This document shows positions 1-64,000 of a stretch of 64,000 nt of DNA, one piece after another; position 1 is the stretch's first letter; each line of letters begins with the position of its first letter. The position numbers were made by a program, and so were the translations under genes. Under the pieces are notes generated by a model. The model did no database searches, was not told where the DNA came from, and saw only the letters and a program-made list of their open reading frames with translations. Source of the stretch: Antedon mediterranea. Taxonomy: Eukaryota; Echinodermata; Crinoidea; Comatulida; Antedonidae. The stretch lies in NCBI RefSeq assembly GCF_964355755.1, contig NC_092676.1, forward strand, positions 17,218,288-17,282,287. The letters run 5' to 3'.

Positions 1-709
1 GTTTATGCCTTCAAATGTTCTCATATTTTTCATCTATATCAAAATATATATATAAACGTCATCATTTATGTTTTCCGCTTTCAATTCGAATATTTAGTTT
101 GGCTTACTGTACAACTTAATGAGAGATCAACAAAGGAATACATCTTTCTGGGTTGATAGATGTCTGCTAACATATTGAATGACAGATCGTTTAAAATCCA
201 AGAGGAAGCTGAAACACTATTATAGATGTTTTCGCCAACAAAATACTTCCTTTCGATCCTCAATTCATTCCTCGTAAGTTAGGTTACTTTACATTTCCTT
301 GATAAACATTAACAACGGATATTTTTTTTGATATACAGATGATAGATTGATTGATAAATGACTGTTGAATCATTTTAAGTAGTGACTATAATAGTTTGAT
401 AATCGTCACAGCATTTTACCAAGTTTAATCAGTGAGTTGTCTGTATTGGATATGTATATAGTAGATGCGATTTATTGTACCAGGAAAATACCAGGAAAAT
501 AGGACCTTAAATACCTTAAGAACTGGATCAATTGGCGTGAAAGAAAATTGCTTGATTTAAAACTGTCTTTAGAATTATCATGTTTTACCTATTATTTTAA
601 TTGGTTATATCATTAAAATGGTAGGATTCCACTGAAAAAATGTCTGATAAAATCTTAAATAATGGGACAGTTTAAGATGTGTATATAACATCTTCCACCG
701 AATTCTTAG

Positions 710-897
710 TAAAGCGTGGTTCCCACTAGCGACGCAACACAAGGACGTAACGCAACGCAAGTGAATTGACCAATCACAAGCGATGGCTTATTCGCTTGTG
801 ATTGCTAACTGTCTATAACTTCGCTTGTCATTGGTTAAAAACGCTTGCGTTGCGTTTACGTCTTTGCGTTGCGTTCTAGTGGGAACCAAGCTTTACA
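710..897. mobile_element. MITE with 21-bp terminal inverted repeats
   Basis: A 188-bp element. The left end GTAAAGCGTGGTTCCCACTAG-like is answered by CTAGTGGGAACCAAGCTTTA at the right. The inside is a second imperfect palindrome built from GTAACGCAACGCAAG and a CAATCACAAGCGA-type stretch. It has no coding capacity. Pieces of the same interior recur near 11713-11760 and 37030-37070. The class of the parent transposon cannot be told from the ends. Confidence 0.75.
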
Positions 898-3199
898 GGT
901 TACTGTTTATTTCACTTACGTTATTGATGTGATATTAATAATGTGTGTTGTCCTTTGAACATTATCTGAAATACTTATTTTAATGCACAAATTAATGAGA
1001 CATAAATAAAATAATATTGATAATAAAAACAGCTTTTCATACAGTAAACGATAGGCCTACAGTACTTCCAAAATGTATAGTTATAGGTTAAATGAAATTG
1101 TCTATATGCATTGCAATTTATTCTAACGACTGGATTATTATAATGAATGTCAAAATGGCATAAAACCTAATGACTTTAAGCAAATTCACCAAAAATATTA
1201 GGATAATATCCAGGAAGCGTTGATTCTGTAACCTTAGTTTAAAAAAATTGACTGTCTCTTTAAAATATACAAAATTATGGTAGACGACGCGACATGCGCG
1301 TACAAAACAAAAAGTCATAGTATTACTAATTAAACGCGTGTGTCTAATTTCTTGTTTCGTATTAATACCAACCCTTACCAAAATCGCGTGTAAAAATGCT
1401 AAAATATAAATATCACTTACATAATCTTATTTAAGGGACGGTTTAAGATGTGTTGGTTAATGATCAGTGAAAATAAGTAAATCGTCATACCTGTTTGTAA
1501 CGATGCTTTTAATAAGTTATTTTCAGTCGTCGACGTGAAAGCGCGTAACGTATCGTCGTACCTTTACTCCCAAGTAATCTTGATATAATAAAGATGTTTC
1601 TAGTGTACGTTGTACAATATCAATAATGTTTTCTGCGCATGACAATAGTAGAAAATACATGCATTGTCATTGGTCACAATCTGACCAATAAGATTACAAT
1701 CCGCCAATAAGTTGAATAGAAAGTTGATTTGTTATCAACACAATTCAAGCATGTATGACTGAAAAATTAAACATAGAAGCAGCATTATATAGATCAAGAA
1801 CTGCATTTGATTATTACATAGACCAATTTTACAGATCATTTATTATGCTTAGTATCCAAATTATAAAAATGCAACCACGCCGCATAACACTTCAACATAG
1901 CTTATGCATGAAATATATTGTAATATTTCACTGTTATTTATTCCGTAGATTAACCTGTTGTCATGGAATTGTTTTATGATAATTTATTAATTAGTTTTCG
2001 CATTAAAAAAAAAGCTAAAACTTTGTTTACAACGAATAATTATATTGTTTCTGCTAATTTTAAAAATTAATCTTAAACTGGAAAAAAACTTTTAATTTAG
2101 ATTTTTAATTAGGCCACCTGCTTTCAAGCAGCCAAATCTTCGATCTTCTTTGATTTGAGTTGGCATATTATTGTATACGCCAAATTTACAATTTTCAAGT
2201 TAACGTATGAACTTTACCTTCATGCTAGAAATGAAGAAATGAGTTCATCATCATCATTTCTCTGTAGATTTATAAACCTGATTACACAATTGAAGGTGGG
2301 TGTATTTTTATGTTTGCTTTTTCTAAAATAGAAATTACATTGTGTTTTCACTATAGAGAGTTGTCACAGATTTTCTGTGTATTGTCCACCAAAAACACGA
2401 AGAATGAAGATTAATAAATACATTTTGCAGTTTTAATCAAGTTAATCACTTCAGCAGAAAAAAATGTTTTCACTTATAAAAAAAAAAAAGCAAACGGTTA
2501 CATTCAACCACAAACCCAATGGCTGGCAGCCAATTTGACTATTTCTTTAAGGTAAATAATAATTTTTTTCTGATCCAGTTTTTGGTGAATGACTATTATG
2601 GAACATCACAATGGCATATTTAACAACAAAATTATTTTTTCAGGACAATCTTCAAAATAATGATGTTATTTAATGCAATTAATTCATAGTTATAGTGAGT
2701 ATGATAGTCATCATTTATTCCAAATCCACAAACATTCTCTGATAATTGGAAGTCTAATTAGCGCATAAATATTTATGGTCAAACTATTGATCGGGTGTTT
2801 TTGTAGAAACATTCATTGCTGCGCAATCCAAGTTGATATGGTTTTAATTATAAACGGTTAATAATCAATTAATCTGCCATTTAATGTCCAATTACTGAAA
2901 GGCAGCTAGCGTATTGATATAGAAGGTAATTATAATTAAGTTGTTTTTATGACAAAGTAATTAAAAATTGCAGGAAGAAGTATAATTTCTATCACGGGGC
3001 ATAATGACGCAATGAAGAGTGCATTGATCTATTCAGTAAATGTATTGATGATAAATTAAGAAATCATCTAGATACTGTTTTAGCTAATCAACTATTAATT
3101 GGACAGATTTACTCAATCAAATAATATAGAATGAATCAGCCTATACATTATAATTAAATAGGAACTAGAAGTGTTAAACTCGATCTGATTTGATCACAA
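898..3199. other. AT-rich intergenic DNA with a dispersed repeat fragment
   Basis: No recognisable gene. A segment at about 2365-2650 (phrases GGCTGGCAGCCAATTTGA and AATGGCATATT.AACAACAA) is related to 36679-36965, so it is a dispersed repeat. It may be a decayed copy of the TTAA-flanked family at 17019-17560. Open frames at 1118-1381 (-) and 1755-1979 (+) resemble no family I know. Confidence 0.5.
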
Positions 3200-4165
3200 A
3201 TTCAATTCAATTCAAAGCAACATTTATTTACTCCTTTCGTATAACAAAATGTATTTCAATGTACAATATATAAAAGATTTAAGAAAGCCTAGAAAGATGA
3301 AAACACATCTTGTGGAGGGCGTACCGATTACAACACAGCCAATTAAAAAAATAAATAAAATGAAAAAATAAAAATAAATAATAAATAAATAAATAAATAA
3401 AAACAAAATTGACCGAAGAATAGTTAATATTTGGAAATAAGGTGACTTTTAAGTTTAGATAAAATGATTTACTGGAAACAGAGTTTAAGATGGGGAGTGG
3501 CAGATCATTCCAAAAAGTGGGTCCGGAATACCTAATGTTGTGTTGAAAGTGGTTGGTTTTATGGGTTAGAATATGTAATTTTGAGCTAATACAGGTATGA
3601 TGATAATGGATTAAAGAATTAGGAGTGAACATGGAGCAAAGATGTTTGGGAAGGTTAGAATTAATAGAAGAAAAGATGAAAGAGCCTTGTTGGGTTAGAT
3701 TGATATCAGAGACTTTGAGAAGACGAAGATTAGAAAAAAGATGGGATGAATAAGACCGGGGTGGGGCGCAAGATATAACCCTGATGTTTTTTAATATTAG
3801 AAGGATAAGAGTGGCACCAGACAATATTGCAATAGTTAAGATAAGGCAGGATAAGTGAGCAGTAAAGAATACGAAGAATGTTAGGGGGTAAAAAAGAAGA
3901 AATTCCAGTGATGATGCCCAGACTTTTTGAAATTTTATTCTCAACAAAATTGATATGATTTTCCATGAAAGTCGACTGTAGATGAACTCCTAAAAATGTA
4001 GCAGATTGGAAGGGAATGTCATGATTGTTGATAGAAATGTTATAGTTTGCAGTATCAATGTTTTTAATTTTCGGAGGGGTCCAAAACAAGATGGATGAAG
4101 TTACATTTTTTGTGGTTAAGCGAAAGTTTGTTAGCTGATAAGTATTGAGACATGAGTGTCAGATT
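3200..4165 (-). mobile_element. 5'-truncated non-LTR retrotransposon (CR1/L2-like), C-terminal RT fragment and 3' end
   Basis: Read on the minus strand, the segment encodes the end of a LINE reverse transcriptase in at least two frames. One frame (from about 4165 to 3790) has the thumb-type text LSANKLSLNHKK, then FLGVHLQSTF, and then LILPYLNYCNIVW. A frameshift or small deletion near 3780-3800 passes to a frame with RVISCAPPRS, CSMFTPNSLIHYHHT and RYSGPTFWNDLP. The coding part ends near 3420. An A/T-rich 3' UTR follows, with an ATTGA-type microsatellite tail near 3200-3215, typical of CR1/L2 LINEs. It is dead: 5'-truncated and frameshifted, with no endonuclease domain present. Confidence 0.85.
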
Positions 4166-4291
4166 GGTAATTCAGGAAATTGTTACATTTAGATTATTTA
4201 TTTTAATGCATGTTGCTTTTGCGCAGATAACCCGAAGTTCAAAATCTAATTCTGTCTTTGTTCTGGTTTTATTTTTCTCTTGATATCTTTT

Positions 4292-4395
4292 TAGTCGCGT
4301 GGACGCGACTCTATAGTTCACTATGTCGGTCGGTCTGTCTGTCGGTCCGGTATCACTATGCGTTTTAGCACGCGACTTATGGCTGTTGGCCTTGT
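4292..4395 (-). repeat. Short GACCGACAGAC-type repeat, minimal copy
   Basis: Read on the minus strand it starts ACAAGGCCAACAGCC, continues CATAGTGATACCGGACC and a run of GACAGACCGACC-like tetramers, and ends with AGTGAACTATAGAGTCGCG and CACGCGACTA. The same two ends bound the 0.83-kb insertion at 19933-20760, so this is a short member of that family. A decayed relative lies at 59196-59280. Confidence 0.7.
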
Positions 4396-7085
4396 TCTTC
4401 ACTTGTTTTAATTTCTCTATTTCATTATGTTTTTTTATATTTTTCACTATGTAAAAATTGTTTTATTTTTTACATTTTTCTTTTCCATTTTGTTCTTTTT
4501 GCCTACTCTTCCATCATTTTAATGTACTTGTTGATTTTTTGCGAATATCTTTTTCTTTTTCCTTTACTTATTTTTCTTATCATTCTTTTTTTTCTTTATA
4601 TATTTGATTTCTTTAATTGTACGTCTGGTAATAATGACATGGCCCAAATTATTATTCGTCATTTAGTATTCATCTACTAATAATCTCTGAACTTCTGCAT
4701 TTTTCTATTGATATCTTACATTGTCAATTTCGTTTTGATTTTTCAAGGAATTTCAAATTGAAATTTGTATGTTTTTCTATTAATATAAATATATAATTTT
4801 CTGACAGTTACAGTAGTAATTTCATTTTTGGCGTCACATAGTGTCGAATGGCATAAGCTGATTAATATATATTCCTTCAGTATTGGTTGTGTGGTTTACT
4901 GATTATTAGTTTTTGTACCAATATACACTCTCCTGCAAACATATTAATTTCGTATGTCGAAGTAGATCTTTCGAGAAAAAATAAATTAAAATATGTGTTT
5001 TAAGAGCAAATTCTAATATCCTAATATTTGTATTTATTTTGATAACAAATTGAATTTGATATATCTATTTATGAATTAGTATGGAGTTCTTTTCAAATAC
5101 TTAAAGAAAACTGTACAAAACGGTATCAAATGATAAAAAAGCATGAATTCATTTATTTAATTATCTTGCTTAGTTTAACCAAATATCGTTTTTGTAATCG
5201 CAAAGATTTCCAGATTGTTGGGAAATTTATCTAACGTAAATAAAGTTTCAGTTTACGCAGATTAGTGAAATTTCTCTAAAGTCAGCTGCGGCAACAAGTA
5301 CTGCCTTTTCAACAGTAGCAATATTTTCATAGCGTAAAAGATATACACGGACAGCGTATGGCTGTCATTCAATTTCTTAGTTACTGACTGTAATTTGATG
5401 AGACAATATAATCAATGCTTTGTATTGCTTTAGCAGTCGAAATATTCAGGTGTAGAGGGGAATGGTCTGATAAAATTTGTACAAGCAACAATTCTGACGA
5501 ACCTAAGAACATAAGAAGTCTAATTGAGTCACGCGAAGGACGGTAATCATTTTTGTGTTTGTCTTTTTTTGACATAAAAGAATTCCCTATTAATATAAAA
5601 AAGTTACTCAAGTGAAATTATGCCTATAGTATTTTATGCATTTAGAGACTATTCATATTGATATTAATTAATTTAGGATTCCAGGTAATATTATAGCACT
5701 TATTCTCGTTATCCGTAACTAATAAATGATAATTATTCGCATAATCTTACTTCAATCAACGTACTCTGTACTTTACTAAACAAGCTACACCTTACATCTC
5801 AATTTACTGATTGGAAATGTTCTCTTAGTTCAAAGTACTGACATGCATATGCCGTATCTACAGTTACTGATAAATCTGCAAATAGTGATAGGAATATTAC
5901 TTTTCTCTCTGAATAAATATAAAGTGACAAGAATCCTCTGGAATCTTATAATTAATTTCACATAGTATTCGATGAATTAATTCACCGCACGTTTTATGTT
6001 AATATCGTTTTGTTCGTTATCAAAAATAAATATAGCATCACAGTTGATGGAAACACTGCTAATTCTGACTAAACCCACCCATTAATGGCTAGATCCGCCG
6101 TTTATAATATTATTCTTTAGACATGTGTAGATATGCCGTCCAGGTGTAGGCATACCAAGAAAAAATATGTTTATCCTAAAAAATAGTATGGTTTAAGTTG
6201 TTTTAAGGGATTTCCTTTGTAAGTTGTTATGTAGTACAGTAAATGCAGGATTTAAACAGTCATAATATTTATATTATGTTTGAATAAAGTTATTTATACA
6301 TCCAAAAACATCTTAACGTCCCATCCGAAAGACGAATACGATTGGTATTTTTCGGTTATCTGCAAAGTTAACTATAGGTAATGACCATCATACGCGTGTG
6401 TATATTACAAACCCGATGAAACTATGTAACATTGTATGATGTATGTAGGGTATATAAACACATGTTATAAACAACACGGCCCAGAAGTGTTATTCCTTAC
6501 CATTTCTTTATTTCGTTATAGCCAAAAAAAAAACAAAAAAAACAACAACAAAAAAACAAGACGGTAACAACTTTAACATTACAGTATCTTATAAAATTAA
6601 CTATTTTGTAAGATAGTTGTGGTGTGTCACTTTGAATACATCAACACAATCACAATTTCAAAAGCCAAGGTTATGGATTATAATGCTTATATAATTACCA
6701 TACATATTGACAGTAAACTCGACAGTAAAACATTGGGTTCTTCGAATCCAATTTTACTACCTAAGCCAATAATAAAGAAATAAATTAAAAGAGTATTTAA
6801 CTATTAATATTTTAGAACTGATTTTAATGCCTGGTACAAATTTCAATTTTTATAAGCAGATTATTATAACTAACGAGATGGAAACAGAATAACAACATAA
6901 TTTATATATTAACGTGAACATCAACGTCATATACCAACCGTTTCCTTGTTTCTATACTTCTTTCTCTGTTCTTTTCAAGACCCCGATTCTTCCGTTTATC
7001 TTTTCAATGGATTCACTCTCTTTACAGGCAGGTTCTACCTCATTAGTAGATTACCAGTCCAAAAATAACTGACATGAATAGGCTT
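4396..7085. other. Intergenic AT-rich DNA
   Basis: No gene is seen. The minus-strand phrase CTTTCGGATGGGACGTTAA at about 6305-6340 resembles the Deu-type SINE core found at 54700-54760 and is probably a SINE scrap. The open frame at 5381-5611 (-) is unrecognised and has no codon pattern that persuades me. Confidence 0.4.
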
Positions 7086-7315
7086 TATTCAATTTTGAAT
7101 ATGCTACTCAGGGTTAACCCTCAAACTAGATAAAACAATAAAACATTCTGTTGCAATTTGTTTGAGGTCAATCCTTTATATACTGGACTATTAAACAAAT
7201 AACTCAATAAACCCTATAGAAAATTAAATCACTAGGTAAGCCCGAAAATCCTAATTTTGACTTGCTGTTTGAGACCAATACAATTATTTCAACAGATGCC
7301 CTCAACTTCTTTCTG

Positions 7316-10300
7316 TTTGTAGTCCAGTAAAAATATGGTTGAACCTAGAACAAATTGCAACAGAATTTTGTTTTGTTTTAGTTGGTTGATATGGTGAACA
7401 TGAACATCATATCCAAAGTTTAACAAAATCGGACATCGGGAAGTGGGTTATTTAGCATAAATTCAAAATGGCCGCCATTTGCTATTTTAAAGCCCCATAT
7501 CTCCTTAACGGTTGGATTTAGACCACCTAAGTGCATTACGAGTAGATATAAATGTGATATTAAACTAATTAGCATATTTAAATTTCCATATGACGTACCT
7601 ATGACGTCATATGGTAGTTTTGACGTCATAAATTATGTTATAAATGCTTAAATGACATTATACTATGCGAACAATTTAGAAACTGCAGAAAACAAGTTTC
7701 CTAACATTCTCCTTGTTGAAATGAACATAATTTTCAAAGTTTACCAAAATCGGACGTCAGGAAAGGTGTTAATTAGCATAAATTCAAAATGGCCGCTATT
7801 TATTATATCATTTTGAAGCCCTATATCTCCTCAAAGTGCATTGCGAGTAGATATAAATGTGACATTAAACTTTCCAATTAGCAAATTTAAATTACCATAT
7901 GACGTAAATATGACGTCATAAGGTAGTTGTGACGTCATATATTATGTTATAACTGCTTAAATGGCATTATCCCATGCTAAAAAAATAATGTAGAAACTGC
8001 AGGAACACAATTTTCTAACAATTTCCTGTTGAAATGAACATGATATCCTAAGTTCACCAAAATCAGACTTCAAGAAGGGGGTCAATTAGCATAAATTCAA
8101 AATGGCTGCTATTTACTATACCATTTTGAAGCCCTGTATCTCCTTAGCGGTTGGGTTTAGACAGCCTATGTGCATTACGAGTAGATATATATGTAAAAAC
8201 CGTTGAAATTTATCATTAAGTTTCCATTTACAAAATCTTATGAAAATAGTTATTCTACAGAACCGTATGAAAGGTGATCACCAACTGTATTTCTGAAACT
8301 GATTTGTACTCAAGCGCACATCTTGTTTTGTGTTTCTTTATCTCTTTAAATTGGTAAAGCAATACAAAAATATTGTAATGAGGCGATTGTCTGTGGGTCA
8401 GGCTATTCAAACCCATCATTCCCACAAACTCATCTCAATTCCCCAACTGGAAATTGAGATGATACATTTATGAAATAATAAATGTCATACTGTAGTTTTT
8501 GGTATAGTCAGCATCTCCATTTTGCTCTTTCAAAGTTGCTATTTCATTGCATCTGTTTGGTGTCGATCGTTTATGAGACAACAAATTTTTATGATGTTTT
8601 ATATAATGTTTATCTTTTGAATGCTGTTTCCAAGTTAAAGATACACATCAACGGAATCCAAAAGGGGTTGTTAAGGTAATAAAGTAATTTTCAAACTTGC
8701 CACTACTAATTACAGTATTTAATTTTTCGACAAGACAGTATTCAACTTCCTTGACAGAAAATGTCAGAAAAATGGAATAGAAACTTTGAATGCAGATGGG
8801 GATCTATTAAATATCTTACTTTGCTATAATTAAAAAAAGCGATTGCGTTTTAAGACAGAAGAAGCAAAAAATAGTGGGATAATTGGTACTTAACGAAAAC
8901 ATCTTAAGGAGCAAATTTGCAACATCTTTGTAATGCTCTGCACTTGCAAAGAAACAGAGGGATGCATTCTATTCGAAGCAAGAACTGTTCGGTCCAAAAT
9001 TAAAAAAGACATCAGATGTATGGTGGAAGTATTTTGACGGCGCCAACATTACATTTTCTATGTATGTACTTTGGATGGGAAACTTACTGTGATCCAACTC
9101 CATATTTAGGATGGGGTCGAATTATTAAATCCTAAACTCATTACAGAATAAGGAATCCTGTTTCTTTATATATGAGATATATCTATATTATAAGTGAGAG
9201 AGTTTGTCTGTCTGTTTGTCTGTTTGTTTGTTCGTTATACAAAATTTTGTTACTGCACATAATCTTACATGGTATCAAAATGACCGCAATTGTACCGGGA
9301 ATGTTCTAAGCTATATTTCAACATCATCCGCCACCTAGGATCCAAGTTAGGGACCAAAATGTGGTCAAAACCCCCACTTTCGATGTTTGTTCGTTATACA
9401 AATTTATGTTTCTGCACGTAACCATACACGTATCAAAATGATGGCAATTGTACCCGGAAGGTTTTAAACTACATTAAAAAAAATTCCCCCGGCTCCTGGG
9501 GTTTTTGTGGGAGGGGTGGGTGGGGGTGGTGTGGTGGTTTGTGATGTCATTTTTGCTAGGGCTCGGGGTTGTAGGCTATCGAATTGTAAAATTATACTAC
9601 AAAAGTTTTACAGTATTTTAATTATCCTCAGCAAGGTGTTTGGGGAAATATAGATATAGATATACATATTTTATTCATTAACCAATATGACACCTATTCA
9701 ATTACACATTTAGCAAAGTACTTTAACCATATCCAGCTATGTATCGGTCTCTTGGATTTTCTCATTACAGACATCCATTCCTGTGTGAGCATACAGACGT
9801 TGTTTACCGTTACTGTGTTCAACTACATCACGATGGCTCCAAGGAAAAAACTTGGGATTGGGAGTTGTGGTTCAGGGGATAGTAGGGGTTTTGCTTAGAC
9901 AAAATACACGACGTCATATGTCTTATGACATCATAGGTACGTTATATGGCAATTTAAATATGCTAATTGGAAAGTTTAATATCACATTTATATCTACTCG
10001 CAATGCACTTAGGTGGTCTGCGTTAAGGAGATATGGGAGCTTCAAAATGGTATGATAAATAGCGGCCATTTTGAATGTATGCTAATTAACCCACTTCCTG
10101 ACGTCCGATTTTAGTAAACTTTGGAAATAATGTTCATTTCAACAAGGAGAATGTCAAGGAACATGTTTTCTTGCAGTTCCTAAATTGTTCGCATAGTATA
10201 ATGTCATTTAGGCCTAAACAGTTATAACATAATATATGACGTCACAACTACCATATGACGTCATAGGTACGTCATATGGGAATTTAAATATGCTAATTAG

Positions 10301-10525
10301 AATGTTTAATATGACATTTATATCTACTCGTAATGCACTTAGGGGGTTTAAATCCATGAGGCTTCAAAATAGCAAATGGCGGCCATTTTGAATTTATGCT
10401 AATTAACCCACTTCCCGATGTCCGATTTTTGGTAAACTTTGGATATGATATTCATTTCATTTGAAAATTCTGTTGCAATTTGTTCTAGGTTCACCCTATT
10501 TTTGACTTATCTTTACTGGACTATT
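7316..10525. mobile_element. 3.2-kb element with long inverted arms made of tandem repeats
   Basis: The outer ends are inverted copies: TTGAACCTAGAACAAATTGC near 7340 and its complement near 10475-10490. Inside the left arm, a unit of about 320 bp is repeated about 2.5 times (7392-7720, 7721-8035, 8036-8200). The right arm (about 9890-10450) carries two units in the opposite orientation. Each unit has an AAAATGGCCGCCATTT-like stretch and one to three copies of the palindrome TGACGTCA. The middle (8200-9890) has no transposase that I recognise. It is likely a non-autonomous DNA transposon with compound subterminal repeats. Confidence 0.7.
9186..9500 (+). repeat. Imperfect direct repeat inside the 3.2-kb element
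   Basis: A segment beginning with a run of GTCTGTCTGTTTG, then TTCGTTATACAAA and CAAAATGACCGCAATTGTAC, is repeated about 150 bp later at about 9388-9500 (CAAAATGATGGCAATTGTAC). A G-rich stretch follows (9490-9560, GGGAGGGGTGGGTGGGGGT). The origin is unknown. Confidence 0.5.
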
Positions 10526-10599
10526 GTTGCAGCAGGTTCAGTTGAGAAACTTCTAAATCATGACAAGCTGAAGCCCTAAATTTATTTTCTTTTTCTTCA

Positions 10600-11712
10600 C
10601 CTACAGATGATGGTGCGGGACCGTTGTATTGGGGCATATTTGAACATTGCACCATCGATTTGGACATCGATTTGTATCGATGTGGACATTGATTTGTATC
10701 GATGTGTGGACTACAAGTCCTCAGTTAGCAATCACTCACGTTTATCTCTTTCGCAAGATATGGATCAGTTACCAGTGGCCGATACTGTAAAACGGACGTA
10801 TCCGAAATTGAGGAGGTGCTCCTGGCAGACAGAGCGGTTTACCCCCGAAGGAGGCCGCATCAGATAAATATTGTGTCACCTTGGATGGGGTCCAGTGGAC
10901 AACATACAGGCCCACGTGATGAAGTAGCATGCTTCGGCATGTTTTAAACCGCTCGAGCGAAGCACCTGACGGAGGGCTCAAGTGCAGTGGCGGCCACTCA
11001 ACTGGATGGCGGAGGTGAGCCTCGGGAGAAGGGAGTTGGACACCGGTGGATGTAATTAAGGCAGCATGTGAACGTCCAGCACAGGTTGGGGGATGGTACC
11101 AACATCCTACCTCTGGATAGGAAAACTCACGGCACCATCAAGATGCTGGAAAGCATGATTGGAGAAGAAAGAGGCCCGTGCCTTTTACGATAGCTTCGGC
11201 TATTAGTCACCCGTCGGCCCTCAAACACGGTGGCGGTGTGTGGTGAGCCTCACCTTGTCGGTGCCCAAGGTGTTCGACGCCTGCTTTCATCTTCACCTGT
11301 TAAAGAGATCAACAACTCTCTCAGCATGCAGACCTCTGGGACATGGAAAGAGCAGTGCGCTTGAGAAGTTAGCGGGAGATCAGCGACTTGACGAGGCATG
11401 TCCGTGCGGTGGGCTTGGGAGTGGCTTGAACATTTTACATCTAAGCTGTGTGTCAAAAGTCCTGGCAGACTACGATTCTACGGAAGATGTAGCTATCGCC
11501 TATCTCCGGCAATTTGCCGGATGTATTTTATTGTGACCAGCTGTGACAGACTTTACACAGAGGCCTGCTTTCATAGCAGCAGACCGGAGGAGTGGACTAT
11601 CCTCACGCCGGATATACAGTTAGCGCATCTCTTGTGGGCGATCATCATCGCGGTTGGACAGGTGTTAGTGACCGGAGCCCCAGACAGGTCATGGGCCTCA
11701 CATGGAAGAAGG
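10600..11712. other. GC-rich island, unidentified, possibly a decayed coding sequence
   Basis: About 1.1 kb is clearly richer in G+C than the DNA on both sides. It starts with repeats of CATCGATTTG/TATCGATGTG (10655-10710). It has overlapping open frames on both strands, the longest being 11240-11536 (+, 98 aa), 11398-11715 (+, 105 aa) and 10607-10867 (+, 86 aa). I recognise no domain in any of them, and no single frame runs through. Hairpins such as AGCATGCTTCGGCATG lie at 10926-10945. It may be a transposon remnant or a processed pseudogene. It abuts the right arm of the 3.2-kb element. Confidence 0.4.
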
Positions 11713-12084
11713 TAACGCAACGTAAGTGATTTGGGATTATTCAAACAGTGGATTGTCATTGGTCATGAATAATAATTTATTTTTGAAAGAGTATATTTTC
11801 CTTTTTACTGAGGACGAAATAAAGTAAATTTAAATTTGTCATAAGATTTTAGGCCAAAACAAAAATATTGTTTAGATTATACGTTAAATATATAACTAAT
11901 TTTGGTTTGTCAAAATAGAATTTTAAAATAACGTATCTTTTTAAACCAGATGAACATTTTCAATCTACTACTCTGTTAAAGCAGGCATTGAATAAACAAA
12001 ATGCACTAAACCACATTCAAGTGAAATGCAAGTTTTTAGCACGTTTCTTCATCGACATAAACCATTATACTTAGAATGTTTTTT

Positions 12085-12200
12085 TCAGTGATTTAATCTC
12101 ATTTTCACAGATTTCCTCATCTGCACTGTCTGATAACTTCAAGTGTATCACTGGGTGGTTTAGGTTTCTCCATGCTTTTGAATATATATATAGGCCTATA
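12085..12200 (-). repeat. Single divergent copy of the 371-bp tandem unit end
   Basis: On the minus strand it reads CAGATGAGGAAATCTGTG preceded by a CACCCAGTGATACACTTG-type stretch. This matches, in order and spacing, the conserved part of the repeat units at 50152-52300. A TATATATATA run follows, as in those units. It is therefore a dispersed repeat, not a local invention of the 50-kb cluster. Confidence 0.55.
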
Positions 12201-12823
12201 TAATTATATAGTTAGTTTGTTTCAATGAAAATTATATTGAAAAGTTTTCTAAATTCTTTAATCGTAACATTGGTGTCACATATACAGGTAGTAAATCATA
12301 GTAAATACAGAAAACTAAATAAATCAATATTAGTTTACAAGATAGAATTGTGCAAAAAGTAATATAATTTATTAGAACTACTCGGGTAAAGTATCATAAT
12401 CGTGTTGTTAAAATGTTGTAAAATTCAGCAAAATAATAAATAACCATGATATTAATATAAATTGTGGTAAAATTTACCACTGACAAAGTCAGTAGTGCCC
12501 TCATAAGGAAACAAATTCTACAATATTATTCTTGCTGAACTATAATTATTGTTAAACTTAGGCCTATATAAAACAAGCAAAAATACCCATCCTCTTCCCG
12601 CTGGTTGGAGAAGATACTCTAGATTGTCATACTAGAAATAAATAGTATAGCTGCTATAATCTATATTAAAGAATTAAAACCGATAACTAAACATGTATTA
12701 CAATAAGCAAGAATACCCATTTTCTCCCCTGCTCGGAGAAAATGTATAAGATTTAAATACAGTAGTAATAACTGTTGTAATATAATTAAAATGAATTAAA
12801 AATAGATAACTAAACATGTATTC

Positions 12824-12956
12824 AGCTTTGTCTACACATCAAACTAGTTTGACGAAAAAGTGTGCACAAATATGGTGTGGCATGACGTCATCATGTCTAT
12901 ATATGGGCACATCACATTTTTTTCTCACAAAGATTAATAGTGCAGAAAAAGCTTTA
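12824..12956. mobile_element. MITE family M1, copy 1
   Basis: About 130 bp with ends AGCTTTGTCTACACATCAAA and a TGCAGAAAAAGCTTT-type right end. The centre has TATATGGGCACATCACA. Six copies of this family occur in the window. The best-preserved pair of ends is in the copy at 35214-35357. Confidence 0.7.
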
Positions 12957-13495
12957 CAATCCCAGCTGCTATAATATATTAAAATAAATTAAAACATAAC
13001 TAAATTAAACATTATAATATAAACCCCCATTTCTTTTTTTCCCTCCTGTACCACCTTGCCAAACATTTTAATATATAACAAACTTGTGTTAAGTTTATAA
13101 AGTGCTTTTCAAGTTTAAAAAAAAATATCTCTGATTATTATAATGATTTTTAGAATTTAGAGAAGCGAGTGCTACAACAAGGCAAGGCTTCTGGCACAAG
13201 GTAACTGGAAGTTAGAGTCAGTACTCAATTCTCAGCATGTATTTGCTTTGTAGGGTGACCCAAGAGAAATGTTGACTAAAATACAATATAATAATACACC
13301 CTACTAGCATAGCATTAACACCTTAATATTCCTATTAGATAATTTGATGAGCACAAGTAAATACACCCAGCCATGAACATTCAGAATTATTATTAAAGTG
13401 CAATGTAAAAATTTAAAATCCAATTTAGTATTTTTAAACAACGAAATGGAGATTTCTCCAACTGTTGAAGTAATGACAGCAAATTACTGGAACTA

Positions 13496-13652
13496 ATATC
13501 TTTAACAACTGAACCAAAAGGATGTAAATTCACCAAATAAACATTTAGGAAAGTAAAGATTTAATGGTAAACTTATTTCTTTCTTTAAAATGACTTGTTT
13601 TCTTTATGAATTTACGACCTTTTGGTTCAGTTGTTAAAGATGTTAGTTCTAG
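13496..13652. repeat. Inverted repeat, about 45-bp arms
   Basis: The arm at about 13496-13540 contains AACAACTGAACCAAAAGGAT. The arm at about 13605-13650 contains its complement, CCTTTTGGTTCAGTTGTTAA. The loop is about 65 bp. It lies about 1 kb downstream of the MPC2 stop codon on that gene's strand and could be in a long 3' UTR. A 60-aa open frame through the right arm (13606-13788, +) is not recognised. Confidence 0.6.
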
Positions 13653-14692
13653 CTTACAGTTTACATCAAAAGTTGAATTGGATTTTAGTTGTTTAAATAG
13701 TTGTAAGATATTTAGAATTTTTCAGAGTTTATTAAAGTATTACAATGTACAACTGCATAGGAAAAGTATTTCACAATATTTTATATAAGTTATGTAATAA
13801 ATATTATATAGTCCTAGATAAATATTTATGTACAGCTACAAACCTCGAAATGGCTAATATAAACAAACTTTACTTTTTGAGTTCGGCAAAATGTAATATC
13901 TAAAACGAAAAAGTTAGGTTAGCCTTGATATCGTCAAAAAGTAGAGTATATTAAATAATTGAATGAAAGATTTTTAATAAACATGATTTTGTAGTTATTT
14001 CAATATAAAAATTGACACATACATACAGTACAGAAAAAAAACCTCACAAGTTAACATGCAGTATGCAATAAAAATGGAAATTTTAACCTTCTAAAAATGT
14101 GTATCTGAAAGTATACTGGTGGTTTTTTTTATAACTGTATACTTACATAAATCTATATTCACACTTGTTCTATTGAACGGAAGATGTGCTGTTAAATTCT
14201 GAATATTATGATTCCCATTATTTAAAAATGGTAATGTGTGAATGTAACTTTACACAGGTAGGTTAAAGTTTTGAAGACATTTTCACATTATTACAGTATA
14301 TCATTGTTTATGATTATACAACAGAATTATAATAAAATATATATTTTAACAAATCTATTCAAATCAATTTCTTTTACATCAAAATTTGACGATTAAAATT
14401 AGTTGACCAAACAATTTGAAAACAAAACCCTAAACTTTCAAACACAAGATAAAATGTTAGTTTTGGTATTCACTGATTTATTTCTGTTGAATCTACTTCA
14501 AATGTTTCATGATTGTAGAATTAATATCAATGAAAGCTGACATAAAATAAAACAAAAATTTGCAGTTTAAATACAAATATATTTTACTATAAATTAAAAA
14601 CCCCAAAACAATATTTTCCAATTTCTATGAACAGTACTACAATTACAGCAAGATATAGTGCAGCTACATGATTTCTATCGTCTGTTAATTCA

Positions 14693-17600
14693 CTAAACAA
14701 CTTGGTTTGTTTCTGCTTCTTTTTTCAAACGTTGTTCATATCTGAAAGCAACACAAACATGAATATTAGTACAGTACTTAGTTGCTTTTCCCATGACAAA
14801 ATAAGCCTACTCTAGGCAAATTCCCATTACAGTGATTTTAATCATATAATTTTAAGGCGTAAACAAAATTTATTGTAGTCATGAACAATATGGAGTAAAA
14901 CTAAAATATTTGAAACAAACAGTTGGCCCTTTCAACATTTAATATCCTCGCCCGTGGAACTTGACACTGTAAAAAAAAAACCCCACCCACTTCTCTCCCA
15001 TCCGCATTGTAAAGTAAAATAGCCTACTAGGTATAGAAATATAATTTATAGCCCGACATTCATACCTACAGTACTGTAGATCACCAAACCTGCATTTATG
15101 CATAAAATCATCACTTCATAGTGATAATCATAATCACAATCAATATTAATTATTATTACTTAAAATTTGAAAATCCTTTCTTAACAGAATGCTACAAAAT
15201 TGTAAGGTGCAGATGACAGAACTATAAAGTGTTTAAGTTATATAAACATTGTATTTAAAGGGCAATTTAGGTTGGGTGACGTGATGTCACCAATTAAAAT
15301 GTTAAAACAAAGTAAAGTACATTCTACATACTTTCAAACAGAATAGAATCTCTCTTGCGATAAAGAAGAAGAAAAGTATTGTACACAGCAATTATCACCA
15401 TCATAAATTTCATGGAAACAATGCAGAACTAATTGATGTGATTACAATAAAACTAATGAGCCATTTATTAATTATTTCTGATATAAAATCATTTTATTTG
15501 AAAATAATATAATCTTCTTGTCTGTAACATCCTGTTGTATTTGCTCTAGCATAATATAAATATATAATCAACATCTTGTTCATCTTTACTACTGTTAAAT
15601 AATCAAATAATTCAATTTTTAGTATGTACATAGTTACAGTATTTATATGAAATAAATAAAATAAGAAATTACTGTAATTATCTAATATCCTCCTAATAAA
15701 ATGTGTCCTATTCCATTTAAAATTACTATTCTGTTTGGTATTAAAACAGATCATTGTGTAAACAAAATTTAAAACATAGTTTTTTTCCTAGCAAAAAATA
15801 TGAAAGAGGTAGTGTATCTACAATAAGGACAGATTGACATAATTTGTGGATGGAAGTCACAGACTTCTCCTGTATAGAATGCTACAGGTATCAACAAAAC
15901 ATGCTACCCCTTATGGGCTGCATATGGCAATTGTCTAGTAGTAGGTATTTTTCCTATAATCTTAATTTATGATCATTAGTAATACTAAGAAAAAACATAA
16001 CTGTTGTTAAAAACAAAATATAAACTTGATACAGTACATAATCTATCCTAATAATGGGACAAGTACTATTACTATTACCCTTTTCATAAATTTGCATAAT
16101 TGTTACAACTTTTAAAATAGTTTGATATCCTGATTTATTACATGTTTCATTCATACATACATCGACCCTTAAGAAAGTATAGCTGGGCGCTATTTGATAA
16201 CTATGATTGGTTTAGTTTAATACCAGGTAAATTACAAATGCGTAGTAACAACTCGGGACATCTTGGAACAACAAAAACAGGCCACATGCTGGTGCTTTAT
16301 TCTCCCAGGATTTTTTCCACTGTGATATCTCGGGAGATATTCCACAAAATTGTCTACACACTATGCAAACCTGGTTTAAAAACATGTAAAAGTTTGTTAC
16401 TTTTTGCAGATGTGAAAAGGGTATAAGTTATGGTAGTGATATGTTAGTTGTTGGGTAATTGTCCTAATGTTATATGGGTGACTATTTTTGTCCTATAATT
16501 ATCATCATTTATTATTAATGAATTTCTTTAATTGATTTTTATTTATTTCAAATACATTATAGTATATTATAGTACGTATTCATTTAAACAATTTACAAAA
16601 ATGTCTTATAAAATAAAAATTCAGCTGCGTATCTAATACATTGAAGTTGTAATCAGCTCATATTAAGTCACAAAGCTACTAGGTATCCACATTATTTAAT
16701 ATTAATATTAACTCAAAAGCTGCCTTCATTTTTTCAGTGCCAATTTGTCTCATCTTTGCCATTAATGTATTGTTTCATAAAAGTTTTGGATGTGTGAATT
16801 TAAATCTTCGCTTTGTTTTTTCCCCCTGAAAAAAATAATATAATTTGAGGAATATTTGTAAAAACAATATATTGTATGTAATTTGAAATTACTTTTTATT
16901 TAGTATGAAAATGTATGAAATGTTTCCTTAATGTTTATAAACTTTTAATAATAGGTACTGTATGAATGATAAAAGTTGATAAAGATGGGCATGTCTTTAA
17001 GTAAATGTGGCCAATGATTTAAAGATGTATTGTCCCTTTGACTAATTCCAAAAAAATTTGTAAAAAAATATTTCGAAAAAAGTGGGTTCTTTTGAAGTAT
17101 CATAATAGTTATTAACTTTCACAAAAAATTAGTTGAAAAACAAAATCATTTAACTGATTTACAGATGTTTTTTTGTTCAAAAAATAACTTTGACTTCCAG
17201 TCAAAGTTTTTGATCAAAACATATCTCATAATGCAACGCGCTTGTTTGTCTACTCTGTATGCATAAAATTACTTCGTGATCTGTGTGAAAACACCTTTTC
17301 AACCGTGACGAGTTGTAAACAATCCTAATAGCATCATGCATACCCATGGTTTGAAATCTTTGTTTATTTTCGCTTGCGACGATTTTCTAAAAGAAATGTA
17401 ATCAAATTAATTTACCTGTTAATTACAAAAACTTGTTGTTTTTGGCTAGAATTTTCGACTTAAAGTAACTTATAATAATTATTACTTTGATATGGCCAAT
17501 TTAAATTAAGAATATTTTGACTTTCATTTTTTGTGTTTCAAGGGGCAATACATCTTTAACCAATAGGAAATTAATCGCTGTTCTATCAGGTAGGTGGTAA

Positions 17601-20600
17601 TCCCCCTGATACACAGGGGCTATTTTTCAGTTCACCAGGGTAACATTCTACTTGTCTTGAATGAGGAACTGAGTTCACATGGTCGTGAGGTTAATTTCCC
17701 GATTGATCGAAATCAAAACGGTACTGGGTATGGTCTACTAGTTTTTCTGCTCCCAACCAGTACATCCATTCATAGAAGCTTTGATGAAGTAAGCCTACCT
17801 GGTGGTAACCATAGAACGGTTCCGAGATAACGACTATACTTCGGCTTTAGTCGACAGAAGTTTGAAAAAATTGTTAGAGATAGAGTATACGATGTTTGAT
17901 TACGTACGTGTAGATGTGTGATTTGTTCTTTTTATTCAAATGATGTTATGTATTTAATAATATTCGTGAGGTCGGCTTTAGTCGACAGAAGTTTATCTGT
18001 TATACGATATAAACAACATTACACGCGTACATCGTAACGCAAGCATTTCATTCTATACTCATACGCACTTTATCGAACATAATTTTAAACCAAACCTAAT
18101 CATACATCATACAACGATAAGACATCAACCGATTCAGTTCAAAACCAGTTATTAAGGTAAACTTTTTAAATTTAAATTAATTTTTGTTCTATCCACTCTA
18201 CCATATTCATATAAAGATATTGTGGAACCACGTCAGGTCAAGTTCAATATTGAATATCGAAACGTGGCAGGCTGAAGGCGCTTGACCTTTGACAAGATCG
18301 CCTAAATTTTTAATATATTAACTTTACAATACTTAGTGTTGTATATTCTGGTACAGCCGCTCCATAATCTCTTTGCTTTTCTTCCTTATATCTATATTTT
18401 TAATTTATACTAACAAATATCTTTTTATTAATATAATAATAATAATATATCAAACATTTATTAAATAATATTTGTCGCATAATATGCAATCTACGATAAT
18501 TGAATTAATTGATATAACAAAATTATTAAATACATAACATCATTTGAATAAAAAGAACAAATCACATATCTACACATAATCATAACATCGTATACTCTAT
18601 CTCTAACAATTTATTCAATCTTCTATCGACTAAAGCCGAAGTATAGTCGTTATCTCGGAACCGTTCTATGGTTACCACCAGGTAGGCTTACTTCATCAAA
18701 GCTTCTATGAATGGATGTACTGGTTGGGAGCAGAAAAACTAGTAGACCATACCCAGTACCGTTTTGATTACGATCAATCGGGAAATTACCTCACAAATGT
18801 ACAGTACATGGTAAACTGTGTACACTGTGCCTATAGTTTATATTCCTTTTATTCTTGTTTATCCACTAGAACTAGGATCGGTATTGTTTGCTTTTAAGGT
18901 TAACAGCAACCCTGCCTTAACCACTTGGCCATTTAACTCGCTTTTCAAGATTATAAACACTTGTTTAAATTGCTTGTTATTTGATTGGAACTTTGAATAT
19001 ATTAGTTATTTAGTTATGTATTAGTTCCACTTAATCTATATATAAATTTACGTAAGGGCAAAATTCGGTAAATCGCGCCTTACTTTTAGAATTTTTACTC
19101 GATGGTATGTAAAGTTGGTTCGTACTTTCGGTACTGATTTTAACCACCTGATGTAACCCTGTTTACTAATTAAATTAAGTTAGATAATTAGTTATTGACG
19201 ATTAAAACGAATTTAGGTTCAAAGATTTGCCCCAAATAGGGGTGTTTTCCGATCGTGGTATACACTGTCTAATGGATGTCCATCTTGAAAAATACCCGCC
19301 ACAAAAATGCGAGGAGGCTTCGCATTTTTCTATCTCCTCCTACGATAATTGTTTTTAATAGCTGAAAACCGGTTGAACAGTTCGAGTACAGCATCATAAT
19401 GTTGAAGACAGGCCGATTTTCTTTAAAAAATACTATTTTGATACATTTAATATACGTTTTTACAAATGTATTGATTTGTGATGAATGGAACATTCCAAAT
19501 TATTTGGTTTAACCATACAGGTATAGATTTAGATTTATGGGCCTCCTTGGAGAATAAACATAAATAGTATTGCAATGCTGTACAATACTGTTAAGGTATT
19601 AACCACTTTTGATCGCAATTTGAATCGCAAATGTCTTACTGTGAGTGTTGGTACTGTTAGATGTAATATAAAAATATATACAAATAAACTTTATTACTGT
19701 GAGTGTGGGTAGGCCCTACTGTTAGATTATAAACATATAATATACAAATAAACATTCCAAATTATTTGGTTTAACCATAGAGGTATAGATTTAGATTTAT
19801 GGGCCCCCTTGGAGAATAAACATAAATAGTATTGCAATGCTGTACAATACTGTTAAGGTATTAACCACTTTTGATCGCAATTTGAATCGCAAATTTTTTA
19901 CTGTGAGTGTTGGTACTGTTAGATGTAATATAACAAGGCCAACAGCCATTAAGTCGCGTGCTACAATGCATAGTGATACCGGACCGACAGACAAACAGAC
20001 TGACAGACAGACAGACAGACCGACAGACAGACGGACCGACCGACATAGTGAACTATACTGACCGAAATTACTGAACATGTTTAAAAATGTTGAAATGTTT
20101 AAAAACATTTATATTTTTTTAATTTACACGTGCGTAGCCTGTCACATTTGACGTGCTCGTATAACGTAATTTCAAGTTGAAAATTAAGTCAAGAAAACAG
20201 AAATCGGGCAAAAAGTGTGCGCAATAACATTTAACGCGCAGTGCGCGCGCAAAATTCTGCGCACTCATGGCAATTTTGTAAACGCTTAAAATTGCCTGAA
20301 ACGTACTCTTATTTCATCGAAAAAAAATTTTGAAAATTTTAAGCGCGCGTACGCATGCGTTACATGCGCTACGCACGTAATTGTATTGTCATATGATGAT
20401 TTATGCCCTGAAATTTATGAGTACCAAATTTTATTTAATTGTGATTCATGGTTGTTAAGATATTATTACAAACGTGATTTCGTTAAATCGTGCGTAGACC
20501 GCGTAATTTTTTTATTGCGCACCGTGAAAACATAACCACATCTATTCCTGGCCATAAGGAATATTCTGTGAAAAATTGACTTAGCTAGATTAAACTGATA

Positions 20601-23600
20601 TCAAGATAAGGTCATAAAGCGACAAAACGCATAGTGATACCGGACCGACAGACAGACAGACAGACCGACAGACAGACCGTGAGACAGACCGACAGACAGA
20701 CAGACAGACAGACAGACCGACCGACCGACTTAGTGAACTATAGAGTCGCTTCCACGCGACTAAAAATATATACAAATAAACTTTATTACTGTGAGTGTGG
20801 GTAGGCCCTACTGTTAGATTATAAACATATAATATACAAATAAATAAACGTTATTACTGACAGTTGCTTCTCAACGTTTGTATTAATTAATAATTTAAAA
20901 ATATATAAACGTCGTAGTGGTGTATCGTTACATGTACTTTACTATTTCAATCGACTATGACAGTGAGAGTTTTAACAAAGTACCGTATTAAATCGTAAAT
21001 GTTTTACTGTATTTAGTGGTATATTATTTATAGGCCTATAAAACATTAAAAACAATATTTCGTTACTGAGTGGATAAGAATATATTTTAAAATGTTTCCT
21101 CTTTGTACCTATCTTCTTCCCCCATCCCTCAACCCTTAATGTTACATACAAAACACAAATTGGGTTTGTTTAAATGAGTCCAAATAAAACAATTTGTTTC
21201 TCTCTCGGAAGTAATTCCCAGGGTGCTAATTTTTGTTGACTACATAAATCATTGTGTATATTTATTCGTTTCTGTAAACGACAATGTATTATAGTCCTGC
21301 GGTACGTACATTTGAAATCTCAATTTTTTTCTCGCTGGAAATACTGTGTATTCGAGAACCATCTGTGGGCACGACCTAGATGGTACGCGAGCGAAGCGAG
21401 CGTGCCATCTAGTAGTTCTAATACATGGTATTAGCCTTGAACTTTTCTAATGTTTTATAAATATTTTGTTTTATATCCAGCAACCCATTTTGTTTTTACA
21501 CCTGTTTGTGAAAACACAATAAAGATAACTTGAACTTGTAAAATGTTTAGAATTTTGAGCAATGCAAGGATGGTGACTGTAATGTGTTTTGTCTATAAAC
21601 TGTTCTACTCTGCAGCCAAAATCAAAACACTGCTTTTTTAGCCTAATCTCCCATCTAGCCTTTGATTAATTTGAATAAAAGTTTATTTTATACTGCAGTA
21701 TAGTAGATGTATGAAAACAATCTATTTAACTGACTAGCTACATAATATATGGTCATAATATTTTTAGTTTTAGCTCAGAATGTATTTATAACACTATTCT
21801 CATCTAAAAACAAGCAACACTGTGTGGTGTACACGTAAATTCTAGTGGTCACATTGTTTTCAGTGCATGTTGATATAAAGTTTGCAGTATATAAAGGCTG
21901 GTTATTATAATGTATTTAATTTCTTTTGAAATTTGCATCTTGTAATGAGAGGTCATCATTTTAAGATTGCACTTCACAACTAATCAGAGGCAGTTAACGA
22001 CTGGAACAAATTACCATATCAATGTTAATTCCTCATCTAATAATAAGTTATTTTCAAATTTGTATTGAAACACTGGACAAACCATCACCATCATCATGTA
22101 TGAAGACAAGGTGTACTGTACATCAAGGTAAATAATACTGCTAGCCTCTACAAAGTTGTGATGATTACTACTACCACCACCTGTACTACACTCATTTAAA
22201 ATAAAATACTGTATGTTGATACTTGACCTAATACTAATATACTGTACAAAATGTTATTCTTTCAGATACATTATTGTCTAAAATTAAATAAGTTTCAATA
22301 TTGTTATGATCCAAGTGGTCGACTTTCTTTAATTTCTTGGCATTGTAGATTCACAATATGTGTAGTGGTATACTTTAAACGTCTTGGGTATCACACACAT
22401 ATTCACATGGGCTGCTTTTATCATTTTAAATGTGTTGAACATTATTTCCTTGTTAAAATTTAAATGAAAATATTTTTTTTTCAAAAAAGATATTTAAAAC
22501 TGAATGAAATAGTTGAAAGGAAATGGACAAAATGAAATGAATGAATGTTTATGCATTCAATCAATAACACAATAATACTATAGTTGCAAAAATAAATGGG
22601 AAAACCTTATAAAACATATTTTTGATTAAACAAAAATTTAAATGTTTACAATAATTAGAAAATATATATTATTTTTTTGTAGAGATTACTCGCCCACTAA
22701 AAAGTTTCAATACAAGGACTTGCACACACCAAGGTAAAAATTTGTTTTGCTAGGAAATGTAAAAGGGGTAAGGAAACAAAAGTTGCGCTTTGTTTAAAAA
22801 CTTACAGATAGATACGAATCAGTTGAGTGACTCCAGTTATAGTTAAAAAGAAATTGACACTAAATAGGTTGTAATTCTTTGGAATAATTACAAGCGAGTA
22901 ACGGCACCAAATTATACCTGAAAATAAAAAAAATAAATATATTTATTCTTAGTCTTAACAATGCATAAATAATTAATCAAAACTGCTTTGTTCTACAGGG
23001 AATAATTTCGCCAGTGTAGCATAGCAAAAAGCTATACAAAACAACCTTATTGCTACACATTTGTACAATTGTGTAGCAAAAAATACAATACAAAACTATG
23101 TTTCTCGAATCAAAAATCAGTTTGATTAGCAATATTGCTATCGAAATGAAATTTTTCCCTGTTCTAAAAGATATTGATGGATGTAAAATACAAAATGAAC
23201 AAACCTGTGGCAGCTAAAGCACCTGATTGCCTGACACTAAGGGCCTCTGGTGGACGAGCTAGATCTGCTAAACCAGCAATAACAAGTGCCTACAATAATA
23301 ATATAATATAGTTAAATACACAGGGGGTATAGCAATAGAAACAGCAATACTAGGAAGACGTCATTCCCATCTACCTCTATGGGGACATAAAGGCAGCATA
23401 TGTGTGGATGGACATGATATATAGTGCAACTCTTGGTAGATAGTTATAGCCATTGTACTGTACTTCTAGTTCCTCCAGAACAATTGCTGAATTCCTTCAC
23501 TCTAATTTTGTCTTTGACAAGTAAATATACGACCACCTTTCTTATGTGGCCGGTTTTTATTAAAGTTATTAAAGCAGTCAATATTGTACTCCGCAGAATT

Positions 23601-26174
23601 AGAAAGTGCGGTTATCTAAGTTTCAGTCACTATCGCAATATCACTGATCAGCCTTCATGGGTTTGATTGTTTCTGACAATTTGTCCATTTTGTTTAGCAT
23701 TGAACATGCTTTGGTCAGAAAGAAAGTCGGAAACAAGGCTTTTGAATGCGGTATGGCCCCCGTCTATGAATTATAATGTTGTTGTGCCTAGCCCTAGGTT
23801 TATATTTGCGCACAGTTCCAATGTTATACATGATCCTAGGCCTAGGTATTTTTCTTGTTGAGATAAATATAACAAGATACAAATTGGAGATAAATTTATG
23901 TGGGGAATTAAATCTATGGAAAGAAGGATTTATATAGCATTAGCTGAAAGTTTTACTTTCTTGTTTTGGTAGAACTTGTTGTATAGAACATGCATGAACA
24001 AAGATAAAATTGCTTTTTAATACAAATATAATTGTATAAAAAATGGTACATTAAACCACAGAAGTTCAAAATGTCAACAATAGGTTATTTTAGGTAAGCG
24101 TTCATTTTTTTATAGAAAATACTGCATTATTTGTATTGACTTTGCCTTGTGTTTTTAATAGCTACACCAAGAGAATTGAACATAAAACTGTAAAGTCAAT
24201 GTCCCTACAATCTGTGCGCGTCATTCAATAAATTGAAACTGCAAAAGGTGACATTGAGTATGTTATCCAGGGAAATAGGAACGACATGTGTTTCATTATT
24301 CCTGCCATGGGTGTTATAATTGTGTCTAATGGGTGTAATTAAGGAATACTATCATCGACATCGACAAAATATTAAATGCAAACGAGATTGAATTTCAACG
24401 AAAATACAATTACAATTATTAGTAATTAGTACACTGCTTAATGTTCCAGTACAATCAAACAATTTTTAAATATCTAACTAATTGGTTTTTCAATATATAA
24501 AATTTATAACAGTACATAGTAGTACAGGAAGTCCACATTACAATAATTAGCAGCACTATTAAATTGTCTTCCATCCAATATTTAATGATTCTTGAAAGCA
24601 AAATATTTCATTTTGCTGGTACCCAGACTAACATGCTTTTTTCTTTCTTTCTGGTTTCATTCATTCTACTCATTGCAATATAAAACATTGAATTGAAAGT
24701 AAATTACATATACAAATTGCACAATAATAAAACCAGTTAAAAACATTAAAATCTCTGAACATTAAACAGTTAAAAACATTAAAATCTCTGAACATCAAAC
24801 AGTTTAAAAACATTAAAATCTCTGAAAATCAAAATATCATAGCAAAAAACTATACAATGAATTCATGTTTTCACAATATATATAGTACATACTGTAATAT
24901 AATAATACTGTAGGTAGTTTAATACAGATCAAGCAACAGCTTAAGACAATTTAAAAAAAATTACAATTAGAATTCTCAAAGATAAGCATGCAGCAGTTTC
25001 GATTCTCAGTATTATAACACCTAAATATTACTTTTATATATTTTTTAGAATTCTACTGAATATTTAATACTGTATTTAGGTATCACAGCAACAAAGTAAC
25101 TCACCCATTTCCATGATGGTGCCCAGAAGTGTATAGTTTTCAAACCTATAGATAATGATTTAAATTCATTTTAGTGGATATGCTGGTGATACCAATACTT
25201 TTGCAGGTACAGTATTAAGCATAATGCAATTTATCGGGAAAAAAGAGCCTTATTAATTTTGATTTTGCTTACTCATCTGTTAAAAACAGTATTTACAGGC
25301 AAGGTCGACCGTGCATATTTATTACGGATAGTATTTTCTATCGGCATGGTTGAACATGCTAATAGTCATTGCTGTAGAGGCTATTGACAGCCGACCCGGC
25401 GATCATGCATCCAATTCAATGTTTCAACCATGCATATCTATTGCAGACTTAATTATGTAGTCTATTGTGACTGGGCATCAGACGCACAGGTGCGACCATG
25501 CAGATAAAAAACAAGGCATTAGATAGAAAAATTGACCATGCCAAAAGTCGCTTTTGTATATCAATTTGTATCTCTGTTTGCATGCAACCAAGAGCCCTTT
25601 TTAATGCCAACAAGAGGATATCATGAGACGATGCTGGCGCTGGATTGGTTCTCTGGTGAGAAAAGAACCCGACACCAAAAGGCAAATAGCAACGATGAAC
25701 ACTAAAAAACCATCTGGTGAACTGTAGGGGAGCAGATGAACAAATGTAAATAGACGGTGAGTGAAAGTCAATTGCTGCCATGGGTGGCAACTATAAGTAC
25801 TATAAAAGCATGTCTACACTTATCAAACTTTATTTGACAACAAAATCTGGACATATGGACATGATGTCAAATCACTACCATATTTGGGCATGTCACCACC
25901 ATATTTGGGCACGTCACCACCATATTTGGGCACAGCACACTTTTTTTTGTCAAACTACAGTAGACTAATAGTGTAGACAAGTTTGTCTGTTTATACCTGC
26001 TGGATGATTCCATAGATTCTTCATCCGTCCTGGTAGCACATCTTGAATGCGCTGATCAAATCTTGACAGAATTGATGATCTTGCTTTGACTGCTGTCGTG
26101 GCATCTGTACCTGACTTTCGTATACTTCTTATGAGAACATTTCTACCTTGAAAGGCAGACAGCCTTAGTGCCAT
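14693..26174 (-). CDS. MPC2: Mitochondrial pyruvate carrier 2, five coding exons
   Basis: Encodes a subunit of the inner-membrane carrier that, with MPC1, brings pyruvate into the mitochondrial matrix. Coding exons on the minus strand are 26174-25997, 25145-25105, 23289-23205, 22917-22806 and 14741-14693. All junctions are GT-AG and phases match, giving 154 residues. Family text is seen in order: LWNHPAG (54-60), HFWAPSWKW (65-73), AGLADLARPPEALS, then RYSLVIIPKNYNLFSVNFF with the second and third membrane segments, and a charged tail ending in YEQRLKKEAETNQVV. The human protein is 127 aa. The extra length is an N-terminal, Arg/Ser-rich, matrix-targeting-like leader of about 35 residues. The last exon is only 49 nt and sits beyond an intron of about 8.1 kb. 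The start is the first ATG of the open frame, with nothing in frame above it. Head-to-head with DCAF6. Confidence 0.95.
17019..17560. mobile_element. TTAA-flanked MITE with AGATGTATTGTCCC ends
   Basis: The left end reads TTAA followed by AGATGTATTGTCCC. The right end is GGGGCAATACATCT followed by TTAA. The length is about 540 bp and there is no open frame. TTAA target duplications are used by piggyBac and Kolobok transposons. Which one applies here cannot be decided from the ends alone. Related ends occur at 36679 (TTTAAAGATGTGTTGTCC) and, more loosely, at 670 and 1440. Confidence 0.65.
17570..17660 (+). repeat. Dispersed repeat shared with DCAF6 intron 14
   Basis: Contains AATCCCCCTGATACACAGGG, then GCTATTTTTCAG and TTCACCAGGGTAAC. 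The complement of 33930-34012 has the same words in the same order (AATCCCCCTGACACAGGGGC). It leads directly into the foldback element at 17686. Confidence 0.6.
17686..18798. mobile_element. Foldback element with about 270-bp inverted arms
   Basis: The left arm (about 17686-17965) and right arm (about 18525-18798) are near-perfect inverted copies. The shared words include AATTTCCCGATTGATCG, CTGGGTATGGTCTACTAGTT and CCATAGAACGGTTCCGAGAT. The core between them is about 560 bp. A piece of the arm (GGCTTTAGTCGACAGAAGTT) is repeated directly at 17842 and 17973. The centre has a smaller palindrome around CCACGTCAGGTCAAG (18221-18260). No transposase is present. The element sits in the last intron of MPC2. 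Confidence 0.8.
19490..19931 (+). repeat. Tandem duplication, period about 262 bp
   Basis: The segment starting ACATTCCAAATTATTTGG is present at 19490-19669 and again at 19752-19931, with over 95% of readable bases the same. A second block (AAAATATATACAAATAAAC, about 82 bp) follows the first copy at 19670-19751. It reappears after the second copy only at 20762-20843, because 19933-20760 was inserted between them. Confidence 0.8.
19933..20760 (+). mobile_element. 0.83-kb insertion of the GACCGACAGAC family
   Basis: It starts ACAAGGCCAACAGCC and ends CACGCGACTA, as in the 104-bp copy at 4292-4395. Both ends carry a CATAGTGATACCGGACC plus GACAGACC-tetramer block, at 19965-20060 and 20630-20760. 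The middle is rich in GCGCGTACGCATGCG-like words and AAAATTTT palindromes. The tandem duplication around it supplies an uninterrupted copy of the insertion site. It has no coding capacity. The class is unknown. Confidence 0.7.
20762..20843 (+). repeat. Displaced second block of the tandem duplication
   Basis: It repeats 19670-19751, including TTACTGTGAGTGTGGGTAGG. It marks the right edge of the 0.83-kb insertion. Confidence 0.8.
21370..21412. repeat. Palindrome with GCGAGCGAAGCGAGC core
   Basis: CTAGATGGTACGC, then GAGCGAAGCGAGC, then GTGCCATCTAG form a 37-bp near-perfect hairpin. The same GCTCGCTTCGCTCGC core occurs at 56277 and 56530 inside the hAT-like element. Confidence 0.55.
24734..24831 (+). 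repeat. Three tandem copies of a 33-bp unit
   Basis: The unit is CAGTTAAAAACATTAAAATC followed by TCTGAACATTAAA, with a few changes in copy three. It lies in MPC2 intron 2 and has no visible function. Confidence 0.8.
25809..25981. mobile_element. MITE family M1, copy 2, with internal triplication
   Basis: Ends TGTCTACACTTATCAAACTT and ATAGTGTAGACA are inverted copies. The phrase CCATATTTGGGCA.GTCACCA occurs three times in a row. The right end is 15 bp from the 5' splice site of MPC2 coding exon 1. Confidence 0.75.
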
Positions 26175-27212
26175 TTAAATCTGTGAATTAAAGCAAAAAG
26201 TATAGGTTTAAAAATTACAAATTTATATTGACATTTACTAGTTTTCTTCTAATTCTTTACTGTTGAAAATTTCAATCAAAAACCTTTAATTCAATTTTGA
26301 AATATATATAATTTGAAATATAATAATTTATAATATATTTTAAATGATTTTTAAACAAAAAAATAAATAAAATGACTTTAACAAAAATAACATGTTTGTA
26401 AATAATAATTAAGGCTTTAAAAAAAGGATAATTTGGCCCTGCATCAATTTAGCCTTTAGTTAGGCCTATTTTAGTATTTCTATTGGGCCTAGAAGCGAAG
26501 GCCTAGTATTTACACAGATTTGAGAACCACCGACAATCAATGTCTTGCAAGTCATATAATAATTAATATTAAAAAAGAAATACTTTCAATTTCAATGCAC
26601 AAAAAATCGTTCGAATTGCGCATAATAATGATAAAACTCTATAATATTACTAATTAGAGGCCTATGACTACAAAAAGCATGATTAGCTAGATACACCATG
26701 GAACTTACTAGGCTTAGGCTAGGTACTAGACTATGCTCTATTATGCCTAGCTAGCTAGAGTCTTCTAAAAAGCTACTCTAAGCCTAGGCCTAGGCCTGAC
26801 TGAAATACAACAAGTTTGTTTATCAGTCAGTCAGTAGTCTCGTCGGCCTAGTAACTGTCACAATGTAAATTCAAACATTAAATTAATGAAGATGAATACT
26901 TTACATAATTACCTAACTAACCAACCTAATAAAACATTAAATTAATCAAAATAAATTGCCGATTTCTGAGAAATACTATTGTTACTTTTATTTACATTTT
27001 GTGGCTTATTTAATCACCGTTGAGTCAACAATAGGAACAGTAATGGTAGTCTCTTCGCGGGGGAAATTATAGCTCTCTGAGTTTTGTGGATGGTGCAAAG
27101 AGGCTATACACTGTATTGGTTTGACCTTTGACATGGATGTAGCTTCAATCAAAACAAAATTCATTTTCTTGATTGTTGTCTTTAAATATAATTTTTAAAT
27201 AGTTCCAATGCC
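26175..27212. promoter_or_regulatory. Presumed bidirectional promoter of MPC2 and DCAF6
   Basis: The two start codons face away from each other across 1038 bp with no other gene between them. No convincing TATA box is placed for either gene. A cluster of AGGCCTAG / CTAGGCCTAG words lies at 26455-26830. Untranslated exons may also be here. The promoter role is inferred from the geometry and from the same head-to-head order in human. Confidence 0.6.
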
Positions 27213-30200
27213 ATGGACAGAAAAAGAAATATAACATGGAAAGCTCGAGCTCGTTCAATTGGTTCTCTAGATTTTCAAATACTTCGTAGAAGCATTATTG
27301 GTAAGTAAATATAGCCTAATTTGAGATGAATTTCCAAGATTGAATCAAGTTTGTTCATTTTTTGGCAGCAGCTCACCTGGCCTCAGAAGGCTGCTACACT
27401 ACAGTTGTTAAGTTTGAAGAAGAATGAAAAGCTACTAAGGCCTAGGCCTAGAATGTAGCCTAGTTATGCGAAAAAACTACAGATTATGAAACTTGTACCG
27501 CCTAAAACCCTTCCTCTATTTTTTTCTATCTGCATGGTAAACATTTAATAAAGTAAATTAAGTTTCTGTTTCTGGCACGGTCAACCATGCGATGCATGTA
27601 TGTATTATTAATATTTTCCATCACCCCACAGTCAATATTTGGTGTGCAGGCACTGCATAAAATAAAATTGTTCATTATATCCTTTTGACCACGGTAGTCT
27701 ATGCATCTTCATACTGTAAAAATATAGTTATTATTCATGATTTGCGTAATTTCAAATTGCACAAGGATTTTGATTTTTTTTCTTTGCACTTTTAATATTT
27801 TCCAAAGGAATATGTATGTATGTATGTATGTATGTAAAAGAATGTCTGCACACTTTGAACAGGAAATAACAAAGAATGAACAGAAGATCACTAGCTATAC
27901 ATGGATTGAATACTTACAAATAAATAATCCTTTTTAATTTCCATTTATATTTTATAATTACTGCTTATTTTTAAAATAAAGTTTTTATTTTGGCCACATA
28001 ATTATTATTACCATACCATGATATCTCAATCAAACAAACAATAAAGGAAAGAAAAGTAAAATGACCACGACCACCAGGAAGACCCAAAGATTTAACTGGA
28101 TGAACCAAATATAAAAAAAAGCATTTATAAAGGAAAAAATAGATAGTAGCACAAACAAACCATCCTGCGCTAAACAGATTTTTAATATTTTTATTTTTTA
28201 ATGTTTTTATCAATCAGGAGATGCTAATTTTGTCCAAAGATTGAAGCTTGACACAAAGCTAGCTGTTCACTCTGGTTGTGTAAGTATACTCAACTCTAGC
28301 AACATTGTCAGCATAAACAACATTGAAAGAGAAAAGTCGAATAAACAACTTTCCTGTTGACTGAAGAGTACAGCTCCAGGGGCAGATCCAGAGGATTGTT
28401 CTTCCCTCCTCTCTAAAGCTCTAACTCCACTTCCAATCCATGACACAATGAAAGTGGAAGATAAAGCCTGTCTTGAGTTTAGTTATAACCAGAATTGTGC
28501 TTCGGTGTCCAAGGAATCATTACCTAGACAATGGATGTCTGCTGTCAAATTCTTGCAAATTTATTAACTATTGATCTTTATTATTTTACAAAATGTACAT
28601 TAAAAATTGATTTCTTTACAGGTTAACAGTATATGTTGGAGTGAGAATGGGGAAACCATTTTATCAGGATCAGATGACAAACACCTGGTTGTAACAAATG
28701 GCCACACTAGGACGAAGGTTGCCTCAATTATATCAGGACATAGAGCCAATATATTCTGTGCTAAATACATTCCTGTATCCCGGAATAAGCTGGTAATATA
28801 ATACTCTACAATAAACAAATTTAGTTAAAGGATTTAGATTTGGTTTCCCATAATTTAGGATATGCAAGGATGTATCCAATTCCATTGAGTGAGTGAGTGA
28901 CTGAGTGGTTAAGACAGTGGAATCGTAATTACGCAGCCATAACATTGGTAAGAGTTCAAGCCTCACTCACTCTATGGTTCTGGTGGTAGATTAAGCCTTG
29001 GATAAGGGCTATATACCGTACTGTAGGTGTACTCATCTAGCTCATGTGCACTTTAAAGTACCTAGTACATCTTTCGAGTCGAGTAGGGAGTTACCCCGGT
29101 GTACTAGTACATCACAGCCACTGATCACATGTGCTCTCTGGGAGACCAGTCTTTGATTGAAGAGGTTGCCCAGTACAGTATAAATAAATGATAAACAATA
29201 ATAACAAACAATTTGACCAATTACAGCTCATCTAAACTCTGCTGCAAGGTCACTCTGTAGCAAATGCTAATTTACACACATGATGAATTGTGCCTATAGT
29301 TTATCATGCAGATAGTCTCATCCCTCTGGATTTACTATCCCTTACTGGGTTATTACATGGTTAGTGATACCACTTTTCAAGGAACAATAGGTTGCACATA
29401 TCGGGCAAAAGTAAATTTCTTTCCTGTTGATAATGGTCTGAAGCTTTATGTGACACAAAAATGTGATGTCACCATATATGGACATGATGATGTCATATTA
29501 CTACCATATTTGGGCACATCACACTTTTTTTTGTCAAACTAGTTTTGTTTTTTGTTTCCTTAGGTTGTATCATGTTCAGGAGATGGTATATTGGCATTTA
29601 ATGAGTTGGAGAGAGAAGATACTCATGGTCTCAACATGTTCAATTGCCACTATGGTACTGTATATGAGGTACTGTATTTGGATGACTTTTGATTTGTTTG
29701 TATGCCTGATGTGTTGATACTTGCAGTACTGTAACATTTATTGACATTGTGTATAAACTTCCAGCTGGAACAAATTTCAAATATAAGTAAAAGATGAAAT
29801 TAAAATGATAATATATAGGGTATATTGAATGATCACACAAAATGTCTATAATTATATTAAAATTGCTTTAATTTAGCTGGCAACAATACCTCAGGACCCT
29901 CACGCTTTCATTTCCAGTGGTGAAGATGGCACAGTACGATTATTTGATTTACGAATGAAAACCAATTGTAATAAGGATGAGTGTAGAGAGGTAGTGTTCT
30001 TATTTTTCTATAAATAAATGTACGTTACTAAAAGTCTAAATGTCATTTGTAGTCAGGTATTTGAGGCTTGACCTCATACATAGACAAGTCAATCTTTCTC
30101 ATGAAAATATTCTATCTATTTCACTCATAACTTCGTTATTGTCATTTATCTTCAGGATGTACTTATAAACTGTCGTTGTGCAGTTACTTCACTGGCCGTT

Positions 30201-33200
30201 AATCCAGTGGTTCCATATCATCTTGCCGTTGGTTGTTCTGATAGCTCGATAAGAATATTTGACCGACGAATGCTTGGCACTAAAGGCTCTGGTATGAGAA
30301 TCTCTTCTATTGTCAGTTTTAAGAGCACTGTCATCTTTCACAAAATCAGAATCTAACCCAAACTAGCATTTTTTAATCCTATTGAAATGTGTTATAGGTA
30401 ACTTTACTGGTCGTGGCATTCATGGCATGTTTAGCAGATTTAGCCCAATACATCTGCAGACTAAGTATTGCAGGCCGACATCTCTCAGCTACAGTCATGA
30501 TGGAAGGGAAATGCTTGTAAGCTACTCCTCTGAGTACATCTATTTATTTGGCACTGATGAAAAAGATACATTGATCGAAGAACCCGATGAAAGAAAAGCT
30601 GATCCTCTATTAGACAAAGATGAAGTAAGTATATAGAGTAGACTGCTACAGTGGAACCACTCCTTTTGGTGTTACCCCTAATCAGGGAACACCTATATTA
30701 ATGTGACACTCTAGTATGTCTTTAAGTGGCCTTCCTTTAATTCATTCATTATTATTCTTGTTTCAGATGCCACCAGTTAATCCTGTCAAAAGGCTACGTG
30801 TTAGAGGTGATTGGTCGGATACAGGCCCAACAGCACGCCCTCGTGCTGAAAGTGCAGGTAAGACTATAAATACATTTTTATAATTTTAATTAGAAATTAG
30901 TTAATGGGTAGTGGCCACATATTTTTATTTTTTGTTTTAGAAACACAGTCTTCACAAAGTGTGATGCAACGGATGTCAGAGCTCTTTACTAGATGGCTTG
31001 AGGATGCTGCCAGTAGCCAACCTTTAGTTCTGCTTGATCTTCCAAGAACATCTATGGATACATCCTTCAGAACTGAAGAACCCAGAAGACCAAGAGCTGA
31101 AAGAGTTGGTCCTGCTCAGAGAGAATCAAGACATTCTGCTGATAGTCAACAATCAACTTCCTTAAGAATGGAGGCATGCTCCTTAGGTGAAGGAGCAACC
31201 TCTATGCCAGAAAGTTCAAGTCAAATAGAAGTTACACAATCTTTAGATAATCAACAACCTAATGAAACACCACTTGATAGAATATCTTCCTCTAAAAAAC
31301 ATTCTGATTGGCAGAGAAAATGCTCAGGTGATACAGACATGCCATCTTCTACAACATTGCCAGCAAAATCTGAAAGTTGTACAACAATTGACGATCTTGG
31401 TAGTTTTGAGGATAAGAAAAGGAGACGCAGTCAACATAGTTCTGCATCTGAAGGTGCTGCCGAGGAATCTGAAACTTCCAAGGACCGTAGTCGTTCCAGA
31501 CGTAGTAAAAAAGTTTTCAAAGTTGATGATGATGGTGGTGATAAAGATGGTAGTGGCTCTGACAATTCAAGTTCAGATGAATGCAAAGGAAAGAAAAGTG
31601 ATAAAAATGAAGGAAAGAAAGTTAAAAATAAATTAGAAAATGAAGTAAAAGACCAAAAAGAAGGAGAAAAGTGTTCTAATGAGGGTCGTGAAGAAGCAGG
31701 TACCAGTAGAAGATGGGTATGCATCACAATTTGATATTATGATTTGATACTTCCTATCATTTGTATAAATTGAGAGTGCATTTTTAAAAGAAACTTGCCC
31801 CAAAGCCTTTGTACTTTTGTATTTTATAGATTTAATTTCTTTAAAAAAAAATTTTCAGGGGATTGGAGAAGCTAGTGATGATGTGAGTAATTCAAGAGAG
31901 GAAGCAAAAGCAGAAAGGTAAGAAAACAAACTATAAATATAACATAAACTCTTGGTTGCATTATATATTTGTGACATCATCATCATCCTTCGTTTATCTC
32001 TTGTGTTTTTGTTTGATTTTATACATACAGAAAAGTAATCAATTTTGATTTCTAAATTGACTTCATACACATTTTCAACAATTGTGGAAATACTCTTTTT
32101 TTGCAATGCTGGTCCCATTCTCAATTCAAAGATTTGTTATAAATCTCTTTGGTTTGATTTATTAATGGTTCTGACAGCTGTATGTTTGACTGCAAGCTCT
32201 TGTAAATGCTTCTGATTGGAAATAATAAAGTTTTCTTATGTCTTTGTCAATGATTTCTGTTGAGTTTACTTAAACCATAGAAACAACCATAGTATTTTAA
32301 CAATTGACTCACAATTATCTACGATTCAAATGATTTTTATACTTTCAGAGTGATGAGCAAAGGAGAACGGGTTCGGCAAGCTTTGCTTGGAAAGGCAAGG
32401 GAAGAAAGAGAGAAAGAAAAAGAGCAATTTAGAAACGTGACTTCATTAAAGGTCAAGAGTGTATACAGAGGTCACAGAAACTCCAGAACAATGGTGAGCA
32501 ACCGAATAAGGCTACCGTGCATGAAATTTAAAGTTCTTTAAAACCGCATTTTGACTAAGAAGGGACATCACTTTGTTTACTTGTTTCCGGAGCTCAGCAT
32601 TGCTGGGTCCGGAGTCGAGGCTAGGCTATGCCTATAAGCCCCTCTTGAAAATTACATCAACTCTTGAATATGGCGCAAATTGTAAAGGGTGGTTGGACCA
32701 TGCCCATTCAAGACCTGACTTAAATTGATCTACATCCTGCGATAACGAATTCCATAGTATATATGTGTTGGGCAGTTTGGAAGCTAACAAGAAAAATGTT
32801 TATATTAAAATATCTACTTTTAAATTTAGATCAAAGAATCTGGATTCTGGGGTGATAATCTTGTGCTTAGTGGTTCTGATTGCGGACATGTGTTCATTTG
32901 GGATCGTCATACTACTCAACTGCTCATGCTTCTAGAGGGCGATAGACATGTTGTGAATTGTGTTCAGCCACATCCTTATGAACCAAGTTAGTAGTATTTG
33001 GTAGATTCGAGTCTTGGAAGTGCAGAAACAAATCTGTATTTTATTTATTTATTTATGTATTTGTGTTCTTTTCATACATTTAATACGCATGTACTCTGTT
33101 ATGAGTGGTGCATGTAGTAAATACAAGGTAAAAAATAAAGGCTAAAGCTTGAATTTAAAAAAAAATCTTCTGTTTGGTTAGCCTATAATGATATAAATAA

Positions 33201-34157
33201 TTACTTGAAAATAAATTAAGCTAAACAATAGATAAATAAAAAATAAAATAGTGAAAAAAAACCACTTCTTTGAAAAAACATTAAACAGGAATAGCAGATT
33301 GCAACATGACTAATTATAATATACCTGTCTAATATATATTTACAAGCCATAAATATCACTCACTTTAAATGATACTAATTATATAGTTTTTTTTTTACAG
33401 TTCTCGCAACAAGTGGTATTGACTATGATATCAAGCTATGGGCACCGTTAGCAGATGAGCCATGTAGGCCTATGAATGCAGATGAGGTACGTTAACACAT
33501 ACCGTATGTAAAGTTCTGTCTAGACCATCAAACCAGTTTGACAAAAAAGTGTGATATGCCCAAATATGGCAGTGATATGATGTTATTGTGTCCATATATG
33601 GGCACAGCAGATGTTTCTTTGTCACATAAAGTTTTATAGTGTAGATAGACCTTTATGGAATGTTACAAACAGTGATATACAACTGACTGACTAACTAATA
33701 TTTTCATTTGGGTAGCTATTTGATGGAAGGAATGTTAAACCTTTTTTTAGAACTCATACATATACATTAACAAATTAACATTTTTATTTGGCAGGTTATG
33801 CGTGTGAATGAGTTAATGCTTGAAGAAACGAGAGATACGATAACAGTTCCACCATCGTTCATTTTGCGCATGATGTCAACGCTGCAAAATTTAAGATCAG
33901 GTAAGTATCTTTTGCTTATAAATTCATCATTTAAGACGGATATGGGTTACCACGGTCAACTGGTTCACAAAATAGCCCCTGTGTCAGGGGGATTAACACC
34001 TATCGGATAGGACAGTGATTTATTTACTAATATTGGTACTCCTTGGCCATGTGCCTAAAGACATAAAATAAGAAGTTTTGTTAATAACACAAAATTGTTT
34101 GTTATAGGTCGAAATCAGCAAACAATGGAATCTTCCAGTAGTGATGATGAATCATGA
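27213..34157 (+). CDS. DCAF6: DDB1- and CUL4-associated factor 6, fifteen coding exons
   Basis: A WD40 substrate receptor of the CUL4-DDB1 ubiquitin ligase; in vertebrates it is also a nuclear-receptor cofactor (NRIP/IQWD1). Coding exons are 27213-27300, 28218-28279, 28622-28792, 29564-29668, 29877-29990, 30156-30291, 30398-30624, 30767-30857, 30941-31716, 31859-31917, 32349-32493, 32830-32986, 33401-33486, 33795-33900 and 34108-34157. All are GT-AG and in phase, giving 790 residues. N-terminal WD repeats span about 45-280 ([62 protein letters not shown]). The family motif [16 protein letters not shown] follows (about 312-327), then a 260-residue Ser/acidic/Lys-rich linker in the large exon 9. 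C-terminal WD repeats carry [23 protein letters not shown] and [13 protein letters not shown], and the protein ends in acidic SSSDDES. The linker has no clear IQ motif, unlike the vertebrate protein. The start is the ATG at 27213; an upstream ATG at 27208 runs into a stop. Confidence 0.96.
27810..27836 (+). repeat. TATG microsatellite
   Basis: Six to seven tandem copies of ATGT/TATG in DCAF6 intron 1. Confidence 0.9.
28886..29208 (+). mobile_element. tRNA-headed SINE with Deu-like core, copy A
   Basis: The 5' head folds like a tRNA. GAGTGAGTG at the start pairs with CACTCACTC at about 28960-28975. An A box (CTGAGTGGTTAAGAC) and a B box (GAGTTCAAGCC) are seen. The body has GTGCACTTTAAAGTACCTAG and GAGTAGGGAGTTACCCCGG, and the tail is an ATAAATAAATG-type run. 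The core matches the one behind the 5S head at 53563-54886. It sits in DCAF6 intron 3. Confidence 0.85.
29441..29543. mobile_element. MITE family M1, copy 3 (left end truncated)
   Basis: It has AAGCTTTATGTGACACAAAA, CCATATATGGACATGATG, CCATATTTGGGCACATCACA and TTTTGTCAAACTAGTTT. The right end is about 20 bp before DCAF6 exon 4, so it lies in or against the polypyrimidine tract. Confidence 0.7.
32555..32800 (-). mobile_element. LINE 3' fragment (C-terminal RT tail)
   Basis: Read on the minus strand it gives [18 protein letters not shown]-like text, then [20 protein letters not shown] across frames. This is the post-RT tail seen in many CR1/RTE-like LINEs. CTCCGGACCCAGCAATGCTG and an AAACAAGTAAAC-type end follow. 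It lies in DCAF6 intron 11 and is not functional. Confidence 0.6.
33511..33653. mobile_element. MITE family M1, copy 4
   Basis: Ends AAGTTCTGTCTAGACCATCA and TATAGTGTAGATAGACCTT are inverted. The centre has TGCCCAAATATGGCAGTGAT and TCCATATATGGGCACAGC. The left end is 25 bp after the 5' splice site of DCAF6 exon 13. Confidence 0.75.
33930..34012 (-). repeat. Dispersed repeat shared with 17570-17660
   Basis: The complement carries AATCCCCCTGACACAGGGGC and TGACCGTGGTAACCC. It lies in DCAF6 intron 14, directly downstream of exon 14. Confidence 0.6.
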
Positions 34158-35213
34158 TGATTTGATAGCCACCATAGAACACACACACATACTTATGGTC
34201 AAAGTGTTTCTCAAATGTTGAGTCAATCTTGTATACTTACTGACCATGTAAAAAAAATAATAGCAAATTTAGTTTGAGTAATCTAAAGGCAGTCGTCTAT
34301 GTTGAGTTTTACTGTATTGAAAACTGAACATTATGTTGTAACAATTATGTTATAACTGATTTGTATTTGCAGTTTTTCTCACAAGAACCTTTTTAAAACT
34401 TCACATAGAGAAATCAATACTGTAGTATAACAACCTTTCATTTTCATGATGTGCCACTAGACTACGTAGCTGTCGAGTTGAAGCTTGTTCTGTGCATGCT
34501 CAGAAAACATGAATGTTATGCTCAATAGCTGCATAGATACATGGTTTTTGTGAAAACGAAAGGTCGCTTTGAAATTGGTTAAAAAAACATTTCAATACAG
34601 TTATGTTCACATAAGAATTGCATAGAATATTTTTTATTTTCTTTAAGAGAATTCCTGTTTACACATACACCACTAAATAAAAAGGATAAATGCGATAAAC
34701 TTTGTTGCAACAGTACCTACAAAATTACCTCACAGAAGAATGTGTATGAGTGGAAAAAAAACTTTTTTATTAAAAAAATAATCCCCACCTTTATAACTGC
34801 CAGTTCCTATTGTTTGTATCATGCATATTTTTTTTCTAGTTAGGAGAGTTCAAGAAAAAGGTTTTTATTTTGTTTTTATTAACACAAAAATAGAGGTATA
34901 AAAGGACTACAAGTAACTACAAACTGCTTGTTCTGCCAATTTATGTAAATATTTAGAATTATTGATATTATGTGCAATATTAACGATGAAATGTTTACAA
35001 TATAGAAATTATGATATCTGGAAAGCCCAATTTACTTTTATTTATTTGAAACATGCAGTGTTTGTAAAAAAAAGGTATTTATTTTATATTAATCATGGTT
35101 GTTCCACTAAAAAATTGCTGGCTATAACTACTGGAATTAAAACAAGAAATCAAATTCTCTTCCTATTGTAATAGTAATAATGGCATAGCAGATTGAACTT
35201 TTTATAGAATATA

Positions 35214-35357
35214 AAACTCTGTCTACACTATCAAACTTTATGTGACAACAAAAATTTGATGTGCCCATATACGGGCATGTTGATGTTGACGTCATATCAC
35301 TACCATATTTGGGCACTTTTTTTTGCCAAACTAGTTTGATAGTGTAGACAGAGCTTT
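35214..35357. mobile_element. MITE family M1, copy 5 (most intact ends)
   Basis: The left end AACTCTGTCTACACTATCAA mirrors the right end TTGATAGTGTAGACAGAGCT over at least 20 bp. The total length is about 144 bp. The centre has GTGCCCATATACGGGCATG and CCATATTTGGGCAC. Flanking TA dinucleotides fit a TA target duplication, but this is weak in AT-rich DNA. Confidence 0.85.
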
Positions 35358-36678
35358 ATACTGATTTCCCTTAAAAATAAGTAGGTCAACATGCCAAATT
35401 ATTCTATAGCAGTTTACTGCAGTATTTACATTGTTTTAGTGCATGTGATTTCAGTTTGTTTCAAAGTATGAGGCAGTCACTGTTTTGTGTCCCAAAGCTT
35501 TCTAAATAATTACAAACCGGATAAAGAGTATATAAAGTGTAGTTAATTAATAGTATGTCTGTCAATAAGTTTCTGCGATAAATAACGGCATCACCTACAT
35601 TTATTTGTACTTTATTTAAAACACATCTGGCTTGTTACATACATAAAGTCTGCCGCACCCATTGTGAACCCGGACTACCAATCTTCCTCTTTATTTATGC
35701 TGTTTATGCATTACTGTATGTCATTTGATTAATTAATCATGCATAGCAGAGTGTTACTAGCGCCATCGCAGCAGTAAGATTAATCTTTACATCCCTATTC
35801 AACCTAATGTATGTGCCATCCTGATACTGATCATGTAGTGGGTTATTTTGTACCATTGTAAAATGAATGAATGTGTAAACACATGCTCATGTTTAAAACA
35901 CTTATTTATATCATCTTACATAATAAACTACAACAGTAAAAACATATACACAAAAAGCAGTGAAACACATTCAAATAGAAAGTTTATTTTAAAAATGCGT
36001 TTCTTTTTTGCAAACTGAAATTATGTTAAACACTGTACATGTATATTATCTATAATATGAGCAAAAAAAGTGACAGTTTTCCGACCATGTAAAAAAAGAA
36101 ATTAGTAACTAATTCATTATTAGCTATTATACTGTACTAGGCAGTAGGCTTTGTTGATTTTTACTGAAAACTTTTGTTATATGTTTTAATCTCCCAGTTA
36201 GTTGCTTGCAGCCAAAGGTGCTGATTCGTTTGTATGTGTTTTGGACGCCACCAAGTATTTTAGAAAAAAAACGTAACAGAGTTCGAGAAGTTGATTTACC
36301 CAAATTTGATTGAAAAATGTATAGAAATTACATGCACATTGACTGAACGACCCCCAGTGGCCAACCATAGCAAATTCCTCCTATAAATGTTCTTATTCAA
36401 TATAATTACGATAAATAATACAACATCCTTTACTTTGCTACTATTCATTCAATAGTAAACAATTTAAAGATAATGAAGTGGAATGTTTTCTTCTTTTATT
36501 TCAAATGCAATAAAGTATTTAAACCAAAATAAGAAAAATGCTGTACTTATTGTTCTTTCTAATAATACAATTCTCTATGTAATACTTTTGGACTTTTTTC
36601 AGTAAGACTGAATTACCATAATTCCTGTATAAACAGTCCAGTAAATTTCCCTGGAAAAGTTATGGCCATCACAGAGTA

Positions 36679-36990
36679 AGTTTAAAGATGTGTTGTCCTC
36701 AAAAACATAAAAAAAATTAAGATTAATTAAATCAGATTCTGAAGTGTAAATCACTTCCGGAGAAAAAAAACCGGAAAAAATAATGTTTTCACTTATAAAA
36801 TAACATGATAAATGGTTAAATTTAATCAAAAATCCATTGGCTGGCAGCCAATTTGACCATTTTTTGCTTTAAATTCCATTTTTTTCAGGTCAATAAATTT
36901 GTTTTCGATCCAATTTTTGGTCAAAGTCAATAACTATTATGCGACACTAAAATGGCATATTCAACAACAAAAAATTTAAAAAAATCCAGC
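36679..36990 (+). repeat. Dispersed repeat related to 2365-2650 and to the TTAA MITE
   Basis: It begins TTTAAAGATGTGTTGTCC, like the left end at 17019. It continues with TTTTCACTTATAAAATAACA and GGCTGGCAGCCAATTTGACC, which also occur at 2466-2545. The right end is not clear. Confidence 0.6.
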
Positions 36991-37957
36991 AGTAAAAGAA
37001 AAATCTTGGTTTTCACTTGAACACCGCACCTAACATGCGCAAAGCAAGTGAGTTGACCAAATCACAAGCAAGGTTTTTAGCCCAAAAAATTCAGTGCTAA
37101 CGCTATCACTTGGTGAAACTTCACAAACCGATAAATTTGTTTTGCTTTGCACATCTGAGACGGCTCACCGGGACCCAGATAACCCTCACGAGCCAAGAAT
37201 GTCCATGTGCGGACATCAGTAAGATTTCTCTTTCTGAGGTTTTGATTTATACTAAAATAATCCCAGTGCGATTGCAATTGCAAGTTTATTCATATTCAAC
37301 TGAAGATTTTAGATGGACCTTTTGGATGCGTCGCCTATCCAACAACAAGTCAGCTATTGCCATGTGAAGACCGATTTGTTTCCTAAAGGTAGAATTGTTA
37401 CACTGATCTAGAAGTCAGCTTGGCATACTATAAAATGTGATGTACTATACTAAATACTCTACTATTATACCACCATTACATGTGCAGGTAAGTTTACAAT
37501 AAATATTCAATAATTTGAAAATTCCAATAATTATTTTTACCCTTTATCTTTATCATAATATTGTTTTTTGACATACAGTACCCTGTCCTATCAGTCGTTC
37601 TGCTACAGTAGAACCAAACCCAGGATACATCTAATGTACTCAATGAAGTGTTCCTTTATTCTTATAGGGGTTGACCATGGTGTTAAAACAAGTACTTCCC
37701 CCTTGTTCATGTCCTGGATCGGAGAGGATTCTATTGTATTTAACTCACTGTAATTCACATGAACGAAATATTGTAGTCATTTTTTACTATGTTTTTGTAA
37801 GTATGCAATTTTTTAGACAAAGGTTGTACTGTATATCAAACTTTATCCACTAATCTATTATATTATTCATCTACTGTCAACAATTCCTTGCAAAGAAACC
37901 TTTCGATTTCAACCACACTAGCAGGCGGGTTGCAAGAATATACTAAGATCCCAACTG

Positions 37958-40091
37958 TTATATTTGCTTGTTCTTTGCAGAGCTTGTTTTTAATCTTGTC
38001 AAAATGGGCGTAGTGCTTTTATCAATAACTACATTGCAGATCAAAACCCAGCATGTGATTCCGATGGAACCAGATTGTCCAGTAGGAAAGGCAAGAACAC
38101 GAGCCAAAGGAAAGAGCCAGTTCTCGTTCAAGGTAACAATTGGTATTGTACGGTAACACCAAACTAACACCAGAAATCCAAATGCCTGCAAGAAAAGGAG
38201 GAAATACAATTTACTTAAAATAGTTGTTTTCATAAAATAATACCAAAGTTACAGTATACCTACCTTGGTAGTATATATTTTACACACACAGGTAAATTCT
38301 TTTCATTTGATTGGTGGACAATTGTGGGTCACATAACATAAAGTAAATGGCACTCTATGTACAACGTATGTTCATTTTTGTTACACGGGGAGCAACCACA
38401 CACAAGACAGGTGGTCTGATGATGATTGATCATGTTCCGTCAACTTGTAGTGTGCTTTGTCTACAATTTTTCTACTCCGCGTCATAAATTGGAGAGCGTT
38501 GCCCATTCGAATGGGTTAAAAATAATAATGAATGTTTCATTTCATTAGGTAAATATATATATAATTTTTTATTTAGAAATGTACAACAAATCTTAACTTT
38601 ACTTACATATAAACATTTACCAGCAATATTTAAAATCCAGCGCACTTTAAAGGAATCAAAGCGATGAGTATTTCCTGCAAGGATTAATTAAAATATTACA
38701 AAACAACAAATAAAAAGACATTCTAGTAGTAGTTCAGATTGAAAGCTGCACATGTTCAGAATTCTCAACTACAACAACTATTCTTGTTATTAATTAAAGT
38801 AGTTTTTAAACATTTTTAATAGTTTTTTCAAACATGACGTGACAGTGTTGTTGACACATTAAAATAAAAGACCAACACGCTATGATCGGGGAAACCTGGA
38901 AGCAGGGCTTTCCAAAGTGTTTGGTCATTGATTTGTAAAAATAATATTTTTCCTGGGGTGTCCCATTATTTTAGACCAAATACTAATTTTGTGTAGTTAG
39001 TATCTACAGTATTTCCATAGTACTGTATTTATAGCCATTTTCGTACGTCTGTAATTGGAATGAATTTTTTAGTAATTTGGATGTTCTTCAGTACTTCAGA
39101 ATTCTGCATTTTGTGTTCTAATTAATCATTTAATTAATTCAAAATTGACTTTAATTTCAATTCAATTTTAATTTGACAAATAAGCCATAATGTAAAATAT
39201 ACAGAGATGTATTGGTCAGGGACTGCTAAAGATAGATTACTATTTAACTTAAAGAGTCAGTAGTCTTGTAATCTTGTTGATTCAGAATTTTATACACAAT
39301 ATAAATAAATAATAAATTTAAATAATAAATTTAAATATAATACAATATATTATTATATGTATACAAAAAATAAACAAATATACAAAATGTATGAAATTAA
39401 AAAAAAAAAAACAATTGAATATTACTTGAACCAAGGAAGAGTTAAATTACAATTTAACTCTTCCCTGCTTGAACTTACTAGCATCTTTTAATTCAGCAAC
39501 AATTTTATTTATTTTTCGCTCTAATCTAGCATACTTTGGAAACTCATCTTTGACGTTTACTTCATCTTTCTCGGATTGAAGTTGTAAAAGACTGGCCTGT
39601 AAATTTAACTCCTTTCTACTGACTTGAAAAATAATGTTTAAAACCTAAAAAAAATATAATCCATTGTATTTGAAGGAAAAAAATAAATTATAAAAATATT
39701 TTTAAACTCAACCCTCATCAACTATTGTTGTGGAGGGCCCAATCTGTCTACAGTATTAGCGTCGTTAGTAGCCTACTAGAGGGCTGGCCTGCGCAATCCC
39801 CTCTTTTTTTATATACCTATCAATAAGCCTAGCCTAGCTACAGTAGGCCTAGGCTAGGCTAAGTATAAGTTTATTTAAGTAGGCTAGGCCTATAGGTTAG
39901 CCTAGGCCTAGGATAGGCCTAGCTAGCCAGCCAGCCTCCTTTCAGTTTCACCTTTCTTTCTTTTTTTATTTGTCATTTGACATTCACCGTTTTCAACCGA
40001 CCTTATTTACAAAAAACGGTATACACATCTTGAACAGGTGTAGCATAAATATTATACTCCCTACTATAACAGCATTTCCACTCAAAGCCAT
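37958..40091 (-). CDS. GET1: GET1/WRB, tail-anchored protein insertion receptor subunit, four exons
   Basis: A subunit of the ER-membrane receptor that, with CAMLG/GET2, takes tail-anchored proteins from the GET3/TRC40 ATPase. Exons on the minus strand are 40091-40002, 39644-39479, 38674-38607 and 38185-37958; phases match, giving 183 residues (human 174). Residues 8-28 form the first membrane segment. Residues 36-85 form the cytosolic coiled coil that contacts GET3, with the family block KYARLERKINK (67-77). A second membrane segment spans about 100-120. The block WLFPLARVLAFPTG and the segment GSIGITCWVLICNVVI follow near 135-165, where human has VAFPTRVAGGVGITCWILVC. The exon-3 donor must be GTAAGT at 38606, not the earlier GGTAAATG, because only that keeps frame and gives the conserved spacing. 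The exon-1 donor is a weak GTCGGT. Head-to-head with APEX1. Confidence 0.95.
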
Positions 40092-40696
40092 AATTAAATG
40101 AAGAAGTTTATCAGGCTAGCTAGGTAGGCCCAAGCGTGAGTGTCTGAGTGTGTCCGGTGTGCTTTGTTTGTTTGGTTACGGTACACTGCACTCTCTCTAC
40201 TATACACTTGACCATGACTCAAGTAGGTGGAAGCCAGAACAGGACATTACATTAATTTTATTTGTAATGTATTAACAACCTAATGATATATTTAAAAAAA
40301 TAAAATTATTACATTTTATTAAATTCAACTTTATTTTTATATTCTACATTAAATGAGATTGTAATGTTTTTAAATAACCTTGTGTTTATAAAATCTAAGT
40401 AAGGTCATAGGTTAGGTAAAGAAGATTCGGCGCACGTTTTTGTTTATTAAGTTGCATCTGGTCGTGTTTTCTAACTACAGTCTTTTAGTATAGTGTGTAG
40501 CAAATGTTTAATGATAATTGCAAAGGTGTTTCAAAGTTTTTCTAGGTATTTAAATATAACGTATCCGATTCCATCTCTGCTGCAGAGAGAAATAGGCAGA
40601 TTCCCACATTTGGTGGTAAAATTCTCACCCGGTCCCAGGTCCGCTTTTTTCTTTGTTACAACAAAAGCCTGTGACATTTCTGCACAGAAAGTAAGG
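40092..40696. promoter_or_regulatory. Presumed shared promoter region of GET1 and APEX1
   Basis: 605 bp separate the two divergent start codons. AGGCCTAG-type word clusters lie just inside GET1 intron 1 (39835-39935). An open frame in phase with APEX1 begins at 40493, so the APEX1 transcript leader probably occupies the right part. No TATA box is evident. The promoter role is inferred from position. Confidence 0.55.
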
Positions 40697-43600
40697 ATGC
40701 CACCTAAAAAACGCAAGGTAAGAAAGAGGAGGTTGCCACATATACCGGATAGAATAGAAGTTTTCAGAGAATGTTATATTTATAGGCCCAACCAGTTTTG
40801 CTTAATTGATTAATTTAATGAAAAAAACTGCCTTTTTTTATGTTGAGCTTATGAAAGCATGTCAAACTATAGAGGGCGCTATAACAAGTTGAACAATATA
40901 TCAAACCATAGAGGGCGCTTTAAAAATAATAGTAAACATAGGTTGTCAGACGTGCCAATCCAGTAGCATCTCATTATCTCGCTTATTTTTTTAAACAACG
41001 CATGAATTGATTATAAAATAACAGTTAACACCTTACCTTGCAGACCAATTAGTATAAATATTAATATATGTTTTCTATTCTCAAATTGCATTGTTAATGT
41101 TAACGGGACAGCATGTGAGATGACTCAAAATAATATATTTAGAGACTCTGCCATTATCAAGAGAGTTGTATATTGCCAACTTTTTCAGTGGCCAATGCAT
41201 GAGTCATTATTAAATTAAAATTGTAGATAGTGCCCTCTATGTTATAATAACTCAAAATAATCGCGGAATAGTATGTTTAATTTTTCGCCGAATTGAGTTT
41301 GGCTTTCCTGTACTACCTCAACCATAAAATACAAATAAACATAGTCCTAGGCTATGCTCAAATTAATTAAAGTGTAGTCCTAAGCTATTTTTTCTTCAAA
41401 ATAGGCAAGTTAATTTCAAAATAATGTTTTTCTGAATATTTTTTATGGATGCGTGAGAAATAACTACATATGCGTGAGGCATAACAAATTGGCCCTGTGT
41501 GAGAGTTGGCAGGTGTAGAGTTGAGAGGTTTATTGTTGACACGGCCAACAGAACTGTCCATTTGCTTTTTATTCAATGTTTTATTGGAACTGGCAACCGT
41601 GCACTGCGCCAGACTGTGCTCCTTGATTCTGTCTTTTCTAAAGACACACAAGAGAGATGCTTATTTATTCTCATTTAATATTTTTTTATATCAATGTTAT
41701 TGTTAATTTTTTAATGCATTTTTTAAATTTTATTATATATGTATATATTTTCATATAACTATTACCCATTCAAAATTAAATCAGTTTTTCCTTCTTCTTT
41801 TCAGGCTGATGACGAGGGTGAAAAAAGTGATGATTCAAAACAGAAAAAGGCAAGTAGGCCTTATATTATAATAAATTATCATATTTTTTTATGAACCCCA
41901 GTGGCAGATTTATCAAAACGAGATGAGTCTCAACAAAGAATCAGGAAGTCTAAAAAAAATAATAATTTCAAACTGTTCTTTGTTTTTAGGTTGAAGATCC
42001 AGAGAATGGTTCAAATGATTTTAAACAAACCAAGGCTAGTAAATTATGTTTTTACATCACAGCAATTCCAATGAGCATACAGTAGTCAGTAAAATAAGAT
42101 CATGAGATTTTATTTTTTTTAAACTTCTAAAATGTCCAAAATAAAATATAGCATACAAACAATCAAGACAAAAATTAATAAAAAAACTCTTTAGTATTGA
42201 TTAAATGATTTGAGTAAATTTAATTTTTAGACTGAGGGAACAGAATCGAATCCAATACCAGAAGATGCCAACACCTTGGAGCCAAGTACAGAAAAAAAAT
42301 CAGAGAGTGGAGAGTAAGTAATATCAGATTTATTATGAAAAACATTTTACATTAATTCTGGTCAAAAGGATACATTTAAAAAATGTGACCTCGTATATTC
42401 TGGGATTTTGAAAAAGAATATACATAATAATATTTATTAAGCATGCATATTCACCAAAAGTGCTCAAGGCGGTTGTGAAAAATTAAAGAAAAACTAAAAA
42501 TTCCTAATTTACCTAAAAAAATAGACAAAACCCACATAACTGCATTCGGTGACAGTCCAAAGGCAAGGATCTATAAAAATTAACTCACCCCAGAAACGTA
42601 CAGGTCTAGGTCAACAAGTTCAAGGTGATAGCCAGATCCAAACCTTGAGAAGGCATGTACCACATGAGCAACTCACGAAAGTATGCTGGACCCTCACCTT
42701 GATCATTGATCAGAATTTTGAATAATAATCTTATGGCAGGCTGACATTAGCTGAGAGCCAGTGTTATTGGTTGTGTTTGCCTCTATAGTATCCAAGCAAC
42801 ATTTCACACCACATTTTCCCTTTTGAGTTTTATATATTAATGGATGATGATGTACTGTATCCCCAACGAATCATTTACGGTAGATCATTGATGGCTTACT
42901 CTACCTATGTTTCAGCAGTTGAAACATTTTTTTAAAATGCAAGACTCCATTATGATTCTATTCTTTTCTGTATTTTTAGAACATGGAACTTAAAAATCTC
43001 CTCATGGAATGTGAATGGTTTAAGAGCATGGGTCAAGGTATTGTTTCTATACTTGTTTTGCTTTTTGATTGAAGTTGGTCTACATGCTGTTTGAACGCAT
43101 TGAACTGTACAATCTCTCAAAACTAAGTTAGCAAGAAGAAGAATCTTGAATTCACAAACAAAAACAATTTAATTCTAAATGCTTGTTGATGTCAAGTGTT
43201 TTGGGTTTGATGTTTAATTTTAACACTATCCAGTCCCAGTTGGACAACTTTATATTCACCGAAAAATCAGAATATTAGTTCAGCTATAGTTTATTTATTA
43301 TCTATTTAAACTGGGTGACCTCTACAGTCAAAGACTGGTCTCTCAGAGGGCCCAGTTATGATCAGTGGCTGTGAGTGTACTTGTACACTGGTGTAACCCC
43401 ACTACTCATCTCGAAAGATGTATTTAGGTTTAAAGTGCACATGAGCTATATGTGCACACTGAACCTACGGTATAATGTCCCTATCCGAGAAGACTCGTTC
43501 TTGCATGGAGCAAGTGATCTCAAACTCTTGCCGATGTTATGGCTGCATAATTTTGATTCCACGGTCTTAAACACTCGCTCACTCACTCGTACTTATAGAC

Positions 43601-46600
43601 TGTAGACATTCAAATAAAAATTCCTGGCTTCAGTCAGACCATCTCTCCATTGAATAATATTATCTATTTATTCAGTTCTTCTACCATCGCCTTCCTTTTA
43701 CACATATCTCTCTCTGTTGTTACCATCACCAACCTTTTCCAATGATAATGCTTCCTCAATTTTGGTCTTTTTACTACTTCCAGCATACTGTTCTACAAAC
43801 AATAGAAATTCTATAGCTAGAGTTACCCTTTAAAACTGTTTACATATTCTAAGCTCTGTCTACACTATCAGACTAGTTTGTCAAAAAAGTTTGATATGCC
43901 CAAATATGGTAGTGATATGCCCAAATAAGTTAGTGATATGAAATCATAAATGCACATCGCATTTTTTGTCACATAAAGTTTGATAGTGTAGACTGGGTTT
44001 AACAAAAAAAAAGTTCTGTTCTTTTTTTTTTCACAGAAAGATGGTTTTAATTTTTTAAAACTGGATGACCCAGATATTCTTTGCTTTCAAGAGACCAAGT
44101 GCAATGAAAAATCACTTCCAAAAGAGTGTCATATTGATGGTTATCATAGTTACTGGCATGAAGCTGAGCAGGCTGGGTATGCTGGCACTGGTATTATGTC
44201 AAAGGTCAAACCATTGAATGTAACATATGGAATAGGTAAACTTAAAGAATAATCTGTTTTGATTTTAATCGGATTCCCTTTGCAAAAAAGCCGTATACGT
44301 TCCGTATACGCTGAAAACGTGTACGACGTATACGGATCGTATACGATTTCACTGTTTACATTATTTCCACTCTGTTGCTCCACAAAGAGTTGGCGTCGTA
44401 TATGTTTAGCATACGTAACGTATACGTTGTTTATTCATGATAAGAATATCGTATACGGGACGTATACGAATCATATACGAACAAACTAGGCCATTTTATA
44501 AATTATAATAGCAGTAATGAGTAGAATAGAGCTAAATAAAACATTTAAATTGTCATTACAACAAATACGTACGTAGGCTCTGGCCTAGAGGGCTAGGCCT
44601 AGCTAGCTCCAGCCATTAGATAGGCCTAGTCTATAGTAGTATTAATTATTAGTAAGTAGCCTAGTAGGAGGAGCTAGTACATAAGATCATATTTATTTCT
44701 ATATTTATTAGATAGCCTAGGCTACCGATAAAATTCAAACAACGTTTTTCGCAAGTAAATAAAGTACGCTAAACAGGTATATACTACTAGGTAGGCCTAG
44801 AAAAAACAAGGGGCCATTTTCACAAATCGACGATGTTGTTTGCAGTTTTCCTTTATAAAATATGACAGAGGTCAGTAAGTGCAGCCGCCGACGACGACCG
44901 AGCGTCGCTCGGTTGCCTACAGTTCCAACTCGTGGTCGACTCGGCTCCCTGGTGGCCAATCATGCATATCATCGGGTGAATCATCGGGTTCGTCGTTCTC
45001 AATTCGTCACGCCACGTGCGAGCTTTGGGTGGTCAAATTACATCGTTATGTTAAGTGCTATTATTCCGCGACGTGTGTTGTAGCAATGGACATGGAGTAA
45101 CAATAATTCGGCAAATAATGCCGAAGAGGAAAACCATGACCCAAAACAGAAGTGGGGTCATTGTATAATATAATAATAATTATTATTTAACGATGAATAC
45201 ATTCGGATTTTGAATATGAAGTCGATCACTTCCGCCGAGGAAAAAAAAAAACACAATTAGTGGTGATAGTAAATACAATTATATCGAATCTCAATTTATT
45301 CCCGGTAGCGAACAGATTGAATTGCTTTCATTTATCTCAGCGGTATTTCTGCTTGGTGATTAAGAAATCATAAAACATATCTTTCTTTATTTTCATGGTA
45401 TTCCAATATGTTTAAAAAATAACTACCCTCAACTTTAAATAACAAATTAAATAAGTCTACTAAACATTGTTGATTTCCCATGGACCCAACAATACCCCAA
45501 CTATTTCATTAATAATTGTTTATTTGTAACAGTTTATTTGAAATCCTTGTCCTTTGTTAATTCAATTGTGTGACAATTAAATTAGATTGTACATGCTTAT
45601 GCTGTTAATTATGTAAAAAGATGATTCATGGTATATATCAGATTCTTAAAAAAGATCAACACTTTGAATTCTCAAAATGTGTTCTATATCTTTATTTGGA
45701 GTTAGACTTGTACTACATTCATTAAAATGATAAACAAATAGCCGGCAGGCGTGTGTACAGAGGGGGCACAAAAAAACTATTACCTACTAATATTGTACAC
45801 AGTTTTATTACATCCTTTTTTAAAGTAACACTAACAGTGCATATTCAATATTATAGTAAAACGTCAATACGTAGTTACGAGGCGGTATCAACTAGGCTCA
45901 TAGTTGTTTACCACTCCACGCCAATGATATGAATAAAGCCTATCCTATTAAATAGTATCGCGCCCGCGCATATACAAAAAAAAGTTACAAAGGTTCACAT
46001 ATTTATATTAACGATTTTTTTTTTTGATTTACGAATTAAATAATAAAAATAATTAAATACCGCTCGGCTTATCAATGATGGAGGCATAAACATGGGGGCG
46101 TAGGGTACCATTTTACCAGGGAGATGTAAAATAATTATTTAACAAACATTTAACTGGTTGGTTTTACTGCGTTCGCGTACAATTTATCATTTCGATTTTT
46201 TAAGTTATATGTAGGTTATGTTAAATTGTATTTATCAGTGAAAACTCTAGGAAATTTACAGCAATTAGTTCTGTATGCCTAAAATAGTAAAATGCTCTAA
46301 ATAAAAACGTCGGAGCTTCTTTTTTGTATTTCTGGCTGTTGAATGTTTTGTTGGCACCGCCTAACTCTGCAACGATGATATCCATAATACATCGTATTTC
46401 CATTTCACCGTTGTTGATATACTACTAGACGTAGGTTATTAAAATAATACAATATAACCAAATCTAATATATGGGGGAAAGCTAGCTAGCTTATTTTCAC
46501 AATGAGTGTACCACAGACTCTTTTCCTTGGCGTATTTTCCCCAGGCCTAGTTACTCTTAGTTTACTAGAGCTGCTGCAGTAGCTATATACTGCATATTCG

Positions 46601-49600
46601 ATATATACTGTACAATTACAATATGCCTATAGCCTAGCTAGCTAGAAGTCATCGAATTTACTATCTACCTGGGCCTACTGTAACTAGGCCTACATCCCAT
46701 TATTTTTTTTTTATGGTGAGTTAAAACCCGTAGCCAAAAAATCAACAATGATGATTGAAAATGAATGAAATCTGATCCATCCATGTGATGCATGCATGCA
46801 GCGCACATATAACACAGGCACGTTTTGGGTGAATTTATTTGGATCATTCCATATATATAATAGGGAGCCACATGTATTCTACGTTTTTATTAAATCGTAA
46901 TTTATGGATTTTACTTACTCGTTTTAAATTTAATATACTGCGGGCCCAATTTAATATTTATTTATTTATTTCCAAGTACATTAATATTATTTAAAGCACT
47001 TTCAAATTAATAACAGCACATTTTGTGTGATTCACTTATTAATGGAACATACAAAAGGTAAAGAAATAGCAGAGGGGATAAACAAGGCAGAACAGCCTGG
47101 GTGGGTTTTTATGCTTGCTAGAAAAACAACGTCTAGTAATTTACAGCACCAATTTTTTCATTCGCGAAAACTATGAAGTAAATCATCATAGGGAATTTAA
47201 TGTATATACCGACTGAAAAAAAAACAAATTGTACACTAATTATTGAAGTCAAGATGCTCCTGCGGTCGTAAACGTATGCTATCGACGTCTTGTAAAAAGA
47301 GGGACAGTCCCTTTTCGCTTGGTAATACGATGTAGTTTGTATACACGCGTCGTCGTATACGGATCATATACGGATCGTATACGGAGCGTATAATTAGGAA
47401 ATTGTTTATAAATGATCGTATACGGTTCGTGTATGTTTATTATGCGGGCAGGAACTTCCAAATTGACGTATACGTTTCGTATACGAAGTGGACTTCCTAT
47501 ACGAAACATATATGAAACGTATGTAAATCGTATACGTTCGTATACCGTTTTTTTGCAAAGGGTTGCCTCCACTTGCAGATCTGTATTTTTTATAATATAA
47601 TTTTTAGTAATGCAACTATTGTGTTCTCTAGGCCTACTCTTGCTGTGACTGTGGTGTTTTGTGGCCATCAAGGCCATCCTTCAGTGGTGAAGTACCTTTG
47701 GGTCGATCCTCTACTATTTAGACTGTTGTGTACACTATTGAATGTTTATGTTAAAAGATTGACTTTCATGCTTTCAACCATTTAAAATATCTTTTTAAAA
47801 TATGACACACAAACTTTATCCAAAGTTTATTTTTATTTATTTATTGAAATACTGTAGGCCTCTTCCATCTTGGATATAATATCAAAAGCTTGGCCGTTCA
47901 AAAGCTAGGACTTGGATTTTTTATAATATTCAATCATGCACCACAATCTCAATATTACAGCTTATGTGTTTATATAATGCTGTATATTGTCGCAACATTG
48001 CCTGTCGCATAGCACATTCGTGATTCAGTTATTTTTCAGTACTTTGTATTTATAGGTTGTGATAAACATGATAAAGAAGGGCGTGTCATAACTGCAGAAT
48101 ACGAGAAGTTTTATCTTGTCACTTCATGTAAGTACTTTATTATTCGTTATTTAAAAAAAAATTGAATTAGATTTTGTATGCAAAAAAAATAACTGCATAT
48201 GTGTATAATTGGTAAGCTTTGCAAATCGTTTTCATTTAGCTTTATGCTTATTTTATTTTGTATTTCCATTGAGATCCATGCAACTGATATCCACAGCCAT
48301 TGCCATTCTTTCAGTAATTTGCCTTTGAATTTAGATATATTTGAATTGATTTGATTTGTACAGATGTATTTAAACATAAGTTTACAAATTGAACTTATGT
48401 TTTTATAGCCTAGACATCCACATGTGTTTAGAAATCCTGGATCTGCCCCTGAACCAATTTGTTAGGACACACAGCTAACATTTACTTGTATAGTTAAAGT
48501 TGTCATGATTGTCAACATTGATTGAAAAAGGTTAAAAGGACCTTTTCTACTTGACAAGTAAAAGTGTTTCTAGACTAAACTAAAGAAACAGATGTGACAT
48601 TAAACATATTAAACACCTTAGAATTCAAACAAGTTTGAGATATTTACAAATTAGAATTCAAGTTTTCAGAAAGATCATCTCTTGATCATAATTGCATCAA
48701 GAAATGTTTGTTAAAGAGAAGGAATCGTTCATATGTGATATGTAATGACACTTTACAGTTTTCTTTAACACTTTTTTATATTGTTTATGAGCCATGTTCT
48801 TCTTAATGTCCTACTTATAGTTAAATAGAAATTGTATTTGTTTAAAAATGAGTCTAAAATGCTACTGTAACGTTTGTGCGTTACTTTGTGTTATTACTGA
48901 ACTTTGCTTTTGCACCAATTATTGTAAATGTGGGTGTGGGCTTGTGGAACAGTGGTCGTATTCACCATTCACACTTAAGGAAACCCTTAAAATTAAGACA
49001 AATCTCCTATCTAAGTGAATACAATTTAAGGGAAATACTTTCAAATTCACTGCAAAACATAATATTTTTGTTTTGTGTTTTTGTAGTATTTTTTAAAAAT
49101 ACTTGTAATATTTAAAAATACTAAATTAGTTAAATATATTTTAGATAATTATTTAATTAAAAAAAATATGATGTTACATCATTTAATACTACTAGTTCAA
49201 GTTGTCCAAACTTCACAGATGTTTAAATAGCCCCCTCCCCCCTCTATTTTCTATTTTGGATTAAATCAGGTTAGAAATCTAGTATTATTATGACAGTAAA
49301 AATGCATTAGAATTGAGACCTTGATCATAATTGCATATCAAGATTTGTTGAAGAGTGACAATCTTTCGGATGTTGCTTTTAATCTTTATTTTATTGTCAC
49401 TCTGCAATCAACTTTAACACTCCTGAGCAATCTTCAGTTTATGAGCCAGGCTTTTGAAATGTCCTAGTATTACTTATAAGTATTTTTGAAGAGAGTTGAT
49501 AATACTGTATACCTAAATACATGTACCTGTCAACTCTGACGCATAATCCAAGAGTCTCACGCATGTTAGCCGCATTCATACACAGCTATAACACGCATCT

Positions 49601-52554
49601 ATAAAATGTTCAGAAAGAACATTATTTTAAAATTAACTGGCCAATTGTGAATAACATATACCTGAATTATTAATTTTAGTTTAGCCTAGGCTTTTATATG
49701 TATTTTTATGGTTGATCTAACATAGGAACACCTATCTTTTCAGTGGGAAATTAAACCATTATTAAAACATGCTTTAGGCCTATACATTTTTTGCCTCATT
49801 GACCACTAAAAAGCAGGTGTTAAGTAGGAAATACAGTAATATTTTGTTTTTAGTTTGAATACATTATTATTTATGGTCAACAATAAAACAACATACCTAG
49901 ATACCAAAAAAAAAATTTAATAGCAAAAAATTATATTTTCCACGAAAACAGATTTAAAAAAAAATCAAATGATTGATTTGCCACATTATTTCACTGAAAA
50001 GTAATATATTTAATATTCCGTCATTAAATATTTAATACAGAGGCGTCATTGTGAAAAGTAAGAATTAATTTATTTATTAATTTATCGTTTAAAATTAATT
50101 AATTAAATTTCAGTATATCACCGGGAGGTTTAGAATTACTGTTCTTTGCCTGATTTGTTTATATATATTAACACAGCAGGCAAAGAACATTAATTCTAAA
50201 CCGCCCGGTGATATACTGAAATTTAATTAATTAATTTGAAATGATAAAGATGAGGAAATCTGTGAGAATGAGAAAAAGTCCCCTCAACCGAGACTCGAAC
50301 TCGGACCGTCTGCTTGTTCAAACACGATTGGATAGCGACTCTTTAACATTCTCAGCGTGGTACGGCGGAACAGCACTAGTCCTCAGTTGTACGCATGCAC
50401 AACAGAGATCAAATTGATACCCCCTCATCTTTCAGTATTTTTATTCACGAGGCGAGATCTCCAAAGAGATACTTTTATATATATAAACACAGTAGGCAAA
50501 GAACATTAATTCTAAACCGCCCGGTGATATACTGAAATTTGAATTAATTAATTTGAAACGATAAAGATGAGGAAATCTGTGAGAATGAGATATATATATA
50601 TATAAAAAAAAAATTGAGGGCTCTACAACATATTAATATATATATATATATATATAAATCCAAAGGCAAATTACTGAAAAAAATGACAATGCTGTGGGTA
50701 TCAGTGGCTGGATCTCAATGGAGATACAAAAATAAAAAGCGAAAAGCTAAATCAAAACGATAAAGTAAACAGCCAGAAAAGTTAGCAGAGCTTTCGGGCA
50801 ACACTAGCCCTTCATCAGTGCAAGTGAAGGAATTTGGATAACGTCAAAGTGAGTGAGTGGCCGAGCGGTTAAGACAGTGGAACCGTAATCACGTAGCCAT
50901 AACATCGGCAGGGGTTCGAGGCTCACTCACTCCATGGTTCTGGTGGTAGAACGAGTTTTCTCGGATAAGGACTATAAACCGTAGGTCCAGTGTACACAAC
51001 TTGCTCGTGTGCACTTTAAAGAACCTAGTACATCTTTCGAGATGAGTAGGGGGTTACCCCGGTGTATTAGTACATCACAGCCACTGATCACCAACTGGGC
51101 CCTCTGGGAGATCAGTCTTTGACTGAAGAGGTTACCCAGTATAAAGATAAAAAAAACAAACAAACAAAGTATAAAGCTGGCAAGTGCTGCCTGGGTGGAC
51201 AGGAATAAAAGAAATATAACAAAGGGAGCCAGGGTGGAGTCTGAATAAGAGTGGAAAACAAAGAAGGTAGCTTGGTAGAGATATAAACAATTTTGGAATG
51301 AGACTAAAAAACAGCTTAAATGGTGGTTAATATTGAAACTTAAATTTTGGTAGTCAATGGAATAATTTGGAATTAATTCTGGGAGTATGTTCCTAATGTT
51401 AAGTCCAAAAGGTTTTGTGGTTTTAAGTAGTAATTCCCGGTGGTTTTCATATATATATAAACACAACAGGCATAGAAATAAATTCCAAACCGCCCGGTGA
51501 TACACTGAAAATTATTTAATTAATTTTTGAAACGATAAAGATGAGGAAATCTGTGAGAATGAGAAAAAGTCGCCCCAACCGAGACTCGAACTCGGCCCAT
51601 CTGCTTGATATGCAGTTGCCCTAACCATTAGACCACTGAAGCTTTCATGGTATTGTTCTTTACTCGATCGGATAACGACCCTTTAACATTCTTGGTGTGG
51701 TACGGTTGGAACACAACTAGTCCTCAGTTGTACGCACGCGCACCAGAGATCAAATTGATACGCCCTCATCTATAATTCAGTATATTTATTCACTAAGCGG
51801 GATCTCGAGAGATACTTATATATATATATAAACACAACAGGCATAGAAATAAATTCCAAACCGCCCGGTGATACACTGAAAATTATTTAATTAATTTTTG
51901 AAACGATAAAGATGAGGAAATCTGTGAGAATGAGAAAAAGTCGCCCCAACCGAGACTCGAACTCGGCCCGTCTGCTTGATATGCAGTTTCCCTAACCATT
52001 AGACCACGGAGGCTTTCATGGTATTGTTCTTTACTTGATCGGATAACGACCCTTTAACATTCTCGGTGTGGTACGGTTGGAACACAACTAGTCCTCAGTT
52101 GTACGCACGCGCACCAGAGATCAAATTGATACGCTCTCATCTATAATTCAGTATATTTATTCACTAAGCGGGATCTCGAGAGATACTTTTATATATATAT
52201 AAACACAACAGGCATAGAAATAAATTCCAAACCGCCCGGTGATACACTGAAAATTATTTAATTAATTTTTGAAACGATAAAGATGAGGAAATATGTGAGA
52301 ATGAGAAAAAGTTGCCCCAACCGAGACTCGAACTCGGACCGTCTGCTTGATATGCAGTTGCCCTAACCATTAGACCACTGAGGCTTTCATGGTATTGTTC
52401 TTTTACTCGATCGGATAACGACCCTTTCACATTCTCGGCGTGGTACGGTTGGAACACAACTAGTCCTCAGTTGTACGCACGCGCACCAGAGATCAAATTG
52501 ATATATATATATATATGATGAAGAAGGGCTAGTGTTGCCCGAAAGCTCTGCTAA

Positions 52555-52592
<38 letters not shown>

Positions 52593-55500
52593 TATGTTGT
52601 AGAGCCCTCTATTTTTTACCTGATCTCTTTATAGTGAAGGTAGTGGTTTACCTGTTCTCGTTTTACTATTATCAAAAAGATTAATCAATCTTTAAACATT
52701 TATGAATAATAATGATTTAAACTGCACTTAAAATCAGGCCTTGATTATAGAAGCACTCTAAAAATTGGCTAAGTAGAGAGATTCTTTTTAATCTTTATGT
52801 ATTGTCACTTTAGAATCAACTTTAACACTGTATAATCTAGTTTATGAGTGTGGCTGTTGAAATTTGCTAATACTATCTCATTTATTACATTTTCCGGAAA
52901 TAAGAATATATTTGGCATTTAGGAGATGTTAAAAAAAAAGTGGTTTTTTGACAAAATTGCTTCATAGCTTTATTGTTGAGTTTTTTTTTTTTTTTTTGAT
53001 ACAAATTTGAAATTTGTGTATGTGTCCGATATCATCGCCAGGGCACTCTCTCTCCTTTGACAACTAAAATGATGAACTATGAACTAGTTTTTGATCTTTT
53101 TTTACAGTTTTGATCTAATGTTTTGTTAGCTGCCTGTGATCACATACAGTAGTTCATTTATAGTCAATATTTTCTATTTCTAAATTCACAATTCTAGTAC
53201 CCTCTGATAGTTTTATGCTTCCTTTGAAATGTTTGTAAAGTGTTAAATAGACTAGAATATATTCTATCCATTCCACAAATAGAAAACTGTAAATGTTGAA
53301 GGCTATAGGTACTAGGTTCATACAAAAATATGTGGCACTCACAGAGTGGATGTATTATAAACAGCGCACAGTACTGGTTGGTTTTCGAACATGCAACGGT
53401 TACCACCAGAATGTGCAGTACCAATTAATGTGCAACGGTAAAACTTGATCATACAATGTACCACCTAATCGTACAATGTACCACATAATCATACAATGTA
53501 AATGTTAAATGTATTATCCTGGTTCTCAAGCTTAACTGGAAAATGAGGAAATTCAGATTAGGCCTTCCACGGACCCACAGCAGACAGCAGTGCAGTGCCT
53601 ACAAGAACAGCACAGCGGGAGACGATCCCCTACTCTTTTTGAATAGTGTACCAAGTTCTTTAACACTTTGACTGCCAGAGGTTTTTCCAGTTTGAAACTG
53701 CCACCGCCAGCGTTTATAGCCCAATTCGATGTTTTTATTAAAGATGATTGAAACTATGTATGTGATCTGATTTACATATAATTTAGACTAAAATAATCAT
53801 ATAGATTTTAGCTTTACAATGGCACCAAGAACGATTTTCAAATCGCAATATGTAAATCGTAATAGTAAAATGAAAGTAACCCACTTTTTGAGTTTTTCGT
53901 AGTTTCGCGCAAGAAAGTCGAGATAGTCGCGATTTTGTGCAAGACATCACAATATGAAAATATCGCCCGGTGAGATCAACAAACAACGAAAACGTTACTT
54001 ACACGGCACCGGTAGGCCTATAAAAACAAGTTATCACTATCTAAAAATGTATTACATTTTATAAATCATAAATCTTACATCAATGTTTCGCCAAAATCCA
54101 CATAGTAAAGACACCAGGCCTAGTTAACTAGGCCTAAAGTTGGTCCGGAACCGTTTTACGACTAGGCCTAGGCTATAGCCTAGTACTACTAGCCTAGCTA
54201 GTAAACTGATGATAATATTCATACCATTTCTAAACTAGTTTGTTGCGTGAAACTCGGTCACTTACAGTGAAACACCAAAACAATTAGGGTATACATACAA
54301 TAATAAAATTAAAGACTTCTTATTGAATATTCATCCATTATTTTTTATTCAGATAACAAACAAACATGCCAATCCACATTACCTTTGTAATGCTTCGGCG
54401 GCATAGCTAGCGCGCGACCGATACACAATGCGCCAAACCATCGCTGTACGCGCTACTGTGATGCGCGGTGCATGTTTTTGCGACAGGTACCATTTTGACA
54501 ATCGTTCGTAACCAGATTAGTTACTTTCAAAAGGTAAAAAATTCACGGTCCAGACCGAATTTAGTGTCCATATTTATAGTATATACCAATAATTAACCTA
54601 TCTACCGGATTTCGTAAAAAAACGCGAAAAACGAAGATCTTCGTGTTTGGCAGTCAAGCGTTGTGTTTCCAAAAACGAAGATCTTCGTGTTTGGCAGTCA
54701 AAGTGTTAATGTGCTGCTGCACTGCTAAGTACATGGCACCAACGACTTTACATCCCATCCGAAGGATGAAGCATCTTGCCTGAAGGATGCAATTATTATG
54801 GTACAGATAACCTCGAACCCATGCCTATCACATGCTAGTTCGATATTATCATGCAGTCATCACTCTCTGGTGTATATACAGCACCTCAGGCCCGTATGCA
54901 GGGGGGGTGCGTTGGGTGCAGACGCACCCCCCCAAGTCCCAAAAGGTCCACTTTTTCCTCGGTTGGTATTTTTTCTTGTCTTGTTTAACTAAAGACAATA
55001 TCATTATATATACAAAATTTACATTATCAATGGTATACAAACAAAAATATGCTAATATAAAATGAAAAAATACCGGTAATTAAATTACGGAATCTGAACT
55101 GACTACAAACTCGATGTAAAACATGCGCAGTCGATCATGTGACGACAAGTAATAGCTTAGCGCTTCATGTACGCGGTAAAGTGTTTGCTGGAGAAATACA
55201 GACAACTTAACGTCAGGGAACACGTGTACTTTTTGTCGGGGAATATAATATACAGTAAAAAGCGTTCGCGTTCACTTCGTAGCTAGCTTCAGCGCCTAGA
55301 AAACCGCGACGTTTCATTGACCGTGAGAGTACGTCAGAGTGATATTATGCACTTTATATGCATTCATTATTGCCAGCGATCTAACTTACTACTAAACAAT
55401 AGCTAGGTACGCACTTGTCTGGCGGTATCCCTTTGTACGAATCGTTCAACGTTGGGTCGAGACGCGTGATATCAAGTTTCATCCAGGGACCAAAATGTGT

Positions 55501-58500
55501 AATGTGTTATTTTCCAGGCGAAGTTTACCGACGGTTACGTCGTGTACTGCGTCGACGTACGCTACACTACAGCAAAAACGAATTATGTTAATTGTTCGTT
55601 TGTTCACCAATTTTTTAATTTACAAGTAACCTTCTGTACCGTGGGGCACCTAAAATAAATTGTTCATCCATTACTAAACAAAAAAACATGCCATTTTCGC
55701 TTAGCCAACATTATAGCTATAGTTATTACATTTTCAATATCCTGTATGTCATGAATTTCTCACCACTCGGAAGTCCAGATGGTACGCATGCATACACCTG
55801 GGAGGAATAAACTTTTTTCCCCGACTGAAAAAGGTCTACGCTTGCGTTTTTTAAGCCTCTAGGCCTGCAATTTTTTGAAGACCTGCAGCTCTAGTTTTAA
55901 ACATTTTCTTAGCTCAGCCCCAACAATAAAGCTGGTCATATTTCGAAGAACAAGAAGTACATTTTCCGGGACCTAACATCTCTATTTTTCAAACATTTCT
56001 TAGCTCAGTCACAACCCATGATAGGGACTTATATATTTTTTTTCATGTTTTGAAGTATAATAAGTCCAATTTCCGGGACCTCCAACTCTATTTTTCAAAT
56101 TTTTCTTTGGATTGAAACAGTCATCGCGCATCGTTTTTTTGCACGCAGTATTTTATTTATGCATTATAAAAAATGGAAAAAATGGCTACCCTAAATCTGA
56201 TTAAAAAGACCTCAAATGACGCTAGAACGCGTTGCCGGGGGCCCTTGGCGGCCCTTGGCCCTCAGCCTAGTGATGCTCGCTTCGCTCGCATAGCCCCCTC
56301 GTCGGGGAATGTAGCCCCCGCGTCGGGAAGATCCTGGCGCCACCCCTGCTGAGTTGGCCTCATCATGAAAGCGTTAAGTTCTGGTGTCCATCGTTCAACT
56401 AGCCCAAGCCACAACAGAGAGTCTTACATCAGTCTTTAGAACGTCAAATAACGCAAATTTTTTCAGGGCCTTCGGCCCCTGGACCCTAACCGGGGGCCCT
56501 TGGCGGCCCCCTGGCCCCCAGCCATTGTTGCTCGCTTCGCTCGCACCCCCCCATTATAAATGCTGCATACGGGCCTACACCTGCTGCTAATTCTAGATGG
56601 TCTCCCATCCAGAACGCAACCGTCCCAATGTTGTTTAACTTCAGTGATCCGATGAGAACCGGTGTTTCAACGCGCTATGGCCATACCACCTAATGAGGTT
56701 AGATTGAAATAATGCATGGCATGTGATATGGAACCAATCACCATCATCTTCCTATACTGTGCAGAATATTTTTTGAGTACAGTATAGTCGCACATGACAA
56801 GGATACACTTAGTAATAGTATTATTATAAATTGTGTATGTTATTTGATTGACAGCTGCAGTATCTTGAACATTTGACCCCCAGATCGAATTGCATTTTGG
56901 GTAATGCAAACCACTAATTTAAACTGTTATTTGGAAGCACAATTTAGCTTAAATGCGGTTGCGTTGACCTAAAAATTATGACATTTTAAATAAACAGATT
57001 ATTCGGCGCTATGCAGCAGAAACAAGCCCCTAGTAAGTAACTGTACACCTTGTAAATCTTTATAGTGCAGTGCAGTGATTTCACCCAATTCATGTCAATG
57101 ACTTGACGTTGACTTATTTCTCATACAGCTATGCTATTATTAAACAAACCTTCTCAATCCAGTTCCTTTTTAAGCTTACAATTTATTCTAGGAGTGTGCT
57201 TGCTCTAGGCTTTGAATGTGTTTATTTTACAGTTGAAGGGGACAATTTAAATTTATTATTGCAGAATAATTGTCTTATATCATAAAACTGATCAGAATGT
57301 ATTTCCAACCCAATAAATTACCATGTTTTGTAGAATTTGGGGTGTTGTTGCTGGCTAAATATGTTTATTCCTTGAAAAACATTTTTTTTCATGTTAAATA
57401 TTTTGATAAATAGAATTGTAAATCGTAACCTCTAAATTTACTGGGCATAAAAACCTAAGGCTACAATTTGCCTACTATTTTCTCGTTCATACAAATAGTT
57501 ACACATTCTACAAATAAACATATCTAAAATTATATTGTAGTTCAATCAACTCCAGAATGACTGTTTAATACTAGTGAATAAAATATTAAATTCTAAGAAC
57601 TCATAAATATAGCCTATATGTTCAATCTGTCATCGTTACTCAATTGACTAAACCCAATGGTCTTCCAACAAAATTATCTTTGAACTATTTTCTAAGAATT
57701 TTATGAAATGTTTACTACTTGCCATGTTTTTTTATTTGTAGTGTATTTTACCCTTTTAGTGTCGTATTGTCTGTATTTACCGATCATATTTGATCATGTT
57801 TTATACGCGACAAGAAGACAATCTTCGGGCCAGAGTGCTTGATAAAATAAAATAATTGAATTGAATTCAACAAATTTTATACAATTTTTTTTCTACAATT
57901 TATTGTAATTTTGATTTTACAATTTCTAAAAAAATATGATGTATCGATATATTGTACACGGTACTATTGGCAGTATTGACACATAGTAAACAAATCGGCA
58001 ATCAAAATTGATTTACTCACAACAAACACAAATTTATATTTATAATAAATGATGATTTTTAATATCTGTACAATAAAAATGTTTACTTTGGTATTCTTCC
58101 AAAAGTAACAATAAAAATAAATTTTGTATCTTTTATTTAGTGAGCTATTTCACTTAAAATTTTTCACTTTAATTTTTTATATTGTTAATGAAGTTTTTTC
58201 CATAAGTAGTATTTCCCTATAGGATACTTTACAAATGTTAAAGTATGTTTTCCATTTGTAAAAGATAAAAAGAAATTCTTGCTGTATTTCACATTTTATA
58301 ATTTTTGGTCACCTAAAGATGACCCCACATCTATCTTATGCTAGCTTAACAAATACTTTAAATTGTCTCATGTTTTCCTTGCTGAACAAACCTACTGTAT
58401 AGCTCCTCTGGGACTCTTGCTTTCTCATCACAATATCAGTTTTATTTTTCTTTTGCTAGGTTATAAATGTGCAATTACAGTCAATTTCTATTCAGTAAAC

Positions 58501-58610
58501 TTTGATAAACAACTTTTATTCAATTACAGTCAATTTCTATTCAGTAAACTTTGATAAACAACTTTTATTCAATTTTCAGATGTTCCAAATGCCGGAAAGA
58601 AGCTAGTAAG
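40697..58610 (+). CDS. APEX1: AP endonuclease 1, eight coding exons visible, 3' half outside the window
   Basis: The main endonuclease of base excision repair, cutting 5' to abasic sites. Exons are 40697-40717, 41805-41849, 41990-42034, 42231-42313, 42980-43037, 44037-44235, 48056-48127 and 58580-58610 (about 184 residues so far). The N-terminus has an SV40-like nuclear signal (PPKKRK) and a polar tail. The catalytic fold starts at [14 protein letters not shown], with the active-site Asn. [12 protein letters not shown] carries the metal-binding Glu. [31 protein letters not shown] and [12 protein letters not shown] follow. The active-site Tyr codon is split across intron 7 (T|AT). The GDLNVAH-like block and the catalytic His are not found before 64000, so the gene continues. 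Exons 2 and 3 end in GC donors. Intron 6 (3.8 kb) and intron 7 (10.5 kb) are full of mobile elements. An upstream in-phase ATG at 40493 would add 68 residues. Confidence 0.95.
41805..41849 (+). CDS. APEX1: APEX1 microexon 2 (45 nt, GC donor)
   Basis: Fifteen codons, [15 protein letters not shown], phase 0 at both ends. The acceptor is TTTTCAG. The donor is AAG followed by GCAAGT, the classic GC-AG form; a GT further on would put the next exon out of frame. Compare the next exon. Confidence 0.85.
41990..42034 (+). CDS. APEX1: APEX1 microexon 3 (45 nt, GC donor)
   Basis: Fifteen codons, [15 protein letters not shown], phase 0 at both ends. The acceptor is TTTTTAG. The donor is AAG followed by GCTAGT. 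The only nearby GT (GTAAAT, four bases on) would force a stop in exon 4. It has the same length, phase and residue pattern as exon 2, 140 bp upstream. Confidence 0.8.
43285..43592 (-). mobile_element. tRNA-headed SINE with Deu-like core, copy B
   Basis: Complement of the family at 28886. The head is near 43520-43590 (ATTATGCAGCCATAACATCG, CGAGTGAGTGAGCG). The core has ACCTAAATACATCTTTCGAG and GAGTAGTGGGGTTACACC. The tail is near 43290. It lies in APEX1 intron 5. Confidence 0.85.
43851..44000. mobile_element. MITE family M1, copy 6
   Basis: Left end AAGCTCTGTCTACACTATCA and right end TTTGATAGTGTAGACTGGGT. The centre has TGCCCAAATATGGTAGTGAT, partly duplicated. The right end is about 36 bp before APEX1 exon 6. 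Confidence 0.8.
44268..47566. mobile_element. 3.3-kb element with terminal arrays of CGTATACG
   Basis: The ends are inverted: CCCTTTGCAAAAAAGCCGTA on the left at 44276 and TACCGTTTTTTTGCAAAGGG on the right. Each end is followed inward by about 200-240 bp packed with the 8-bp palindrome CGTATACG and one-base variants, roughly ten per arm (44290-44475 and 47335-47550). The interior (44480-47270) has AGGCCTAG clusters and a GC-rich stretch (44880-45060), but no transposase I can name. The CCCTTTGC end recalls piggyBac, but the flanks (GATT and TTGC) are not TTAA, so the superfamily is open. It sits in APEX1 intron 6. Two independent solo elements flanking the interval are an alternative. Confidence 0.65.
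48205..48345 (-). repeat. Dispersed repeat shared with 50655-50770
   Basis: The complement reads AAAGGCAAATTACTGAAAGA, then GGATCTCAATGGAAATACAA and AAAGCTAAATGAAAACGAT, in the order seen at 50660-50762. The hammerhead-like motif that follows the second copy is not visible here. Confidence 0.65.
50103..50225. repeat. Inverted repeat around a TA-rich loop
   Basis: AATTTCAGTATATCACCGGG on the left is answered by CCCGGTGATATACTGAAATT on the right. TTCTTTGCCTG and CAGGCAAAGAA lie next to a loop of about 25 bp. The right arm leads into the first copy of the repeat unit with the damaged tRNA-like part (50279-50318). Confidence 0.8.
50782..50819 (-). ncRNA. Hammerhead-ribozyme-like motif
   Basis: The minus strand reads CTGATGA, then AGGGCTAGTGTTGCCC, which can form a GGGC/GCCC stem II. 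GAAA follows, then GCTCTGC as a short stem III and TA as a possible cleavage dinucleotide. The order fits a type I hammerhead with a very short stem III, as reported in Penelope-like elements. One extra A before stem II and the lack of a clear stem I leave activity in doubt. Confidence 0.45.
50847..51168 (+). mobile_element. tRNA-headed SINE with Deu-like core, copy C
   Basis: The best-preserved head: GTGAGTGAGTGGCCGAGCGG then TTAAGAC (A box), GGGGTTCGAGGC (B box) and closing CTCACTCAC. The core has GTGCACTTTAAAGAACCTAG and GAGTAGGGGGTTACCCCGG. The tail is an AAACAAACAAACAAAG run. The head looks like a Ser/Leu-type tRNA with a long variable arm. Confidence 0.9.
51571..51642 (-). tRNA. tRNA-like sequence, unit 1
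   Basis: 72 nt. The minus strand has acceptor GCTTCAG / TTGGGGC (with G-T pairs), A box TGGTCTAATGGTTAGGGC, T arm CCGAG-TTCGAGT-CTCGG and a TTTTT stop just after. The anticodon loop ATATCAA would give anticodon ATC, which is not a usual animal tRNA. It is more likely a tRNA-derived repeat than a working tRNA. Confidence 0.5.
51942..52013 (-). tRNA. tRNA-like sequence, unit 2
   Basis: Same layout as unit 1. The acceptor is GCCTCCG against TTGGGGC, with one mismatch. The D arm carries GGGAAA instead of GGGCAA, and the anticodon loop is again ATATCAA. Confidence 0.5.
52313..52384 (-). tRNA. tRNA-like sequence, unit 3 (best pairing)
   Basis: Acceptor GCCTCAG pairs fully (with G-T) to TTGGGGC. 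D stem GTCT/GGGC, anticodon stem CTGC/GCAG, T stem CCGAG/CTCGG and discriminator A follow, then CTTTTTC. It could still be transcribed by Pol III. The open frame reported over this area (52254-52457) is an artefact of the tRNA-like sequence. Confidence 0.55.
52517..52556 (+). ncRNA. Degraded hammerhead-like motif, inverted copy
   Basis: TGATGAAGAAGGGC then TAGTGTTGCCCGAAAGCTCT. The core has extra bases compared with 50782-50819, so it is unlikely to be active. It is inverted relative to that copy. Confidence 0.4.
53664..54705. mobile_element. piggyBac-like non-autonomous element with TTAA duplication
   Basis: TTAA at 53660-53663 and at 54706-54709 flank inverted ends CACTTTGACTGCCA and TGGCAGTCAAAGTG. 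The length is 1042 bp. Near the right end CGAAGATCTTCGTGTTTGGC occurs twice, which looks like a duplicated terminus. The interior has AGGCCTAG clusters (54115-54190) and no open frame of note. The TTAA site is the one inside the SINE core word CACATTAAAGAAC. Confidence 0.8.
54887..56577. mobile_element. hAT-like non-autonomous element, 1.7 kb
   Basis: Inverted ends CAGGCCCGTATGCAG and CTGCATACGGGCCTA, with a 5-bp CACCT on both sides as target duplication. The left end runs into a G tract and the right end into a C tract, as in many hAT ends of the CAGGCCCGTA type. Five-base duplications are known for the hAT5 group. The interior has three spaced TTTCCGGGACCT / CTATTTTTCAAA repeats (55855-56105) and two GCTCGCTTCGCTCGC palindromes. 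No transposase is present. Confidence 0.7.
56578..56697 (-). rRNA. 5S rRNA-derived sequence (SINE head), not a working 5S gene
   Basis: The minus strand follows 5S rRNA from the GGCCATA start through the box A and box C words. It differs at many sites and its last bases lie on the far side of the hAT-like insertion (54870-54886, TGCTGTATA). It is best read as the head of a SINE3-type element. Confidence 0.75.
57780..57878 (+). mobile_element. LINE 3' end with TTGAATTGAATT tail
   Basis: The sequence TACGCGACAAGAAGACAATC, then GATAAAATAAAATAATTGAA and TTGAATTC, is the 3' UTR and microsatellite tail typical of CR1/L2-like LINEs. The element at 3200-4165 has a tail of the same kind. No coding part remains. 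Confidence 0.5.
58472..58579 (+). repeat. Tandem 49-bp duplication ending at an APEX1 splice acceptor
   Basis: CAATTACAGTCAATTTCTAT followed by TCAGTAAACTTTGATAAAC occurs at 58472-58520 and 58521-58569. A third start, CAATTTTCAG, supplies the acceptor of exon 8. Each copy therefore contains decoy AG sites (ACAG, TTCAG). Confidence 0.85.
58580..58610 (+). CDS. APEX1: APEX1 microexon 8 (31 nt)
   Basis: Completes the Tyr codon and encodes [10 protein letters not shown] up to a split codon. The acceptor is AATTTTCAG and the donor GTAAAC. It is the last exon found. The next should begin with the rest of an Arg codon and a LEYR-like sequence, beyond this window. Confidence 0.9.
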
Positions 58611-58748
58611 GTAAACCATTATTTACTTTATCTGTTTTTTAGTCATATTTGGTAGATAGTCAAAATGACAATTTTTAAAACTACAGACAAAGACAAGGAT
58701 TCTCAACATATCATTAGAATCAGGCGTTTTGGGCCCGGGTGTGTTCTT

Positions 58749-59022
58749 GGAGTGGAGCTGTGGCTTGGTGGTTATGATGCTTGGCTACCAATCTAAGGGT
58801 CCTGTGTTCAAGTCCTGTCATATGTCAGGGTTTTTTTTCTCATGACAATTTACAACTCCACTCCCAAAGACTTAATAATAAGTCTTTGTTTATGTAGAGC
58901 ATCTTGTGTATATGTTTGTCTTGTGAATGGGATTGCCACCTTTGAGAAGGATAGTGATGAATTCACTTGTGGTTATCCTTGGAAATTTGCCTAAAATGAA
59001 AATAAATAAATAAAATAAATGT
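58749..59022 (+). mobile_element. Second type of tRNA-headed SINE
   Basis: Head: GGAGCTGTGGCTTGGTGGTTATG (A box TGGCTTGGTGG) and GTGTTCAAGTCCTG (B box), 58755-58825. The body has ACTCCCAAAGACTTAATAAT and GGGATTGCCACCTTTGAGAA. The tail is AAATAAATAAATAAAATAAA. It lacks the Deu-like core. It lies just after APEX1 exon 8. Confidence 0.75.
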
Positions 59023-59195
59023 TATTTTTCCTGTTAAGCTTGAGGACAATAATAAATACCTTTACATTTTTCTTAAATCGGGGATAACATTCAAAAGTTA
59101 AATTTCAACAATCTACTCATAAACCACATATGTATTGTATGCATACAATGTAAAAAAGAGAACTAGTATTTAAATAATTAGGCCATATACATGGC

Positions 59196-59280
59196 TACAG
59201 TCACGTGCCCAAATTTGAGTTAGTGATACCAACCAACTGACCGACACACCGATAACCCGACCGACAAAGTGAGCTTTAGA
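59196..59280 (+). repeat. Decayed GACCGACAGAC-type repeat
   Basis: AGTCACGTGCCCAAAT, TAGTGATACCAACCAAC, GACCGACACACCG and GACCGACAAAGTGAGCT follow the order of the copy at 4292-4395 (minus), but with many changes. Confidence 0.5.
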
Positions 59281-61167
59281 AGTTGCAAAGATGTAAAACT
59301 TTAGTTATGTACCAAAATTGTATATAACAAGTACAGCTAACTATAAATTATTTTGATAGTAGGACATCATGAATGTATTCTTATATAATAATGTATACTT
59401 ATAATAATTAAATAATACATCAAGAAAAACATCACCACATCATGTTTTGTGAAGTTGTTTAACAGACTCGTGCTGTATCAAGCCACGAATACATTGCTGA
59501 AACAGATTTATTTCAAATACGTGATAACTACCATACTAATTTATATCTACTCTATTATTAATTTTAATCATTTGTCCATTTCTTGATCTCCTATTCTCTG
59601 CATGTAAGCAATTTTCTTTGCCTGCATTACAATAACAAGTGCTCATCACTAGTAATATTTTATAAAATAGCTGGCCTTCAATCCCTGACCTTGAGTTTTC
59701 AATTCTATCTTTTGTAAAAGCTTCTGCAATTTCCTTGCTTCTCCTAGTAACAAAGTAGATGTAGTAATGTAATTGGATTTTTTTGTGTAGAATTTAATAA
59801 TGCTGTCATTTATAAGATGTAATTTAAACAACCTAAAGAGAAGCTTATTGTGGCTAATTGACTCAAGCTGTTAGCAATAATGTCAATTAATCATGGCAAT
59901 GAAAGAACACTAGTTTCTGAAAGCCAATTCGCTAAACAATTACAAAAGATGCAGCTGGGGTGAACAGCTACAAATATACAATACAGTAAAAGTATAACAC
60001 ACATTTTTAGCACGCCAACAAAAAGTGTGTTGTATAAGAGATTACGTTGTAAAGAGAATTTATTTTAATAAAAAAATTCTAAAATATTGTGGATTTCAGA
60101 TTTCAGTTGTGTCACACAGGAAATAGTGTATTATACAAATAATGAATCTTTTATTTGTGCGATGGAACAAATACCTTTAATTTCATTCGGTGAAAGATGA
60201 ATATACAAATGTTCATCTTTCTTCAAATGAAATTATTTTTTTCCATTGCACAATGCATAGGAACCATTCAAAAGGCAGCTCTCCAATTTTGGACGTGGAG
60301 TAGAACAATTTTTTCCCCCCAAATATCCTTTCTTTTTTTTATCACATCAAATATGTTTATAGTATGTATGCCTAAATCTAGAATGTCATCTAGCCTTGAT
60401 TAAAATGGATATATAAGTTGGCAGAATTTACACAAGATCCTTACACAAAAAGTCATAACAAGAATGTTTATATAGCATTTTTATTGTTTATTCAAGAGTC
60501 TAAGTTACATCCAACGTTACATTAAATGGAAGAATATATTACTTTAACCACATACTATGTTTAGACTTGATATTCAACTCACTGTTCATCAAATTAAAGA
60601 ACATGATCTATTCTAAGGTAAACAAAATGAAACATAGTTATGTCAAAGAATTCTTATTACTGCATTTTTCATTGAAGACAATAAACTATTATCAACAATT
60701 TTGTATTTGTTTTATTCAACTTTTTGCAAAGGTAAATGTTAGCTTTGAGGCACCTCAAGGGAAAACATTACAATATTTCATAAAACATAAACGAAGGGAG
60801 TAGATATAAAAAGGTTCAATCAAATCTTCCAGAACTAAAAAATAGCTGTATGGTAATTGATAATAAATAAATATTGATGTGTTTTCAAGAATATTAGATA
60901 CAAATGTAAACCATTTTCCTTGAAAGATATTCTAACCAATTGTGTTGGCAATCAATCAAGCAAAAAAATTAAATTTAAAATAAAGATTCTGGACTGTCTT
61001 GCCATGCAAGTGCCTTATTACTTGTGTGTCTACTGTGCACTATTATTTTATTTGGTAATTCATATGTTTTGGTTTTTTTTCTGATTCACATTGTATATTT
61101 ATCAAACAACTATTATTCATTGTAGGATACAAAAATTTATATGTAATAATGTATTTTTGTATTGTTA

Positions 61168-61281
61168 TATTATTATCAAAACGCAGCAACTTAATGGTAT
61201 TTGCTATAGTGTTGTTTGTTTTGTTATTATTATCAAAACGCAGCAACTTAATGCTATTTGCTATAGTGTTGTTTGTTTTGT
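61168..61281 (+). repeat. Tandem 57-bp duplication
   Basis: TATTATCAAAACGCAGCAAC, TTAATG, then TATTTGCTATAGTGTTGTTT occurs twice, with one base changed. Confidence 0.9.
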
Positions 61282-61744
61282 TCGTTTGATAGATAGAAAG
61301 GATATAACTTTTATTGTCCTTCTGTAAAATGTAACAAGAGGAAATTCATCTTCCATTGGCAAAATACAAAACTAGTAAAACGAACGATTTACCTATAAAA
61401 TATAGAACATAACCATACTGTACATATATATAAAAATATGCACAGCTTAAAAGTTAGATTATTATTGCCCCTAGCCTGATCATTTATTGATTATTATTAA
61501 TATTTCCAAATTGTTTAATGCATAATAATTAATATATTACCGTACAGTATAATTATAAATAGAAAACGGATATAGACACGCATCCCGATTATATTTTGAA
61601 TTACTGTAAATAGTTTAAATAGAGCACAAGAAAAAAAATCAGAAACAATAGATTCAGGATGACAACTAATCCTTATATATGAATTTGTTTCCATCCTTTC
61701 TAAAAATTCACAAAAACTCAGTCTAAATACAGTACCGCTCATGG

Positions 61745-61856
61745 AGGATGGAACGCAGTTAGGATGGAACGCAGTTAGGATGAAACGCAGTTAGGATGAA
61801 ACGCAGTTAGGATGAAACGCAGTTAGGATGAAACGCAGTTAGGATGAAACGCAGTT
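61745..61856 (+). repeat. Minisatellite, seven copies of a 16-bp unit
   Basis: The unit is AGGATGAAACGCAGTT. The first two copies have GGAACG instead of GAAACG. The copies are otherwise identical, so the array is young or homogenised. Confidence 0.95.
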
Positions 61857-63639
61857 AGGAAGAAGAACGAAATAAACTGTATTTGCTGCTGTGTGTTATT
61901 TATTTTGCAGCATGTTTTGGTGGTTGTGAGTTGTTTGATGTTCTATCAATAAAACCAATGTCTGTGACAGCCTTTAGATACAATATTTAATTAATCATTC
62001 TATGCAATCGTATGGATGCTGTTTTAATTTGACATCCAAACTTGCATCAAATACTTTTAGTTTATCTACACCAGCAATTACTATACACTGACATTCAAAC
62101 GGTGCACTTTTATTGGGTAATCCTTTAGATTAGTTAAAGACAGTTCACTACAATATATACAGTTTAGTAACAAATCCCCGAGGCTGGCATTATACTCAAC
62201 AAATTCAGCCAATCACAGGCAGCTATCCAATATCCCACTCAACGTTGTTTGTACTGTATGAGGTTTTTGCTAACAAATCTTTTAAACCTGCCGAGTTTAG
62301 ATGCGTACCATAAAGCAGTTACATTACCAACCACATCAACGATCAAGATTAAAGATAATTTTTGAATTACCGTGCATTTTAGTAAATTTACAGTTTATTT
62401 TCACTACAGTGTTTATACAAAATCTGAACACATGTTTAATTTGTTGAAAGCATAATACCATGTTATGAATGCATGCTAATTGTCCCCGAGTTAATCTGAT
62501 CTGTCCCAATTTTCAATGACACACCCCAAAATGTAACAAATATTTATAAATAGATAATACTAGTATAAAATTAGACAATGTTTGGAATTTTATGCAAATC
62601 AGTAAATCATTTCTTCTCGATCAACACCAGAGTATATCCTTTACACTACCTCAGCAGCAATTTGTTGATCAATAACGCTCAACCAACGCTCAACCATTAT
62701 CAGAGTACAGTACATGTACAGTGAAATATTTACCTTGTGTGTTTCGCGCTTGAATATTCTCTTGCAATAGTTAAGCCTTTCGTTTCACCTGTTTCACAGC
62801 TTTATTTGGCTGTGGCACTGAATGTTTGATAATCAAATGTTTGGCAGTATAAGTTCTCAATCGCTGGTTATATTGTCACATACGGTATGCATCATGTAGG
62901 AAAGCAAATATGATATGCTTTATAAAGTACAAGAGGTCAAACTGTCCTTGCCGACACTTCCAACCGGTCAAATGCGACCATAAAAGTTTTTGAATTCCAA
63001 GTAGACTTTTTTGTCAAATTAAATTCTCATTAAATGTAACATTTTCAAAGTTATGCAACAAACTTTTTGTTTGCATACTGAATGTGCATGTAATGGGGTG
63101 TATTCCCTATAATATTATCAAGTGTTTCTGTTATTGATCACAAAATATTGACCTTGTCACTATCAAGGTTAGATGTTCATTTTTATATGAAACTGTCATG
63201 AAACATAGTAAAATTTACTATCAAGATAACCCTGCCTGATGCATCATATTTTGAATGCATTGAGTTATTCAAAAGTATGAAAATCATAGCCTTCTACACT
63301 TTGGAAGTGCATGGATTATCGCCAAATGTGACATGTATCCGTAGTTGTGCTAAGCATCACCTGATGTGCTATAATGCACATAATAAAATAGTATAAAGAC
63401 ATTTTGTACAAATGCAACATTTCATAAAGAAATGATTTTAATCATGTTATTACTCAAAAATATATATATAAAAAGACATTTTAAGGAAAGTTGAAAAACA
63501 ATAATGTCAGAAAATGACAAAAGCTATTTCAAGAAAACTAAAACAGTTATTCAGTATTAATGTCCTTCTCAACTTTCTAAATGTATAAATTGACAATTCC
63601 TCCTTCTTGGGCAAACAATGAAGATGCAATTGTTTAGCA

Positions 63640-64000
63640 TAACAACTAAAAAACAATTAATTTGCATAGGAATAGTGGAAAAAAACTGGACAATCTCAAA
63701 ATTAATTTTGTGTGTAGTTTTAGCTTCATACATTTTTATACATTGGTCTACATTTCTTTCTTTCTGGAAATTTGCATAGAAATAGTGGAAAAAAAAACTT
63801 GACAATAGCAATATTTTTTTTTTAGTTTTTAGCCACATACATTTTTGTACATTGGTCTTCATTTATGGAAGTGACAACTAAAAATATATTGCATAGAAAT
63901 AGTGAAATAAAATAACTTGAAATCTCAATATATTTTTTGTTTTTTGTTTTTTGCCATATACGTTTTTATACATTGCTCTACATTTCTTCGTTTCTGGAAA
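63640..64000 (-). repeat. Tandem repeat of about 110-120 bp running off the right edge
   Basis: Three copies, starting near 63661, 63771 and 63889. Each runs from TTGCATAGAAATAGTGGAAA through a poly(T) stretch to TTTTATACATTGGTCTACAT and TTTCTTTCTGGAAA. The frame open on the minus strand (63569-63862) is a repeat product, not a gene. Confidence 0.85.

What the first reader, a model, noticed from the sequence alone, without database searches (positions are those of the whole stretch)
41805..42034. Tandem pair of 45-nt APEX1 microexons, both with GC donors
Exons 2 and 3 have the same length (45 nt) and the same phase (0/0). Their residues line up ([15 protein letters not shown] and [15 protein letters not shown]), and both end AAG before a GC-AG intron. 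This suggests an exon duplication in the disordered N-terminal tail of the repair enzyme. Because each is frame-neutral with a weak donor, each can be skipped. The tail could then vary by 15 or 30 residues, which may affect the many partners that bind the APE1 N-terminus. Lengths, phases and donors are read directly; regulation is inference.
Basis: partly seen in the sequence, partly recalled or inferred. Interest (0 to 1): 0.72.

Follow-up and report, generated by a model that had tools for sequence, protein, structure and literature searches.

The report
Two similar tail exons, GC donors
The gene for the DNA-repair enzyme APE1 in this animal has two short, neighbouring, look-alike exons that both use a rare but well-known splice signal; they probably arose by copying one exon and are probably normally kept, so this is a neat but modest gene-structure oddity.

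Summary
In an intact APEX1 gene (11 coding exons, 322 aa), exons 2 (41805-41849) and 3 (41990-42034) are each 45 nt, phase 0/0, and followed by GC (AAG|GCAAGT, AAG|GCTAGT). The GT lying 4 nt into each intron leads straight to TGA in all four joinings tried. Duplication is moderately supported: peptide similarity p 0.004-0.005; last 21 nt 15/21 alike, p 0.015; exon end plus donor 21/27 against at most 16/27 in 629 other donor pairs. Whole-exon DNA identity is not significant (p 0.12) and flanking introns show no significant likeness, so it would be old. The skipping inference is untested and not favoured: apart from +2 the donor contexts are good, other exons of this gene are also tiny (one of 31 nt encodes catalytic core), the complete protein is close to human APE1 in length (322 vs 318), and human APEX1 mRNA isoforms reportedly encode one polypeptide (PMC6651865). 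Most likely both exons are normally included. No transcripts or related species could be examined. New member of a known kind; low interest.

The parts
40697..40717 (+). APEX1 coding exon 1 (MPPKKRK, NLS-like), GT donor AAG|GTAAGA
   Evidence: joins in frame with all downstream exons
41805..41849 (+). APEX1 exon 2, 45 nt, [17 protein letters not shown] donor AAG|GCAAGT
41850..41989 (+). intron 2, GC-AG, 140 nt
41990..42034 (+). APEX1 exon 3, 45 nt, [17 protein letters not shown] donor AAG|GCTAGT; probable duplicate of exon 2
42035..42230 (+). intron 3, GC-AG, 196 nt
42231..42313 (+). APEX1 exon 4, rest of the disordered tail, GT donor
42980..43037 (+). APEX1 exon 5 (58 nt), start of catalytic domain, GT donor
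44037..44235 (+). APEX1 exon 6, catalytic domain, GT donor
48056..48127 (+). APEX1 exon 7 (72 nt), catalytic domain, GT donor
58580..58610 (+). APEX1 exon 8, 31 nt, [11 protein letters not shown], catalytic core, GT donor AAG|GTAAAC; exons 9-11 lie beyond the window

Best explanation
Exons 2 and 3 are genuine coding exons of the disordered N-terminal tail of APEX1, normally both included. They are followed by two U2-type GC-AG introns in which U1 tolerates the +2 mismatch because the rest of the donor fits (AAG|GCAAGT very well, AAG|GCTAGT moderately). They most likely descend from one exon that already had a GC donor and was duplicated in tandem long ago, which explains equal length, equal phase, two GC donors in a row and the residual in-register similarity. 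Shown: sequence, frame, lengths, donors, an intact full-length gene, and that the neighbouring GT sites break the frame. Inferred: inclusion, U1 tolerance, duplication and its age.
For: The full gene with both exons encodes an uninterrupted 322-aa APE1. Full-length APE1 chains in the PDB are 318 aa (e.g. 6boq_A, 1e9n_A; that these are human is recalled), with query residue 50 on chain residue 43 and no gap up to the catalytic domain start: inclusion gives a tail 7 residues longer than theirs, skipping one exon 8 fewer, skipping both 23 fewer. Frame 0 of each exon is open and tail-like (hydrophilic fraction 0.93 and 0.87); frame 1 is also open but less so (0.57, 0.50); frame 2 has stops. All four readings tried with a +4 GT donor hit TGA at once. 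Donor contexts 8.03 and 4.45 against 0.16-6.33 for the five GT donors scored. Duplication. GC looks rare here: 37 of 48 junctions tried in chaperonin, HSP90 and proteasome genes are clearly GT, none credibly GC, and the other 8 APEX1 introns are GT. GC donors elsewhere adhere more closely to the rest of the consensus (PMC2490688, passages).
Against: Whole-exon DNA identity is not above codon shuffles (p 0.12; local alignment 0.13-0.14). Upstream 60 nt give p 0.62-0.72 and downstream 60 nt 0.08-0.16; only exon plus 60 nt flanks gives 0.017-0.026, by single-base shuffles that do not allow for shared splice signals. Three overlapping or neighbouring 15-mers of an unrelated charged ORF, and one stretch at 45111, score as high against exon 2 as exon 3 does, so composition explains part of the likeness. 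In human and mouse GC-AG introns have weaker donors and acceptors on average when +2 is scored, and GC-AG genes are more prone to alternative splicing (PMC7242645, passages), which does not favour constitutive use. Eleven of the 48 background junctions were not resolved as GT (10 ambiguous, 1 flagged GC at a poor score), so the local GC rate is only loosely bounded. No transcript or ortholog was seen.
Confidence: 0.6

Rival explanations
1. Regulated cassette exons: the GC donors keep inclusion partial, so tail length varies by 15 or 30 residues between tissues or stages, or one exon replaces the other.
For: All three skips keep the frame. GC donors are enriched in alternatively spliced genes, and the C. 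elegans let-2 GC donor is needed for developmental regulation (PMC2490688, passages). [quoted passage not shown] An 18-nt inverted repeat flanks exon 3.
Against: Good donor contexts apart from +2. Human APEX1 mRNAs are reported to differ only in untranslated exon 1 and to encode one polypeptide (PMC6651865, passages). The inverted repeat is reached by 0 of 1000 shuffles but is matched at 7 of 656 window positions and 2 of 151 AT-matched ones. Tiny exons are general in this gene.
Confidence: 0.17
2. Not a duplication: two independent tail exons, or one ancestral exon split by intron gain, that happen to share length and GC donors; likeness comes from lysine- and acid-rich composition.
For: No significant whole-exon DNA identity or flank similarity; scan over end lengths p 0.13; other charged stretches reach similar scores; shared AAG ends follow from splice consensus.
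Against: Equal length, phase and GC together; 21/27 in-register identity at exon end plus donor against a maximum of 16 in 629 other pairs (not matched for A content); A-rich AAG-ended pairs from the window reach 15/21 in 0.18% and 23/45 in 1.3% of 40,000 draws.
Confidence: 0.3
3. Poison exons: the spliceosome uses the +4 GT, so inclusion brings a stop and mRNA decay, and the productive mRNA skips both exons.
For: In GYNNGY donor pairs, when the first dinucleotide is not GT splicing tends to occur at the second (PMC4267661, section 16); the +4 GT of both exons leads to immediate TGA.
Against: The +4 GT sites are poor (1.93 and -1.49); both 45-nt frames read as tail sequence; full inclusion gives a human-like length.
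Confidence: 0.05
4. Assembly error or a rare allele: the GC is really GT.
For: Only one assembly was seen.
Against: Two separate T-to-C errors would be needed, both at donor +2, in an assembly whose fetched contigs are 22-41 Mb long.
Confidence: 0.03

Closest known systems
Tandem exon duplication in animal genes (about 10% of animal genes, as cited in PMC9013439, passages)
   Same: adjacent exons of equal length and phase with residual similarity
   Different: here similarity is weak and in a disordered tail; that study's search detected nothing below 57% identity, so this 51% pair would escape it; nothing shows mutually exclusive use
GC-AG U2-type introns, e.g. let-2 intron 10 of C. elegans (PMC2490688, passages)
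   Same: GC donor with otherwise good consensus
   Different: two in a row after similar exons; regulation not shown here
Human APEX1 gene (five exons; isoforms differ only in untranslated exon 1; PMC6651865, passages)
   Same: same enzyme, similar total and tail length
   Different: here 11 coding exons, tail spread over exons 1-5, two GC-AG introns
GYNNGY tandem donors (PMC4267661, section 16 and passages)
   Same: GC and GT 4 nt apart at both donors
   Different: the GT alternates are weak and out of frame; no evidence of use

Membership tests
APEX1 / APE1 | conserved exonuclease III-type catalytic domain close to known APE1 | tested here: met
   phmmer with the first 174 residues: E 7.1e-40 to APEX nuclease 1 chain 2o3c_A, E about 1e-37 to 318-aa APE1 chains; full 322-aa frame
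U2-type GC-AG intron | GC at donor, AG at acceptor, otherwise U1-type donor consensus | tested here: met
   AAG|GCAAGT and AAG|GCTAGT with pyrimidine-rich AG acceptors; they do not look like the U12 donor consensus (recalled)
U2-type GC-AG intron | actual splicing at the GC site | not testable with these tools
   no transcripts available
Tandem duplicated exons | equal length and phase | tested here: met
   45/45 nt, phase 0/0
Tandem duplicated exons | sequence similarity beyond chance | tested here: inconclusive
   protein p 0.004-0.005; last 21 nt p 0.015, whole exon p 0.12, scan over lengths p 0.13
Mutually exclusive exons | only one of the pair per transcript | not testable with these tools
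   the frame allows both, either or neither
Mutually exclusive exons | competing intronic RNA pairing | tested here: inconclusive
   one 17/18 inverted repeat around exon 3, matched at 7 of 656 window positions; no competing partners were sought
Microexon | length 51 nt or less (definition in the abstract of PMC12064062, seen in the listing) | tested here: met
   45 nt; stricter cut-offs of about 27-30 nt (recalled) are not met

The most novel reading that the evidence does not exclude
A duplicated pair of GC-donor exons acts as a two-step length switch for the APE1 tail, with tissue- or stress-dependent inclusion of 0, 15 or 30 residues directly after the NLS-like start, tuning nuclear import, RNA binding or partner choice. 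That would be a splice-regulated tail where human APE1 relies on protein modification and proteolysis.
Probability: 0.12. Interest if true: 0.55.

Novelty: new member of a known kind. Interest (0 to 1): 0.25.

Why it matters
If the duplication holds, it is a small natural case in which a rare GC donor was copied along with its exon, showing how consecutive GC-AG introns can arise by one event. If skipping were regulated, the APE1 tail, which in humans controls localisation and partners, could be dosed by splicing. As things stand it mainly warns gene predictors: software that allows only GT donors would drop 30 residues of APE1 here or introduce a stop (inference).

Tried and rejected
Retrocopies that would record exon usage: searches of G000 with the first 151 residues and with the first 252 nt of coding sequence returned only pieces of this gene (3 matches; 4 matches); G000 searches can miss weak or withheld matches. 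A third copy of the exon in introns 1-4: none convincing (best other stretch scores 16). Structure around exon 3: 0 of 1000 shuffles reach it, but 7 of 656 window positions and 2 of 151 AT-matched ones do. Flank similarity: not significant. Phylum from mitochondrial COX1: no match in G000, so the organism was not identified; a paper search on crinoid genomes was a guess and was not used. Tail homology to mammals: the tail part of the alignment is weak and low-complexity, so only the offset at the domain start is used. Seven paper searches ran; those aimed at APE1 tail or splice isoforms were 11, 39 and 48, and of what I opened only PMC6651865 spoke to it. Passages of PMC5709841 and PMC9741552 were seen and not relied on; the latter notes that homology between disordered duplicated exons is hard to detect.

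Limits of the counts: one search used 47 of the 56 PF00118 matches; one search used 45 of them, and pairs with model gaps over 15 or under -25 were skipped; 30 junctions tried, 24 clear GT, 6 unresolved, none GC. One search used 13 of 24 PF00227 matches and all 18 PF00183 matches; 4 pairs were skipped, 18 tried, 13 clear GT, 4 unresolved, 1 flagged GC with score -14 and a 25-residue mismatch, probably a missed exon. The myosin matches were not used for this. One search used exon 8 one base off (corrected), which affects one of its 36 donors; 2 of its 26 chaperonin donors are from junctions unresolved; its 629 pairs are not matched for A content. One search used exons 1, 5, 6 and 7 with ends wrong by one to a few bases, corrected; exons 2-4 were right throughout. 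An earlier count said 19 of 30 junctions were resolved; that count was hasty and is superseded. In one search two other xth-family exons on C9 (6.81 Mb) may be another AP endonuclease gene; not examined.

Full report
What is there. The window lies at G000:C7:17218288-17282287 of a 354-Mb assembly. A gene for the AP endonuclease APEX1 has its first coding exon at 40697 and runs off the window; its last exon ends at G000:C7:17301361. I rebuilt it from exons in the window and three fetched pieces: 11 coding exons of 21, 45, 45, 83, 58, 199, 72, 31, 113, 184 and 118 nt, giving an uninterrupted 322-aa protein. Among solved structures the nearest are APEX nuclease 1 (2o3c_A, E 7.1e-40) and 318-aa APE1 chains (that the latter are human is recalled). 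Searches of the assembly with the first 151 residues and the first 252 coding nt found only this gene (3 and 4 matches), within the stated limits of searches in G000. The xth family model gives 143 matches, most of them long single-frame ones that I take to be retroelement endonucleases (inference).

The two exons. Exon 2 (41805-41849) and exon 3 (41990-42034) are as described: 45 nt each, phase 0/0, acceptors ending CAG and TAG, donors AAG|GCAAGT and AAG|GCTAGT. A GT lies 4 nt into each intron, an effect of the donor consensus itself. Using it in exon 2, in exon 3, in exon 2 while skipping exon 3, or in both gives a TGA right after the codon that spans the junction. These GT sites are weak: 1.93 and -1.49, on a scale where exon 2's GC context scores 8.03, exon 3's 4.45, and the five other scored donors of the gene 0.16 to 6.33; position +2 is not scored. 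So a productive mRNA that includes the exons should use GC.

Is GC unusual here? The other eight APEX1 introns use GT. In chaperonin, HSP90 and proteasome genes of the same assembly I tried 48 junctions; 37 were clearly GT, 10 were unresolved and one was flagged GC at a poor score with a 25-residue mismatch, probably a missed exon. Human protein-coding genes have about 0.8% GC-AG (PMC7242645, passages), and animals average 98.3% GT-AG (PMC7072748, passages). Two in a row is therefore uncommon, but a genome with very many introns will hold some by chance (inference).

Are they duplicates? For: equal length, equal phase, both GC; peptides 6/15 identical with p 0.004-0.005 after fixing the last lysine; the same levels are reached by 4 (score) or 14 (identity) of 6555 pairs inside part of an unrelated charged ORF. 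DNA likeness sits at the 3' end: 15/21 in register, p 0.015 under codon shuffling, 0.026 if the best 21-mer anywhere is allowed; random A-rich AAG-ended pairs of the window reach it in 0.18% of draws. Exon end plus donor match at 21 of 27 positions; 629 other donor pairs from this genome reach at most 16 (not matched for A content). Against: 23/45 overall has p 0.12, a scan over end lengths has p 0.13, local alignment of the exons has codon-shuffle p 0.13-0.14, and the flanks alone are not significant (60 nt upstream p 0.62-0.72, downstream 0.08-0.16). Four 15-residue stretches elsewhere in the window, three of them in one charged ORF, score as high against exon 2. The finding was also picked by eye from a long window. 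I put duplication at about two in three.

Are they skipped? Nothing here shows it. Small size is no hint: exon 8 has 31 nt, is not a multiple of three, and encodes [11 protein letters not shown] in the catalytic core. Alignment to a 318-aa APE1 chain puts query residue 50 on residue 43 without gaps to the domain start, so inclusion of both exons gives a tail 7 residues longer, while skipping gives 8 or 23 fewer. Exon 1 alone carries the NLS-like MPPKKRK; in human APE1 the first seven residues hold the NLS and Glu12 and Asp13 help (PMC8231204, passages), and exon 2 opens with ADDEGE at about that place (inference). Human APEX1 mRNAs differ only in untranslated exon 1 (PMC6651865, passages). Exon 2 is 76% purine and exon 3 62%, the rest of the coding sequence 57%, which would suit splicing enhancers (inference).

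An inverted repeat (41945-41962 with 42110-42127, 17/18) flanks exon 3 and could in principle loop it out. None of 1000 shuffles reaches it, yet equally good ones occur at 7 of 656 window positions and 2 of 151 AT-matched ones, so I give it little weight.

Verdict. What would change this is transcript data and orthologs, neither of which the tools hold.

Noticed in passing
window 58580-58610: A 31-nt exon ([11 protein letters not shown]) in the APEX1 catalytic core, isolated between introns of about 10.5 and 6.4 kb.
   Followed up: yes
G000:C3:19.6-25.1 Mb: At least 19 copies of one myosin-head exon (model about 342-408) and 12 of another (about 564-641) with similar scores spread over 5.5 Mb of one chromosome, nearly all on the minus strand: an apparent large myosin heavy chain expansion. 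Only 65 of 334 candidates were scored.
   Followed up: no
window 41945-41962 and 42110-42127: Inverted repeat of 17/18 flanking exon 3; strong against shuffles, ordinary against the rest of the window.
   Followed up: yes
window 44290-44490 and 47320-47560: Clusters of GTATACG-like palindromes in APEX1 intron 6, bounding about 3 kb; possibly ends of a mobile element (read by eye).
   Followed up: no
window 50130-52520: Several near-identical tRNA-like repeats (GAGACTCGAACTCGG...) in APEX1 intron 7, looking like a SINE inserted repeatedly (read by eye).
   Followed up: no
window 41805, 41990, 42231: Exons 2, 3 and 4 all begin NNTGA (GCTGA, GTTGA, ACTGA), so entry shifted as by a 4-nt donor slip stops at once in exons 3 and 4.
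   Followed up: partly
G000:C9:6810217-6810471 and 6814589-6814705: Two minus-strand exon-like matches to the xth family (model 172-255 and 1-40), perhaps another AP endonuclease gene such as APEX2.
   Followed up: no
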